DNA of 64,000 nucleotides, taken from positions 14,181,808 through 14,245,807 of the forward strand of contig NC_088315.1 in the NCBI RefSeq assembly GCF_910592395.1, written 5' to 3'. The notes under the pieces are model-generated. The model did no database searches. It was not told where the DNA came from and was given only the letters and a program-made list of their open reading frames with translations. Of the stretch, positions 1 through 64,000 are shown one piece after another. A program made the position numbers and the translations under genes. Source of the DNA: Lineus longissimus (Eukaryota; Nemertea; Pilidiophora; Heteronemertea; Lineidae). Numbering within the stretch: position 1 is the first letter of the stretch; every line of letters starts with the position of its first letter.

Positions 1-129
1 TCGACTAAAATCAGGCGGCACGCATAAATGTCAATAGGGGAAATCGAGTTTCTCACTTCTATTGATTCACCGATACTCTGCCTTTCTTTTCATGTCCTTG
101 ATTTGCGAATCCCACTTCTAGGACACCAT

Positions 130-210
130 GTAACGACCTCCGAAGTCAGTCGCAACTCGTGTCTTATGTTGGCCATTATTTATCGTCGTCCTAACTTCAG
201 AGGTCGTTAC
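130..210. repeat. Short hairpin
   Basis: A 17-bp arm at 130-146 (gtaacgacctccgaagt) is matched with one mismatch by its reverse complement at 194-210. The loop is 47 bp. No gene is recognisable in 1-790 apart from this foldback, which may be a small MITE; no target duplication was found. Confidence 0.6.
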
Positions 211-789
211 ACTCGACCCCCTCACCGGAAAACCGTAAGGGCGGCCGGATTTTTTTCTTTTGCAAATTAAAAAACAGCATTCTGACTTCCTTACCTGGAA
301 GTGGCATCACCTAAAAAACTGCAGTGTTGGAGCTAAAGGAGAGTTAAAATTGCCTTTTTACTGAAATTTGAGATTGCATTGTTTTTGGGACGTACTGTAC
401 CTGTCATTAAAATGTACCTGGGGCAAAACAAAAGGCATGAAAAGGTAGCTCAGATCATGTACTTTCAATTTCAATAGGCGGTGTTTAGTGATAATTCTGT
501 TTGATGCACGAAAATTGACAAAAGACTTAGCCTATTTTGAGGGATAATGCATGTTTTTTTAAAAGGAAAATGAGTAGGAAATGGTTAACAGCCGTACCCC
601 AAAACTGTGGGGTTATTTTCGAAACCAATCCACCAGCCTTCATAGTACCCTAGGACAGGTCTGTGGTAGAAATTACAACTAGATCTGTTGACCCCCCACC
701 TTGCCACCATTTGCATGATCCTGCATGGTGGTATCATGGACTGACACTTAATAGCTTTAGCGGTTAAGTAACGTGCCACGGTTACACTC

Positions 790-1295
790 AAACTTCAAAT
801 TTACACCATTTGACATATGTGACCTTGAAAATTAGGTCAAATCAAAAACCCATACGATGTCTGATGTATCCTTGCTAGGAGTACCTACCTTAAAAATATT
901 ATCGACAACAAGTCTCTAAAAAGCGAGATATTGCACTTTTTGGCTCACCGTTGGGGGAGTCTATACAATGGCCCTGTGTTCGTCGTCCGTCGTCGTCATC
1001 CGTTGTATCGTGTGGCACGTTTCTTAACCACTAGTGCTATGAATTTGAAACTTTGTACACATGACCCCCTAGGTCAGAGATACTCTGATACTGAATTACG
1101 GTCCGGTCTGGTTCATGACTTGGCCACCAGGGGGCCAAAACTAAAAACATAAAAAGTGTGATATGTCTCTTATTAATGATCCGTTTTCAATAAAAATGTT
1201 ATGGTAGGTACTCTTAGCAAGGATACATCACATATCTTACGGGTTTTTGATTTGACCTACTTTTCAAGGTCACAGAGGTCAAATGGCGTAAATTG
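790..1295. repeat. Inverted repeat of ~145-bp arms
   Basis: The segment at about 790-935 is matched in reverse complement by about 1144-1295. Both carry the 'gacctacttttcaaggtcac' type block and the 'ggtaggtactc...agcaaggatacatca' type block. The arms are diverged and separated by about 210 bp. The right arm is part of the ~300-bp direct repeat that continues downstream, so the structure looks like one dispersed repeat unit copied in both orientations. Confidence 0.6.
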
Positions 1296-1701
1296 GCCCT
1301 AAGGATGTAACTATGGCAAGTTTCTAAACTGCAATGACTATTGATCCTAAATTTGGTACACATGTACCCCTTAGTCAGGTGATCTCAGGGACCGAAGTTC
1401 GTTCCAATATGATTCACCACTTGACCACCAGGATCAAAATCCAAAAACCTTAAGAATGTGATTATTCCTTAACTGCTTGCCCGATTGCCACCAATTTGAT
1501 ATCATGGGTACATCTAACCACCATACAGTGTATGTCACACAGGTTTTTAATTTGACCTACTTTTCAAGGTCACAGAGGTCAAATGGCTTAAATTGGCCGT
1601 CCGGCCGTAACTATGCCATGTTTCTTAACCGCAATGACTATTGATCACAAATTAAGTACACATGTACCCCTTGGTCAGGTAATCTCAGGTACTGAAGTTT
1701 T
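1011..1701. repeat. Tandem repeat, ~300-bp period
   Basis: Three diverged units begin near 1011, 1310 and 1608. Each has a 'gtttctta/aac...caatgactattgatc' block, then 'gtacacatgtacccctt.gtcaggt' and 'gaagtt'. The linking block (gacctacttttcaaggtcacagaggtcaaatgg) occurs at about 1254 and 1554, giving a 300-bp period. No long open frame is shared by the copies. The third unit ends abruptly at about 1701, where gypsy-derived coding sequence begins. Confidence 0.7.
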
Positions 1702-2539
1702 AGCCAATGGCAACCATACGATCCAACTCATCCTTCACTTTGTCGCTAATTTTGTGTGGGACATTGCGCGGCGGCAATTGGGTCAGCGTCACATTTGGAT
1801 CAACATTGATCTCATATTCATGGTTCTTGAGACACCCAAGGCCTTCGAAAAGATCCTTGTTCTTCTCAAGTAGTGCCATGGCGCGTTTGCTTGACTTGTG
1901 GGCAGTTTTCTGCGATTTTGTCAGTTTACCAGCAGTCTTGGCTTGTTTGGGCATAGGAGAACCAGTACCTACCTCTTGCACTCTACGAATCAGGCCTAGT
2001 CGATCACATGTATCTTTGCCTAGTATGGGGGTTACATTCCCTTTCACAACCTAAAATGAGACAGAGCGATTAACCTTTTTACCGATTATTTTCGTTCGGC
2101 AGTCCAATGTTATTTGCCCTATTGGCTTTATTATGTGATTGCTGTATGATTTCAGCCTGATGGTGCTTGGTTTTACTGATTTCATGACATCTTTTGGCAT
2201 GATGTCAATGATATTCGACGGGATGATATCGACTTGGGATCCAGGGTCAAGTTTGAAAGTTACAGGGAAACCATCGACAAGACACTCCTGTGTCCATTCT
2301 TCTCGATGTTCACTTTCTACACTGTCTATACATAGTTCACCTATCTCCCAGAATTCGTATGGTTCACTGTCGTCCTCCTCCTGTTCAATCGCTTTGACGG
2401 AGTGGTGTGCTGCTCCACGTCCCCTTGAGCTTCTTCCACGGCTTCTGCCATGTCCTCGCTGGTGTCTTCTGGATGAGTGACTTTGTTCGCTGGAGACGAA
2501 GCTTTTGCATTTGACGCAAAGTGATTCGGCTTTGAGCAT
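1700..2539 (-). pseudogene. Gypsy retropepsin and linker to RT (truncated)
   Basis: The frame at 2539-2051 overlaps the Gag end and carries an aspartic protease active-site block, 'KLDPGSQVDIIP', where DPGS replaces the usual DTGA/DSGA. A further frame change near 2049 leads into 2047-1700, which has the 'LGKDTCDRLGLIRR' protease flap end and the linker that normally precedes RT ('ISDKVKDELDRMV'). The RT itself is absent because the element is cut off at about 1702. The altered active-site triplet and the frame shift mark it as inactive. Confidence 0.75.
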
Positions 2540-3235
2540 TTAGCACATGTTTTTCCTTTCGCAGGGCACTTTCCATATTCGTGTTCATATGGACAGCATG
2601 GGCAGGGGTGTTTTCCTTTCGGCGGTTGTGATTTCGTCTTGAATTTACCCATTGCATGGACTGATGAAGTGCTACTCGAGCTGGCCTGCCCGAGAGTTTT
2701 CATTTGGTCAGCGTTTAGTTCAGCGATCTTACACGTGTCTATGGCTTGTTTTAGGGTGAGTTTGTCAACCCTCAAGAGTCTCTCACGGACCTTGGCATCT
2801 CTGATGCCACACATGATACGATCTCTGCGGAATTCTTTTACCAATATCGTTCGGCAATTCACAGTCTTTTAACAGGGTTCGTAAAGCTGTGACATAGTCT
2901 GTGAAACTTTCACTCTCCTTCTGTTGTCTGCTATTGAACAGATACCTCGACACCGTAGTGTTTTTCTTGGGCTCGCAGTAGGCCCCGAAGCGTTGGGTTA
3001 CTGGTTTTATCTTTGTTTTGTCTGCTGCGTCGGCGAATTCGAGTGTCTCATACACTTTTTGTGCTGGGAGGCCAGCCACATGTAGGAAAGTGGCCACCTG
3101 CACTTTTTCGTCCTTTTTATACAGCTCACCTGCAAGGGAAAACATTTCCCAGGCACGAAAAAAGTCTTTCCAGTTCTGTGCTACATCACCCTCGAACGAG
3201 AGCTGTCCAGGGGGCTTTAATTGAAGCTGGGCCAT
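2341..3235 (-). pseudogene. Gypsy Gag with zinc knuckle (broken)
   Basis: The start at 3235 opens a Gag-like matrix/capsid region with the pattern typical of gypsy Gag proteins (aromatic-rich helices, 'SFTDYVTALRTL'). A frame change at about 2800-2860 leads into the second half, which shows capsid helices ('LTLKQAIDTCKIAE') and a Cys-rich knuckle with the spacing CPCC...C...CAKCSKPNHFA. The protein would package element RNA in virus-like particles. The frame break means it cannot be made as one chain. Confidence 0.75.
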
Positions 3236-3262
3236 GGTTTATTTTGCCAACTTCTGACACCA

Positions 3263-3381
3263 TGTGATATTTTTTAAACAGACAAAGGAGGCCATGTTGC
3301 TCGAAGTGCATTGTGGGTACTTTTATTAGTCTAACAAACATATCAAGGTGGCAGCACCAGACGGTGCTACAGGGTGTTACA
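3263..3381 (-). repeat. Candidate gypsy 5' LTR
   Basis: Read on the minus strand this 119-bp stretch starts TGTAAC and ends CACA. It is followed immediately by TGGTGTCAGAAGTTGG, a form expected of a tRNA primer-binding site, and then by the Gag start at 3235. The partner LTR is missing, so the boundaries rest on the TG...CA ends and the primer-site position alone. Confidence 0.55.
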
Positions 3382-3712
3382 GAATACATTACAAGGGGAA
3401 TGCATGATTTCCTTTCTGAGTATCAAGTCATAGCCATATTACTTTACTCTGTGATGTCCTTTGCTTATCACAACTGACACTACTTGCTTCCATTGCTCCT
3501 TCAACATATTATAGTATTGGGGAAAACAGGCATGCCCAAATTCAAAAATGCACCTCTCATTGCCCTTTCCCAACACTTTCCTCATTCCCAATACTCCCAA
3601 TACTTTCCCCAATACTATATATGCTTGACGAAAATATATGAACCCGAAACTAGAAATAACAACACACTCTTTTATTCGACCTGAGTTAACAAGGATATTA
3701 CACCAATATCGT
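3382..3712. other. Noncoding 3' flank of DIRS-like element
   Basis: No gene was seen. The stretch has several short 'caatact' repeats at about 3580-3620. It lies downstream of the tyrosine recombinase and probably holds the 3' end of that element, but no matching split direct repeat was found upstream of Gag, so the element's ends stay undefined. Confidence 0.4.
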
Positions 3713-4972
3713 TTAGAAAAAAGCATTTTTACGATTACAATCGCTGTACTTCGTAAATAGAGCCTCAACATGATCTGACCTCTGCACTGACTCTGCCAAG
3801 CGCCCCGCAACTACTGCAGCATCAGTCATTGCGTTTACTCGGGTATAATACCTAGCCGATTCGGCAGTACTCCAACCAACATGTGCCATCATCTGTTCTT
3901 CCGATTGAACAGCCTCTGTCATACCCAGGAGAATTGAACAACCAGCGCGCAGGCTGTGAGGTGTTTCACCCTCATATATTCCAAGAGTTACTGAGTATTC
4001 CTTAAAACGAAGATACATTGTTTGATAAGTGACATTATTATCTAACACTCTCCCAGATTCATCCACAATTCTGAAGAGGTATCCGCAAGAAAGATTCACC
4101 CCCCACTGTGAACACCATTTGACATATCGTTCTAAACCAAAAATTGGGCAAATATCTAGATCATCACAACGTTTTATCACAAATCGGTTTGCATTGCCTT
4201 TTACACCCCTTATTGTTTTAGTAATGGTATGACAAAAACTCATGCCTGAATCGTCTTCCAAACGCTTAGCCTCCTGTGCAGGTACAATGGACAGATCGGA
4301 TGCCCGATCACCCGCAAAAAACTGGATTTTAAGGAAGGCCTGGTCCCGCATGAGAACAAACATCTGTCTAGGAAATAAATCAGGCCTAGTGAGTTGATTA
4401 TCAATGTAGTTAAAGATACTGCGGAGTTTACCGATAAACACTGGTTTAGCCTGTTTAGGAAGCACGTGAGATTTAGCCTGCTCCAAAGCTATCTGCTTAC
4501 AATAATTCTTTATTGAGAGAGCACATGCTGGGTTCCCACTATTCCGCTTAATATCCCATATGCGCCCCCTCCCTGCCTGCTCAAAAATATCTACCAATTT
4601 CTGAACTAAACCACTCACTGTAGCCGCAGCCAAACGCATTGGGCACGAACAATCTATTCTCAACTTATCTCCTAAATACAGGCAAGTAATGTGATGTACT
4701 TTAGTCTTTCCAAAAGAATCCTTCCAGACCAAGAATCTACGAAGTTCTCCAGGATCACATGATGATATGGACGGTTGGTGGGTGAATTTAGACAGAAACG
4801 ACTGCAAACTATTGTGAACGCTATTTTGTCGCTTTTTCTTATTCAAATTACTCCACACGCTGTCGAGATATGATATTCTTGATTCGATAGCATCCATGTT
4901 CATCCTGGGATCTCGTTGATTCTTGGTCTGCTGGAAATACAAAAATTCCTGTTGTAACATTACACAAACCAT
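3713..4972 (-). CDS. Tyrosine recombinase of DIRS-like element
   Basis: This 419-aa ORF matches the tyrosine recombinase/phage integrase family that integrates circular DIRS-type cDNA. The catalytic set is visible: Arg223 in 'AGDRASDLS', His339 and Arg342 in 'TPHSLRAG', His364 in 'MAHVGW' and the nucleophile Tyr375 or Tyr376 in 'ARYYTR'. The N-terminal half has the SAM-like core-binding pattern. The ORF start overlaps the RT stop by 13 nt. An alternative is entry by splicing, since two acceptor-like CAG sites lie just after the overlap, with Met26 as a further possible start. All catalytic residues are present, so the enzyme may be functional. Confidence 0.88.
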   Translation of the reverse strand: MVCVMLQQEFLYFQQTKNQRDPRMNMDAIESRISYLDSVWSNLNKKKRQNSVHNSLQSFLSKFTHQPSISSCDPGELRRFLVWKDSFGKTKVHHITCLYLGDKLRIDCSCPMRLAAATVSGLVQKLVDIFEQAGRGRIWDIKRNSGNPACALSIKNYCKQIALEQAKSHVLPKQAKPVFIGKLRSIFNYIDNQLTRPDLFPRQMFVLMRDQAFLKIQFFAGDRASDLSIVPAQEAKRLEDDSGMSFCHTITKTIRGVKGNANRFVIKRCDDLDICPIFGLERYVKWCSQWGVNLSCGYLFRIVDESGRVLDNNVTYQTMYLRFKEYSVTLGIYEGETPHSLRAGCSILLGMTEAVQSEEQMMAHVGWSTAESARYYTRVNAMTDAAVVAGRLAESVQRSDHVEALFTKYSDCNRKNAFF

Positions 4973-7287
4973 AACCTATGGGCAACTAACTGTTGGCTAA
5001 GCCCTACTCTATCAGAGACAAAACCCCTCTTTGATGGAAGCATAACAACATCTTGTTGACCACGTGACCCTAAGCAGAGAGAATGTTTTGAATACATTGA
5101 CAAGGTTGGCTGCCATATCGAAGACGATTCTATCTTTGGTACTACCATAGTGCAACACTTCACTTTACTCTGAACTAGAAAAGTCAGAACCGGTAAAATC
5201 ATTGAAGATGGGGGAAAAACATAAGGGTTCCCTTCCTTAGTGATATCCTGTGCAAACACATTGATACCAGACGTTTTTGGACTAGGAGCTGGAGTAAAGT
5301 GCCTACTCATCATAGTATTGCTATCAAGAGCCATCAAATCTACTGTATGTGAGCCAAATTGCTTCTCAACACTGGACCAAGAGCTCCTTGACAACATTAC
5401 ATCAGACATATTCAACGACCGCGATGGAGCATCCGCTGGATTTCGAGATGATGGAATATGAAACAAGTTGAGTTCAACATTTAATGAAAACACCACAGTG
5501 AAGATTGACTTGATGAGATCATTCAATGCGCTACTTTTACCCCCCTGGTTCCCCAAAACATCCACCAGAACCTTACTATCAGTCAGTATATCAACCCTAG
5601 TATCCCTGATTTGGGGCGCCATGGACTCCAAAACACGCAAAAGGGCATCGGTCTCCTTTTGATTTATCGATCTGTCATCATTTTTATCCCAAAAATCTGA
5701 GAATTGTCTACCACTGTGTTCACCTGACAAGACCACCGCACCATACTTGTACGAAGAGGCATCGGTAGCAAGGATTAGCTGTTTATGACACTCACTCCTC
5801 CAAGACATGTGCCCATCCCATTCGTCCAAGAATTCCCAGTGTTGAATCTCGGCAAACAGCTTCGGATACATCTCCACCTTCCCACTATTATTGATACAGA
5901 GAGAAATCGCCTTCGCCACTTCCCTCGTATACAATTGCGCCCCTGGTACCGCTAGCGCCATCGAAATACACTTGCCTAGAAATCGTTGGAGGGTTTTCAA
6001 ATCGATTTCACGTAACTGAAGGATAGATGTTCTCAAACATTTAAACGTTTGCTTCTTATGTACCGGTAAAATATACGCGAGCCTATCAGAGTCCACAATA
6101 AAACCTAGGTGTTTGAGGGATGTGATGCCATCAAAGTTACTCTTATGCAGCGCAAAGAAATAGCCTAATCTTGTTAGAAGCTTCAGTAAAGCATAGCCAG
6201 TTACCACAATACCACACACAATCTGGCCAGTGATTTGGTTAATATTCTCAACGCCAAATCTATCATCAATATACTGTGTAGTACAAATGCCTTTCTTCCG
6301 TAGACACACTGTTGGCACCATTCCAATCGTTTGATATACATAGGGAGATGCCCGCCATCCAAAAGGGAGGGTGTTGTATTGCATTACGTAACCGCCAAAT
6401 TGGATGCCAAAATTGGCCCTACACTCATTAGACAATTTCACATGGTTGTAACCAGATTTTTCATCAAGTGCTACCATCTTAGCTCCCTTACCCACAATCC
6501 TATGTATGTCTCTCAATGTTTCCATTCTGAAGGGTGTGTGTTTAGTCCATAAATTTAAGAACCTTTCATCATGACAGAGTCGTGGCTTCGTTGGCTCAAC
6601 CGTCAATGGCATTATAACACGGGGCATCGCACACTCCCCTACATTGCCTAGCAAACTTATGGTACCATTTATTATACCTTCTTCAAGCTTTCCTACAATA
6701 AATGACTCAAAACCAATGCATGTACTAGAATTTGGGAGAAACGTTTCCGGTGGCACAGCAGAATCATACATCTTCCCCTTAAATTTACCTTTGTAGGGTT
6801 TAAAGAATTCCCTGGCATCCACCCCATCTTTTAACCAATGCCTTATTCGATCACATGGAAGACCTGAATCCTCTACTTCGTTCAAAACACGGTGCCAATC
6901 CTCATAATGGTTATGGATTTCACCCGCGACAAACCTATCAGGATCACGTAATGGCAAGGATTTAACATCTAATGGCACATTACCCTCTAACACCTGCTCA
7001 AACGGTATCGCAGGGGTTGGAGATTGAAGGCTCTTTCCCGAATTCAATGTAGTCCAGTGCACTCCCTGATTTACACTCGACATTGCCGTCACCGGGTCAA
7101 ATGGACACTTGAACTCCCAGTGAGGGATATCGAAACCACAAATGCTCCTTCCCTGAAACAGAGCAAATCCGGAATACAGTTTTTGGAAAGAACCTTCAAT
7201 CCCAACCCACGCAAGATAGAATCTCACTAGGGACTTAGTATCCCCGGGTTCGGATTGTCCAAAAACAGATATGCTCATGGCTGCCAA
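4960..7287 (-). CDS. Reverse transcriptase-RNase H of DIRS-like element
   Basis: The 775-aa ORF copies element RNA into DNA. The RT palm is visible: 'MVALDEKSGYNHVKL' with the first Asp, 'LPFGWRASPYVYQ', and the catalytic 'YIDDRFG'. RNase H follows, with 'ILATDASSYKYGAV', 'INQKETDALL', 'ILTDSKVLVDVLG' and a terminal 'RNPADAPSRS'. The C-terminal stretch after RNase H ('HTVDLMALDSNTMMSRHFTP') is the conserved tail seen in DIRS-order pol proteins. No stop or frame break occurs. It lies 62 bp downstream of the Gag stop and overlaps the recombinase by 13 nt, a compact polycistronic layout. The start at 7287 is the first ATG in the frame. Confidence 0.9.
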   Translation of the reverse strand: MAAMSISVFGQSEPGDTKSLVRFYLAWVGIEGSFQKLYSGFALFQGRSICGFDIPHWEFKCPFDPVTAMSSVNQGVHWTTLNSGKSLQSPTPAIPFEQVLEGNVPLDVKSLPLRDPDRFVAGEIHNHYEDWHRVLNEVEDSGLPCDRIRHWLKDGVDAREFFKPYKGKFKGKMYDSAVPPETFLPNSSTCIGFESFIVGKLEEGIINGTISLLGNVGECAMPRVIMPLTVEPTKPRLCHDERFLNLWTKHTPFRMETLRDIHRIVGKGAKMVALDEKSGYNHVKLSNECRANFGIQFGGYVMQYNTLPFGWRASPYVYQTIGMVPTVCLRKKGICTTQYIDDRFGVENINQITGQIVCGIVVTGYALLKLLTRLGYFFALHKSNFDGITSLKHLGFIVDSDRLAYILPVHKKQTFKCLRTSILQLREIDLKTLQRFLGKCISMALAVPGAQLYTREVAKAISLCINNSGKVEMYPKLFAEIQHWEFLDEWDGHMSWRSECHKQLILATDASSYKYGAVVLSGEHSGRQFSDFWDKNDDRSINQKETDALLRVLESMAPQIRDTRVDILTDSKVLVDVLGNQGGKSSALNDLIKSIFTVVFSLNVELNLFHIPSSRNPADAPSRSLNMSDVMLSRSSWSSVEKQFGSHTVDLMALDSNTMMSRHFTPAPSPKTSGINVFAQDITKEGNPYVFPPSSMILPVLTFLVQSKVKCCTMVVPKIESSSIWQPTLSMYSKHSLCLGSRGQQDVVMLPSKRGFVSDRVGLSQQLVAHRLWFV

Positions 7288-7348
7288 TTATAACTTGAGT
7301 TTTACCAAACAAAGCTTATCACTTATTCATCAAACCTTTATTTTAACC

Positions 7349-8443
7349 CTATTCCTTGCCCTTTGCCTGCTTCATTTTGTCACAATCAACAATGTAATGG
7401 GAGGGTGAGTTACAAAAATAACATCCCTGACCAGACTGGGACTCCCCCCAACCCCTACCACGTCCTCTATAATAAGGCCTTGAATACCCTCTACTTTAAC
7501 CCCGGCCATACCCACTGTATGGCTGATAAGGATATGGTTGAAAAGCACTCTGCGGGGGTACACACTTTCCAAGGGTGATGCACGTCTCTTTCTTGGACTA
7601 AAATCGGAGTCATCATCTTCAACTACAGGCTTCTTCGGCTTACATGACTTAAGGGACTTCGACAACGCCTTTCCCACAACATCCTGGTCACCACCAAGAA
7701 CGCTTAAGACTAATTTTGGCAGATCTATCTTCCCCTGGTTGTAACGGGCCTGGCACGACACTAATTGATACATAGGAGCCTCTTTCACACCTATCAATAA
7801 CGCTAAAGTTTCAAGCTCCTGCAGAAGCAGCAACATCAACGATTCATTAGGTTCAACCTGTGTTGCTAGTGACCTGACCTTTTGCTTCATCACCTCCACG
7901 TCATCGTGCTTGAGCTTATCTGGTAGAGTAGGCCTAACTGTTGCCGCCGCTCCCTCTTCCGACCTACTTTTCTTTACCGGGGGTGCATCACTCGTTGATG
8001 GCTCCTGTAAACAAAATAACTCATGTGATACACATAACCAACTGGCCCCACCGCGATACTTTAAGTAACATTACTAATACTAGACACGAGAAAAAACCGA
8101 GTCTACCAAAAATTCTCAGGAGAAAACTTACCACTAACTGCTGACCTCTCGGCTGTCCCTTCTCATTAGCATAAACTATTGCCAGGTGCACGAGCAATCT
8201 CCAATTGGACGTGTTCGGTTCCTTCTCCGCCAGTTCAAATATATCCTGGGGTGGGGAGTCTATGAGCCCACTTACAAACTGCTCCATCTCCATCTCCGTA
8301 GACTCCTCGGTCACAGTGTCCAGATCCGGTCTTGCGAACTGCTTCACCTGCTCTACGTCTACATCCCTGAGCCTCTTTACCAAAGGCAGGAGGTTCACCC
8401 CTCTCAGGCTGTGCCTCCTTTTCAGTACAGTTGGGAGAACCAT
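7349..8443 (-). pseudogene. Gag-like protein of DIRS element, two exons, frameshifted
   Basis: Exon 1 is 8443-8132 (104 codons) and ends at a GTAAGT donor. Exon 2 starts at 8004 after a TTTGTTTACAG acceptor, in phase 0, so a 127-bp intron is predicted. Exon 2 has a Lys/Arg-rich nuclear-signal-like stretch ('PVKKSRSEE'), then helices, an acidic patch and an Arg/Gly/Tyr-rich tail with a CCHC knuckle 'CYFCNSPSHYIVDC' near 7390. Reaching the knuckle needs a frame change at the C-run near 7557 and passing one in-frame TAA near 7497, so this Gag copy is broken. RT begins 62 bp downstream. Confidence 0.75.
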
Positions 8444-8943
8444 TGCCTGAAATTGTAAAAGGATATAAGTTATTCCATCAATACCAATATCCTAACCTGT
8501 TACAATTTACAAAGCCACCAATGCACCAACGAACCCTTAGTATGCCTAAGATCATTAGTGAAGACCACTGCCAATTAATATGCACATGTTGGGCCTACAG
8601 AGCAAATTCAATTCCATGAACATGATGAAAACACCCCAATACACACGATATTCAAATAACTTATAACCTTCCTAGGCTATACAAACTATTTCACAGCCAA
8701 ACCCACATTACACGAAACTAGTACTCCCCATATGTACACTTTAACAAAGGCGCATATTTACTTCCAGTTCGCCATTCATCATGTTCATGCCATTGTATGT
8801 AAGGCCGCCCTCGACTCGACACATTCCAAGATGGCGTCCTGCATGGTTACATAAGCCTACGTATGGCCAGCATGGCCTCCCCTTCAAAAGACTATTTCTA
8901 TTCTCGTAATAGTGTTCTCTGGCATACTTGCCACTTTATTGTG
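8444..8943. other. Upstream noncoding region of DIRS-like element
   Basis: No gene, repeat or RNA was recognised. It presumably contains the promoter and 5' terminal repeat of the minus-strand DIRS-like element, but no terminal repeat could be matched by eye to the 3' flank. Confidence 0.4.
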
Positions 8944-9118
8944 CCATACTCGGCCTTGCCCCCCGGGCTTTCCTTTTGCCATACTCGTCTTTGCCCCCAG
9001 GGCTGTTCTTTCGTCATACTCGGCTTTGCCCCCCGGGCTTTTCTTTCGCCATACTCGGCTTTGCCCCCTGGGCTTTTCTTTCGCCATACTCGGCTTTGCC
9101 CCCCGGTCTTTTCTTTTG
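8944..9118. repeat. 35-bp minisatellite, five units
   Basis: Five consecutive 35-bp units start at 8944, 8979, 9014, 9049 and 9084. Each reads ccatactcggctttgccccc followed by cgggcttttctttcg with small changes. Degenerate short 'tattcggcagcc' copies follow to about 9155. Because 35 is not a multiple of three, each frame cycles through three different short peptides, which is why long spurious frames appear on both strands. No spacers separate the units, so it is not a CRISPR array. Confidence 0.9.
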
Positions 9119-10126
9119 CAATATTCGGCAGCCATATTCGGCAACCATTCTCGGCTTTCAAATCAAGAAATTGGTGAATTGACAGAGCTCCTTGACTTAC
9201 CGATCCGTTCTGGCCAAGCGTCTAACACCGAATGATCGAGCAATGGTTTCGCTGCGCATGCGTCACTTGTGATGTTCCTTCTGTTAATAGGTTCGCAAAA
9301 TCTTTCATTTGAATGACTTGGACTTTACTGCTGTAGGGGATGCACTTGCCACTACCTTGACAATTATTGAAAATAGGAAAACTACTGAGAGAACACACTT
9401 GGTGTCACAATGTTGCACCATGAGACTCAAAATCATCTTGATAGCCACGGCAATGCTCCAGACCCCTGGGACTTCTTTGAAAGTAAGGTAAAACTGCCCT
9501 TCCTAGAGAATTTGTCTGCCATCTTAGAAAGCAGATTTTCTGAATCAGTCTGTGAGGGGGGTACTGTATATGATAAACAATTGCATTAAATTTTTCTTTA
9601 AAAGTTACTGTTTCCACCCACACACAATGTAGCAGTTAAGAAAGGTGTCACAACTGTGTTGGGATAACCAATATTTGACTCTGGACGACGGTTCCTATGT
9701 TCCTTACAATTGAAAGACAATATTGAAAGTGTATAAAATTGCACAAAACATTGCAGACTTGTGGACAAAGACACAATCGGCAGGTGCTGCCACCTGGCAT
9801 TAGAAATCTAAACTAAAATATGCCAGCCTTGGCCAGGAACTGTCTTAAAATTGTCACAACCAGAGACAAACTTAGCTTGGTCACATCTCTGATACAAAGA
9901 CATATCTATACATTAATATGAATGTACTTGGAATGGATGATATAACAGCAAAATAGGTGCACAACAATTCCAACAAGCTCAGCGCCGCATGTGACGCACA
10001 TGGTGGCAGTAAAACTAGCCGCAACAAATGTCAAATTATGTAGGTTTGCAACAGCCGAAGACAAAAAAACATGACACATCCAAAACATACGCCACCTATG
10101 AATAGTAAAATACTCGATCTCACGTC
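9119..10126. other. No recognisable gene
   Basis: About 1 kb without a supportable ORF or repeat. It lies downstream of the stop codon of the Myb/SANT-like frame (minus strand) and may hold the 3' end of whatever gene or transposon carried that ORF. Confidence 0.4.
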
Positions 10127-10247
10127 TCAGCGCGGGTCAAGGTCAAAATCGTCATCGTCTTCATCAGTAACAGCCTGCTGGTTGTTGGTTGTGTTGCTGC
10201 CGCCGATCATCATATCGACAATATTGCGAGGGTTATGAATGGGACGG
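10127..10247 (-). pseudogene. Myb/SANT-like ORF, C-terminal piece (3 of 3)
   Basis: This is the last piece of an ORF interrupted by two transposon insertions. It reads from the GACGG target duplication (10243-10247) to a stop at 10127 and ends in an acidic tail ('DEDDDDFDLDPR'). Pieces 1 and 2 are at 57483-57219 and 17942-17892. Removing one copy of each duplication gives 265 + 51 + 116 = 432 nt, exactly 144 codons including the stop, in one frame. The local pattern 'LGTRPIHNP' resembles the segment that follows the Myb/SANT-like domain in many transposon-associated DNA-binding proteins. Confidence 0.75.
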
Positions 10248-10402
10248 TGTCGTGTCCTTGGCTGAACAAACTCACATAAAACAGATGTAAGAAACCGACT
10301 CGAGATGTTTATTGTGCCGCCGTGATTCATCCTCCTGTTCCGGTTCCTAGCCCGGGTACATATATAATATGAATACAGAAAAGGGAACGAAGTTCCACCA
10401 CA
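10248..10402 (-). repeat. 3' LTR of gypsy element
   Basis: Minus-strand reading starts TGTGGTGGAAC and ends GGACACGACA. It is nearly identical to 17737-17891. A polypurine-like tract (aggggaga) abuts it on the internal side at about 10403-10411. Confidence 0.92.
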
Positions 10403-10651
10403 TCTCCCCTGATTAGACAAAATGTTTACATTTTAGTTCACAAATAAAACCTGCAAATTTTACCAAACTTCACTCAATGATTAGTTAGAGTTATACAGAG
10501 TTACACACTGTTACAGTGGTGTATTTCTAAACATGTTAACAAGTTTCAAGCAAGATAAACTTCAGAATGTTTATATTTTACATTCTCACAAATTAGGACA
10601 AGAACATGTCACAACCAGTGTGCATGGTCAGCATCAACTTGTGTTGAAGAT

Positions 10652-11202
10652 TCAAATTGGTCTATTTGAAAGGCAAACTGATACATAATCATCCAAATGT
10701 TTTGGTCTTTCCCGATGTCTGGATGACCTTCTCAGTGCAACCTCACTGCCAGTACCAACATTGGACTCAGTGTGGTCACAACCCTGATGGGGTTCTGTGC
10801 TAACACCACTGGAATCACTGTCAATCTGTCTAGACTTGATAACACCGTCCCCATCTGTGCTATCAGTGGGACTTGTAATTTTGCCCTCCACAAATCGCTT
10901 TACATGCCCAGTAGACCTGAACCTTGTTGCTTTGGAATTTTGCAAAGTTAAACCACCACCATCTTTGTTCACAACTTCATACGGCTCTGGTTCAAAGAAA
11001 GGTTCCAACTTGTTTTCTCTAAATGGCTTCTGCAATAACACCTTTTGACCCTCCTTAATGCTAGAACTCAGAGCACCCCTCTTCTCATCAGCATAGGTTT
11101 TGGAAACTAGTTTGGACCTAGCGTCCCTCTCCCTCAGCTTGACCTGCCACTCGGCTTCTGTTGGTCTACCATGTTGCAACTGGAGCTTTGGCAATTTATC
11201 CC
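10652..11202 (-). pseudogene. Gypsy integrase C-terminal part, after the piggyBac insertion
   Basis: This is the 3' continuation of the pol frame that ends at 13849. The first residues after the TTAA continue integrase directly ('KLPKLQLQHGRPTE'). The block 'GQKVLLQKPFRENKL...PYEVV...LTLQNS...HVKRF' is the GPY/F-type C-terminal integrase domain that contacts DNA. It ends in a low-complexity Ser/Asp-rich tail and a basic stretch ('RRSSRHRERPKHLDDYV'). The frame is open but separated from its catalytic core by a 2.6-kb piggyBac. Confidence 0.85.
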
Positions 11203-11206
11203 TTAA

Positions 11207-13848
11207 CCCTTAAACCGCCGAATTAACATATTATAGGTAATTTCCATTGCCGAATTAACAATAGGTAAAACAATAGATTACGTATGTATAATTCAACTGC
11301 AAATTAGAGTTAGTTATGTTAGTAGTATCAACAAACAATGTATATAAAAGTTGTTTGTTCTAACCTAAACTTTCAATCTGCAAACTTGGTTTTCTTGAAA
11401 AGGATTCCAAATTAACCCCTTGTGGTCCAAAACGTAAATACAATGGTAATATCCACTCGTTATCGAATAAAGTTCAGTTCTTTTTACACAACACCTTGTT
11501 ATTGTCAGTTTATTGTATGCTTATTCTGTTTTCCAGTTACTAACTAACAGAATAAGCTATTCCCATTGTTACTGCTGGTTCCTTGCAGCATCCCGGGCGT
11601 CATATTTCCTTTGAGAAATGGTCCTACCAACGCGTCGATAGTCCTGCACCGTGTGATAGACCTCAAAGCATTCTGGCCAACACATAGGCTTGTTGCAGTT
11701 TTTGCAACCATCTGAAGTTTGCACCCTCTTTATCTTTCTATCACAACAGACAGAGCAGTCTGGCTTGTAGTTCTTGGTAGGGGTCCAGCCAAAATGTCTC
11801 TCCGTTAGGCGGAGATCCCTGTCAGCTGCAAGACTTTGACGGCCACGGCGCTTGCGGGTTGAAGCCAAACCTTGTACCAATCCATCAATAACCCCTTGTC
11901 TGAACTTCAAATGTGTCATCTTGCCCTGAGGATTGACTTTCTTGTAAAGAATGAAGCCATTTACAACTGCAACTTCACGAATACGGTGGTAGATGGGTGT
12001 ATACCACTTGTGGCTCCAATGAGGGAACTCATAGTACTGAAGCAGCTGATCCATCAGGTCAACGCCCCCCATATACTTATTGTACTCAGAAATGCAAACT
12101 GGTTTATGTACTTGTCTGAAGCCTGTAGCATCTTTCCTGTCCCTGACCTGATTGACATTCACTCCAATGCCATGGATTGTTGACAACACATTCACACGCT
12201 TATTATCCTGCCAAGTGCATGCCATGAGGTTCCCTGACTTCTTGAACAGAGGGGCTGCACCACGAGCCAGGGGAATGTCAGTAAAGTTTCTTGGATATCC
12301 AATGCGGTCAGATCTGATGGTACCACATGTTGCAATATCATGATCCATCATTTGCAAACTGAGAAAAGGTGAGGAATAAAAATTGTCATAAAACAAATGA
12401 TGTCCATATGCATGAAAGTTCTGTGTGAGGGCGTCGATAACATCGTACCCAAGTCCTAGTCCTGTCACGTTTTGTTTACCTGTGTAGGGATACCAACCCA
12501 AGCAGTAACCACTGGTGCTTTCACACAAAGCCCACACTTTCACTCCCCACTTTATGGGTTTGTTGGGCATATACTGCTTGAAAGATAGTCGTCCTTTGAA
12601 TTTCACCATACTTTCATCAATTGACAATTCTCGTTCTGGAATGTAGTGCTGCTGATATGTTGGACCAGTAATATCAAGCAGTGGGCGAAGCTTATACAAT
12701 GGATCATACCCTGGAGTATCTCTGTCTGGCTGCAACGAGTTGTCACTGAAGTGCAGGAAACAAGATATAAGTTCGTATCTGTTGCGTGTCATGTATTCAG
12801 TGAACCCACTCGTACAAGTCAGCCAGAAATCACTCCAGTAATCTTCCAGATTTGGTTTTGAGCAGAGCCCCATCCCTATTTGTATTGCTAAAAAGATCTT
12901 CACATCTGCAGCAGTTACATCTTCCCAATCATGGAAGCGGGAGCAAGTAGGAAAATCAACTGGAGTATCAAAAAAATGCAGTGCATATCGATTTGTCTCT
13001 GTAACAATCAGATCAATGGCCTCTTCCGGAAAGAACAGAGAGAAAAAATCATAAGGAGTCTTTCCCTGCAACTGTCCAGTAGCTCCATGTTCTCTGGTAT
13101 ACTGAGGGCACCATAGCGGGACTATTCCATCATGGTCACGCCACTGTAGATCACGGATCCTTGGGTCATTTCTGACTGCATTAGCCCCTGGTTGAGGTGG
13201 CGGAGCATTGCCTTGGCCTCGACCACGCCCCCTACCTCTGGCTCTGCCCCTGCCTCTGGCTCTGCCCCTGCCTCTGCCTCTACCTCTCCCTCTTTGGGGG
13301 GCAGCTGCCTGTTGCATAGCATCATCAGAATCAGATAAGGCACTGTTTGGGTCACTAGAACTTTCCCTTTCACTAGTAACATCATCAACTGGTGGGGGGA
13401 CATAAGCCCCATCATCATCATCAGAGGATGCAGCATCATTGGGACCCCCTGTAGCATCCTGTACATTATGTACACCGGGCATAGAATCATCACTGCCACT
13501 CAAATCATCGTCCAAATACTCATTTTCAGAGTCAGACTGGGCCACAAGATCAGCCACAACATCGTCTACTGTCATCCTTCTATTACTCCTGGCAGCCATT
13601 CTTCCTCAAATTTACCAAAACTTTGAGATCAAAATGCTCCGAGACTTTCTACACATCAACATACAAGAAACACTTGTAAACAACGCCTAGTGTATCGATC
13701 TACACGGAATACTAGCGCAGGACAAGCATGTGCTGCCTCCTGGCCTAACACAGTGGACCTAAAGTAGCAATAGTACAATTTCGACGATCGTCGCCTCTGG
13801 CGGTTTACCCCTATGTTTCAACGATCGTCGCCTCTGGCGGTTTAAGGG
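11207..13848 (-). mobile_element. piggyBac transposon, apparently intact
   Basis: A perfect 13-bp terminal inverted repeat, CCCTTAAACCGCC, bounds the element at 11207-11219 and (inverted) 13836-13848. Both sides carry the TTAA duplication diagnostic of piggyBac (11203-11206 and 13849-13852). A 24-bp subterminal block containing acgatcgtcgcctctggcgg is repeated at about 13782 and 13821. A related short repeat (gccgaattaaca) occurs at the other end. The only ORF is a full-length transposase. Intact ends, exact duplications and an open ORF suggest a young and possibly mobile copy. Confidence 0.96.
11569..13599 (-). CDS. piggyBac transposase (PGBD4-like)
   Basis: The 676-aa protein excises and reinserts the element at TTAA sites by a DDD transposase. 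The N-terminus is acidic and Ser-rich (1-95), followed by an Arg-Gly repeat tract (103-130) probably encoding nuclear/nucleic-acid binding. The catalytic core runs from about 180 to 550. Asp328 lies in 'LSIDESMVKFKGR', Asp405 in 'LFYDNFYSS', and Asp514/Asp517 in 'KYMGGVDLMDQ'. The C-terminus (about 612-655) is a Cys-rich zinc-binding domain ('CSVCCDRK', 'CKNCNKPMCWPEC') that binds the ends. All catalytic residues are present and there are no frame breaks. Length is somewhat above the common 550-650 range because of the RG tract. Confidence 0.95.
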   Translation of the reverse strand: MAARSNRRMTVDDVVADLVAQSDSENEYLDDDLSGSDDSMPGVHNVQDATGGPNDAASSDDDDGAYVPPPVDDVTSERESSSDPNSALSDSDDAMQQAAAPQRGRGRGRGRGRARGRGRARGRGRGRGQGNAPPPQPGANAVRNDPRIRDLQWRDHDGIVPLWCPQYTREHGATGQLQGKTPYDFFSLFFPEEAIDLIVTETNRYALHFFDTPVDFPTCSRFHDWEDVTAADVKIFLAIQIGMGLCSKPNLEDYWSDFWLTCTSGFTEYMTRNRYELISCFLHFSDNSLQPDRDTPGYDPLYKLRPLLDITGPTYQQHYIPERELSIDESMVKFKGRLSFKQYMPNKPIKWGVKVWALCESTSGYCLGWYPYTGKQNVTGLGLGYDVIDALTQNFHAYGHHLFYDNFYSSPFLSLQMMDHDIATCGTIRSDRIGYPRNFTDIPLARGAAPLFKKSGNLMACTWQDNKRVNVLSTIHGIGVNVNQVRDRKDATGFRQVHKPVCISEYNKYMGGVDLMDQLLQYYEFPHWSHKWYTPIYHRIREVAVVNGFILYKKVNPQGKMTHLKFRQGVIDGLVQGLASTRKRRGRQSLAADRDLRLTERHFGWTPTKNYKPDCSVCCDRKIKRVQTSDGCKNCNKPMCWPECFEVYHTVQDYRRVGRTISQRKYDARDAARNQQ

Positions 13849-13852
13849 TTAA

Positions 13853-16556
13853 CTCTCTACCCATCAGTGCTTGGGCTGGGGATACTCCAGTAGCAACATG
13901 GGGGGTGTTCTTATATTGGAAAAGGAAATTTTCTACTTCCTTTTTCCAATCTTTCTTCTCAAGTTTGGCAATTCTAATGCATTTTAGCAAGGTTTCATTG
14001 AACCGTTCAACGTTGCCGTTGCTTTGGGGCCAGTATGGCACGCTGGTTTTGTGTTCAATTCCAAGGTACTCCAGAAACGCATCGAAACCTGCAGCGTTAA
14101 AAGGAGGTCCATTATCACTTCTAACAGAAAATGGGAGGCCATCCGTTTGAAACATTGCATCCATAACCCTTGTCACATGACCTGTGTCAGTTTTTTTGAG
14201 TAAAACCACCTCAGGCCACCTGGAATAGTAGTCAGTGGTTACGAGCAAATGCTCGCCATTGCACACTTCCAGCAAATCTACTGCTAAATCAAACCACGGT
14301 CCGTCGGGTAATGCGGTGGACTTTATTGGTTCCGGTTTGGCACGTGCTCCAACCAATTGGCACGGGTGGCAGGCTCTGATAAAGGACTCGACTTCCTTAT
14401 CGATCCCTGGCCACCAAGCCTTATTTCTAAGCCGGGCTTTGGTCCGTACCATGCCCTGGTGTCCTTCATGTGCCAGCCTTATCATTTTGTCTCTCAATTT
14501 CTCCGGAATGACAATCCTGTCCCCACGCATTACGAGACGCCAGTACAACCATAACTCATCTTTTACAGCATGGTAAGGTGACTGACTCAGATTAGACCAA
14601 TCACTAGTCAAAATACACTCTTCAATAGCCTGTAGGGTTGCATCATTTGTAGATTCTTGCTCAATTACACTGGGTGTGATGGCAGCAGGCACTGCTTCAG
14701 TCACCACACTACGAGCAAATTCTTCAGTCTGCTTAGTTTCAACCTCAACGTTGCCAGAGTCCTCTATGGGCAGCCTACTCAACACATCAGCATAATTGTC
14801 TTTCCCTTTTATGTATTTCACCGTGTAGTGAAATTGCTGCATGAATAAAAGCCATCGTTCAATTCGAGCAGAGGGGGGCTTGGATCCTGGGCTGAGAACC
14901 CTTAACAAAGGCTTGTGGTCGGTCCGGATTTCGAACGTGGCCCCTAACAAAAATAAGATAAACTTCTCGCACGCCCACCTGACTCCAAGCGCCTCTCTCT
15001 CGAATTGAGAATACCTAGACTCCACATGAGTCAACTTTCGACTGGCATAATGCACTGGCTTGAAACTACCATCATGCTGCTGTTGTTCTAAAATCGCACC
15101 CAGACCAACTGGTGATGCATCCGTTACTACACGGGTCCTAGCACCCTGCTTAAAGTAAGCCATTACTGGACTTGAAGTCAACTTAGATTTTACATCTCTG
15201 AAAGCTTTGTCATGCACAGGCAACCACTCCCATTTGACCTGAGACCCTGTTAAGTCCCACAAAGGACTTGTGATGATAGCAAAATTCACTACAAATCTGG
15301 CACAAAACTGTGCTAGGCCTAGAAAGCTCCTAAGTTCTGCTTTGGTTTTAGGCTTAGGTGCCTCCACAATAGCTTTCACTTTGGCATCAGATACCTTCAG
15401 ACCCTTTGAAGTCATGTTGTGGCCCATGAACACCATACTGTCTCCCACATTGCACTTGGGGAAATTCAAGGTGAGTCCATGTTCATGCAATCTCTTGATA
15501 ACCACTTCCACTCGCTCATATAGCTGGGCATAGTCCTCAGCTACCACGCGGATGTCATCGTGCAGGTTGCATGCCCCTGGACAACCCTTTAGAATTTGCC
15601 CGATGATACACTGGAATTTCTCAGTCGCCATATTCATGCCAAAATTAAGGCGTTTGTACCGATACAACGAATTGGGCCCAGCAAATGTAGTTATATCCCT
15701 ACAGCTTTCATCCAATTCAATCTGATGAAATGCCATGTTTAAGTCTAGTTTACAAAAAACTCTTGCTCCAGAAATCTCTTGGAGCGTCTCATCAACCGTA
15801 GGTACAGGGTGCTTCTCTCTTTTAATGGCTTCATTGGCCCTTCTCATGTCCAGACACAACCTGATGTCGCCACTTGGCTTTTCGACAACCACCAAGGGGT
15901 TAACCCAAGAGGTAGGACCAGATATTGGCTCAATCACATCGAGGCCTTCCAACTCAGCCAACTTGTCACATACTTTTGCCCTCCGATTGAAGGGGATCCG
16001 TCGATGCTGGGCTACAGGCTTGACATTCTGGTCTATATGCAATTTCAATTTGTAATTCTTAAGTTTCCCTAGGCCAGTGAAAACCTGTGGATACATCTTT
16101 CTAAAACTATGCAAAATTGAATGCACTTCCTTGCCAACATCGCAGGCATTCACTTCATACCCTACTTTCAGCAAATTCAGGTTCTCCGATGTAGGCCTAC
16201 CCAGCAGTGTTGGCTGGTCCCAAGGAATTACAATGAAGTCAGCAACACAACAAGCACGTCCCGCCTGCAATCTTAGGGCACATTTTACCAAGATTGTCAG
16301 TGGCTCCGTCGCACAATATGTGAAAACCTTGCTATTGGAAGCACGTAAATGCACATCTATGTCGGCAGTTACCAATTTGAATGTATTTTCCGACATTAAG
16401 TTGCAAGTTGCTCCTGAGTCCACGACTACATCAGTGCCAACGTTCCCCACTTTAACGCGCAAAACGTCACTTCACAAATTTCTCCTTGGGACGTCACTAC
16501 CAGTATCCTCAATTGACCTGAATGCATAGTATGCTGCCTCGTCATCCTGGGCCTGG
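13853..16556 (-). pseudogene. Gypsy Pol: protease, RT, RNase H, integrase core (interrupted)
   Basis: The long frame (about 880 aa, open from 16462) shows retropepsin 'VVDSGATCNL', RT with 'LDLNMAFHQIEL' and the catalytic 'NLHDDIRV', RNase H with 'VVTDASPVGLGA' and 'RTDHKPLLRVL', then integrase. Integrase has the HHCC block ('HEGHQG...CHPCQ') and the DDE residues in 'FDLAVDLLEV', 'VRSDNGPPF' and 'GNVERFNETL'. It is the K02A2.6-like gypsy type common in invertebrates. One in-frame TGA occurs near 16468, just before the protease, and piggyBac at 13849 cuts the C-terminus. The reading frame is in phase across the empty TTAA site, so before the piggyBac insertion the integrase was continuous. Confidence 0.9.
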
Positions 16557-16670
16557 TTGTTAGAAAGCATGTTAGCTGGTAACATCATGTTGACATGTCG
16601 TTACGTGTACATCGATGCACACAAAACAACATGTCAACATTATGTTACCAGCTAACATGCTTTCTAACAA
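16557..16670. mobile_element. 114-bp hairpin MITE inside gypsy element
   Basis: The arms at 16557-16601 and 16627-16670 are near-perfect reverse complements, beginning TTGTTAGAAAGC and ending GCTTTCTAACAA. Flanks read cctgggcctgg on the left and ctgggccctgg on the right, a probable 9-10 bp duplication with a one-base indel, which would suit a Mutator-type MITE. It lies at the Gag-Pol junction and disrupts whatever frame relation existed there. Confidence 0.8.
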
Positions 16671-17622
16671 CTGGGCCCTGGTTATTTTCGGACCCGGAGT
16701 CAGACTCCTCAATCTGATGCACCCTGTCACGTTGCCTACCACCCCGACCACCACGTGTACGATTACGACCACGACCACTCTCCTTGGACTTGGGGACACA
16801 ATCCTCCCATTTGGCACGACACTCTGAGGCTCGGTGACCCAATCTGTCACATCTAAAACACTTGATGGTGCCGCCATCTTTAGCCCACTTATCAGCACTG
16901 GTACCAGTCTCAGCACTGGTACAGTCCTTTGCAAAATGGCCTAATTGACCACAGCGGAAACAACGTACATCGCCACGTGACTTGTTTTGGCCCCTTTTGT
17001 CTCTCGGGTTACTACCGGCCTTTACAAAATTGACAGACTTATGGTCACTCGGCACCAAAATCAATGCATCTTTGTCGTGATACGTTCTTACAATGTCAAT
17101 TACTTTCATCAACGTTAGCTTATCTTCGCGATAAAGTTTACTCTTCAGCGGTTTATTCTTTATAAACAGCAACACTCTATCGCGGACCTGATCACTCGTT
17201 GTATCAGCGTTTCCGAACTCACAAGATTTAGCCAGCTCTTTCAATCGGGTCACGTAATTGTCGATACTCTCCCCTGGCTTGGGATCAGCCGTGAGGAATT
17301 TTTGTCTCGCAAGTGGCACATTTTTTTTAAACTTAAAATGACCATTGAGACAGTCCTTTAACTTACCGAAATCGTTTTCCTCTCCTTGCTCATCAGCAGT
17401 TTTCGTCCGGAAAATGTCTCGGATACCCTCTCCGGCTATGTGGAGCATTAGTGCGCGCCTCTGCGCTGCATGCTGTACCCCCGACGCCGCCACAAACAAA
17501 TCAAAGTCTTGTATCCAGCGCTCCCATCACTGTGCGAGGGCCTCCGGCTCTCCAATGCAGTCAAATGCATCCACACACGGCAGCCCGCTCAGGGCCGTTG
17601 GCGCGGTTACTGGTGGGGCCAT
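16645..17622 (-). pseudogene. Gypsy Gag with two zinc knuckles
   Basis: The natural start is probably the ATG at 17622 ('MAPPVTAPTA'), but codon 32 is TGA (17527-17529), so only the part after it is open. The capsid region is typical ('LAQ...WIQDFDLFV', 'FLTADPKPGESIDNYVTRL'). Two CCHC knuckles follow: 'CFRCGQLGHFAKDC' and 'CFRCDRLGHRASEC'. A basic RG-rich tail comes after them. The frame then runs into the MITE at 16670. The premature stop makes this copy defective in Gag. Confidence 0.85.
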
Positions 17623-17736
17623 AACGAGATTTCCGACGGGGATTTTACAACTTTCGACACACAATCAATTACTTTCGAGCGTTTCTACTGAATGTCTAAT
17701 CATTCATTGTTTGTTTTCATCCTCGTCGCCAATTTA

Positions 17737-17891
17737 TGTCGTGTCCTTGGCTGAACAAACTCACATAAAACAGATGTAAGCAACCGACTCAAGATGTTTA
17801 TTGTGCCGCCGTGATTCATCCTCCTGTTCCGGTTCCTAGCCCGGGTACATATATAATATGAATACAGAAAATGGAACGAAGTTCCACCACA
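17737..17891 (-). repeat. 5' LTR of gypsy element
   Basis: Near-identical to 10248-10402. The primer-site-like sequence on its internal (lower-coordinate) side and the GACGG duplication just outside fix its boundaries. The near identity of the LTRs points to a recent insertion. Confidence 0.92.
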
Positions 17892-17942
17892 GACGGGTCC
17901 CAAGAACCTTGTTTAGAATCTCCCATTCGTCATCAGAGAGAC
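17892..17942 (-). pseudogene. Myb/SANT-like ORF, middle piece (2 of 3)
   Basis: A 51-nt sliver between the gypsy duplication (17892-17896) and the CCG duplication of Harbinger C (17943-17945). Read on the minus strand it encodes the helix-like 'LSDDEWEILNKVLGTR'. It joins piece 1 (57219) and piece 3 (10242) in frame once one copy of each duplication is dropped. Confidence 0.75.
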
Positions 17943-18150
17943 CCGGGGCCAATTCCATAAAAGCATTCTAGGCTTAGTTGGTTGCTAAACTTTATTCCAT
18001 CTCTAGTTCCATGCTAATTCTATTCCATAAAACCGTTCTAACCTTAGCAAGGTTCCTAGTTGCTTACTATTCCTAGAATAGGTCTTGGGTACTTCTAAGT
18101 CTTTAGCACCATTCTAAAGTCATTTCACCTCTGGACTTCGAAGAGTAAGG

Positions 18151-19131
18151 ATGACGAGACGGATCCTGGAACTTGCTGAATTGCGTAGAGCAATGCGAAG
18201 AGAACGCGTTTTCCGTGATCGTCGAAACCCTTTGGACATTTTTGGTGATGCAGAACTTGTTAAGAGGTGTCGATTCTCGAGGGAGGGGATAATGTTGATA
18301 ACGGACATTGTTGCCCCGGATATTGAACATCCTACAAGGAGAAACTTCGCCCTACTCCCTTCTCAGCAGGTGTTGATAGCACTTCAATATTATGCAACTG
18401 GCACCTTCCAATATGTTGTTGGGGATCCTCTACCAGTATCTCCGCAAACTGCTTGGCATGCTATTCATCGTGTGACTGATTCTCTCGCAGAGAAGATAGG
18501 TGACTATGTGAAATTCCCTGATGCACGAAATATAGCCCAAATCAAGGATGGATTCTATAGGATGAGACGTGTACACTTTCTAGGAGTGATAGGCTGCGTG
18601 GACGGAACTCATGTTTGGATGTGTTCTCCACATGAGAACGATATCGACTATATCAACAGAAAAAGATATCATTCAATTAATGTGCAAGTCATATGTGATC
18701 ACAAGGGGAAATTCATCAACATCGTGGCAAGATGGCCTGGAGGTGCACACGATAGCAGAATATTGAGGACAAGTCAGGTTTGTGATCTCATGGAGAGTGG
18801 TGCTATTGATGGGTTCATCCTTGGTGATAGCGGATATCCGTGCCGAAGCTGGCTGATGACACCACTTCTGAATCCGCACACCGCTTCTGAGCGGCGTTAC
18901 AATTCAGCTCATAAGCGTACTAGGGTTTTGGTTGAACAAACGATTGGCAGGTGGAAACGTAGGTTCCATACCTTACACCTTGAAAGTCGTTTGAAAAATC
19001 CAGAGGATACCTGGAAAGTAATTGCAGCAACAGCTGTGCTGCACAATATCGCAGTGGACAGAAACGAGCCTCAGGTTGATGATGTTGAACCTGGGCGTCA
19101 ACAACCTGATCTGGAGGAATATACTGTGTAG
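18151..19131 (+). CDS. Harbinger transposase (HARBI1-like), copy C
   Basis: The ORF encodes a 326-aa DDE nuclease of the DDE_Tnp_4/HARBI1 group, which cuts Harbinger ends. Catalytic residues: Asp151 in 'VIGCVDGTHVW', Asp226 in 'FILGDSGYPCRSW' and Glu262 in 'RVLVEQTIGRWKRRF'. The N-terminal helical region (about 1-110) is typical. Compared with copy A, the C-terminus is cut at 'DLEEYT', where foreign sequence (TGTAGCGG...) supplies the last codon and stop, so only a few tail residues are lost. No frame break is seen. It needs a Myb-like partner encoded by the same element, which here is damaged. Confidence 0.88.
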   Translation: MTRRILELAELRRAMRRERVFRDRRNPLDIFGDAELVKRCRFSREGIMLITDIVAPDIEHPTRRNFALLPSQQVLIALQYYATGTFQYVVGDPLPVSPQTAWHAIHRVTDSLAEKIGDYVKFPDARNIAQIKDGFYRMRRVHFLGVIGCVDGTHVWMCSPHENDIDYINRKRYHSINVQVICDHKGKFINIVARWPGGAHDSRILRTSQVCDLMESGAIDGFILGDSGYPCRSWLMTPLLNPHTASERRYNSAHKRTRVLVEQTIGRWKRRFHTLHLESRLKNPEDTWKVIAATAVLHNIAVDRNEPQVDDVEPGRQQPDLEEYTV

Positions 19132-19324
19132 CGGCAATGATATCTTTAGTCTTTAATAATCATGCCGTGGCTTGTTTCATCCACCCTTAAATTACCGGAA
19201 GACAACACCAACAAGCTTGATTTCTTTTCCCATCTATTCACCACGTAATAAACTGAAAGATACAATAATTGAACAACTAAGTACATATTCGTTACAACAA
19301 AGAGACAATCATGGAAGACAATAG

Positions 19325-19544
19325 TGTTGTGAATGACATCATATAGCAGCTGGATGGAGGATGATATTATATTATGAGAGATTGGACGGATAAAATATAT
19401 ATAAAAATCGACAGAATAAAATCAACTCTTCATTCTCTTTTAATAGTAACACAGGAAGTAGAAACCTGCTTTATTGCACATGCGCTGTAAACATACAATC
19501 AACCAAATACCGGAAACTGAATAGCGAGGTTTAGATCCTCAACA
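19325..19544 (-). repeat. 3' LTR of copia element
   Basis: Minus-strand reading begins TGTTGAGG and ends CACAACA, the TGTTG...CAACA ends usual for copia. It sits directly after a purine tract (aagtgggggtg on the minus strand). No partner LTR is present in the window. Confidence 0.7.
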
Positions 19545-19866
19545 CCCCCACTTAAACACAGCTATCCAAAACTCAAAGATTTACATCAAAAAATTCAACT
19601 CAAATAATATTCACATTAAAATACAATTAACAATACACGTAAACTCGCATTTAAAATGCACTTCAAATAATTTAACTTTTTTTTTCCTTTTCTTGTATAG
19701 AATTCAAACTCTAAAACTGAACAAATTTGAACAACACACTACAAAAACACATCAAGTGATAAAACATCTTAATTCCTGCACCACAAAATAGGGTGTCACA
19801 AATTATGCTATTGTCCATATATCACAAATTAGTCGATATCATCCATTGTCACAACTTAATGTATGA

Positions 19867-21929
19867 TCACATAAGACTCACATAAGACTCTCTGAACTTA
19901 GCTACTTTTCCTCTGGGCACTGGCTTAGTGAACACATCAGAAATGGTCTTATCCGAGGGCACATATACAACATCTAAAACTCCTCTCTGGATTTCATCTC
20001 TGACAAAGTGATATCTTATGTCTATGTGTTTAGACCTTTGATGCAAAATAGGGTTTCTGGACAGAGATATGGCGCCCTGATTGTCACAGTACAGGATGAA
20101 TTCATGAGCCTCAGTACTACCTGTCATATCTTGCAGCAGGGCCTTCAAGAAAATCCCTTCCTGTGTAGCTGCTGATATTGACATGTACTCGGCTTCGCAA
20201 GTTGAAAGAGCCACTGTGGCTTGTTTCTTTGACTTCCAAGGAATCAAGGGACCATCTACTGCAAGCATAAAACCAAAACCTGTCACACTTTTGCGATCTT
20301 CTGAATTGGCCCAATCTGCATCGCAATAACCAACCAAGTTGAGTTTATCATCAGATTTTCTGTACACTAACTTCTGATCTATAGTGGTTTTCACATACCT
20401 GAGAACATGTTTCGCAAGAGCCATGTGGATCTTAGAGGGAGCTGACAGATACTGAGACAGTTTAGAAACAATGAAACACAGATCGGGTCTTGTACCCATC
20501 ATTACATAAATGAGACTACCTATTATTTCTCTATAGAGTTTCTGATCAGTAGGTTCGCCTGACTCACTGATGTCACATTGTGTATATTTTGGCTTACAGT
20601 TCTCCATGCCAAATTTAGCTAACGTCTTCTCCATATATTTTCTTTGTGAAAGAGAAATCACACCTGCCTGTCTGTCATGCACAAACGCAATGCCTAGATA
20701 CCATGCTATACAACCAAAATCCTTCATCTTAAACTTTCTCTTTAAACTGTCCTTTACACTCTCCAAAATAGGATCAGAACTAGCAGCCACTATAATATCA
20801 TCAACCCAAATGACAACTACAGTAGTCTCACTACCAGAAATTCTGGTGTACACACAAGGGTCCACCTTTGACTGTGAAAAGCCCTGTTCAATGAGATGTG
20901 AGTGGAGCAAATTGTTCCAATTTCTCCCACTCTGTTTCAAACCATAGAGCGACTTTCTTAGTCTATACACTAGCTTTTTATCAGTTCCACTTTTCACTTC
21001 AAAACCTTCTGGCTGTTCAACATATAAGTCACAATCTATAGGCGCATTCAGATAAGCAGCCTTTACATCTAGTTGGTGTACAATCAAATCTTTCTCTACC
21101 GCTAATTGCATCAATGTTCTTACAGAGGTGTGCCTAGCTGTTGGTGCGAAAGTCTCATGGTAATCTACATTTGGTACCTGGGAATACCCTTTAGCCACAA
21201 ATCTGGCCTTATACACTTCCTCATTGTCTGGTCCTAACTTGACATCATAGACCCATCTTCCCCCCACTACCTTTCTACCAGGGGGCAAAGTGGTCAGTTC
21301 AAATGTGTCGTTATCATTTAAAGCATCAAACTCAGTGTCCATTGCCTTTTTCCGAGCTTCAGAATTACAATCAGACATTGCTTCCTGATATGACTTAGGA
21401 ACACTACTAGTCATACTGTAACAACTATGTATAGTGACATTTACTTTCTCATTTAACTCGTCGCCCATCACATAATCTCCATACCGCTTGGGAGGTGCCA
21501 CATTACGCTTTGGGCGAGTTCTATTCTCATTCCCAGGTTCAACTCTAGCACCACCTACATCAACATCAACATCTGTGTCTACTACAACTACAACAGGCAT
21601 AGCGCCTGGTACAATTACATCAGGATGAACAGTTACATCTTTATGACCTTCAGGTTTCTTTCTCAAAACTAAATCTTCACTACCTTCATCTGAAGTATCA
21701 TCTACTGGACATTCTGGTTTCTGAACTACACTGGGTTCACTTGTGAACTTCACACACCTGACCTTTCTGACCTTTTCAGTTTCTGAAAAATACACCAGAA
21801 GTGCTGGACTGTCTTTGTCATAGCCCACAAATATACCTTTCTCACTCCGATCATCCAACTTCTTTGGGTTTTGTACCAAAGCATAGCATGTCGAACCAAA
21901 CCTTTGCCTGTGAGCAATGTTAGGCTTAA
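19867..21929 (-). pseudogene. Copia Pol: integrase end, RT, RNase H
   Basis: The open frame begins inside integrase ('KPNIAHRQRFGSTCYA'), continuing from 23319 after the Kolobok insertion. Copia RT follows with 'KARFVAKGYSQ', 'HQLDVKAAYLNA', 'SLYGLKQSGRNW' and the catalytic 'VIWVDDIIVAAS'. RNase H has 'GYCDADWANSEDRKSVTG', 'STCEAEYMS' and 'LYCDNQGAISLS', and the ORF ends 'DVFTKPVPRGKVAKF'. No stops occur in roughly 680 codons, so the RT-RNase H block is well preserved. It is a fragment only because of the insertion and the missing 5' end. Confidence 0.9.
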
Positions 21930-22164
21930 AGGCCATATATCAAGGTTTGAAAACATGCTTGATACTCATGAAATATGTTGAGGGTTAAAAAAACAAGATC
22001 CCAGACATTAAAAAAATTCTAATAATAAAGTCATTATTTAGTTATTTCAATTTTCAATTTTAAACTATTTGAATTTCCCACCACACACAACTTTAGATTA
22101 GTTCCACATGTGGCCGCTAGGGATTTTTTGATGACGTAGATCAGGTCAGTCAGAACAAAGCAAG

Positions 22165-22317
22165 ATGGCTTCCGCATACAGTTCAGAGAGTGAGAGCAGT
22201 GAATTTGAGGATGTTTTGGTCGATACAGAAGGATATTTAAACGTTGAGCCGTACATGTTCGAGCCATTAATATCACTAGATCATAATGAGAGTGATCATT
22301 CGGACGAAAGTGATTAG
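22165..22317 (+). CDS. Small acidic ORF of Kolobok-like element, copy 1
   Basis: A 50-aa frame rich in Ser and Glu ('MASAYSSESESSEFEDVL') that is encoded by exactly the same codons in copy 2 (49121-48969). Conservation of both copies may simply mean they are young. The frame after its stop (22318-22536) has a Cys cluster ('DGCRCITCM') loosely like the C-terminal P2X7-type domain of some transposon proteins; this is a weak resemblance. Function unknown. Confidence 0.4.
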   Translation: MASAYSSESESSEFEDVLVDTEGYLNVEPYMFEPLISLDHNESDHSDESD

Positions 22318-22711
22318 AATTTGTGGTTAATCAATTTGCATGGCAGACCTGCCGATATAGCAAAGAAGACATTGATAGACGGTTGCAGATGCATAACATG
22401 TATGATTTTTGAACAGACTAATGTTGCACAATATTGTTTCGCCTCGTCAGTGTTGTATCGCCAGTTATGTCATGACGCTGAACTACTATTGAAAAGTGAC
22501 GGTATTATGCACAATCATCTTGACGTGACGATATAATGCCGTGCAACGTTAGATAGGCCTAGATGTCAGATGACAATAATCTGTCATTGACAGTGGCTGT
22601 CACTGACACTGACCTGTGTCGCTGTCACCTTGCTATGGCTGGAACACAAGAAGACACTTTGGGGTATCACAGGCCCCAATAGGGCCTACACATTATGTAT
22701 AACAACCGACC

Positions 22712-23017
22712 TCAGCAGCCTCGGGCATTAAATGCAATTGACATGGTTGGAACAGCTGTTTTTAACAAGTGGCATTTAATATTCAGTTGGATGCAGATAT
22801 CCGGCTTCATGTGATAATCCGTATCGATAAAGTGATCACTGCAAAGTTTGGCCGAAGGCCCAGGCTTCCAACACTCCAAACGTTTGCACTTCCGAATCCA
22901 CAGCTTCCTCCTCTCTCGTTCAACTGGCTTTGGAAATTCATGAAAATGGGTCCCATCCGTCATTCGATTGTTCTTTGTGCTATCCTTGACACAATTCGGA
23001 GCCACACAATACACCAT
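22712..23017 (-). CDS. THAP-domain protein, Kolobok-like copy 1
   Basis: The 101-aa ORF is a THAP zinc finger, a C2CH DNA-binding domain that recognises transposon ends. The metal ligands are visible: Cys4 and Cys9 in 'YCVAPNCV' and the Cys-x2-His pair in 'LCSDHF'. The invariant Pro and Trp positions ('FPKPVERERRKLW') lie between them. It is a stand-alone THAP domain with no nuclease part. Copy 2 differs by about one residue. Confidence 0.85.
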   Translation of the reverse strand: MVYCVAPNCVKDSTKNNRMTDGTHFHEFPKPVERERRKLWIRKCKRLECWKPGPSAKLCSDHFIDTDYHMKPDICIQLNIKCHLLKTAVPTMSIAFNARGC

Positions 23018-23318
23018 AGTGAATGAAACACATTACTTCCAGGTGTGCATAATTAATTAAGGCCCTCCTGCTTTTATGGTTGCATGACATGTACAGATGA
23101 CCTGATCTACATCACAACTTTTGCTGAACCCGCCGCCTGGCTCTAACAAGCCAGTTGCTAGCCTGATCAGGTAATCAAGTTGTCAAACACATAATTGGCT
23201 ATATCTTCAAAATGGATGGAGCTAATTGCATTTGGTTTTCTGTATTGTATAAAGTGTTAGGTACACTTTTGAAATCGTCTTACAGCAGAAAATGGCAAAA
23301 AACCTTGATATTTGACCT

Positions 23319-24062
23319 TTAAAACCAGTGAATGCCTCATATGCTGTACCTTTGATCCTAGGATTGTAACCTCTATTTCTGGTGTACGCTGAACACATGA
23401 GTGCATATGACCACAAACACTTTGGCAAACCAGCTTGTAATAACAAACACCGAGCCATTTCAAATAATGACCTCCAAGATCGCTCTACTGTACCATTCTG
23501 ATGAGGTGAGTACGGAGCTGATCGTTCATGTTTGATCTTGCTACTGATGAGAAGGGATTCAAATGATTCTGATGTAAACTCTCCCCCCTGATCACTCCAA
23601 TCCGTTTCACTGTACCATAAAAGCTAACATCAGCAAGAAACTTTTGTGTTGCACGCAAAGTATCACTCTTGTTCTTCAAAAAATACAACACGATTAAACC
23701 AGAGTAGTCATCCACACACCCTAAGACATACTTTCCTTAGCAGGGGTCTACAGGTCCTGCCAAGTCAAAATGTTCCAATTCTACAATAGAAGTTGCCCTT
23801 CTGTCTGGTGTCTTATTGATTATCTGAACCATCTTACCAATAATGCAAATACTACAATCAAATTCTTTTCTATCTTGAATTACCATACCATCTACCACAT
23901 CTTTCAGTTTCAACACGTCCTTGGTGTTACAATGTCCCATGATCTCATGCCAATCTTTGAGAGAATGTTTAGCTGACTTCTGTGACACACTAGCAGCACT
24001 ATTCAAGTAGTACAGTTTGCCCTGCTTTTTGATTGAAAATTGGACACCCTTTTTAGCTCAGC
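23319..24062 (-). pseudogene. Copia pre-integrase and integrase N-terminal part
   Basis: The pieces lie in shifting frames. 24062-23737 carries the GAG-pre-integrase/zinc block ('DWHEIMGHCN...FDCSICIIGK'). 23715-23485 carries the start of the integrase core ('MDDYSGLIVLYFLKNKSD'). 23463-23319 carries 'ARCLLLQAGLPKCLWSYA...GTAYEAFTGF', which leads into the Kolobok insertion. An in-frame stop near 23737 and a frame change near 23600 show decay. The 5' end is abrupt at about 24062. Confidence 0.8.
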
Positions 24063-24733
24063 TGACTAAGCCGCCTTTTGCACCGCAATCTGAGCCCGAA
24101 CTTGGGTAACTGAATCTACATTGTCAACATCAATGTCGTCATGAAGGTCATGACGAATGTCACTGAACACACCATCACTGTGACCGGACAGCGACACATG
24201 GTCCTCTTCGTTGGAGCCGAAAGCGAACAACATTGATGGGAGTGTTTGATCCTGACTGAACGAATACATGATGTATTAATATACATACACTTGAGTAACT
24301 TGTCGTCACGATCGAGGAATCGTAATAGAACTTATGTTGGCGAAGATTCTTTGTTCCTGTCCTTAAAAGTTACACAACGATATAGAGACACATATATTCT
24401 GATTTTCTGTCTTTAATATGTCGATCTTTAATATGGTTCTCTGAAAGTACAAGATAACAACATACTGTCAAAAGTTTGCTAACAAACGTACATGTACATA
24501 GACATACACTACACACGTCACAACCATGAACGTCTCTTTTGTCTCAATCCCAAACTGTCTCAAGTTCTTTATCAAGCTATCAAACCCTTACATTTCTTAT
24601 TTATATAAATCATCTAAAACTCGACTCACATTACGTTGATCCCTTTTTGCATTAAATCAGGAACAAATCATTTAAACTTGGCAACTTTATCACAAAACTA
24701 CACCATGCGGTTCCCGCTTCTTGTCATCCATGT
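24063..24733. other. No recognisable gene
   Basis: Flank between the truncated copia element and the Harbinger D transposase remnant. A 67-codon frame at 24269-24066 (minus) rich in Asp has no recognised match. Nothing else is supportable. Confidence 0.35.
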
Positions 24734-25336
24734 TTGCGCACGCGCAAACCCACGCCCTCTCGTTGCACTGGCGCGAAATTCGAAATCTGCAGTTACACCA
24801 AATACAATCAGCGAGCCTGTTTCAGTGGCCACAAAAGATATTATTGCATCAAGTTTCAATCAGTAGTGGCACCAAATGGGTTGATTGCTAACCTCTTTGG
24901 TCCAGTAGAAGGCAGGCGTCACGACTCAGCTATGCTTAGGATGAGCAATCTGATCCAGGACCTCGAAGAAGTGGATTTCCGGATGAACGATGAGGACAGG
25001 ACACCAATGTGTGTGTATGGGGATCCTGCATATCCCCTAAGAGATCAATTGATTGGGCCATTTAGGGGAGCTGTGCTGACTGATGACCAGAAGAGATTCA
25101 ATAAACGAATGAGTTCGGTGAGAGAGAGCGTCGAATGGCAATTTGGCAAGATAGTCAAAGATTTTGCCTTCCTTGACTTCGAGAAAAATTTAAAACTCTA
25201 TCTTCAACCTGTTGGGAAATTGTATATAGTTGGGGCGTTGCTGGCGAACTGTCATACATGCATATATGGATCCCAAACTGGACTCTTCTTTGGTATGGAG
25301 CCACCTCCACTAGAAGACTACTTGTCTCTTCAATAG
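24734..25336 (+). pseudogene. Harbinger-type DDE transposase, N-terminally truncated
   Basis: The frame covers the C-terminal two thirds of a DDE_Tnp_4 nuclease. The pattern 'SGHKRYYCIKFQSVVAPNGLI' is followed by 'GPVEGRRHDSAML', then an Asp in 'VYGDPAYPLRDQL' and the final Glu in 'VRESVEWQFGKI'. The first catalytic Asp and the N-terminal helices are missing upstream of about 24734, so it cannot be active. It ends naturally after 'PPPLEDYLSLQ'. It belongs to a different Harbinger subfamily from copies A, B and C. Confidence 0.75.
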
Positions 25337-25832
25337 GGCTACTTCATCATAGTAGGAGGGTACGAAGAACAGGAGCCTCTTCATTTGAAGAAACCTCTTT
25401 ATCCAACTAATTTCATTTAACAGTTATGAAATTGGAATCTTGACTTGAGGTCCTTCAGTTCCTTGAAATTATGGGTGTCTCCTTACTTTGCCCAATATCC
25501 ACTGATTTCTCTAGGCAGGCTTATCAATTTGTTGTTGTCAAATGTAGTTATTGCATTTTACATGTATATGTAATTCAAACTCTCACTGCAGTGCCTCCTA
25601 CCACTTTGCTTTTCATCCACTCGGGCAGATGGAAATAAGTGAGATGAGAAGCTCTGCTATGGGAAAGTGGACTTTTTCATGAATCAAACCCTTGTATATG
25701 AATTGAAGATGTGTACATGATGAAATGGTCTGAACCATGTCCTCATCTGTTTACAAAGGACATGAGGGGTGAGCCAAAAAGATAAAGAGTTTTCAAGTAC
25801 AGTATAGCATCAACTTTTATTATTTCATCTGA

Positions 25833-26834
25833 CTATTTGTTACAGAATTTGAGAAGGGCCTCCATGAAACCCCTCCTCTCCTCCCTCTCAGCCTCTTGCT
25901 TCTTCTCCTCAAGGGAAAGCCTCCTTTCCTCAATGTCCGCCTTCCTCTCCAAATAATCACCCACATCAAACTTGGCTTTCTTCGTTGGTGTTGGATTTTC
26001 TGAAATGAAACAAAATGTGATACCAATGTTTCTTTTTATTCAGGAAAACGTGGATTTCAAAGGCTATTTTTGGGAGTCAGTTCTTCTGAAATGACAAAGC
26101 CAACAAATATAGGTATTTGTAAAATATATTTTGTATTGCACTTTGATTCAAATTTGACCGAGCTCATAATTCACATTTATTCATGTACGCCATTGCTCAG
26201 TTGCAACAACTGGCCGTATTTGACTTACTTGTAATGCCCTCCATTGCCTTCCGACAAATTTCTTCACCTTGACACTCTTCCTTTTCCTTTTTTGCGGCCT
26301 TGTCTGCCTTCTTCTCCTTTTTCACATTCTCAGCCTCATTCTTCAACTGCCTTATTTCCTGCAGTAGCTGCTCCCTTTCATCATACTCCTCCTCTGTGCC
26401 TGATCTACAAGGACAATGAGAAAGCTATCAATTTTTACAGCACAATTCACCAATGAAACGTTTAAAAATGAGTATTTTGGAGATTCTGTTTTAAATTCAG
26501 GGCTTCAGTCTTTAATCCTGAATTTAAAAGAAAAAGCTACTGGAGGCGTTTTCACTGGACATGCATGCTTTCAATCAATTTCTTACCTCTTAAGGGAATC
26601 CATGTCTTCTTTTATATAGGCAGCTAGAAGCGTTGCTAGTCTTTCCTTCAGTGACCTCTCTGTGAAAGCCTTTGCGTCACGGCGAAGGAGGGCAACAGCC
26701 GCATTGCTGTTGTCCACAACTTTAGTCCATTTGGTAGGATTGTCGTGTGGGTTTACCGCAGCTATTTCTCTTAAAACTAAGATGTCTATTGCTGGTGTGA
26801 AGCGAATAAAACGTTTTGGGCTGGGTGTTGCCAT
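25833..26834 (-). CDS. Myb/SANT-like protein with coiled-coil tail, three exons
   Basis: Predicted exons are 26834-26587 (248 nt), 26404-26229 (176 nt) and 25999-25833 (167 nt), joined by GTAAGA/GTAAGT donors and TAG/CAG acceptors in compatible phases. They sum to 591 nt, 196 aa plus stop. The N-terminus ('FTPAIDILVLREIAAVNP...KWTKVV') is a Myb/SANT-like trihelix fold that binds transposon ends in Harbinger systems. The middle and end are highly charged coiled coil ('EKKADKAAKKEKEE', 'LEEKKQEAERE'). No stop or frame break is seen, in contrast to its truncated transposase partner. Confidence 0.7.
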
Positions 26835-27094
26835 GATTCTGAAAATATACAAGAACAAGTGAGAAAATTTCATTCTCATCCAGTATCCACAGCATGGGGG
26901 TTAAAAGCATGTTTTGTACCAGTAACTATTTATAAGAAGCGCCGATGATGACCAGAGTCAGACGGAGGGAGAAAGGGTAGTAGGCCTAGTCCCAGTTTAA
27001 GAAGCTTAATAAAGGCCTAGGCCCCATGCTCAACATGCAGTCAAGTTTCAACGCTGTCAGAGTAGATTATGAGCTGTCAGATCATCAGCTAGTC

Positions 27095-27788
27095 CGGCTG
27101 TTATAAAACGCGGATTCCGCGGAAATCCGCGGAAAAATCTAACTTGGCTGCAGGGTGGCTACCTGAACCGCAGGTGAGAGTTTTTCATATTAGTAGTGTG
27201 CATTGTACTCCTGGTGACAAGGTCTTTGGGAATCCCCGTTATATGGTGCGCTGTATGCGCCGTAAATCACAAGCACCTTGGAGTTTGAAATAAACTTATA
27301 CTCTAGACGGGCCGCGAAGTAAGTTTTTGTGATTGCTTAAAATAGACTCCAATGTGCAGTCGCATATGGTTGGTTAGGTTCGGTTGGTTAGGTTGATTGT
27401 CCTAAAAAAATTTCGTAGACCAGAATTCAGTTCATCATCGACTTATATTTGAAGGAGGCATATACCGTAACGTACATCAATCCGGGCAACAGTTACACTT
27501 GAAAGCAGCCTCGTAATGTGTTCCGTTATAGGGAAGGAACCACGGTGGTGTCGAGATAACATGCAAAGTTTATCAACACCAAGAAAAAAAGCAAGAGGAA
27601 AGGGTCGATCGGAATGGCATGAATGGCGCTCCAGAGGATTAAAATCTGACCGATGAAATGTGCAGATACTGGTAGTTCTTGCCTCCGATTTATAATTTAT
27701 GTTGTTATTTGTATAATATAATTATCATTAAATATTATGCGTGTATTTACTGGTGGCTTTGTGATTTTTCCGCGTTTTATAACAGCCG
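27095..27788. mobile_element. 694-bp MITE with 9-bp duplications (Mutator-like)
   Basis: Perfect 19-bp inverted ends CGGCTGTTATAAAACGCGG at 27095 and (inverted) 27770-27788 are flanked by a perfect 9-bp duplication CAGCTAGTC at 27086-27094 and 27789-27797. Nine-base duplications are typical of Mutator-like elements. There is no ORF of note, so it is non-autonomous. Left-end subterminal sequence contains a further small palindrome (cgcggattccgcgg near 27111). Confidence 0.9.
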
Positions 27789-27797
27789 CAGCTAGTC

Positions 27798-29429
27798 CTT
27801 GCTCATTGACATGGGGGGGGGGGGGGGGAGAGGACGTCATGGTCATGGATGGCAGGCGTCTCATCCGTCGCCATGATCAGTGAGTGAATGAATTAGAGAT
27901 CGTTTTATCAATTGCACCGCATCCGAGTTCCAAATTTTAAATGTATCATATTTTGGGACCTCACTCAGGGGAAATTCTATGACTAGGGCCGGGGGGGGTC
28001 TTGATACGACTGGAACACAGATACACGTATGGTTGACCCGCATATGGAGGGCGGGGGGGGGGGGGAGTACCAGTAACATACAGTTTGCTCTTGGACTGTG
28101 TGTCCGTGTGTACCTAGTATGTAATGCATGCATGTAGGCACAATTTAGTACACGATTCACAGATCTTGTCATGGTCTGTGAACGGCACTTCACTTTACGG
28201 ATGAAATGATCATAAATACCATGAAATAATTGCGCAAACTGCCCATTCACTATGGTCTTCATATGCTTATCTAACTACTTAGCACTTCAAATCAGGTATT
28301 TTAATTCACATAAAGAAGAAATTTAGGAAAACCCTGCGCCGTTTGACACTTGGGATACAGCTGATTTTTCTCGGGTCACGGCAACGCGATAGATACAAAG
28401 TGCGCGCGGATCGATGACGTCACGACATTTTATGATGACACGGCGCTGCGCTATCCCGGAGCTGATCTCGGAAACGGATTAGCAGAATCTGTCTAATGAT
28501 ACTGATTATAAACGGCGATCACTAAGAACACACATGAAGATGACTTCTAAAACAACACAATGCGGTTTCTCTGAGGGTTAATCCTCCTGAAGAATATCAC
28601 AAATCCGTGAACAGAATCGAATGAAGGTCTAAACTAGAGGCCTGACGGCCTGGATAGCTCCGCTGGTGGAATAATTAGACATTCTGCTTGATGAGGGGAA
28701 TGTGGTGCAGAAAATGTAGGAGGTACCACTGTTGTACCAGTGTACATTGCTGGTATGTAGTAAATGGGCTGAATGGAGTCTCGCCACTAGTCTCTGCCAT
28801 GTGCTCATTACAGAGACTAGCAAGCCAATGCATTTTTCTCGTTGTGAAGCCATACTGCAGGTGATTGCCGGAAGCAATTGTGGAAAGAGGTTGGACTTTT
28901 TGACTTGATTGATGCGAGATTTTTTATTCCACAGACATACAGACATACATTGCACACAAGCATATGTTGTTGCAGACATGCAATACTTGTGTGGGCTATG
29001 AATGATGAGGAGTCATGTTATAGACCCTGTTTGCAAGAGGATGGGTCGCATCCTGTGAGGGCAAGAAATTCGTTCTACCGGTACATTAGGTTTGGGAGTG
29101 TGTCACTAAATTACTGGATGGGATTAAAGAATCTTGAAAGAGCTCAGCTGACACCTTGTTTTACTTTGTTCTGTTGAGTATGAAATGACATTGATGTCCA
29201 ATCACTGCATAGGTTTTTGCGAAATGATATAATAGTGCTTTGAATGATCACAATGGTTGGCAGATATTGAAAGAAAATTTTGTTTGATCTTTTGGCGACC
29301 GTTGTGTCGATTGAAAGTTGTCGAAGGAGTATTGAGCATGTGCCAATGTGACACATGTGGTAATGTGACAGTTCCGGAGCTAAATCAAGAATCTGCTAAG
29401 AAATGAGAAGGAATTGAGCAGATGTGTAA
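27798..29429. other. No recognisable gene; poly-G tracts
   Basis: Runs of G occur near 27812, 27990 and 28052. Several frames of 99-133 codons exist but none has a recognisable domain and their composition follows simple sequence. The stretch near 28350-28480 is relatively GC-rich (cgcgcggatcgatgacgtcacgacat). Nothing else can be supported. Confidence 0.35.
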
Positions 29430-29529
29430 AGTTAACATTTATTTATTGAAAATAATTGTAGTTGTCCAGCAACTGATTGAAATTAACATACTCTGATTTG
29501 TAATCATAGGTAAAATTAATGTAATCAAA

Positions 29530-29880
29530 AATGAAATAACAGCAGTGATGAAGTTGTGAGTACAATGTTTGGAAATGATGCCTTTCCAAGGATGCCTTTC
29601 CAAGGATGCCTTTCCAAGGATGCCTTTCCAAGGATACATGTAATACTACAGGTACAGGAAGTATTCGCAATGATTGAAATTACGAGATGGATTGATACAG
29701 AATTATATCTAAGCAAGGGTGATATAGAATGAAATATTTCCAATGATTGAAATGATAGATGAGAACATATGAAATAACAGCAGTGATGAAGTTGTGAGTA
29801 CAATGATTGGAAATGATGCCTTTCCAAGGATACATGTAATACTACAGCTACAGGAAGTATTCGCAATGATTGAAATCAGT
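29530..29880. repeat. Direct repeat with expanded 14-bp minisatellite
   Basis: A segment of about 100 bp (gaaataacagcagtgatgaa ... gcaatgattgaaat) occurs at about 29532-29683 and again at about 29772-29876. In the first copy the 14-bp unit gatgcctttccaag is repeated four times (29577-29632); the second has a single unit. It lies just past the RPA-like gene stop and may be part of the subterminal region of the Helentron. Confidence 0.75.
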
Positions 29881-30147
29881 AATGTTAAAAACACAGATCA
29901 GTTATGAGATGTAATATATAAAGTAACACTAATGATCTAAAATGCTGAAGATTACAAATGCGTATGCATGATGATAATATAACACTGAAGCAATATCTGC
30001 TATGACAAGATTGAGAATTGCTAAAATGAAATGTAGACATGTCGAGTAATTTTGCTGGTTGCCCTCTTACAACGATGCAGGCCTGTGATGCAAAATGTTG
30101 TTAACTGTTCAGGCTATTATGCATGTAGAAAGGTACAGGTTGCTGCT

Positions 30148-31046
30148 TTATTGACTGGTTGTGAGAGTGGAGATTATATTCGTTCTAGGATAGTATGTGA
30201 CGGTGAAGTTGTCATCGTATTCAAGAAGGAATGACTCAATATGCTCAGCTGACGGCATCTCATCATGTTCTGATGTGGATGACACTGTGGATGCTTTGAT
30301 AGCATCAAGAATTTCGTCCAAAGTATCAGATCTGAATGCAAGTTTGTAAGTTTCCTGAGTTTGTGTTTGAAATGTGCCATCGCCCTGGAAGATTTTTTTG
30401 GCTTTAAGTGCAAGTTGCTGGTTGCCACAATGGTCACAACGACATCTTGTGCCAGTATTAGAGATGAAAGCATTTAGGTGACTGCATGATATACACTGAT
30501 ATTTTGTTGTTATTTGTATGGCAACAATTTCGGCCTGAATAGTTGCAGTTTCCAATTTGACATAATTGGTTAATGGTGGAATGTTAGTGATAGTGGTTTG
30601 TGGTGTAGTTGACAGGTGCTTTTCTTTCTCAAAGAATTTGACAGACACATTTTCCAACCTGTAAGTGTTATTGACCTGAAGCTGATCAATATTTTTGTCC
30701 CATGTGGACAGGTTAGTGATACCAGTGTCATCAGCAACATACTTTGTTTGCATTCTTATTGGTCCAGAGGCGACAGTTTTAGTTTCACATTTTGGGTTTT
30801 CACCAAGAATGACAACTTGAACATTGATTTTAGTATTTGGTGAAATGGTGGCAATTTTTTCAAGTTCTGTTGTAAACGGTGTGGGTGGTTTGTGCTCATA
30901 ATGCAGCTGGTGGGATATTGGAGTCATTTTGGATTTGGATGTGAGTTTGAGATCTTGTTGACCTGGATTCAAACGAGATGGAATCAAATTGTAGTTTTCA
31001 ATCATGACTGGATTTTTTTCCTGCACAAGTGTTAACATAACAGTCC
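30148..31046 (-). CDS. RPA-like OB-fold protein, terminal exon (Helentron)
   Basis: This piece, about 299 codons, is the main part of a protein related to the large subunit of replication protein A, which binds single-stranded DNA. An OB-fold is visible in 'ADDTGITNLSTWDKNIDQL...YRLENVSVKFF' and a four-Cys zinc ribbon in 'CISCSHLNAF...RCRCDHCGNQQL'. RPA-like genes are regular partners in animal and plant Helitron-type elements, where they probably protect the displaced strand. The exon is cut at 31046 by the hAT element. Across the insertion the frame continues in phase into 35573-35755 ('FDPDIFRT' to 'VMLTLVQEK'). Confidence 0.8.
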
Positions 31047-34000
31047 CAGGGCTGCTCACCCCAGATTTTTTTTGTGTGTATTGTGACCCCCAGAATTAAG
31101 TATTTTCCCTCTTAATTGAGTATTTTTGATATTTTGAATGAAAGAAATGAGTATTATTTGCAATAAATGAGTATCCATAAAAACACCTCTATTTTCAATT
31201 ATTTTAATGCAATATTGAACACAGAAAATACAATGAGCGAACGAAACCCACTTTTTGTATGGTTTTTCAGACCAAAACATTGCTGATTTGTCGACACAGC
31301 TATACAACCTAATACCTTCCATTAAATGGATGCACACTTGGCGCTTTGACTGCAACTTTCACTTTTCAGACACACACATACACAACATTCAAATCTTACA
31401 GGCACGTTTAAGTGCTTTGAGGTATACATAAAAGTCCAAAAAATCACTGAGTGGCCTTTTCAAAATGTTCCAGCAGCAGCCAATCATTAAATTTGATTTA
31501 ATGTTGAAGAAATAAAATAATCACCAAGGCTTGAAATAAGAGGTATTGCATAGCAATTATGCTGCCTAAATGTCTTGAATTGCTCCACAATGGATGAGTG
31601 TTGGATCAAATTTGCTACACTACCGGTAGCTTTTGGTCAAAAGGAACAGTAGAACTGCTACACAAGACTAGAAAAAATTTAATCACAGGCAAACCATGCC
31701 TAAAATAATCATACAGCAGCATCTTAATCACTTTTATCAAAACATATAGTACCCTAGGAAAGATTGCCACATTCCAGATAGCAGCACCCAACTTCAATTG
31801 AGTAAGAAATAGCTTCACACAGAATGTGCTGTGACCTGAAATGTATGGCGATCTCCTTAAGGTACTTTACAGTCATGAAAGTTAAGCCTATAAGGACAAG
31901 AAACTAGAATAAAAATATAGTTACAGGCAAACCATGCCTAAAATATCCATATAAATAAACATTATGCAGCAGCAAGGTCAGAACAATATTGACTAATTAC
32001 TGTAGGGCATTTCAGGAGATTATCTGCACCTTTCAGATGGCAGCAGTTGTCCTCATGCCCAGACTGTGCTGCTACCTGGGAAGTGTTGATCTCTCTTGAA
32101 TATACCTTGCAGTACATGTACATGTACATGTAATTACTGAACTGAACTAGACGAAGACTAGAAAAAAAATGTTAATCACTTATCTGGCAAACCATGCCAA
32201 AAATATTCAAGAGATCCACTTCAAGGCCAATACACAATTTTGACCCTCCAGGGCAAAACCATTCTTATGGGGTCTCTGAACTTGGCAGGCTGAGATGGAC
32301 TGTTTGTTCATTTCCTGTTGTCTTCCTTTTGTGAACTCTGAGTTAATCAATTCTGAACAGATTTCAGAATTGGGCCTACAACAGGGAACTGATCTGTCTC
32401 AACCAGCCAAGTTCAGAGAGTCCATAAGACTGGTTTTGCCTCACAATTGAATTAGAAGTTATTTAATATTATCTAAGAAAAAAGTCAGAAAAGCATTTTT
32501 GTCCATGAATTGAGCAAAGAGTCATTTGAGTAGACCAAACCAGCTGTGTTTGAGCTACTGTTTATTCAAATGGTGCTGGTAGTAGGCAGACTTAATCTGC
32601 TTTAGTTTGTTTGCAGAATACACTCGGTTGTGGGCTTGCCCTGGCCTGGTTTTCATCAATATGAGTGCTTCAGTTGTTTCAGGGGCCATGCTGCTCCTAT
32701 TCCAGGTTTTATTCTGGTGAACTGATGAAAATACACGTTCACATTGTGCATTCGAATGGGGTATCGTCAGAATACCCAAGATGACATGGGCCAGGTTCTT
32801 GAACATCGGCACACCACCTCCATCCTCCATCTTTCCGATTTGAACCCATTTCTTGTCTATGTCATCAATGCCTTCAGCCACTGGGATCTCGGTCTCCGAT
32901 TGATACTCGGCGAACTCAAGCTCCACTGTCTCTCTTGAGACACCTGGAATTAAGAGGACAGTACATTACAGCAGCATATGAATCAGAGGTGAAACTAGCA
33001 AGTTGTGAATACCACCTTTTTAAGAGAAACTCTGAATAACAGTAAAGCTTTAATATTTGAGTCACTTTTAGCTAGTCTGTCTTTTCCACCAAGTGGCTTT
33101 TATAGCTAATCCATTATCGAAAAGAAACATCACACATGTCAGAACATATCAGCAGCAGCATAATTAGACAATGTTAGAAGCAGTAATCAAACTGATTTGA
33201 TATCTGTAGCCCATCATCCAAGGACCTTCAGAGAGAAGTCTTTTTCTGCAGGCATCATACTTCTATACTGTGGCTCACCACCTGTGGAGGAAAATGCCAT
33301 TACATGTTTTAATGCTTCAACATTGCACTCACCTTCTGGTATCAATGCTGGGAATGTATCCAAGAAATATCCGAGGTCAGCCGCTTGTGCACCATTTATC
33401 CTCTTTTTGGTGTCAGCAACCTCAGCGTGCTTTAGGAGTGGTTCCTGAAGGGGTAGCTTTTCCTTCAGGTAACTGCAGGCAGCGATGAAGAACTTGCGGA
33501 CACCAGAGAAGAAGTCTTTGATACGATGGCCTCGGAGACCATTATTGTCTTTATCAGCAATGAAGTTCCGTGCTTCTTCCCCGATGAAGAGGTCTGCATC
33601 TTGCCTCTGCCCCAGTTCCGTTGTCACGTTCATGTTTTCAATAGCTACATGCCGTATGGCTTCTGGCATCTTGTATCTAAGTAGCAAATCTCGCACTAGC
33701 TTGTTCAAATCTTGTCTCAGCTCGTGGATAAGGGGAGCTTGCTGCTGAAGACGCTTGTTTGCGTTATCGAATATCTTCATGGTGTGGACAAGGAACAGGC
33801 AAAGAAGCTTGTTTGTAGGTGATCGATAGAACTTGAAAAGCCTGCGTTCTCTGCAATCTTGGTCTTCTGGGAGGGATTCACTGGCTTCCCTGAACAGCTG
33901 CTTGAGAGCATCCCAATTCTCAAGTACCCTCTTTAAGCACATTCCTACAGATAACCACCTGACTGAGATGTGTTTCAATATTGTCATGTGTTCAACCTCG

Positions 34001-35572
34001 TAAAACTGCTGCCATTTTTCTAATTCCCCCAGGCGGGTACTGCTTTTGTCGAAATAATAGTAAGTCTCCACCAACGCATCCTCAATTCCAACCGGAGTAA
34101 ATGGCAGTGCTGCAGCAGCCTTCTTTGCTCCAATGGCCATTAGGTGACACGGGCATCCCGACAGATAAATCTTTGGCTGCTCCTTGCGAATTGTTGCAAT
34201 CGCCCCATTGACCTTGCCAACCATGACTGGAGCATTGTCAGAGCCAAAGGAAATACAATGTGCCCATGGCACGTTATGCTTGTTTACCTCGGTCACGACA
34301 AGTCCACCAATGTTTTTGCCTGAAATAAAAAGTACAAGTTGTAGAAAGAAAATTGACCATATTTGAGTACTACAAGAAGGAATCATACATGTCTAGTAAC
34401 TTATTATTATTATTGACTCACCAGTAGACTTATCCTGCAATGGCAGGCAGGGAATCCCCAACAATCTCTGCTTGACACCATCCTTTAGACTCGAGGTGAA
34501 GACAACCATCGGATATTGTTTCTCTTTGACATCGTTGCTTCCATCTGTTGCAATGGAGAATGGCCCCCTCCTTATTTCATCAGCCACGCCCATTGCCTCG
34601 TCACGACCAAGGAATTTCACAATTGCCGTAGTTTTGTCACGTCCTGCCATGTATCTTTGTGCAATTTTAGAATCTGGGAAGGCAGCCTTATTAACCTGGT
34701 TCAACTTGTCGGCCAATGACAGGGGCAAGTTATTTTCTGCAATCAAATCAGCGTACGCAGTCTCGGCCCTGATCACCTGAGCATCCAAATCATTATCAAT
34801 GTTTTTTTGGGGCATGAAGTTAGTAATTGCAGTGTTATTCTTCAAGGACTTAACAGTCTTCTGATGACTCCGATTGGCTTTATGGCGGGTAATGTCAAAC
34901 TTATATACTGAAATCCACATCGCAGTATGTACACCGTGCTTTGAACACAGATTTCTTTGATGCCTCGATACCTGGCATTTTGGTGTACTCAGGCAAAAAT
35001 ACTTGTTTTCTCTTTCTCTTTTTTTGGGCTCGAGGGCCACCATCACCTGCCGAATCTTCACTGTCCAGGACATCAACGGTAGAAGAGGGACAGGGACGTT
35101 TCCTATGTGGACTTGGAGCAATTTGCTCGTCATCGCTGTCAAAATCGGAATCCATTGCATTTTAAGATCTCAAGCAACGCCTCAAGCAAACCAAACCTCC
35201 AGATACACCGCACACATACACAGCCTTTCGAGTACAGCGAGCGAGACTGGATTGGTTCGATTGTCTGCTGATAGGCGCCACTACTAACTTCTTCTAGGGC
35301 GGGAACTGGCAGGCGGGAATCGGGAAGCTTTCGTTGGACCGGGGGCGGCGGACCGGGGCGGGGTTTGAAATCGTTGGGGGTTGTTAAAGAAAACGTACAA
35401 AGCACATGAAATAACGTACAATTTTAACAAACATCAATGCGTATTTTGAAAAATATTTGCGTACTTTATTCATGAAATGAAATGCGTACAAATTCTTACA
35501 ATTACGTACTTGCGTATTCAGACATCACAACGCGTACCAAATACGTTAATTACGTATGGGTGCGAAGCCCTG
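31047..35572 (-). mobile_element. hAT transposon inside RPA-like gene
   Basis: Ends CAGGGCTGCTCACCC (31047) and, inverted, CAGGGCTTCGCACCC (35572) are imperfect terminal repeats of hAT type. The flanks share CAGTCC at 31041-31046 and 35573-35578; a full 8-bp hAT duplication is not obvious. It carries a three-exon transposase. About 1.5 kb (31060-32560) is noncoding, with diverged repeats of 'ggcaaaccatgcctaaaat' near 31690, 31926 and 32190. Confidence 0.85.
32555..35155 (-). pseudogene. hAT transposase, three exons, one frameshift
   Basis: Exons are 35155-34422, 34319-33279 and 32943-32555; donors GTGAGT and GTGAGC and CAG acceptors are in compatible phases. The N-terminus has a BED-type zinc finger ('CTYCDVDF...ITRHKANRSH'). 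The core contains 'FSIATDGSNDVKEKQYP' with the first catalytic Asp and 'CISFGSDNAPVMVG' with the second, and the end has the hAT dimerisation block ('LTIPHSNAQCERVFSSV'). A one-base frame change near 34917 splits the zinc finger, so the copy is inactive as it stands. Otherwise the coding sequence is well kept. Confidence 0.85.
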
Positions 35573-37442
35573 CAGTCCTGAAGATGTCGGGATCAAAGGT
35601 AATGCCATGGCAATACTGGTCCTGCTGTACTTGAAGCTCGAATGTGATGAAATTTTTTCTCTCCTGAACAGCATGTAGGTACCCTTGCATCTGATTTTGT
35701 GTGTGATCTTTTTTTGGTGTTAGTGCAGTAGTTGAACTTGTAGAAACCTTGGTACCTGAAAATACAAGGTCATTCTGAAGATAAGTGAAGTAGAAACAAA
35801 GGAAGTGATGAATATTTACAGATATTATAAGGAAAAAGGATCCAGAATCTTTCAAGAAGAAGTAAGGTAAAGAAGGACTTTTACCAGAAGCGTTTTTTTT
35901 TATTAACCTTTGCTGTCACATTGAACATAATTTTTCTTGGTGATGTACTTGCAAAATGTGCTTCTCCTCTTAGTCTAGGAATAGGATCTACAGCTTTGTG
36001 GTGTTCTATCTTCTTTAATTCAGGTATAGTTGTTCTTTGCTTCTCCTCTTAGTCTAGGAAAAGGATCTACAGCTTTGTGGTGTTCTATCTTCTTTAATTC
36101 AGGTATAGTTGTTCTTTTAGGACAAAACACTTTACCTGATAATGTTGTTGTTTGTTCACGTTTGTTCATAGCTGTGGTAGAAGTTGATGGAAGGGCTGTA
36201 AAAATTTAAAAAGTAAAATTCAAAACTGGATTAATTTGGTAATAATGCTGACAAACCTGAAGAAAAACCCAAAAGAGGTAAGGCCCAGTTTGTTTTCAGT
36301 TGCTACTTCTTTAAAAAAGTTTTTATAGATCCTCCAATTTCTTATTACAGGTCTCTTCAAAACCCTCTGCTGATATTGACTGAATTATTGCTGTCATTGA
36401 CATTTCAAGAGACAACACTTACGTGATTTTTTGTTTATTTTTTCTGGGCTGAATAGTATCTTCTGTTTTGGTGGAGTACAAATGGATGGAGGAGCTGTAA
36501 AATAGGGACAAATATATAAAAGAATAGTCTTTTGACATTGTATAAATACAGAGTGAAATGATTTTATGTTTCTAAGGTGTGTCATCAGCTTTTAGCCTGT
36601 TCGATTGGATAGTCTGAATTCAACCCCACATAACGCCTGTCACCAAGTATTAGCGACTAATAATAAGTTTGTAAGATGTTTTTCAAGCACCTTAGATGAA
36701 GAGGGAAAATGGGTAATGGCTGCAGTGTTCTGATGTCTTTGTTCCATAGATGAGGTATTTGACAATGTCATTAGAAGAGTAGAAAATATTGTAACGATGC
36801 AGCAGAGTGAATAAAAGAATGGTCTCCAAGAGTGACTGTGTGTGGTAATTGCAGTTATTTCCGTTTTTTGTTTGAAATTCGTTGTTTAGGGTTCACTCTA
36901 AGGTATTTTATGGGTTCAAAATATACCTGTTGTTTCAACGTGGGTCTTCTGCTTTTTGGGAGAAGGGGTGGGCAGTTGCTTCTTGTTTTGTTTTCTTAGA
37001 ATAGGAGATGCGATTGCTGAAATCATGAAAATACTCCTAGGTTAACAGGCAAATGACAAGACAGTTGACGCTATGGAGTAGATAGGTCAGATTTTACAAT
37101 TGGTATCTCTTTCATAACTGATAAAATTCATGATCATCTCTTGTATGAAGGAAAAGTAGTCATGTTTAGAAATAAGGCACTTTCATGACTTTGCCAAAAG
37201 AATGGAAATATTGGATGCTAGATGTGGGCTTCCAGAAGAACGAGTAAGAAGACTTGGATATTGGATGTTATAGAAGGGTTTTTTTGTTATTCCACCGGAC
37301 ATTTTATCTTGCACTAATGTGGAATAGAAGCTGTTGTCTGAGTGTCATATTTACCTACCTGTGATTTTTGTATCAGCTTTTCCTGTTTCAGGAACCACTG
37401 CCACTGCTTTCGTTGAGGTGTGAGCTGGAGATATATGTGCAT
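35573..37442 (-). CDS. RPA-like gene, upstream short exons (Helentron)
   Basis: Five exons are predicted on the minus strand: 37442-37359 (84 nt), 37016-36927 (90 nt), 36494-36423 (72 nt), 36195-36136 (60 nt) and 35755-35573. Each has a CAG acceptor and a GT donor. The first four are multiples of three and phase 1 on both sides, so all join in one frame. They encode a low-complexity Pro/Ser/Thr/Lys-rich linker ('ISPAHTSTKAVAVV', 'LPTPSPKKQKTHVE', 'APPSICTPPKQK'), then 'MQGYLHAVQERKNFITFELQ', the start of an OB-fold. The last exon continues at 31046 beyond the hAT. The first exon is uncertain; a candidate at 38010-37915 has an incompatible phase. Confidence 0.65.
35960..36117. repeat. 79-bp tandem duplication
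   Basis: Copy 1 is 35960-36038 and copy 2 is 36039-36117, nearly identical (cttctcctcttagtctagga start). It falls in a predicted intron of the RPA-like gene. Confidence 0.9.
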
Positions 37443-37980
37443 CTGAAACACGAGTTGTGAAGGAGTTATACTCATATGATTTAAATATGTCAGATGTTAC
37501 ACTAACATGACAAATAAGTTAGATCTGTTTCAACTGTGAATCAAGTAATAAGTAAGCGTGTTCAGTAGACATGAAATATAACTACGTTTTAAGAAGATTA
37601 TAAAGGTATTAGGCAAATGTAAGAGAATGATTTTTACTTTAAGGCACCTCAAAAAGACAGGAGTTGAGTTAGAGATGCAGTATCCTGCAACAGTTTTGCA
37701 ATGCCTCATATACAGCTTCTAGAATCTTTGTTCTCTACAAAGAAGTATAGAGTTGGTAGAGTGTTAAATTTTGGTCTGGGGTTTAGAGATGTTATGTAAA
37801 TAGGCCTTTTATTTAGGGTACTGTACTGCTATTGAAGAGACCTGTAATAAGAAATTGGAGGATCTATAAAAACTTTTTTAAAGAAGTAGCAACGGAAAAC
37901 AAACTTGGCCTTACCTCTTTTGGGTTTTTCTTCAGGTTTGTCAGCATATTATTACCAAATAAATCCAGTTTTGAATCCAT
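36217..37980. repeat. Inverted duplication, ~140-bp arms
   Basis: The segment 36217-36357 is repeated in reverse complement at 37838-37980 with few differences. Each arm contains a splice-acceptor-like 'ttattacag' and a donor-like 'aagaggtaagg', flanking coding-like 'LTNLKKNPKR'. The arms bracket three of the short RPA-like exons. Confidence 0.8.
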
Positions 37981-38267
37981 ATTTACATCAGCGATGGTCT
38001 CATTTGATAACTGAAAAAAGAAAAATATTGCAAATTGAGTAAATTTTTTCTACAACTGATGGCAAATGCTATTGATTTCATGAAAAGAAGACCAAGTCTA
38101 TCGTCTGCACCCTGAATAAACAAAAACATAATCATTATGTGTATTCAAAACACATTGGCAATCAGTGAGATAGACTGGGACCCAAAACCGTTAATACTGA
38201 AAGGACAAGCATTTGCATATTGTGTGGAGGCAAGTTGACCAGAAATCACTTCTTTACTTGTGACAAT

Positions 38268-38929
38268 TTAGGAACATTGCAGTGATAATATATTGTGATC
38301 AGATATTACTGATGTGATGACTTCAATCTTCGGTCTCATGTTAGTAAATGCCCAGTCAATAAGTGTGTTGTAGATGGTTGTTGGTTGCACAATAAGTTGT
38401 GGGCTACAAAGAATGGATTCTATTTTTGAGACTGTGGAGTAGTTTGTAGCAAGTGAAGCATCTATATTGAAGTCACCAACTATGACATATGGAAAGTCAT
38501 AGTTAATGCAAAATTTCATTTTTTGCATTGTTGTTTCGAGGGTCGGTATTGTGCAATTATTTGATTTATAGAATACAATTATTTGAATATATCCATTTAT
38601 TGGAGATAGTGCAGATACAATGGAGTATTCGAATTCATTGTGAGATACATGGTTTGTATATAGGATGCTGTATGTTTTTTTATATTATATAAGTATAGGG
38701 CTATACCATGAGGTGGGCGTACATGAGTGGATTGAGTTTGGTCATTTCGGATGATATTATGGAAATTCGGTAATAGGTAGTCATCATTGCTGTCAGAAGT
38801 TCTGAGACGAGATTCTGCTAGAGCTACAGTATCAGCACAGGTGTAATTTAGATCAGGCTGTATATCTTTGTAGTGCAGATGCAGTGAACGTTTGTTCTGG
38901 AATAGAATGCGATGCTTATCAGGTGACAA
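38268..38929 (-). pseudogene. AP-type endonuclease domain of Helentron
   Basis: Two frames (38929-38597 and 38528-38268) make up an exonuclease-endonuclease-phosphatase fold. Motifs visible are 'ALAESRL' with the metal-binding Glu, 'YVIVGDFNIDAS' and the terminal 'VISDHNILSLQ'. In Helentrons such a domain is fused C-terminal to the helicase. Here a stop (38974-38972) separates it from the helicase end and a frame change near 38560 splits it, so it is probably not made as part of the Rep-helicase protein in this copy. Confidence 0.75.
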
Positions 38930-38971
38930 TTGCGAGACTGGTGTATAACAGAGTTGGACCTGTTTTTCATT

Positions 38972-39161
38972 TCATAATCTTGCCATTTCAAGAACCACTT
39001 TGTTATCCAATGATATTTTTTTCTCATTTAATTCTAGTATATATAAATTTTGAAGCTTAGTAACTCGACTAAGAGCTGTGTAATGAATATGTGAACACTT
39101 TTGGAGGCCTAGGTGGATGACAGCTGTTGGTACTGTATATCCCTGGGTTTTATGTATTGTC
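38972..39161 (-). pseudogene. Helentron helicase, C-terminal piece
   Basis: Sixty-two codons beginning 'TIHKTQGYTVPTAVIHLG', the final SF1/Pif1-type helicase motif, and 'HYTALSRVTKLQNLYIL'. It continues, in frame, the long Rep-helicase ORF that breaks off at 44727, where Harbinger A is inserted, and stops with TGA at 38974-38972. It is too short to be found as a separate ORF but is unmistakable by motif. Confidence 0.88.
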
Positions 39162-39581
39162 CCGGGGCCAATTCCATAAAAGCATTCTAACTTAGTATGT
39201 TACTAGGCCTTAGCAAAATTCCAAATGCTTAGTTGGTTGCTTGTTATGCCCGCTGTACACGATCCCTTAAAATTGGATGAAAAAAATTTGACCGAAAAGA
39301 TTGATCGTGTATGGTGGGAAATTGGATGAAATATTTTCCATCAATCAAAGATTGATGGAATAGAGCCGGTCCTATTTTTGAATGACGAATTGATAAAATT
39401 TGACCGTGTACAGCGGGCATGGATATTTATTGAACAATTAACCCTATTGAATTGAATTGTTCGTGGGTTCACCGAAATCAATGATCGTCCATTCCTCCTT
39501 CATGATGACGGTGGTTATGCAATTTGACGGATTTGTAATGCAAGGCCTAAATTCCACAGTTTGCCTCTCATAGACGACAAC

Positions 39582-41524
39582 ATGGGCAGGACGCAGAGGG
39601 CAGTGGAAATCATGATAGAGTCGTATAGGGCCCACCCAATCCTATACAACACCAAAGATGCCCTGTACCACAATCGCGTTAAGAAGGAACTGGCCTACCA
39701 AGAGGTACTTGAGGATGTCTGCAAGGAAAAGAGTGACTGCACGGTTGATGACGTGAAGAAAAAAATGAACGGGCTACGTAGAAACTTTGCTAGGGAAATG
39801 GAGAAGATAAACAAGACCAAAAGAAGTGGTGCTGCGGCAAAGGATGTGCACAAGCCAACCGTATGGTGGTTCCAGAAGCTGCTCTTTCTTAAGGACCACG
39901 TAGAGGCGAGGCCCAGTTCTTGCTCAATGTCGAGAGGCACAGATTGCAATGAAACACTTGACAAGGTAATTAATTCTTAACATCATTTTATTTCTCTGAC
40001 TACAACAGAATTATTCACTGACTGTACACACACAGTTATACAAGAATGGCTGCCTCATTCTACGCTGCAAATTTACCTTGCCACGATACTCGACCAATAT
40101 TATTGATATAGGAGCAAAGGTAGTCTCTCTGAGCCTGAGCCGCATTTGTAGACCTGTTGCCAGCTTGAGATGAGATGCGTTCATATGCTACTTCCGACTT
40201 TCTCACCTCTCTCCAATCACCATCTGTTACCTGGCCTCTGCTCGTGTCTTCTCTATCCATGGAACTAGGAGGGAAGTACCGAGCAGGGCTCCTCGTGCGG
40301 AGATAGTTGTGAAGGGCGCATGTAGCAAGGATTACTCTCTCTACCTTATCGGGTGATAATAACATCGGTGCAAGAAGGACTCTGAAGCGATTTGCCAGAA
40401 TCCCAAACGCATTCTCAACAACGCGTCTCGCCCTGCTCAGCCTGTAGTTAAAAATTCTGTGGTCAATATCAAGGTTTCGAAACGGGTACGGTTTCATCAT
40501 GTAAGTATGCAGAGGGAATGCATCGTCTCCTACCAAAAAATAAGGAATTGGGGCGGTACAATATTTCAGGGGTTCAGCATCTGGAAAATCTATACTTCCG
40601 TCTACTATAGCCTTGTTTAGGTCACTTTTAGCAAAAACACCCCCATCTCCCACACGGCCATTTGTCCCTGCGTCAATCATAAGAAATTTATAGTCTGCAT
40701 CAACCAAAGCGAATAGAATCAAACTATGGGTATTCTTGTAGTTGAAAAAGTACGATCCACACTTCAGAGGTGGGCGAAAAGTCACATGTTTGCCGTCGAT
40801 AGCTCCAAGACAGTGGGATAGATTCCATCTGTACTCAAAATCTCTAGAAACCTGAAGCCACTCTTGTGCGTTCGCTGGCATCTGAAAAAAGGAAAAGTTG
40901 CAATGTTAACCTCCACTTTCAGGACTCCTCTGCTAATGACGACTCCGACCAAGAGTTGCATGATGAATCACCACGTCCTGGAACGCCATCGGTAGGATAC
41001 TCAGCAAAACCGTGCACATCCCAGGAACCGAGTAGACCTAAACCAAGGGCGAAAAAGAGTCGTTCTGTAGAGGAGTCGATGTTGCACACAGCAGCTGATG
41101 CTTTGACTGAATTGAAAGATGCTGTTGTCAGCTCAAACATGAAAGCACTAGTACACCAACGCAGAACGAGGACCAATTTGATATTTTTGGTAAATTTGTG
41201 GCTTGCGAAATGCGCAGCCTGCAGCATGCTGACATAAGGCAAAGTGCAAAAAGGAAAATAAACATGGCGCTTCTTGATGCGCAAGAGTCTGAGTTGGGCA
41301 GAAATACTCAGTTGACTAGAAGAGTCCCTCCGCAGCACATTAATAATGCAACAGTTCCTCCTGGAAAACATGGTTACAACCAGCAGTGTTCCATCATGAC
41401 GTATAGCGGTCAGCCTAGTCGTAAAGATTTTCCAAATGTAACAACTTCAAATGCATGTAGCATGGGGAACACCGCTGATATTCTTGGTAATGCCATGATG
41501 CAAACATTTTACAGTACTGAATGA
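39582..41524 (+). pseudogene. MADF-BESS protein of Harbinger B, two exons
   Basis: Exon 1 starts at ATG 39582 ('MGRTQRAVEIMIESYRAHPILY') and has the MADF trihelix ('DVCKEKSDCTVDDVKKKMNGLRR'), which binds transposon ends. It ends at about 39965 before GTAATT. Exon 2 starts at 40923 after TTTCAG. It has a Ser/Pro-rich basic linker and a BESS-type motif ('FDIFGKFVACEMRSL...AKRKINMALLDAQ') that mediates protein contacts. A small frame change near 41148 separates the linker from BESS. The intron contains the transposase's second exon on the other strand. Confidence 0.75.
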
Positions 41525-42093
41525 TTGTGCATTTAAGTATTTTGTTATTGTAAAGTCAGCTACAGCAAGAAATAAAAAATGGTTAAAAGGAAAACATTGC
41601 AGTGTCATTTTCATAGTGTTCGTATTACCTTTATGAAATCGCCTTTCAAAACCGTGTAGAGGGCATCGCACATCTCTGGAACAATTCTACCTATCGTGCA
41701 GGCGCTAATCCTTGTTGAGAACTCTAGACTTTGGAATGTTTCTCGAGTTGCCAAGAAACGCAACGTCACCGCTAAACGTTCGGCAGGAGTGATTGCCTGG
41801 CGCATATTGGTGTCTGACCTATAAACGTATGGAATGACTCTATCAACGAGATCAACAAATATCTCTTCATCCATACGCAGATAGTTTTTGTAAGAAGCGG
41901 GGTCTTCCAGCCTGAGCTCCTCGTTTAGCATGGCATATGCCCCTTTGGATGCTCTTCGAAGGATCCATGGCCGTGTCCAATATCGGCGTCGTCGTCGTCG
42001 TTTCTTCTTCAATGCGGCCATGGCTATTGCCATAGCAGCAACGGCAGCTGACGCAGCAACGGCCACAAACAGTCTTGACTGCACGGGAGCCAT
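40060..42093 (-). CDS. Harbinger B transposase (HARBI1-like), two exons
   Basis: Exon 1 is 42093-41629 (155 codons, donor GTAATA) and exon 2 is 40881-40060 (acceptor TTTTTCAG), both phase 0, giving 428 aa. Exon 1 has a basic N-terminus ('KKKRRRRRRYW') and the helical 'NMRQAITPAERLAVTLRFLA' region. Exon 2 has the DDE nuclease: Asp in 'LGAIDGKHVTF', Asp in 'FLVGDDAFPLH' and Glu in 'RRVVENAFGILANRF'. No break is seen, so it may be functional. Exon 2 of the antisense MADF-BESS gene lies inside its intron. Confidence 0.88.
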
Positions 42094-42432
42094 TTTGTGA
42101 ATGATTGGATGAAAATGATTGACCGTGTATGGCGGGACCCTCTACATACAAATTTGACCAAAAAGATTGATGAAAAAGTTTGATGAAAATGATTGACCGT
42201 GTACAGCGGCCATTAGCAAGCAACTTAATCGTATTCCATAAAACCATTCTATGAACCATTCTTACTAGTTGCTTGCTAAACATTGGCTGGAATGGTGTGT
42301 TCATTACGAAACCACAAAACCACATTGGTCAATTTCATTTCACAATGAGGAAAGGGTTCAATTCAGGACATGGCGTTAGGCCTAAGCATTTGGTGTGTAT
42401 TCAGAATAGGGCTGGAGAGCAGACGCTTCAAA

Positions 42433-43353
42433 ATGGCAACTGCAAAAGTTGTTCAAGCTGGAAAGAGACAAAGGAACCTAACTACTCGGCCCAGGAAAAC
42501 CTTTTTCTTGCTGAGTGCTACGAAGAGTTTAAGGATATCATAGACGCACCACACAGGGATGCCAATATCAACGCGAAGAAGAACGAAGCATGGGACAATA
42601 TCTGTGCACAACACAAGGCAAGTTTCCCGCATATTGAACGTTCTAAGGATGATCTGAAACTGAAGCTTTCCAAACTGAAGATGGAATCTCGAGAGAAGCT
42701 TCTGGAGAAAAAGAAATCACGCAACAAGACAGGGGGTGGAAACCCACAACTGAGCCCAACCCAGCCCAGCAGAAAATCCTAGATCTATGTGAAGAAACCC
42801 CTGGGTTCAAGGGGCTGAAGGGTGTTGAGACTCCTACTACAGTGTCGGCATCCCAAGACCAATTATCATCCGATGCAGGTAAGTCAGGACTACCTTTGTT
42901 TACAGATGGCTGGAAGAAACACACACTGCAAGAACACTACAGAATAACACAGTTTTTAAAGTTACATACCATTTAATATAACAGACAAATTTGCGACCAT
43001 ACAGTTGAACAGTTGTAATGTTGGAAATATTTCTGTCACCTTTCATTGAAAAAGTTCTTTTTTCAGGTTCCGACAATGATGGCGACCAATCGAATGAAAC
43101 TGCAGAACCAGCAGAGGAAGCGACAGCAAGTGCAACCACAAGCCATACCGGAACTCCGTCGTCAAGCACGATTCCAAGGAAATACGCCTCATTCGATGAT
43201 TTAGTTCACATTGAGAAAAAAAATGAACTTCTCAAACGAAAAAATCTTAAATTGAAAAGAAAGAAACTTAAGTTACAGATTCGACTTTTGCAGCATAAAG
43301 TAAATGAAGTGAACTCGCCCAAAGACGATGGTCAAGTATTCTTTCACCTGTGA
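42433..43353 (+). pseudogene. Myb/SANT-like protein of Harbinger A, two exons
   Basis: Exon 1 runs from ATG 42433 ('MATAKVVQAGKRQR') to about 42878 (GTAAGT donor), and exon 2 from 43067 (TTTTTTCAG acceptor) to the stop at 43353. The Myb/SANT-like domain is 'NYSAQENLFLAECYEEF...AWDNICAQHK...KSKLKMESREKL' in broad outline. Exon 2 ends in a basic coiled coil ('KKNELLKRKNLKLKRKK'). Two single-base frame changes, near 42470 and near 42735, break exon 1. It is the DNA-binding partner of the transposase at 43506-44519. Confidence 0.75.
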
Positions 43354-43505
43354 GCCATACTCGGCAACGGCAACTTACTCCACAACAACTACTATTTACA
43401 TGTATAGGTGATATTTTGACAAGGCATGGGAGTAAGTTCTCAAAATAAAGAGTGACCATACTACTCTGCATCTTCTTGTTTATTAATGTTCGAATCTGTT
43501 CTGTA

Positions 43506-44519
43506 TCAATAAGGCACGTGCTCGGTGTCCATTTGCTTGTCCAGTATATTCCTCCAGATCAGGTTGTTGACGCCCAGGTTCAACATCATCAACCTGAGGC
43601 TCGTTTCTGTCCACTGCGATATTGTGCAGCACAGCTGTTGCTGCAATTTGCAGGTATCCTCTGGATTTCTCAAACGACTTTCAAGGTGTAAGGTATGGAA
43701 CCTACGTTTCAACCTGCCAATCGTTTGTTCAACCAAAACCCTAGTACGCTTATGAATATGAGCTGAGTTGTAACGCCGCTCAGAAGCTGTGTGCGGATTC
43801 AGAAGTGGTGTCATAAGCCAGCTTCGGCACAGATATCCGCTATCACCAAGGATGAACCCATCAATAGCACCACTCTCCATGAGATCCCAAATCTGAGTTG
43901 TCCTCAATATTCTGCTATCGTGTGCACCTCCAGGCCATCTTGCCACGATTTTGATGAATTTCCCCTTGTGATCACAAATGACTTGCACATTAATTGAATG
44001 ATGTCCTTTTCTGTTGATATAGTCGATATCGTTCTCATGTGGAGAACACATCCAAACATGAGTTCTGTCCACGCAGCCTATCACTTCTGGAAAGTGTACA
44101 CGTCTCATCCTTTAGAATCCATCCTTGATTTGGGTTATATTTCGTGCATCAGGGAATTTCACATAGTCACCTATCTTCTCTGCGAGAGAATCCGTCACAC
44201 GATGAATAGCACGCCAAGCAGTTTGCGGAGATACTTGTAGAGGATCCCCAACAACATATTGGAAGGTGCCAGTTGCATAATATTGAAGTGCTATCAACAC
44301 CTGCTGAGATGGGAGTAGGGCGAAGTTTCTCCGTGTAGGATGTTCAATATCCGGGGCAACAATGTCGGTTATCAACATTATCCCCTCCCTCGAGAATCGA
44401 TACCTCTTAACAAGTTCTGCATCACCAAAAATGTCCAAAGGGTTTCGACGATCACGGAAAACGCATTCTCTTCGCATTGCTCTACGCAATTCAGCAAGTT
44501 CCAGGATCCGTCTCGCCAT
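43506..44519 (-). pseudogene. Harbinger A transposase, nonsense codon and frameshift
   Basis: The gene is close to copy C (18151-19131) throughout. It has Asp in 'VIGCVDRTHVW', Asp in 'FILGDSGYLCRSW' and Glu in 'RVLVEQTIGRLKRRF'. A Tyr codon (TAT in copy C) is TAA here at 44109-44111. A 4-nt deletion near 43655 shifts the C-terminus after 'NPEDTC'. The equivalent Gly in 'VDGTH' is Arg. It is inactive and could be served only by another copy. Confidence 0.88.
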
Positions 44520-44726
44520 CCTTACTCTTCGAAGTCCAGAGGTAAAAATTGATTTTAGAACGGTGCTAAGGATTTAGAAGTACCCAAGACCTATTCTAGA
44601 AAGAGTAAGCAACTAGGAACCTTGCTAAGCTTAGAACGGTTTTATGGAATAGAATTAGCATGGAACTAGAGATGGAATGAAGTTTAGCAACCAACTAGGC
44701 CTAGAATGCTTTTATGGAATTGGCCC

Positions 44727-47700
44727 CTGGCTGCTGAAGGGCAAAGGGGAAATTGTTGGCGTGACATCATGCTACGAAAACAAGAGAAAGCTCTGGTAAC
44801 AGCAAATATTGGAAGCCATTCACTGCTAATATGTTGTTTATAGAAATGTTTGTGCTTGGAGCGCCATATGCGACCTATCTCAACATCATTGAATTTCACC
44901 CAAATTATAGCTGGTTTTTCTTTATTGTCTCTGAACTCAATGTGTTTTATGATACATGAAGCTCCATTGGTAAGGCCATCTTCCACATCTAAATTCACTG
45001 TGCAGTCATATTGAAGACCAATTGCCAATTTAAGGTTGGTCATCAAGTTACCTGTAAAAGTCATTTTTGTGTATTTTTCAGAATTGGCAAGATGCCAGTA
45101 AGCTTTTTCCTTCATATTGTTAGGAACATTGCCTATTATGCCTGTTTTTGAATGTACTGTGATTTTTTCTGTCGTTGCCAATTCATATATAACTTCGTTG
45201 AAGTTGTTTACTTCTTCATTTAATCTGAACATGTGTGGAGCTTGTAAAGGATAATCAGGAGAAGATTTGGCAATTATTCTTTCCTTCAATATGTTAATGT
45301 CTTCAGTAGTTTGATTACCTTGTCGGAGTCTGTTTAACAGTTCGGCATAAATTCTATCATCTTTCTGGCGCATTATTTCAGTTAATTCATAAATGAAGAA
45401 GTCTTCCCAAAGATGAGTTCCCAAGGGACAATAATTTTCACTGAGAATTTCAAAAATCCATCCATATGCACATGGTTTTAGTTGGAAGAGGTCACCTACA
45501 AGGATAACATGGAGATTACCAAAGAATATGTGTTTTTGATCTTTTTCAGGGATTTGTTTCAGTTGGTTTAATCTATCACTGATCTGTTTTAACATCATAT
45601 TACTTACAAGGGAAATTTCATCAATCATAACCACAGATAAATGCTTATATTTGTTATAAGCAGTTTGCAATTGCTCAGTACTGTATGGCTGAAATGGCTG
45701 AAATGGCTGGTGGACAGGTATATTAAATGCACTGTGCAAAGTAAGCCCTTCAATGTTAAATGCAGCAGTACCAGTTGGTGCACATTTGAGTACTCTGATG
45801 TGGTCAAGATCACCAACTGTTTGTGTCACAAGATATCTTTGCAGTGATTGGTACAATGTGCGAATAAGAACTGATTTTCCAACTCCTGCTCCTCCAGTTA
45901 AGAATACACGCAATGGTTTCGTTTCGTTTCGTATCGAATGGTTTATATGAATGAAGACATCTCTTTGTTTACTATTTAGTATTCGCAACAAAGCATAATA
46001 ATCCTCATCTGGAATACATCCTCGTAGCAGTTTATCATTTACAGTAGTTCCCATATGTAAGTCATTGCGTATATCGTATTGTTGTTGTTGTGTTGTTCGC
46101 TTTGGGTCGAAGAAATCAAATTGGTGACTAGGCGTAGAGCATTCCAATTGATCATCACATTCTTGTTGTGATGTAGATGGAGCAATATCTGCTTCATTAT
46201 CTGATTCATCTTGTTGTGGTCTCTGCATGGCTATATCTACAGCATTGGAGTGGTTGTCATATTTCAATTGTTTTGGCAATATTCGAGTTTTGATACTATC
46301 AAAATGTGCTGAATAAGTGGCATAGGTCCCAATCAAATCATTTATTTCATCGCGCCAAGGCCAAAAAAGAAGGAGTTGTTCTCGAAAGTAGTTTTCAGGA
46401 TCATTTTTTTCACTGTAACGAACATAACGTATAACCTTTGCTTTATCTCTTGATTTTATTTGTATACCACTAGGTAAAGTAATGTTAACATAATCAAGTG
46501 CATCTTCTTCTTGAGTGGAAAGGTTAATGGAACTGTTGTCCATTTCACAATCTAAGCTGTCTTCAGTATTATCTTCATAAGGATATAAATCAGTTTTATT
46601 CATGGATTTAGGATATATGATATTTAGAGTTGCTATGTAGTCAGCTAAACAGTAACGATTTAGATCTTTTGGACGTTTTGAATACCTAATAATATCACTG
46701 GAAGAATAGATATCTGTTGAATCTCCTAGTTCTTTAAGTACTGTTTCAGATTTCAGTAGGCGGGTTCTATCTTCTGGAGGAGAGGTATTAATAAAGACAA
46801 CCTGTCTAGTTTTTTTAGTTAGTGGTAATTGCAAGGTCAAGTAAGCTGCTTCTTGAGCAGATACTTCTGTGGCATTCAGAAATTTATTTCCAATTGATCG
46901 AACTTGTGTTCGGAGAGTGCTATTTCCTTGTCGCGCTTCTTTACAAGCATTGTGTAATAGTGAACTCATTCCTCGTTGACTCTTGGAGATATATTCAGTT
47001 ATGTAGACTGCACAGCTGAAAGGATCTAGGATAAATTGGATGTCATGATTTGCTCCCCATGCTGTGATTAGATTTTTCATATAAGGATTTATTCTTATCT
47101 CCTGAAGACTTCGTTTTAAGAAAATTTTTGGACTTTTAATTGATGTTCGAATTGCAAGGATATAATCTTCATATGTACAATTCACCTCATCCAAGAATTC
47201 CTCAAAAGACTGATCACAGCCATCTTTTTTTGAATCCAGACTTATTTTGATTCTTTTATAGAAATCAGTATATTTTGCAGGGTCATCTCCATCATATGGT
47301 TCAAGCAAAACTGTTCTAGGCATAGGTGGGATAGGAAAACCAAATCGGCACAATGCTTTTCCCTTCTTTCGACAAGATCTTGAATGTTTATGTTTTTGCA
47401 TGAGTATTAGTTGTAATATTTCTTCTGAGACATTAACTGAACATGAGACATGTTGATCTACAAACTTTACTATGTCAGTGTCTGAATCAATGCCATATCT
47501 AGGAGCATTTCTTATCCAAGTCATCATGTGTATGTGAGCAGATCCTCTATGCTGGAACTCAACCCTATATACAAAATCATCAATAATGCCTAGTGGGTGA
47601 AATGGGCCTCGTAGCACATTTTTAATGAATTTGTCTACTCTGTCATTAAAATAGCGAGCGCATGTTACAGGATCTTGGCTTATTAGTCTAGTTTTATCTT

Positions 47701-47755
47701 CCCAAGTTAGTTTATTTTGTTTACATTCTTCTGTATAATCTTTTTTGTCATTTAA
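44727..47755 (-). CDS. Helentron Rep-helicase, main part
   Basis: About 1010 open codons between the Kolobok and Harbinger A insertions. The HUH nuclease motif is 'HRGSAHIHMMTW', about residues 79-89 of the frame, and the paired tyrosines are in 'CAVYITEYISKSQRGMSS'. These nick the origin strand and hold it covalently during rolling-circle transposition. The SF1B/Pif1-like helicase has Walker A 'LTGGAGVGKSVLIR', Walker B 'VVMIDEISLVS' and 'LVGDLFQLKP'. The last helicase motif lies at 39161-38972. The first nine residues of the open frame (47782-47756) come from the Kolobok end. No stops in 1000 codons indicates a fairly recent element. Confidence 0.92.
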
Positions 47756-48056
47756 AGGCCATATATCAAGGTTTTTTGCCATTTTCTGCTGTAAGACGAT
47801 TTCAAAAGTGTACCTAACACTTTATACAATACAGAAAACCAAATGCAATTAGCTCCATCCATTTTGAAGATATAGCCAATTATGTGTTTGACAACTTGAT
47901 TACCTAATCAGGCTAGCAACTGGCTTGTTAGAGCCAGGCGGCGGGTTCAGCAAAAGTTGTGATGTAGATCAGGTTATCTGTACATGTCATGCAATCATAA
48001 AAGCAGGAGGGCCTTAATTAATTATGCACACCTGGAAGTAATGTGTTTCATTCACT

Positions 48057-48362
48057 ATGGTGTATTGTGTGGCTCGGAATTGTGTCAAGGATAGCACAAA
48101 GAACAATCGAATGACGGATGGAACCCATTTTCATGAATTTCCAAAGCCAGTTGAACGAGAGAGGAGGAAGCTGTGGATTCGGAAGTGCAAACGTTTGGAG
48201 TGTTGGAAGCCTGGGCCTTCGGCCAAACTTTGCAGTGATCACTTTATCGATACGGATTATCACATGAAGCCGGATATCTGCATCCAACTGAATATTAAAT
48301 GCCACTTGTTAAAAACAGCTGTTCCAACCATGTCAATTGCATTTAATGCCCGAGGCTGCTGA
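48057..48362 (+). CDS. THAP-domain protein, Kolobok-like copy 2
   Basis: A 101-aa THAP zinc finger that differs from copy 1 at about one position (Arg for Pro in 'YCVARNCV'). The ligands Cys4, Cys9 and the Cys-His pair in 'LCSDHF' are intact. No transposase domain is fused to it. Confidence 0.85.
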   Translation: MVYCVARNCVKDSTKNNRMTDGTHFHEFPKPVERERRKLWIRKCKRLECWKPGPSAKLCSDHFIDTDYHMKPDICIQLNIKCHLLKTAVPTMSIAFNARGC

Positions 48363-48699
48363 GGTCGGTTGTTATACATAATGTGTAGGCCCTATTGGGG
48401 CCTGTGATACCCCAAAGTGTCTTCTTGTGTTCCAGCCATAGCAAGGTGACAGCGACACAGGTCAGTGTCAGTGACAGCCACTGTCAATGACAGATTATTG
48501 TCATCTGACATCTAGGCCTATCTAACGTTGCACGGCATTATATCGTCACGTCAATATGTGCGGTGGCCCATAGAGGACATGCGTTTATTTTCAATATAAT
48601 AGAAAATTTTTCTTTTTACAATGCGTTTTTTTCTCTCGAATTACAACCGCCGTCGGATTTATTTCTCACCGCCGAAAAAATAATTTCCACCGCCGGGTA

Positions 48700-48900
48700 A
48701 AAAATAATAATTCCCACCACCGCCAAAGAAAATAATATCCACCGCGGTGGAAATTAATATCCACCGCGGTGGAAATTAATATCCACCGCGGTGGAAATAA
48801 TATCCACCGCGGGAGCTAATTCGTTATTGACACCGGTTGGATATTATTTCCACCGCGGTCGATATTAATTTCCACCGCGGTCGATACTAATTTCCATCTG
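48700..48900. repeat. Palindromic CCACCGCGGTGG repeats
   Basis: The perfect 12-bp palindrome ccaccgcggtgg occurs three times at about 22-bp spacing with aaattaatat linkers. Related ccaccgc half-sites occur on both sides, and inverted ttccaccgcggtcgata copies follow. The whole block can fold into several competing hairpins. It is absent from copy 1 of the same element, so it arose or was captured in copy 2. Confidence 0.85.
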
Positions 48901-48968
48901 CAACCGTCTATCAATGTCTTCTTTGCTATATCGGCAGGTCTGCCATGCAAATTGATTAACCACAAATT

Positions 48969-49121
48969 CTAATCACTTTCGTCCGAATGATCACTCTCAT
49001 TATGATCTAGTGATATTAATGGCTCGAACATGTACGGCTCAACGTTTAAATATCCTTCTGTATCGACCAAAACATCCTCAAATTCACTGCTCTCACTCTC
49101 TGAACTGTATGCGGAAGCCAT
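48969..49121 (-). CDS. Small acidic ORF of Kolobok-like element, copy 2
   Basis: Fifty codons, the same peptide as in copy 1 (22165-22317). Ser/Glu/Asp-rich; function unknown. Confidence 0.4.
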   Translation of the reverse strand: MASAYSSESESSEFEDVLVDTEGYLNVEPYMFEPLISLDHNESDHSDESD

Positions 49122-49360
49122 CTTGCTTTGTTCTGACTGACCTGATCTACGTCATCAAAAAATCCCTAGCGGCCACATGTGGAACTAATCTAAAGTTGTG
49201 TGTGGTGGGAAATTCAAATAGTTTAAAATTGAAAATTGAAATAACTAAATAATGACTTTATTATTAGAATTTGTTTAATGTCTGGGATCTTGTTTTTTTA
49301 ACCCTCAGCATATTTCATGAGTATCAAGCATGTTTTCAAACCTTGATATATGGCCTTTAA

Positions 49361-51744
49361 TTTGCCAAGTATGATAATGAGGTCATGCCATTTGGTATCT
49401 GCCGAACTGAGAGATATAAACCACTGTGGTATACCAAGTTGGCGAATCATAGCTAAATATATTTTTTACAATGGCTAAGGTAAGGAGGGGAGTTTCTTAT
49501 AGTGCGAAAGATATAATAACCCTCGTCAAGTTTAGCTATCTGTTTTTGTGTTTCTGGTTGCAGTATTTCCTGAGCGCTGTACCATTCTCCTTTCCTCTGT
49601 ACACATCTCATTGCTAATGTACCTTTATCACAGACTTGCTTGATTTGTAACTTCTTTGCGTTGAAAAATAGATTAGGGACATTCTGACTAACACGACGAT
49701 CTTCAGCCCGCAGTTGCCACTTACAAACATCACTGTAGTGCAGTTTGGGATTATTTGAGTTCTTTTCTCGATCATGTGGCATCCTTTCACCACAAAATAT
49801 TGTGGGAAAGGATAAATATTCAGCATCTTCATCTTGAATGAGACTGAGAAGGACTTCGATCTTCACCTGGAGCAAATGTTAAAGGACGAACACGTTCAAT
49901 GTTTTGGTCATCTAGCATTGTGTCAAGGTTTCCAGAGGCTGTTTCATCTGGATCAAATTCACTAAATGTGTCTGATATATCAGAATCAACATCATTATCA
50001 TCATTTATATGGGAAATATTATTTGTCTCCATTTTGTCAGTGTCTGAAGAATTCTTATTTATTGCTTGCATCCAAAGGTCATCAATGGTAACATCAGCAT
50101 CTTTGTATAGTTCTTTGGTCAGAAGATAATGCAAAGCAGCTATGACTGCCATTGGCCGAACATTCTCTTTATATTGATTTTTCTTGTACACTAATCTTTT
50201 TTTTAACGATATTGGAATTGTCTCAGCCATGTCTAAAGTTCGAGGTAAGGATCTGATAACTGGTGCTATGTCTACAGGAACATTCACTACTGCACCTTGT
50301 AGCTGTAGTTGATTACCTCTAACTGATAAATTGTCATGAAAGGAATTCGAAGTGAAATTAGACGTTCTTCTAGAGGATGCAACTGTAGCTCTGGAGGTTT
50401 TCTTGGAAATTGGAAACCATTTATGAAAGCTAATTTTGGTATCTTCTTCTGTTTCAAGGCGTTATGACAAGTATTGCACAACCATTCACATGAATCAACT
50501 GATAATTTGCGAGTGAAGCATTTAGCTTTATAATCATCATCAACTGATTTGAATGTTGCAGTGATTTTGATTACTGAATGAGAAAACCATGTCTGATGAC
50601 AGCAAGTGCAAACATATATTGGTCCAGTCAAGAGAGATTTGTGGAACTTGTCGATACAGACATCTAAATTTGGCCCATATTTTTGCAAATCCTTTTTACT
50701 ATTTTGATTGCTTTGATTAGGTACATTTTTATTAAGAGTACGCGTACACTTTTGTTTACAACATCTATCATCATCACTGATTTTCCTCTTCATACCTCGA
50801 GATTGTATTTTGTTGCTTTGCTGACAATCAGCCTTTGTTATCACTTGTGACTTCATAGCTGGCAATGCTGGTATATAATTATTGTCTTTATAAGTCTGCA
50901 GTTTCTTTGCTTGGTCATGAAAATAATTGTCTATGTTATTTGTAATTGCTGTGGTTTTTATAATATTTCTGGTAGTGGTAGTATTATTGTTATAATTATT
51001 AGAAATAGTTTTTCCCTCAATAATTTTTGCTGAAGTTGTAGGGGTCATATGAGGGCAAGTAAGCACCGCACTATTCGGTAATTTTTCTTCTGCTGCAACA
51101 GAGTATGTATGGATAGATTCAACTGATGTGACGAATTCATAATGATTCTGTTTATTTCTAATATATAGCGATTTTTGTCCAACTATCACACTAGAATCAA
51201 CAATTGTGGGAGTATATCGATGCCATTTCCATTCAGCATCATAATCATTTTGTTTATAAGTATAGATATCTGTTTTTAGAAAATGGGCTGTTCCAGTAAT
51301 TTCTAGACTAGTTGCCCATGTGCCTGATAATTCCATCAGGGTGTTTTCAATTGTTGAACATGACAAAGGCAAAAGAGCAGTAAAAAGATGATTTTGGAGT
51401 TTGATGTGATGAACTACTTTTTCTCTGATCAAACGATGATGTTGCTCAGATCCAAAAACTGCATATGATACACAACGGAAAAAGCAGTTACCATCTGGTT
51501 CTATTGGTTGGACAGTTCTTGGTCTGCATTGTTGAAGATGAGTATGAGTTTCTTCACAATACCATGTTTGTATTAATGGAGGCATTGATGTAAAAAGATA
51601 CTGTTTTTGCCATTGCCATATCGGATCAATGGCATGGAATGTGAACATCTCAAAAGACGTTCTTTTAAATATTAGACTACTGCTTGGGGAATCTTTGTAC
51701 AAGCTCAATTTGTCATTTTCATGCTTGTTTATGATTGATTTCAT
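49361..51744 (-). pseudogene. Helentron OTU domain and Rep N-terminal region (frameshifted)
   Basis: The frame 51744-50287 has an OTU-type cysteine protease, with 'EPDGNCFFRCVSYAVFG' (Asp84, Cys87) and a candidate His in 'NHYEFV', followed by a Cys-rich, DUF6570-like segment ('YVCTCCHQTWF', 'WLCNTCHNALKQKKIPKLAF'). It continues as 50287-49829 ('APVIRSLPRTLD', acidic linker), 49875-49453 ('QDEDAEYLSFPTIFCG') and 49457-49361 ('AMIRQLGIPQWFISLSSAD'), the Helitron-like N region, up to the Kolobok insertion. Three one-base frame changes (near 50310, 49870 and 49460) break this part, although the downstream Rep-helicase frame is clean. Confidence 0.82.
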
Positions 51745-51891
51745 TCCAATAGATGTTGAAGTATCTTTTAGTACAGGTGGTTTACCATTTGCAATTGTAT
51801 TCTGAAAGGATGAAATTAATGGGCATGACGAAACATCTGGAATGTTAAATATAGGCTGTGAAACGGAAGCTTTTATACGAGGTTTTTGACA

Positions 51892-52608
51892 TTACTCTAT
51901 TCGTTTGATGGGAGTAAGTTCAAATGGTGCATGCACATCATTGGTAACAGAAGATGATATCTTTCTGAGTTGTGCACATAATGAATTAAATGAACGGAAC
52001 AGTAGCAAAACACATTTTCCATTTGAATCTAATAGACCTGAAGTATTTCTTGCATGAGAATCAAACAAGTAGACGTCATCATGAGAACTTTTTATTATGG
52101 CTATACTGGAATCTTTTATACATATAATACAAGAGGCATTATTGTCACCAGACTCTAAGGCCAGGTTGAGAGCTGTCTCCAAGCTGTATTCCACACCATT
52201 GTCATTTCCATTCATACTGCCTATAAATGAAGTACTATATTTGATAGATGTATATTTTTGTTTTAATAAGATAACTTTAGGCAGATCATCTGGACACAGC
52301 AGATCATGTGGATTGGTCATTCGAACATGACGGTACAATTCATCACCAATGTATAAAATATTATGGATATCATCCATTATCCACTGATTTACTGATTTAA
52401 TATGTTGATACAGAATAGCTGTCATGGCATTTGGTATACACTGTCTTCCACGAGAAAAATCTGGAAATATGGAGGACCCTTGATGATATTGACCCTCAAG
52501 TAATAATTGACACTCATTTGGCCCGGGATTGGTCTCAACATCATTAGACAGCTGTAATAGCAATTTGGAATAGACTTCATTATAAATATGCCAAGTCAGA
52601 ACAGTCAT
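51892..52608 (-). CDS. 2A peptide plus tegument-like cysteine peptidase ORF
   Basis: A 238-aa ORF with a 2A ribosome-skipping motif at residues 23-30 ('DVETNPGP', 52542-52519), preceded by the usual Leu-rich stretch ('KLLLQLSN'). The rest resembles the herpesvirus tegument-type deubiquitinase fold: 'RGRQCIPNAMTAILY' with Cys57, and a later 'VYLFDSHARNTSG' giving the His. It lies upstream of the OTU ORF on the same strand. If 2A works, translation would release a 29-residue leader and a peptidase starting with Pro30. The assignment of the peptidase family rests on these two motifs only; the 2A motif is clear. Confidence 0.7.
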   Translation of the reverse strand: MTVLTWHIYNEVYSKLLLQLSNDVETNPGPNECQLLLEGQYHQGSSIFPDFSRGRQCIPNAMTAILYQHIKSVNQWIMDDIHNILYIGDELYRHVRMTNPHDLLCPDDLPKVILLKQKYTSIKYSTSFIGSMNGNDNGVEYSLETALNLALESGDNNASCIICIKDSSIAIIKSSHDDVYLFDSHARNTSGLLDSNGKCVLLLFRSFNSLCAQLRKISSSVTNDVHAPFELTPIKRIE

Positions 52609-52804
52609 AAATTTTACACAGGTAGAAGTTTTTTTTCAGTCGAATCTGGTAAAATACCATATCGTATAGATTTTTATAAACATTGGAAAATAATATCATG
52701 TTGAATGACACTTTGCCTTTCTGTAATTCTTTGCCTAGTATTCTAAGGCAGTGTAATCCAATGGACATCCTATATTGCTGCAGTGATATTCCCATTTTTA
52801 GCAA

Positions 52805-53180
52805 TGTATAGAAAGAAATAAGTGAAATTTAAAGGAATTATTTGTTTTTATTTTGTTTTGTTTGTCTTTGATATTCTTGCTCAAGTCAAAAGACTCAACT
52901 GGCAAAGATATAGCGTTTAAAGTCCAGTAGACTATTGTTGATTGAGTCTGAAGACTCCACAAGTAAGGATTTTAAGTCCTGAGGACTGTTTTAAGTCCTG
53001 AGGACTGTTTTAAGTCCTGAGGACTGTTTTAAGTCCTGAGGACTGTTTTAAGTCCTGAGGACTGTTTTAAGTCCAATGGACTTTTTCGTTTTGTTGGAGT
53101 TTCAATCCCACTCCCAGTTGCTCAATATAGTGTGAAAAGTCCTTTTCACATTGATGGACGATTCACCTCAGTTAGTGGAA
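52805..53180. repeat. 19-bp minisatellite upstream of Helentron ORFs
   Basis: Five copies of aagtcctgaggactgtttt run from about 52972 to 53066. Each contains the near-palindrome gtcctgaggac. Related agtc...gact half-sites lie on both sides (for example agtccagtagact near 52921 and agtccaatggact near 53070). It may be the subterminal region of the Helentron. Confidence 0.8.
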
Positions 53181-54083
53181 ATATTTTGTGGAATTTTGGT
53201 CACAGTTACGATTGACATTGAATCTGAAATAATAAGAAAGAAAAACAAGCATAGCGTAAATGTCCCTGTCGCCATGGGCATGGGTACTCACTGACACTCA
53301 CTATCAAAAATGTGTTACCAATACCAGAATCTCTTGTTCTTGAAATCATAGACCAGGAGGCAATTTTCATGATTTTTACAAAGCGCTCCAGGTGAAATTT
53401 AAAACTCGAGTGATGGAATTCGGAAAAAATTGGATGAATATTAAGTGAGTTCTAACACTTTATGTGTTTTTGGTTTAGGCCCCCTAGTGGCCAACTCGAG
53501 AATAAAACTTGACCAATATTATATTTTGACACGACACACTTTTGGGCCACCCTCTATCAAGACACTAAATTTAAAGCCAAAAATGTCGTTCAGAAGTTAC
53601 AGAGCTGAAGGGAATTTTCATGATTTTCAGAAAGCGCCCCCTATGATCCAGAAAAATGACTGAAACTAAAAACTCTGGCGATATACCGTGCACCTTTGTT
53701 AGGTTAGTACACCCTAAAACTCTGGTAAAGATGAGACAAATATTAAGCGAGTTCTGACACTTTATGTGTTTTTGGTTTTGGCCACCTGGTGGCTAACTTG
53801 AGAATCAAATTCAAACTTGACCGATTTTTTGACTTGACTCATAGGTCGATTCCATTCTCCTCCTAGGCTTCTTGTTGCCAGAGTGGCAGACAGTGGCGGG
53901 AAACGTCTAATGGGGGGGGGGGGGTAGGGCAGAACGTCTTTGAGGATGGGACTTAATCCCTGAGGTAATATTTGGGGACACTACATGTAGTTACAAAGAG
54001 AGGCTCTCGGCAGGGAGTTGGTGTATTCTTATCTTATTGATTCTCGTGGGTTGTTTGTTGGGTTCATGGCAAAATAGGGGGCT
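53181..54083. repeat. Diverged two-copy repeat, 301-bp period
   Basis: The block atattaagtgagttctaaca (53437) recurs as atattaagcgagttctgaca (53738). The surrounding 'ttttcatgattt...aaagcgc.cc' and 'ggccaactcgagaat' blocks also recur. No gene. A G run lies at about 53911-53926. Confidence 0.65.
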
Positions 54084-54086
54084 TAA

Positions 54087-55015
54087 AGGCCATGACTCCT
54101 GCTTTTATGATTGCATGACATGTACAAATCCTCAAACACTGGACTTAAAGCTCCGCATTAAATCAAGTTTGATCAAAATTGAAGAACCCAGTCCAGAGAT
54201 ATAGCAAATTAACGGCTTTGTTTACATGTTATGTAACAGCCTTGGTTAGGTTTCTAAGTAAAGTCAGGTGGCAGGTTTACCGACATAGATCAGGCTGACG
54301 TTGGATTTCTTACTATAAATAGTATAAATTTGTCTGTATTACCTTACCTTATTATAAGGTATATCGAAGCTTTAAATTAGAAATACATTATGATAGTTTA
54401 AGTATTGTATAAATTGATGTATTTGATGCAATTTTCTGTAAAAAGAATCGAATTTGAAAAATCAATTAGGCCCTAAGTTCTATAAATTTGCCTAAATTGT
54501 CTAGAAAACCTAATTGGACCATATTTGTGGGGTCTATGTTTTTTTTGGCATTGATTTTGTTTCCCCACTTCATGCATTAGCTCAAATGTGAGAGTTGACT
54601 TCTAAAATAAATATAACCGGTTTTCCAAAAAAAATTAAAATATTTAATTAAAATATTTTTTGGAATACAATAAACTCATCTATTATGGGCAAAGGTATGC
54701 TTTCATACTTGAACATTGAAAATGTCAATGAAAAACAGACTTCATATATCAATTTTAAGAGCATTAATTTATATGTGTCCTCCCAAGTAGGGCAATAGCC
54801 TGATCTACATCACAATTTTGGTGAACCCGCCGCCTGGCTCTAACAAGCCAGTTGCTAGCCTGATTAGGTGATCTAGTTGTCAAACACCTGAAAGGCTATA
54901 TCTTCAAAATGGATGGAGCAAATTGCATGGGGTTTTCTGTATTATATAAATTGTTAGGTGCACTTTTGAAAACGTCTTACAGCAGGAAATGGCAAAATAC
55001 CTGGAGTTATGGCCT
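54087..55015. mobile_element. Kolobok-like non-autonomous element, copy 3
   Basis: Ends AGGCCATGACTCC (54087) and, inverted, AGGCCATAACTCC (55015) are flanked by TTAA at 54083-54086 and 55016-55019. Its right 200 bp ('cctggctctaacaagccagttgctagcctgat', broken here only for length in the copies) is shared with the corresponding ends of copies 1 and 2. There is no THAP ORF, so it is an internally deleted relative of 929 bp. Confidence 0.85.
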
Positions 55016-55019
55016 TTAA

Positions 55020-56696
55020 GTTATTGTGCCCCACGCGGGACCGGCTGATGCAACGAAAAAATCAATCCCTTACTCACATTTTTTCGTACGCTGATGTACT
55101 ACACATGTTATGATTCAAGAGTGAACCCCCCCCCCCCCTCCCCCAGGCCTAAGCCTACAGTGCCACAAACGTCTCACCTTTTTTCCACTATGATTTTGAC
55201 TACCAGGTCATGAGTATGATGAGGTGATTGAAAACTAAAAAGACAAGAACAGAACTGATTCTGTGGAACTGTGTCTTTTTTTTCTGTTTGTAATGAATGG
55301 CTCACTGTATATAAATTGAAAAATACCCTGACCCTTTTCAACACCCTGCTCACCGTACCGTACCGGTGAGGCAAACATGACAAACATGCCCAATCGATCA
55401 TGGGTACAGCCATTTGATATTCATGTAAAAAAAAAAACTTTGTGATCGTTTGACTCGTCATATTAAACGAAAAGAAAGCCGAAAACGCCAGCGTCTCGCC
55501 ATGAAAGTAATCTAAGAGATTTGTTCTACAATATGATTCAAGAAATGACACTTGCCACAGGCAAAAGCCGTAAATAAATCAAGATGAATACAAGAACATA
55601 GATTCTTCTCACCTCTCCAGTTTCTTATTCTAGCGATTCTGCGCAGTTAATTTGGCCCGTTGCCAAAACTTCTACTCGGCACTACTTTACATCAACGTAA
55701 CTTAAACTGCTGCGTTAAATGCACCGAATGTCAATAAAAACACACAAACCGTCTTCAAATAACTTATTACATGTTTGGACACTTTAAAACGCATCTTCCT
55801 CAAATAAACAAACAGCCCTTTATCACTTCTGAAGAACTCGGATATCAGTCCGCTAATGATTTAATAATATCGTGTGACGTCGTGCATGACGCGGGGCTAC
55901 TAATATCCTATTATCCAATCAGCAACGAGCAGGCCGAAATAGTTGCATCAGAGGTAAACAATCGTTCGCATGGACATGCACATTACTATGCCAGCCATCT
56001 TTCATGTAGGCAAATTTGGCTGGACAAATTTAACCAAAGGAAACCTGGATGACCGGCAGTGTAATCCCATGTGAGTAATCCAAGGGATTGACTACAATAT
56101 GATTCAAGAAATAACACAATAGAACTACATTTTTGTACACAATAGAACTACATTTTTGTATTACATTTCTGTGCGCCTGCTGATTATGACCCAATTGTGA
56201 GCAAGCCCATGCAGAATCCAACCTCGGCTACAAATGCTTCGACATATCCCTATGTGCAGCAAGGTCAGTGCATCATAAAAACAGGCTGAATCGTGGTTTT
56301 TATTTACATTTGATCAGCTGTTGAGCAGACGATAAAATCTATCAATTAAGTTATAAATCATAATTACGGTGCTTTTAGTTTTTCTCCTGTAAATTGCAAA
56401 GCCTATCGAAATAATGCTTCAGAATAGTGACATCCTGGCACATGTGCTGCTGAAACTGAGCAGATTTTAGCTATTTTGCAGAAAAGTAGTTCTTCCAGCC
56501 CCCCTATCAAAAAGAGCCAAAGCATAAGCTACGCGGCTTATGCCCAGCGTAGCTAAAAAGCACTAATTGAAAGAGCAAACGCTTATCCCATGAAAGTCCG
56601 CCATAACTTTTTTCTCCCCTCTCTCTCGCTATTTTTAGCTCATAATGTAACCATGACGACGTGACCCAGAATCAGCTCAGCCGTCACTCGCCCCAA
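55020..56696. other. No recognisable gene; short repeats
   Basis: A C run lies near 55127. A segment of about 45 bp (caatatgattcaagaaat core) occurs at about 55505-55550 and 56068-56113. A 23-bp unit (acacaatagaactacatttt core) is duplicated at about 56107-56152. The 93-codon frame at 55771-56052 has no recognised domain. The unit ends at 56696, where the Harbinger C Myb remnant begins. Confidence 0.4.
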
Positions 56697-57000
56697 CATA
56701 GATCTAGGATTTTCTCCTGGGTTGGGTTGGGCTCAGTTGTAGGTTTTCCACCCCCTGTCTTGTTGCGTGATTTCTTTTTCTCCAGAAGCTTCTCTCGAGA
56801 TTCCATCTTCAGTTTGGACAGCTTCAGTTTCAGATCATCCGTAGAACGTTCAATATGCGGGAATCTTGCCTTGTGTTGTGCACAGATATTGTCCCATACT
56901 TTGTTCTTCTTCGCGTTGATATTGGCATCCCTGTGTGGTGCGCCCTATGGTATCCTTAAACTCTTTGTAGCACTAACGCCATGTCCTGAATTGAACCCTT
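56697..57000 (-). pseudogene. Myb/SANT-like gene fragment of Harbinger C
   Basis: Minus-strand sequence closely matching 42520-42790 of Harbinger A, from the 'GATLR/ANINAKKN' region to 'KILDLC'. The N-terminal part, including the ATG and first helix, has been deleted, with the join near 56958 placing 5' untranslated sequence next to codon ~45. Exon 2 is absent beyond 56697. It is dead but shows that the far end of Harbinger C lies here. Confidence 0.75.
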
Positions 57001-57218
57001 TCCCCATTGTGAAATGAAATTGACCAATGTGGTTTTGTGGTTTCGTAATGAACACACCATTCCAGCCAATGTTTAGCAAGCAACTAGTAAGAATGGTTCT
57101 TAGAATGGTTTTATGGAATACGATTAAATTGCTTGCTAACAAGCAACCAACTAAGCATTTGGAATCTTGCTAAGGCCTAGTAACATACTAAGTTCGAATG
57201 CTTTTATGGAATTGGCCC

Positions 57219-57483
57219 CAGCATTCCGACCAGAGGTCCCTGATCGCGACAGGTTGTTCCTAGTTTTCACCCAGTTGCCCCTAAGGGCTTTTAACTTAAT
57301 ACGACACTGTTCTGTCATACGTTCGTAGCCCTGCAGGGCCAGCAACTCAGCCACACGATAGTAGACATGGGAATTCCGGTGATTCCCTCGCAGCTGCCCT
57401 TCAATGTCTTCATTTCGCCAAATGTTTAGCAAGGCCAACCTCTCTGCTCTTGACCAAACCAATCCGCGATTATTTCCAGCCAT
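57219..57483 (-). pseudogene. Myb/SANT-like ORF, N-terminal piece (1 of 3)
   Basis: Starts at ATG 57483 ('MAGNNRGLVWSRAERLALLN') and encodes a complete Myb/SANT-like trihelix: 'WSRAERLALLNIWRNEDI', 'HVYYRVAELLALQGYERM' and 'QCRIKLKALRGNWVKTRNN'. This is the Myb_DNA-bind_4 type found in host factors and transposon partners. It breaks off at the Harbinger C duplication (57219-57221). The remainder lies at 17942-17892 and 10242-10127. The whole would be 143 aa. Confidence 0.78.
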
Positions 57484-57969
57484 ATCGTTCGACAAATGGG
57501 CAATTTCCACTTTTATAAGCAGCTGTCGGACAAATGTCAGAGCCCACGTTTTCACCATGCGATAATGTTCTATACCCCTAAGACCTGGTCCCCTAGCGGG
57601 CACGGGCGGTAAATTGACTTTAGGCGGAGGCCGCGATCTTGCCTACATTGAGCCGTAGAGATACTCAAGGCTGCAGTCAGAAATTCAACCCAAGGATTCA
57701 CATGCAACGAAAAAAAAGAAGTAAATCGACTTAAACTGGTTTAATAATATCGGAAAAAGGATAGTCGAACACCTACCTTGTTTGTGAGTTTGGGAATGAT
57801 TTAAAAGAGCTAATCCAAATTTGAAATAGGCCTATGAGTTTTCACCGATACGAGGTTTTTCACATGAGTTTACGCCTAGTCTAAGTCTGCTTCTGTCTCT
57901 CGGTTCGAGTCTGCCCTTTACCTCCGACTCGCCGGGTTTATATACTATCTTGGACCTGACAATTAAACC
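57484..57969. other. Upstream of Myb/SANT-like ORF, no gene seen
   Basis: Presumed 5' region of the Myb/SANT-like frame. No terminal repeat, promoter motif or ORF could be supported. Confidence 0.35.
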
Positions 57970-58862
57970 AACTCGCAACAGACAGAGTTACAAAACCAAG
58001 TTTGTCGACCAAAACCTTGCCAAAATGAGGATTTTTCCGAGAAACCACCCACTTGGTGCCTGGGCATCTACTCTTTGACAAAATATACAAGCCTTCCTCT
58101 CCGACTTCACCATGCGTCTGGGTCCCATGACCCAATATTGATCACAAAGAGAAGTAATGACTGTATCCACACCAGCATGTTTTAACTTAATATGCTCCCA
58201 CCTGGTCAACAGAAAGGCCAAGTGACCCTTTGGCACAATCACTGGGTGGATCTCCCCATAAGTGAGTCCTGAATGCTGAATACGACCACCAACTCGCATA
58301 AGTCCATCATCGTCGATGAATGGTATCAACGCTGAGAGAGGAGAAGTTTCAGGTGGTGACTGACCACCTCTCAACAAAGACAACTCCTTCCTATACTTCA
58401 CCTCCTGAACATGACGAAACAAATGCAGTTTTGCCTCAACCAATTCCTTACGGGACAACTCTTGATCAGTACGACTCTCAGTAGGATGTGTCAGGTTATG
58501 CAGAAAGCTGCATGGGAACAGCACGAAAAAATATTGGCCATCGAGTAACCAAGCGAACCTGCTCCACCGGCAAACATTTGATCGCTACAGCCATAACAAC
58601 CTCAACAGGTGCAACTTCACTCTGAAGAAGTTGTTCAACACTCTGAAACGAAATCAGTGATGAATCAACTGTTGCATCAATCACTGGTTCAGACAACCAA
58701 TCAGGTCCAGACAACCACAGAGTAGAACTAACCAACTCTTCAGCTAAGAGACCCCTTGTCAACAAATCGGCAGGATTTTCCTTGTCTGGGCAGTGTGAAC
58801 AGAGAGAAGTATCAGTCAACCTCTGGATCTCAGTGACTCTCTTAGCAACAAATGTCTCAAAT
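57970..58862 (-). pseudogene. BEL/Pao retrotransposon pol fragment
   Basis: Minus-strand frames 58862-58496 and 58524-57988 carry the end of the RNase H region ('FVAKRVTEIQRL', 'CPDKENPADLLTRGL', 'WLSGPDWLSEP') and the integrase zinc-binding domain ('EHIKLKHAGVDTVITSL', 'YWVMGPRRMVKS', 'CIFCQR'). These are specific to BEL/Pao pol. A frame change near 58510 joins them. Both sides are truncated: a foldback lies at 58863 and unrelated sequence follows 'CQRVDAQAP' near 58040. Confidence 0.85.
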
Positions 58863-58962
58863 GTTGAGTTACCAAGACACTCTCGGGTGGAGCTAAAATT
58901 TCGTCCAAACCCGAGCCGATACTGTATTTTAGCTCCACCCTCGAGTGTCTTGGTAACTCAAC
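58863..58962. repeat. 100-bp foldback element
   Basis: The 37-bp arms 58863-58899 and 58926-58962 are reverse complements with two mismatches, starting GTTGAGTTACCAAGACACTC. It borders the BEL/Pao fragment. No target duplication was identified. Confidence 0.85.
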
Positions 58963-59994
58963 CAAGGTCCTCCGCCTCGGGTTCAATTCCTTAAGCCAAC
59001 AAGTTCAGAAAGTTTAGCCAACAAATGCAGAAAATAAACACTGTAAATTCCCCCACCACACCTAAAGTACATTGTGAATTATTGTTTGTAAACAAACCAG
59101 GTGGCAAAAAGCCAGATCTGGGAATTCCCAACGATTTGCATGATAATGAGGGAAATCCCGAGGAAACCCCCATGTAAATTAACAAATAAAGGACCACATG
59201 CTCTACAGGGCTGCCTGAGAACATGAGCACTGGAAAGGGATTTAGGGCTGCACAGAGAGGCACAAGAGTCCTACCTGCAGACCGTTTATACGTAAATCAT
59301 ATCAAAAGAAGGGTTCTATAATATTATTTAAGCTTACCAAACGATTTGTGTGCTAATAAGGGGAGCTACCCCAAGGAAAATCATAACTTGAATCTGACTG
59401 GTAAAACTAGAAAATGTGTTGGAAGAAAGCAAAATGGTGGAGATCTCAAAAGGAGGCTAAAAAGGGTCACCAGAGCAAAGGGGTTCACACAAGTAACAAA
59501 CAGGGCTCATTAAAAAAGGTTTACAAGGCGGGAAATTTAAACTTCAGAGAAACAAGGAAAATGCCCATAACACACCGACCCCCTATTTGTGTGATCCAAC
59601 TCAATTATAAGAATATCATAAACCCCGACGATTAAATCAACAAGTTACAACAACCAGTGACCAGAGAGTAAGAAATCTTGAAACTTCTCAGCGACAACAA
59701 GATAATATCAACTATACCCGCACAAATGCAAATACACAATAATGTCCGTACAAAATAGCATAAATGACAGTAATTCTGGATAACAACCTAGGAACCAGAA
59801 CACTGGCATTAAAGAACCTTGCAAGTGTTATAGAAGTTAAACAAATCGAAGTACAAAAATAAACTTTCCAAGTGACACTTCACTATTAACGGCAAACTAC
59901 ACCGGTTCCTCAAAGTCCACACAATGTCAATACACGTGTCATAATCCAAGAGGCGCATGTTTTACAACACTAAGGGTCCTTGACAATCTAACTG
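58963..59994. other. No recognisable gene
   Basis: AT-rich sequence between the foldback and the virus-like block. The only frames are basic, low-complexity and without recognisable domains. Confidence 0.4.
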
Positions 59995-60124
59995 AGAATA
60001 TATGTATTGTGGTGGTAGGAATATAGGTATTTTGAAGCTATTTTGACCAAAGCCCTTACATGCCTTTTTGGCTCAAATTAGCTTAGAAACCCCTAAGAAC
60101 CAGACACCACAATACATATATTCT
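59995..60124. repeat. 130-bp hairpin with perfect 20-bp arms
   Basis: AGAATATATGTATTGTGGTG at 59995-60014 is the exact reverse complement of 60105-60124. A small MITE or a structural feature next to the virus-like block; no flanking duplication is clear. Confidence 0.85.
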
Positions 60125-60283
60125 TCAATGAAATTACTGTAGAAATCATCATGTCAGCTTTAACAAAATATCGATCGTATTACGGGGAAAACACTACCTC
60201 GTAAACCAGCCAATACGAGGAAAATCCAATTAAGTCATTTCGCAGTAAGTGACTCAGTATCATACTCTACTTTCTAGTTGTGA

Positions 60284-60369
60284 CTCTCTTAGAAGAGAAT
60301 CCAATCAATCTGACCTAGATATTCTCTTAGAAGAGATCCAATGACCTAGTTATTCTCTTCTAAGAGAAT
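60284..60369. repeat. Palindromic TTCTCTTAGAAGAGA repeats upstream of capsid gene
   Basis: Three copies of an 18-bp near-palindrome (attctcttagaagagaat core) lie at about 60284, 60321 and 60352, the last inverted relative to the others. A tgacctagNtattctctt unit repeats at 31-bp spacing. They lie 63-150 bp upstream of the putative capsid gene and could be regulatory sites or part of an element end. Confidence 0.7.
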
Positions 60370-60431
60370 CTTATTGATTACTACGTTTGCGAAATGAGTG
60401 CCACATAATTTTACTAGTAAATAAATAGAAA

Positions 60432-61688
60432 ATGGCAACAGGATATTTATTAAATACCGAAAGGGCACATAAGATTCCACTTGGTTTGAAAGCTGAGAGG
60501 CAGCATCATATCATTACTCATAACCCCTCATCTGCTAACCCCAAAGAAACACTGTATGTTAGAATACCGGCATTGCGGGAGAATACATTCTTTGTACCTA
60601 AATCTCTTTATCTGTCTGCTGATGTAACCATTTCTGGTGATTCTAAAAATAGTGTTGTAAATAATCTTGGTAGAAACCTGATTTCAAAGATGGTGGTTAA
60701 GTGGGGAACAGAGCAGATATTTGACCTTGACGAATACAGTCATTATTCTACATTTAAAGATCTGTGGCTAACTGGAGAAGAAAGAAATGATGGAGTTTTT
60801 CAGGGTATTCAGTCAAAAAATCTTAGAGAATTAAGATCAGGAGTCGCTGAAGCTGATGTCACTGGAGAAACAGCTAATGAAAAGACTTTAAAGAAAGTGT
60901 TTGACAAGAAGTACAAAATACCATTAGATTTTGAACTATTCCATCATCATGCTCCATTTTACAAGTTTCCAATTCAAGAAGATGTGATTATTGAAATCAC
61001 ATTAGCACCAAAGGAAGAGATCATAGTTACCGCAACCACAGCTAGCATGGGCTACAAACTAGAGAATATTTGTTTTGAATACGACACTGTAACCAACAAA
61101 ATGATTGCTAGTCAATTGAGTAACAAGTACAATTCTGGATTCTCAATATTTTATGATTGGGTAGACCATTTTAAGACAGTCAATGTTACTGCTAATGAAA
61201 CACTAATTAATGAGAACATCAACTTTCCAAGAATGTCTATTAAAGGATTATTATTACTATTTGTGTCTGACTATGTAGATGGAGCTAGAGATTCAGAGAA
61301 GTTTGAAAACCCTAACATAAGTAAAGTGCAGATCACAATAGAGGGTGTTGCCAATCAGGTGTTCCCAGAAGGAATGAGAATGATGGATCAATGGGAGGAG
61401 ATCAAGAAACATTTTATGTCTGAAGATTTGAAGAAAACTCATGACTGTAACATGACCATGGAGAAATACTATGGTGATTCTAATCACTATGGTTTATGGT
61501 TGGACCTGAGAACTTCTGAAGATAATCGTCTACACGGATCAGGAAAGAAGCTCCAGAACACAAAAGATGGTATTCAATTATCTATTACAAAGAGATCTGG
61601 AAAGGGACCATACAAAATGCACATATTCGTGGTTTCTGACGCCCAGGTTAACATTCAGAATTCTCAGATTGCTTCACTCCAACACTAA
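60432..61688 (+). CDS. Putative major capsid protein, Polinton/adintovirus-like
   Basis: A 418-aa, intron-free ORF with no stop. I do not recognise a catalytic motif. Assignment as a double-jelly-roll capsid protein rests on its place beside the packaging ATPase and minor-capsid-like ORFs, its size, and its beta-rich, low-complexity-free composition. Segments such as 'LGRNLISKMVVKWGTEQIFDL' and 'YDWVDHFKTVNVTANETLI' recall hexon-like proteins of invertebrate Polinton-like viruses. At 418 residues it is shorter than the roughly 550-650 of typical Polinton capsid proteins. The upstream context 'ttttactagt...aaATGG' is echoed before the next gene (61763). It could also be another structural protein. 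Confidence 0.6.
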   Translation: MATGYLLNTERAHKIPLGLKAERQHHIITHNPSSANPKETLYVRIPALRENTFFVPKSLYLSADVTISGDSKNSVVNNLGRNLISKMVVKWGTEQIFDLDEYSHYSTFKDLWLTGEERNDGVFQGIQSKNLRELRSGVAEADVTGETANEKTLKKVFDKKYKIPLDFELFHHHAPFYKFPIQEDVIIEITLAPKEEIIVTATTASMGYKLENICFEYDTVTNKMIASQLSNKYNSGFSIFYDWVDHFKTVNVTANETLINENINFPRMSIKGLLLLFVSDYVDGARDSEKFENPNISKVQITIEGVANQVFPEGMRMMDQWEEIKKHFMSEDLKKTHDCNMTMEKYYGDSNHYGLWLDLRTSEDNRLHGSGKKLQNTKDGIQLSITKRSGKGPYKMHIFVVSDAQVNIQNSQIASLQH

Positions 61689-61789
61689 GGTGTTGCAAGA
61701 ACAAAGTTCGCTCCAACACTGAAACAAAGTTCGCTCCAGCACTGAATACTAGATAAATGAGTTTTACTAGTGATTTTCTAAGTAATTAA

Positions 61790-62026
61790 ATGGATACACC
61801 AGGAAAGAAAGATATCATAAATACACTGTATCAAAGTTTACTGTTGGCATCAACAACAATTGGTTACTCTATGTTACTGAAAAGGTTCTTGAGAATCAAT
61901 ATTGGTCCCCCAAGTCAGGCCAACCTAGAGGAAATTCTTAAACTGGGCGGAACTGTAGCTATTAGCAATGGAACATTAGAGTACCTTTACGATCAAGGAA
62001 TCCTACCCAGAAATATTATGAAGTAA
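61790..62026 (+). CDS. Small hydrophobic protein of virus-like block
   Basis: A 78-aa ORF starting ATGG after 'taattaa', 101 bp after the capsid stop. It has a membrane-like stretch 'SLLLASTTIGYSMLLKRFL' (about residues 16-34) and an amphipathic C-terminal half ('LEEILKLGGTVAISNGTLEYL'). Short proteins of this type, with a hydrophobic helix followed by 'KLG.AVA', are regular in invertebrate adintovirus/Polinton-like gene blocks from memory, but the role is unknown. The spacer before it contains a tandem 22-bp duplication (acaaagttcgctcca core, 61702-61745). Confidence 0.6.
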   Translation: MDTPGKKDIINTLYQSLLLASTTIGYSMLLKRFLRINIGPPSQANLEEILKLGGTVAISNGTLEYLYDQGILPRNIMK

Positions 62027-62083
62027 GAATAATTTACTTATTTGATAAAAGGTAAATTTGAAAACGAAAATTTACTTAACTAA

Positions 62084-62851
62084 ATGGTTACTGTAATGAA
62101 CATAGATTCAAGTGACTATCCAGATCAGAGTTCAAGTGATTTAACAGTCAATCTCAAGACTGAAATTCAAGATGCATGTAGCATCACTTTAACTTTTGCA
62201 GTAATACCTTGTACATTCTACAACATAAGTGCAGCCAGGGAGAATAACCGAATCAAAGTTAAGGGGTTTGATGTGGCAGAGATTACGCTACCAGATGGTC
62301 TCTATGACCTACAGAGCTTTTCAAAAGTATTTGCGGATAAGTTGAAAGAAAATAGTATGAGTAGAGGTGCTGTCAGATTTGACCTTGAAGAACCAACAGG
62401 TAAGGCCATCTTACACTTCCTAAAGAGAAAAAATGAGGCGCATTATCAGATCTATTTTATTGGTAAAAGTAATGAATTATTTGGCATGAAATCAGAATGG
62501 CCTTACCCTTTAGACAATAAAAGTAAGGATGATGTTGTAAGCGAGAAACCCATCAATTTTAGACCAATTAACCATTTTGTTTTTCACTGTGACATAATCG
62601 AATCTAATAGTGTATTAAGTAATGGTGAAGCATCTGATGTGCTAACCACAAGACCAATAAAGGAAGCTAATTTTGGAGATTTAATAGCATACACATTTGA
62701 GAAACCAATAGCAATTCCCTGTAAACCAAGATTCAATAAGCTGAATATTCGCTTAACTGATGAAAAAGGTGACATCATCGATCTTAATGGTCATAATGTA
62801 CAGTACCAATTGGTATTAACTCGAGCTATGCTCTCAGCGACACATCATTGA
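62084..62851 (+). CDS. Putative minor capsid (penton-like) protein
   Basis: A 255-aa ORF, start context 'aactaaATGG'. The architecture fits the minor capsid family of Polinton-like viruses. An N-terminal beta-rich 'LTVNLKTEIQDACSITLTF' is followed by 'ITLPDGLYDLQSFSKVFADKL', a middle 'HFVFHCDIIESNSVLSNG', and a C-terminal 'RLTDEKGDIIDLNGHNVQY' block typical of such proteins. It would form the vertices of an icosahedral shell. No catalytic residues are expected. Spacing to the neighbours is 57 bp and 22 bp, in keeping with compact viral gene packing. Confidence 0.65.
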   Translation: MVTVMNIDSSDYPDQSSSDLTVNLKTEIQDACSITLTFAVIPCTFYNISAARENNRIKVKGFDVAEITLPDGLYDLQSFSKVFADKLKENSMSRGAVRFDLEEPTGKAILHFLKRKNEAHYQIYFIGKSNELFGMKSEWPYPLDNKSKDDVVSEKPINFRPINHFVFHCDIIESNSVLSNGEASDVLTTRPIKEANFGDLIAYTFEKPIAIPCKPRFNKLNIRLTDEKGDIIDLNGHNVQYQLVLTRAMLSATHH

Positions 62852-62873
62852 AATTAAAATTCGTTGAAATTAA

Positions 62874-63332
62874 ATGGCTGGCATTGGCATGTTATTTGGA
62901 TCTGCAATAATCAATGGATTAGCATTCACTGGATCCGGTTACCTTTTTAAAAATCTAGACAAGAATGGCTATGAGACTGAAATGAAGAGACATAATTTAG
63001 CTCAAGAGCAATTGCAAAGAGCATCCACAGAATTGGATGAGCATAGGAAAAGTACCATTGACTTCGTTAACCTTGAATTAAAGAGAGAAAGAGACGCTTC
63101 TATTGATTTTAACAATACTGATTCAGCACTTACTGTTTACAATCATTTACATCCAGAAAGAACTATTGTACTACCTCAGCGACCACAATTAAGTGATTAC
63201 TACCAACCTAGTGATGAAATGAAGAAATACGAGTACCTATGGATTATCCTAGGACTTAGTGGTTTAGGGTTAATAATTTATAATTTTACTAGGGTTAGAA
63301 AGACTAAGACCATTGATGAGAAGCGGGACTAA
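62874..63332 (+). CDS. Two-membrane-segment protein of virus-like block
   Basis: A 152-aa ORF that starts 22 bp after the minor-capsid stop ('gaaattaaATGG'). It has an N-terminal hydrophobic, Gly-rich segment ('GIGMLFGSAIINGLAFTG', about 3-20), a long charged helix or coiled coil (about 30-85), and a C-terminal membrane helix ('YLWIILGLSGLGLIIYNFT', about 122-140) with a basic tail. This layout suits a virion membrane or internal protein. It ends 3 nt before the stop of the convergent ATPase gene begins, so the two genes overlap by 4 nt (63329-63332). Confidence 0.6.
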   Translation: MAGIGMLFGSAIINGLAFTGSGYLFKNLDKNGYETEMKRHNLAQEQLQRASTELDEHRKSTIDFVNLELKRERDASIDFNNTDSALTVYNHLHPERTIVLPQRPQLSDYYQPSDEMKKYEYLWIILGLSGLGLIIYNFTRVRKTKTIDEKRD

Positions 63333-63949
63333 GATTTTTGATGTGAAAGAGTAAATCCAAATGGATGTTGTAGTCTAATGATCAGTTTTGATCCTTTTTT
63401 CATCTTAAGTTCTTCTATGTAGTACTGTCTTTTCTCCTTAGGAATAACACTGTTTTCTTCTAAGGCATCTTTCATGGCTGATTCATCCTTGTTAAAGAAC
63501 AGGACTAAAATTCTTATGTTCTCTCTGTAGTCCTTGACAACTGAATTGTACTTCTGAACTAGTAACCAAACAGTGAGATTGTAGTGCCTGCCGGAAAAGG
63601 CAAGATTACATAACTCGGACACCTTCTTTTTTGTGTCTCTCAAATTAGCACAGTCATCAATGAGGAATAATGTGTTAGAACCAGCAAAGGTCAGAGTAGC
63701 AAACTGAAGCACAAGGTCCAAATTACTGGCCACAGCTTCGGGATTAACTATGTAGACGTTCTTGTCTTGGTAAATCCATTTCCTTTCATATGTCTTATTG
63801 TTGAAATATGTTGGACAGAAAATGACTATGTTCTGGAACTTGTGCCGATACTCCTTTTCTAAGAGGTCAAGGGCAAAATATGTCTTACCACAATTGGTGA
63901 CACCAGAAATTAACATATTGTGTGGCTCGTAAATAAATACTTCACTCAT
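63329..63949 (-). CDS. A32/FtsK-HerA-type genome packaging ATPase
   Basis: A 206-aa P-loop ATPase. Walker A is 'GVTNCGKT' (16-23), the TNCGKT form characteristic of Polinton and virophage-type packaging ATPases, and Walker B is 'TLFLIDDC' (93-100), with the acidic pair at 98-99. A later 'LLVQKYNSVV' gives the sensor-like Gln. The enzyme would pump DNA into capsids. It is on the opposite strand to the capsid genes and convergent with the membrane-protein gene, with a 4-nt overlap. Its start codon lies 4 bp from the start of the next plus-strand gene (63954). Complete, no breaks. Confidence 0.88.
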   Translation of the reverse strand: MSEVFIYEPHNMLISGVTNCGKTYFALDLLEKEYRHKFQNIVIFCPTYFNNKTYERKWIYQDKNVYIVNPEAVASNLDLVLQFATLTFAGSNTLFLIDDCANLRDTKKKVSELCNLAFSGRHYNLTVWLLVQKYNSVVKDYRENIRILVLFFNKDESAMKDALEENSVIPKEKRQYYIEELKMKKGSKLIIRLQHPFGFTLSHQKS

Positions 63950-63953
63950 TTAA

Positions 63954-64000
63954 ATGGATGTAAAGGATGACACACAGCAGTATCTAAGGGATTTGTACTA
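63954..64000 (+). CDS. Start of a further ORF, runs off the window
   Basis: An open frame starts at ATG 63954 ('MDVKDDTQQYLRDLY') and is still open at the window end. It is divergent from the ATPase, with only TTAA between the two start codons (CAT-TTAA-ATG). A second ATG is at 63958, in another frame. Too short to identify. Confidence 0.45.
   Translation, partial: MDVKDDTQQYLRDLY

What the first reader, a model, noticed from the sequence alone, without database searches (positions are those of the whole stretch)
60432..64000. Virus-like morphogenesis module (capsid, minor capsid, membrane protein, packaging ATPase)
Five intact, intron-free, tightly packed ORFs differ sharply from the decayed transposons to their left. 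The ATPase carries the TNCGKT Walker A and IDDC Walker B seen in Polinton/adintovirus packaging enzymes. The 255-aa protein has the layout of their minor capsid proteins. The putative capsid protein, at 418 aa, is unusually short for a Polinton. Full openness suggests recent integration or an active element. Integrase, polymerase and protease would have to lie beyond 64000.
Basis: partly seen in the sequence, partly recalled or inferred. Interest (0 to 1): 0.9.

Follow-up and report, generated by a model that had tools for sequence, protein, structure and literature searches.

The report
Endogenous virus capsid genes, poxvirus-like starts
The end of this transposon-rich, probably animal DNA window holds an intact set of genes that look like the particle-building genes of a small integrated DNA virus, and most of them begin with the signal that poxviruses use to start their late genes, hinting at a poxvirus-like way of being switched on.

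Summary
Window 60432-63949 has five intact, uninterrupted ORFs; a sixth opens at 63954 and runs off the edge.

The 206-aa protein is a packaging-type ATPase (Pfam Pox_A32 E=6.8e-15; 131 homologues). The 418-aa protein has 114 homologues, 92 of them 400-450 aa. Of 45 members scanned, 22 match Capsid_N, a major-capsid-protein domain; two pass Pfam's cut-off, the window's own does not (E=0.012). The 255-aa "minor capsid" call rests on layout only; structure prediction was off.

Best reading: the virion module of an endogenous small DNA virus with a giant-virus-like capsid. Polinton/adintovirus membership is unproven: polymerase, integrase, protease and terminal repeats would lie beyond 64000. Closest published kind: "meldvirus" chimeras (PMC11071296).

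New here: five of six gene starts read TAAATG, the poxvirus late-gene signal, against 3 of 154 other ATGs in the block (P=4e-7; 6e-5 in the strictest control). All five have T at -10. Two genes diverge with four bases between start codons. No relative's DNA was available to test conservation.

The parts
60432..61688 (+). [quoted passage not shown]
   Evidence: 114 homologues; Capsid_N PF16903 in 22 of 45 family members at E<=0.1, best E=1.7e-5; window protein itself E=0.012, below cut-off
61757..61789 (+). 10-codon mini-ORF whose ATG is also preceded by TAA and whose TAA stop abuts the ATG of the 78-aa ORF
   Evidence: sequence; could be chance
61790..62026 (+). 78-aa basic ORF, unknown function; TAAATG start
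   Evidence: no Pfam or PHROGs match; pI 9.1
62084..62851 (+). 255-aa putative minor capsid (penton-type) protein; TAAATG start
   Evidence: 10 homologues; no Pfam match itself, weak DUF5901 match in 2 of 11 aligned sequences; role inferred from size and position
62874..63332 (+). 152-aa putative membrane-associated protein; TAAATG start
   Evidence: most hydrophobic 19-residue stretch scores 1.58, starting at residue 121, just under the 1.6 threshold used
63329..63949 (-). 206-aa A32/FtsK-type genome-packaging ATPase; TAAATG start
   Evidence: Pfam Pox_A32 E=6.8e-15; PHROG 2666 'terminase large subunit' E=1.2e-11; 131 homologues, the 120 listed all carry PF04665
63954..64000 (+). start of a sixth gene (MDVKDDTQQYLRDLY...), divergent from the ATPase with 4 nt between start codons; TAAATG start; cut by the window end
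60282..60370 (.). three copies of a TTCTCTT-AG-AAGAGAA type near-palindrome just upstream of the capsid gene, the third in reverse orientation; possible regulatory or replication site
   Evidence: D1, I4, I7; function not tested

Best explanation
The block is the virion-building module of a small endogenous dsDNA virus of the Polinton-like (Bamfordvirae) supergroup, integrated in a transposon-rich, probably animal genome. Its major capsid protein is of the giant-virus (Capsid_N) type. Most likely working, in steps: capsid protein trimers build the shell and the 255-aa protein caps the vertices (inferred). The 152-aa protein sits at an internal membrane or core (inferred). The A32-type ATPase pumps the genome in (inferred from its family). 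The genes are late genes whose transcripts begin at a TAAAT initiator overlapping the start codon (the sequence pattern is shown; its use is inferred). Replication and integration genes lie beyond 64000 (inferred).
For: Five intact ORFs. ATPase: Pox_A32 E=6.8e-15, PHROG 'terminase large subunit' E=1.2e-11, 131 homologues. Capsid: 114 homologues; Capsid_N in 22 of 45 members, two above the curated cut-off, while each other Pfam family matched 1 of 45. Capsid and ATPase homologues share a contig length in 7 cases, against a mean of 1.85 (range 0-4) in 20 length-shifted controls (mean summed by hand), which suggests linkage in relatives. The capsid has a supported sister (P0001, 100/99) and a short end branch of 0.043. 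TAAATG at 5 of 6 starts against 3 of 154 other ATGs.
Against: The window's own capsid protein scores Capsid_N below cut-off (E=0.012). Capsid profiles found no solved structure up to E=10, and the 255-aa profile only weak ATP synthase matches, best E=0.23. The ATPase also passes the Pfam Zot cut-off (E=1.3e-4), so the domain alone is not virus-specific. No relatives in IMG/VR, GTDB contigs or phages (only chance-level hits), though these tools warn that records very near the window may be left out. No protease, polymerase or integrase in the module.
Confidence: 0.78

Rival explanations
1. A conventional Polinton/adintovirus: protein-primed PolB, rve integrase and adenain-type protease beyond 64000, with host RNA polymerase II expressing the genes.
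For: ATPase motifs and gene set fit. Published Polintons carry capsid, penton, ATPase and protease genes (PMC4028283, passages).
Against: The capsid family is Capsid_N-like and mostly 400-450 aa. TAAATG at 5 of 6 starts puts T at -3, against the usual animal start context (Kozak rule recalled), and spacings of 4 and 22 nt leave little room for separate intergenic promoters.
Confidence: 0.35
2. A fragment of an integrated larger nucleocytoplasmic (pox- or mriyavirus-like) virus rather than a small Polinton-like element.
For: Capsid_N-type capsid, A32-type ATPase, poxvirus-type TAAATG starts.
Against: The 255-aa and 152-aa proteins match no giant-virus family (only a weak DUF5901 match in 2 of 11 for the 255-aa family). 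Gene content beyond the module could not be read in any relative, so this is weakly tested.
Confidence: 0.15
3. The TAAATG pattern is an accident of AT-rich spacers or serves translation only (an in-frame stop just before each start).
For: Upstream 30-nt stretches are 77% A+T. ATPase and the next gene share one palindrome, so they are not independent. The capsid gene itself lacks it. One copy of one element only.
Against: With each stretch's own composition, P=3e-6 for 5 of 6 and 6e-5 for 4 of 5 without the shared palindrome. T at -10 in all five, while 23 of 62 TAAATG sites in the whole window, these five included, have it.
Confidence: 0.3
4. Host genes or domesticated capsid genes retained for a host function.
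For: All frames are intact among transposon remains.
Against: The compact, uninterrupted layout with divergent starts 4 nt apart and the many divergent homologues look like a mobile virus.
Confidence: 0.04

Closest known systems
Meldviruses of Buck et al. 2024 (PMC11071296), e.g. Meld23486
   Same: Midsize DNA viruses, some joining adintovirus-type PolB and integrase to virion proteins resembling those of poxviruses and megaviruses (parts 1-4 of 8 read, plus passages and the Figure 7 legend).
   Different: TAAATG starts are not mentioned in what I read.
Polintons/Mavericks and Adintoviridae
   Same: Packaging ATPase plus major and minor capsid genes (PMC4028283 passages; PMC11071308 parts 1-2 of 6).
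   Different: Capsid_N-like short capsid; PolB, integrase, protease and terminal repeats not seen.
Mriyaviruses (yaravirus, gamadviruses; PMC11253617)
   Same: Small (35-45 kb) genomes related to giant viruses, with a double-jelly-roll capsid (passages).
   Different: Known from an amoeba, a haptophyte and metagenomes; their HUH endonuclease and other markers are not in view here.
Mavirus and endogenous mavirus-like elements (PMC8547959, PMC10945749)
   Same: Integrated capsid-forming elements, one type of which carries the late-promoter motif of a large DNA virus (passages).
   Different: That motif is TCTA of CroV in a protist; here it is the poxvirus-type TAAATG, and no helper virus is known.

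Membership tests
Bamfordvirae virion module | A32/FtsK-HerA packaging ATPase | tested here: met
   Pox_A32 E=6.8e-15 over residues 7-174; PHROG 2666 E=1.2e-11; the 120 listed of 131 homologues all carry PF04665
[quoted passage not shown]
   Capsid_N in 22 of 45 family members, 2 above cut-off; no structure prediction possible; no PDB match
Bamfordvirae virion module | single jelly-roll penton/minor capsid protein | tested here: inconclusive
   10 homologues, no informative family match; position and size only
Polinton / Adintoviridae | protein-primed PolB and rve integrase | not testable with these tools
   would lie beyond 64000; of 58 window ORFs of 120 aa or more, 57 were Pfam-scanned: no PolB; rve only in an RT-bearing ORF (13814-16471) and a below-cut-off fragment (23225-23623)
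Polinton / Adintoviridae | terminal inverted repeats | not testable with these tools
   right end outside window; own genome could not be searched (13 tries, last)
Polinton / Adintoviridae | adenain-type protease | not testable with these tools
   none among the five complete module ORFs; would lie beyond 64000
Adintoviridae | hexon recognisable by BLASTP to reference adintoviruses | not tested
   no reference sequence at hand
Poxvirus-type late genes | TAAATG overlapping the start codon, T at the tenth nucleotide upstream | tested here: met
   5 of 6 starts, T at -10 in all five; the capsid gene start is not TAAATG
Poxvirus-type late genes | 5' poly(A) leader on transcripts made by a viral RNA polymerase (recalled) | not testable with these tools
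   no RNA data
Virophage | dependence on a large DNA virus | not testable with these tools
   promoter resemblance only
Mriyavirus | HUH endonuclease and other conserved mriyavirus genes | not testable with these tools
   would lie outside the window

The most novel reading that the evidence does not exclude
The element is an animal counterpart of a virophage: an integrated, capsid-forming satellite whose virion genes are keyed to the late transcription machinery of a poxvirus-like large DNA virus of the same host, as endogenous mavirus-like elements of type 4 are keyed to CroV in a protist.
Probability: 0.13. Interest if true: 0.92.

Novelty: new variant of a known kind. Interest (0 to 1): 0.56.

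Why it matters
Integrated capsid-encoding viruses are known in animals, but how their virion genes are transcribed is, as far as I know (recalled), little studied. A poxvirus-type late start on nearly every gene of such a module would mean either that the element shares ancestry or modules with cytoplasmic poxvirus-like viruses and kept their start signals, or that it depends on such a virus. The first bears on how giant and small DNA viruses exchange parts; the second would be a virophage-like system in animals. Both can be tested by mapping transcript 5' ends and by reading the starts in relatives.

Tried and rejected
Truncated Polinton hexon: rejected, because 26 of the 27 closest homologues are 414-420 aa. 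Retrotransposon-like pieces at 57988-58819 as the element's own integrase: set aside; 57988-58524 matches Integrase_H2C2 below cut-off (E=1.5e-4, 22.3 of 25.5 bits), 58496-58819 matches nothing, and the BEL/Pao label rests on recalled sequence style. Bacterial origin because seven homologues are named Bartonella: judged probable contamination; their contigs (2169 bases or less) were not seen. Phage origin: no match for the ATPase or the DNA; only chance-level hits for the capsid. Plasmids: no match. Early poxvirus stop signal T5NT: one site on each strand of the block, not informative. PHROGs on 45 capsid members: 11 families, none in more than two members, best E=0.0013. NCBIfam on 34 ATPases: weak P-loop/HerA-type matches, best E=2.5e-4. 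PDB matches of the ATPase profile: four pentatricopeptide-repeat chains at E=4.7e-9 to 4.9e-7, with no single stretch passing; treated as repeat artefacts, not used. TAAAT at -14 and -10 before the capsid gene: not counted, as TAAAT is common in the block (14 on +, 10 on -).
Full report
What is there. Window 60432-63949 contains five complete ORFs: 418, 78, 255 and 152 aa on the + strand and 206 aa on the - strand. A sixth ORF starts at 63954 + and is cut by the window end. The last 4 kb are 35-36% G+C against 42-43% in the 4 kb before, but five other 2-kb stretches of the window are as low or nearly so (0.345-0.369), so composition alone marks nothing. Of 58 ORFs of 120 aa or more in the window, 57 were scanned with Pfam, a few of them from their start codon only. 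Outside the module the matches are mostly mobile-element-like: reverse transcriptases, DDE transposases (DDE_Tnp_1_7, DDE_Tnp_4), a hAT dimerisation domain, a Helitron-type helicase, Myb/SANT and MADF domains, an ALOG domain and a gag-like zinc knuckle. No PolB was found. The host is eukaryotic and, by this mix, probably animal (inferred); the species is unknown. Rfam (gathering threshold) and ARAGORN found nothing.

ATPase. The 206-aa protein matches Pfam Pox_A32 at E=6.8e-15; it also passes the Zot cut-off (E=1.3e-4) and matches PHROG 2666, 'terminase large subunit', at E=1.2e-11. A database search gave 131 homologues at E<=0.001; the 120 listed all carry PF04665. In an alignment of 34 (33 homologues plus the window's) the Walker A G and K, the DD of Walker B, the RH of a GRH motif and a later QK are invariant.

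Capsid. The 418-aa protein has 114 homologues at E<=1; 92 are 400-450 aa long, the rest shorter, down to 234 aa. Of the 27 closest, 26 are 414-420 aa and one is a partial record. Scanning 45 (44 of the 114 plus the window's) at E<=0.1, 22 match Capsid_N, which Pfam describes as the N-terminus of a major capsid protein (that it is the giant-virus type is recalled); ten other Pfam families match one member each. P0106 and P0089 pass the curated cut-off (24.9 and 24.4 bits against 24); the window's protein does not (15.7 bits, E=0.012). Against this, neither the 45-member profile nor a 5-member one matched any solved structure up to E=10. In a tree of the 45 the window's protein pairs with P0001 (100/99) on a short end branch of 0.043, so there is no sign of fast decay.

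Other proteins. The 255-aa protein has ten homologues at E<=0.01. Two of the eleven aligned sequences, both relatives, match DUF5901 weakly (best E=1.1e-4, 21.7 of 26.4 bits). Its assignment as a penton rests on size and place. The 152-aa protein has one fairly hydrophobic C-terminal stretch (1.58, under the 1.6 threshold used), so 'membrane protein' is plausible, not shown.

Linkage in relatives. Among 114 capsid and 120 listed ATPase homologues, seven pairs share an identical longest-contig length, against a mean of 1.85 (range 0-4) for 20 shifted comparisons; in all seven the listed sources overlap, by my reading. Two of these contigs (1948 and 2606 bases) are shorter than the 3.5 kb from capsid start to ATPase start here, so gene order would vary. 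A 1606-base length is shared by one 255-aa and one ATPase homologue; no 255-aa and capsid pair shares a length.

Start signals. Five of the six gene starts read TAAATG: 78-aa, 255-aa, 152-aa, ATPase and the sixth gene. Of the other 154 ATGs on both strands of 60300-64000 three do, one of them the mini-ORF at 61757. Fisher P=4e-7; binomial P=3.6e-8 at the window's rate. Taking each gene's own 30-nt upstream composition, P=3e-6, and 6e-5 when the sixth gene is dropped because it shares the palindrome CATTTAAATG with the ATPase. Vaccinia late promoters are described as TAAAT, usually followed by G and overlapping the start codon, with a T at the tenth nucleotide upstream (PMC11980589, passages); TAAATG is also reported as the late start of an entomopoxvirus D13-type gene (PMC3061580, passages). 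All five starts here have that T; 23 of 62 TAAATG sites in the whole window, these five included, do. Of 50 ATG ORFs of 100 aa or more in the window, four start with TAAATG, three of them in the module. Spacings of 22 nt (255 to 152) and 4 nt between divergent start codons leave little room for ordinary separate promoters. Against it: the capsid gene does not have TAAATG, and this is one copy of one element with no relative's DNA available.

Interpretation. The module most likely belongs to an endogenous Polinton-like virus with giant-virus-type capsid proteins, close to the published 'meldvirus' kind in which adintovirus-type PolB and integrase are joined to poxvirus- or megavirus-like virion proteins (PMC11071296: parts 1-4 of 8 and passages read). 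I could not compare sequences with those genomes. In Cafeteria, the endogenous mavirus-like elements that carry the late promoter motif of the giant virus CroV are the ones that CroV reactivates (PMC8547959 and PMC10945749, passages). By analogy, TAAATG starts would fit an element read by a poxvirus-like polymerase, its ancestor's or a helper's. My searches for TAAATG with Polinton (one unrelated paper) and for Polinton, Maverick or adintovirus with late promoters (12 of 53 and 15 of 39 papers listed, listings only) showed no title or abstract start reporting this, within an open-access library.

Contamination note. Seven homologues are named Bartonella sp. CL..QHWL in NCBI/UniRef (P0002, P0115, P0236, P0237, P0238, P0240, P0241; 75-94% identity), one of them labelled 'ATPase/DNA packaging protein'. 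Their longest contigs are 744-2169 bases. They are probably eukaryotic contaminants in bacterial assemblies (inference; the contigs were not seen).

Noticed in passing
homologues P0002, P0115, P0236, P0237, P0238, P0240, P0241: Proteins of this module are filed in NCBI/UniRef under several Bartonella sp. CL..QHWL assemblies on contigs of 2169 bases or less; probable cross-contamination that propagates wrong names.
   Followed up: partly
window:51895-52635 (-): ORF with a DVETNPGP motif near its N-terminus (NPGP at residue 36; 2A-type label recalled) followed by a Herpes_teg_N match (E=3.6e-8), next to an OTU-protease ORF (50290-51891) and a Helitron-type helicase ORF (44687-47821); may be one protease-bearing Helitron-type element.
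   Followed up: partly
window:3716-7287 (-): ALOG-domain ORF (E=1.1e-18) next to a reverse transcriptase/RNase H ORF; suggests a DIRS-type retrotransposon (label recalled).
   Followed up: partly
window:60282-60370: Three copies of a 7+2+7 near-palindrome (TTCTCTT AG AAGAGAA), the last inverted, directly upstream of the capsid gene.
   Followed up: no
window:59995-60124: Imperfect 57-nt inverted repeat with a 16-nt spacer (75% complementary), possibly a foldback element or part of the left edge of the provirus.
   Followed up: no
window:61757-61789: Ten-codon mini-ORF, itself with TAAATG, whose stop TAA forms the TAAATG of the 78-aa gene.
   Followed up: no
window:18118-19128 (+) and 43509-44573 (-): Two copies of one DDE_Tnp_4 (Harbinger-type, label recalled) transposase in opposite orientation, 90-95% identical in protein; the second is split into two ORFs.
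   Followed up: yes
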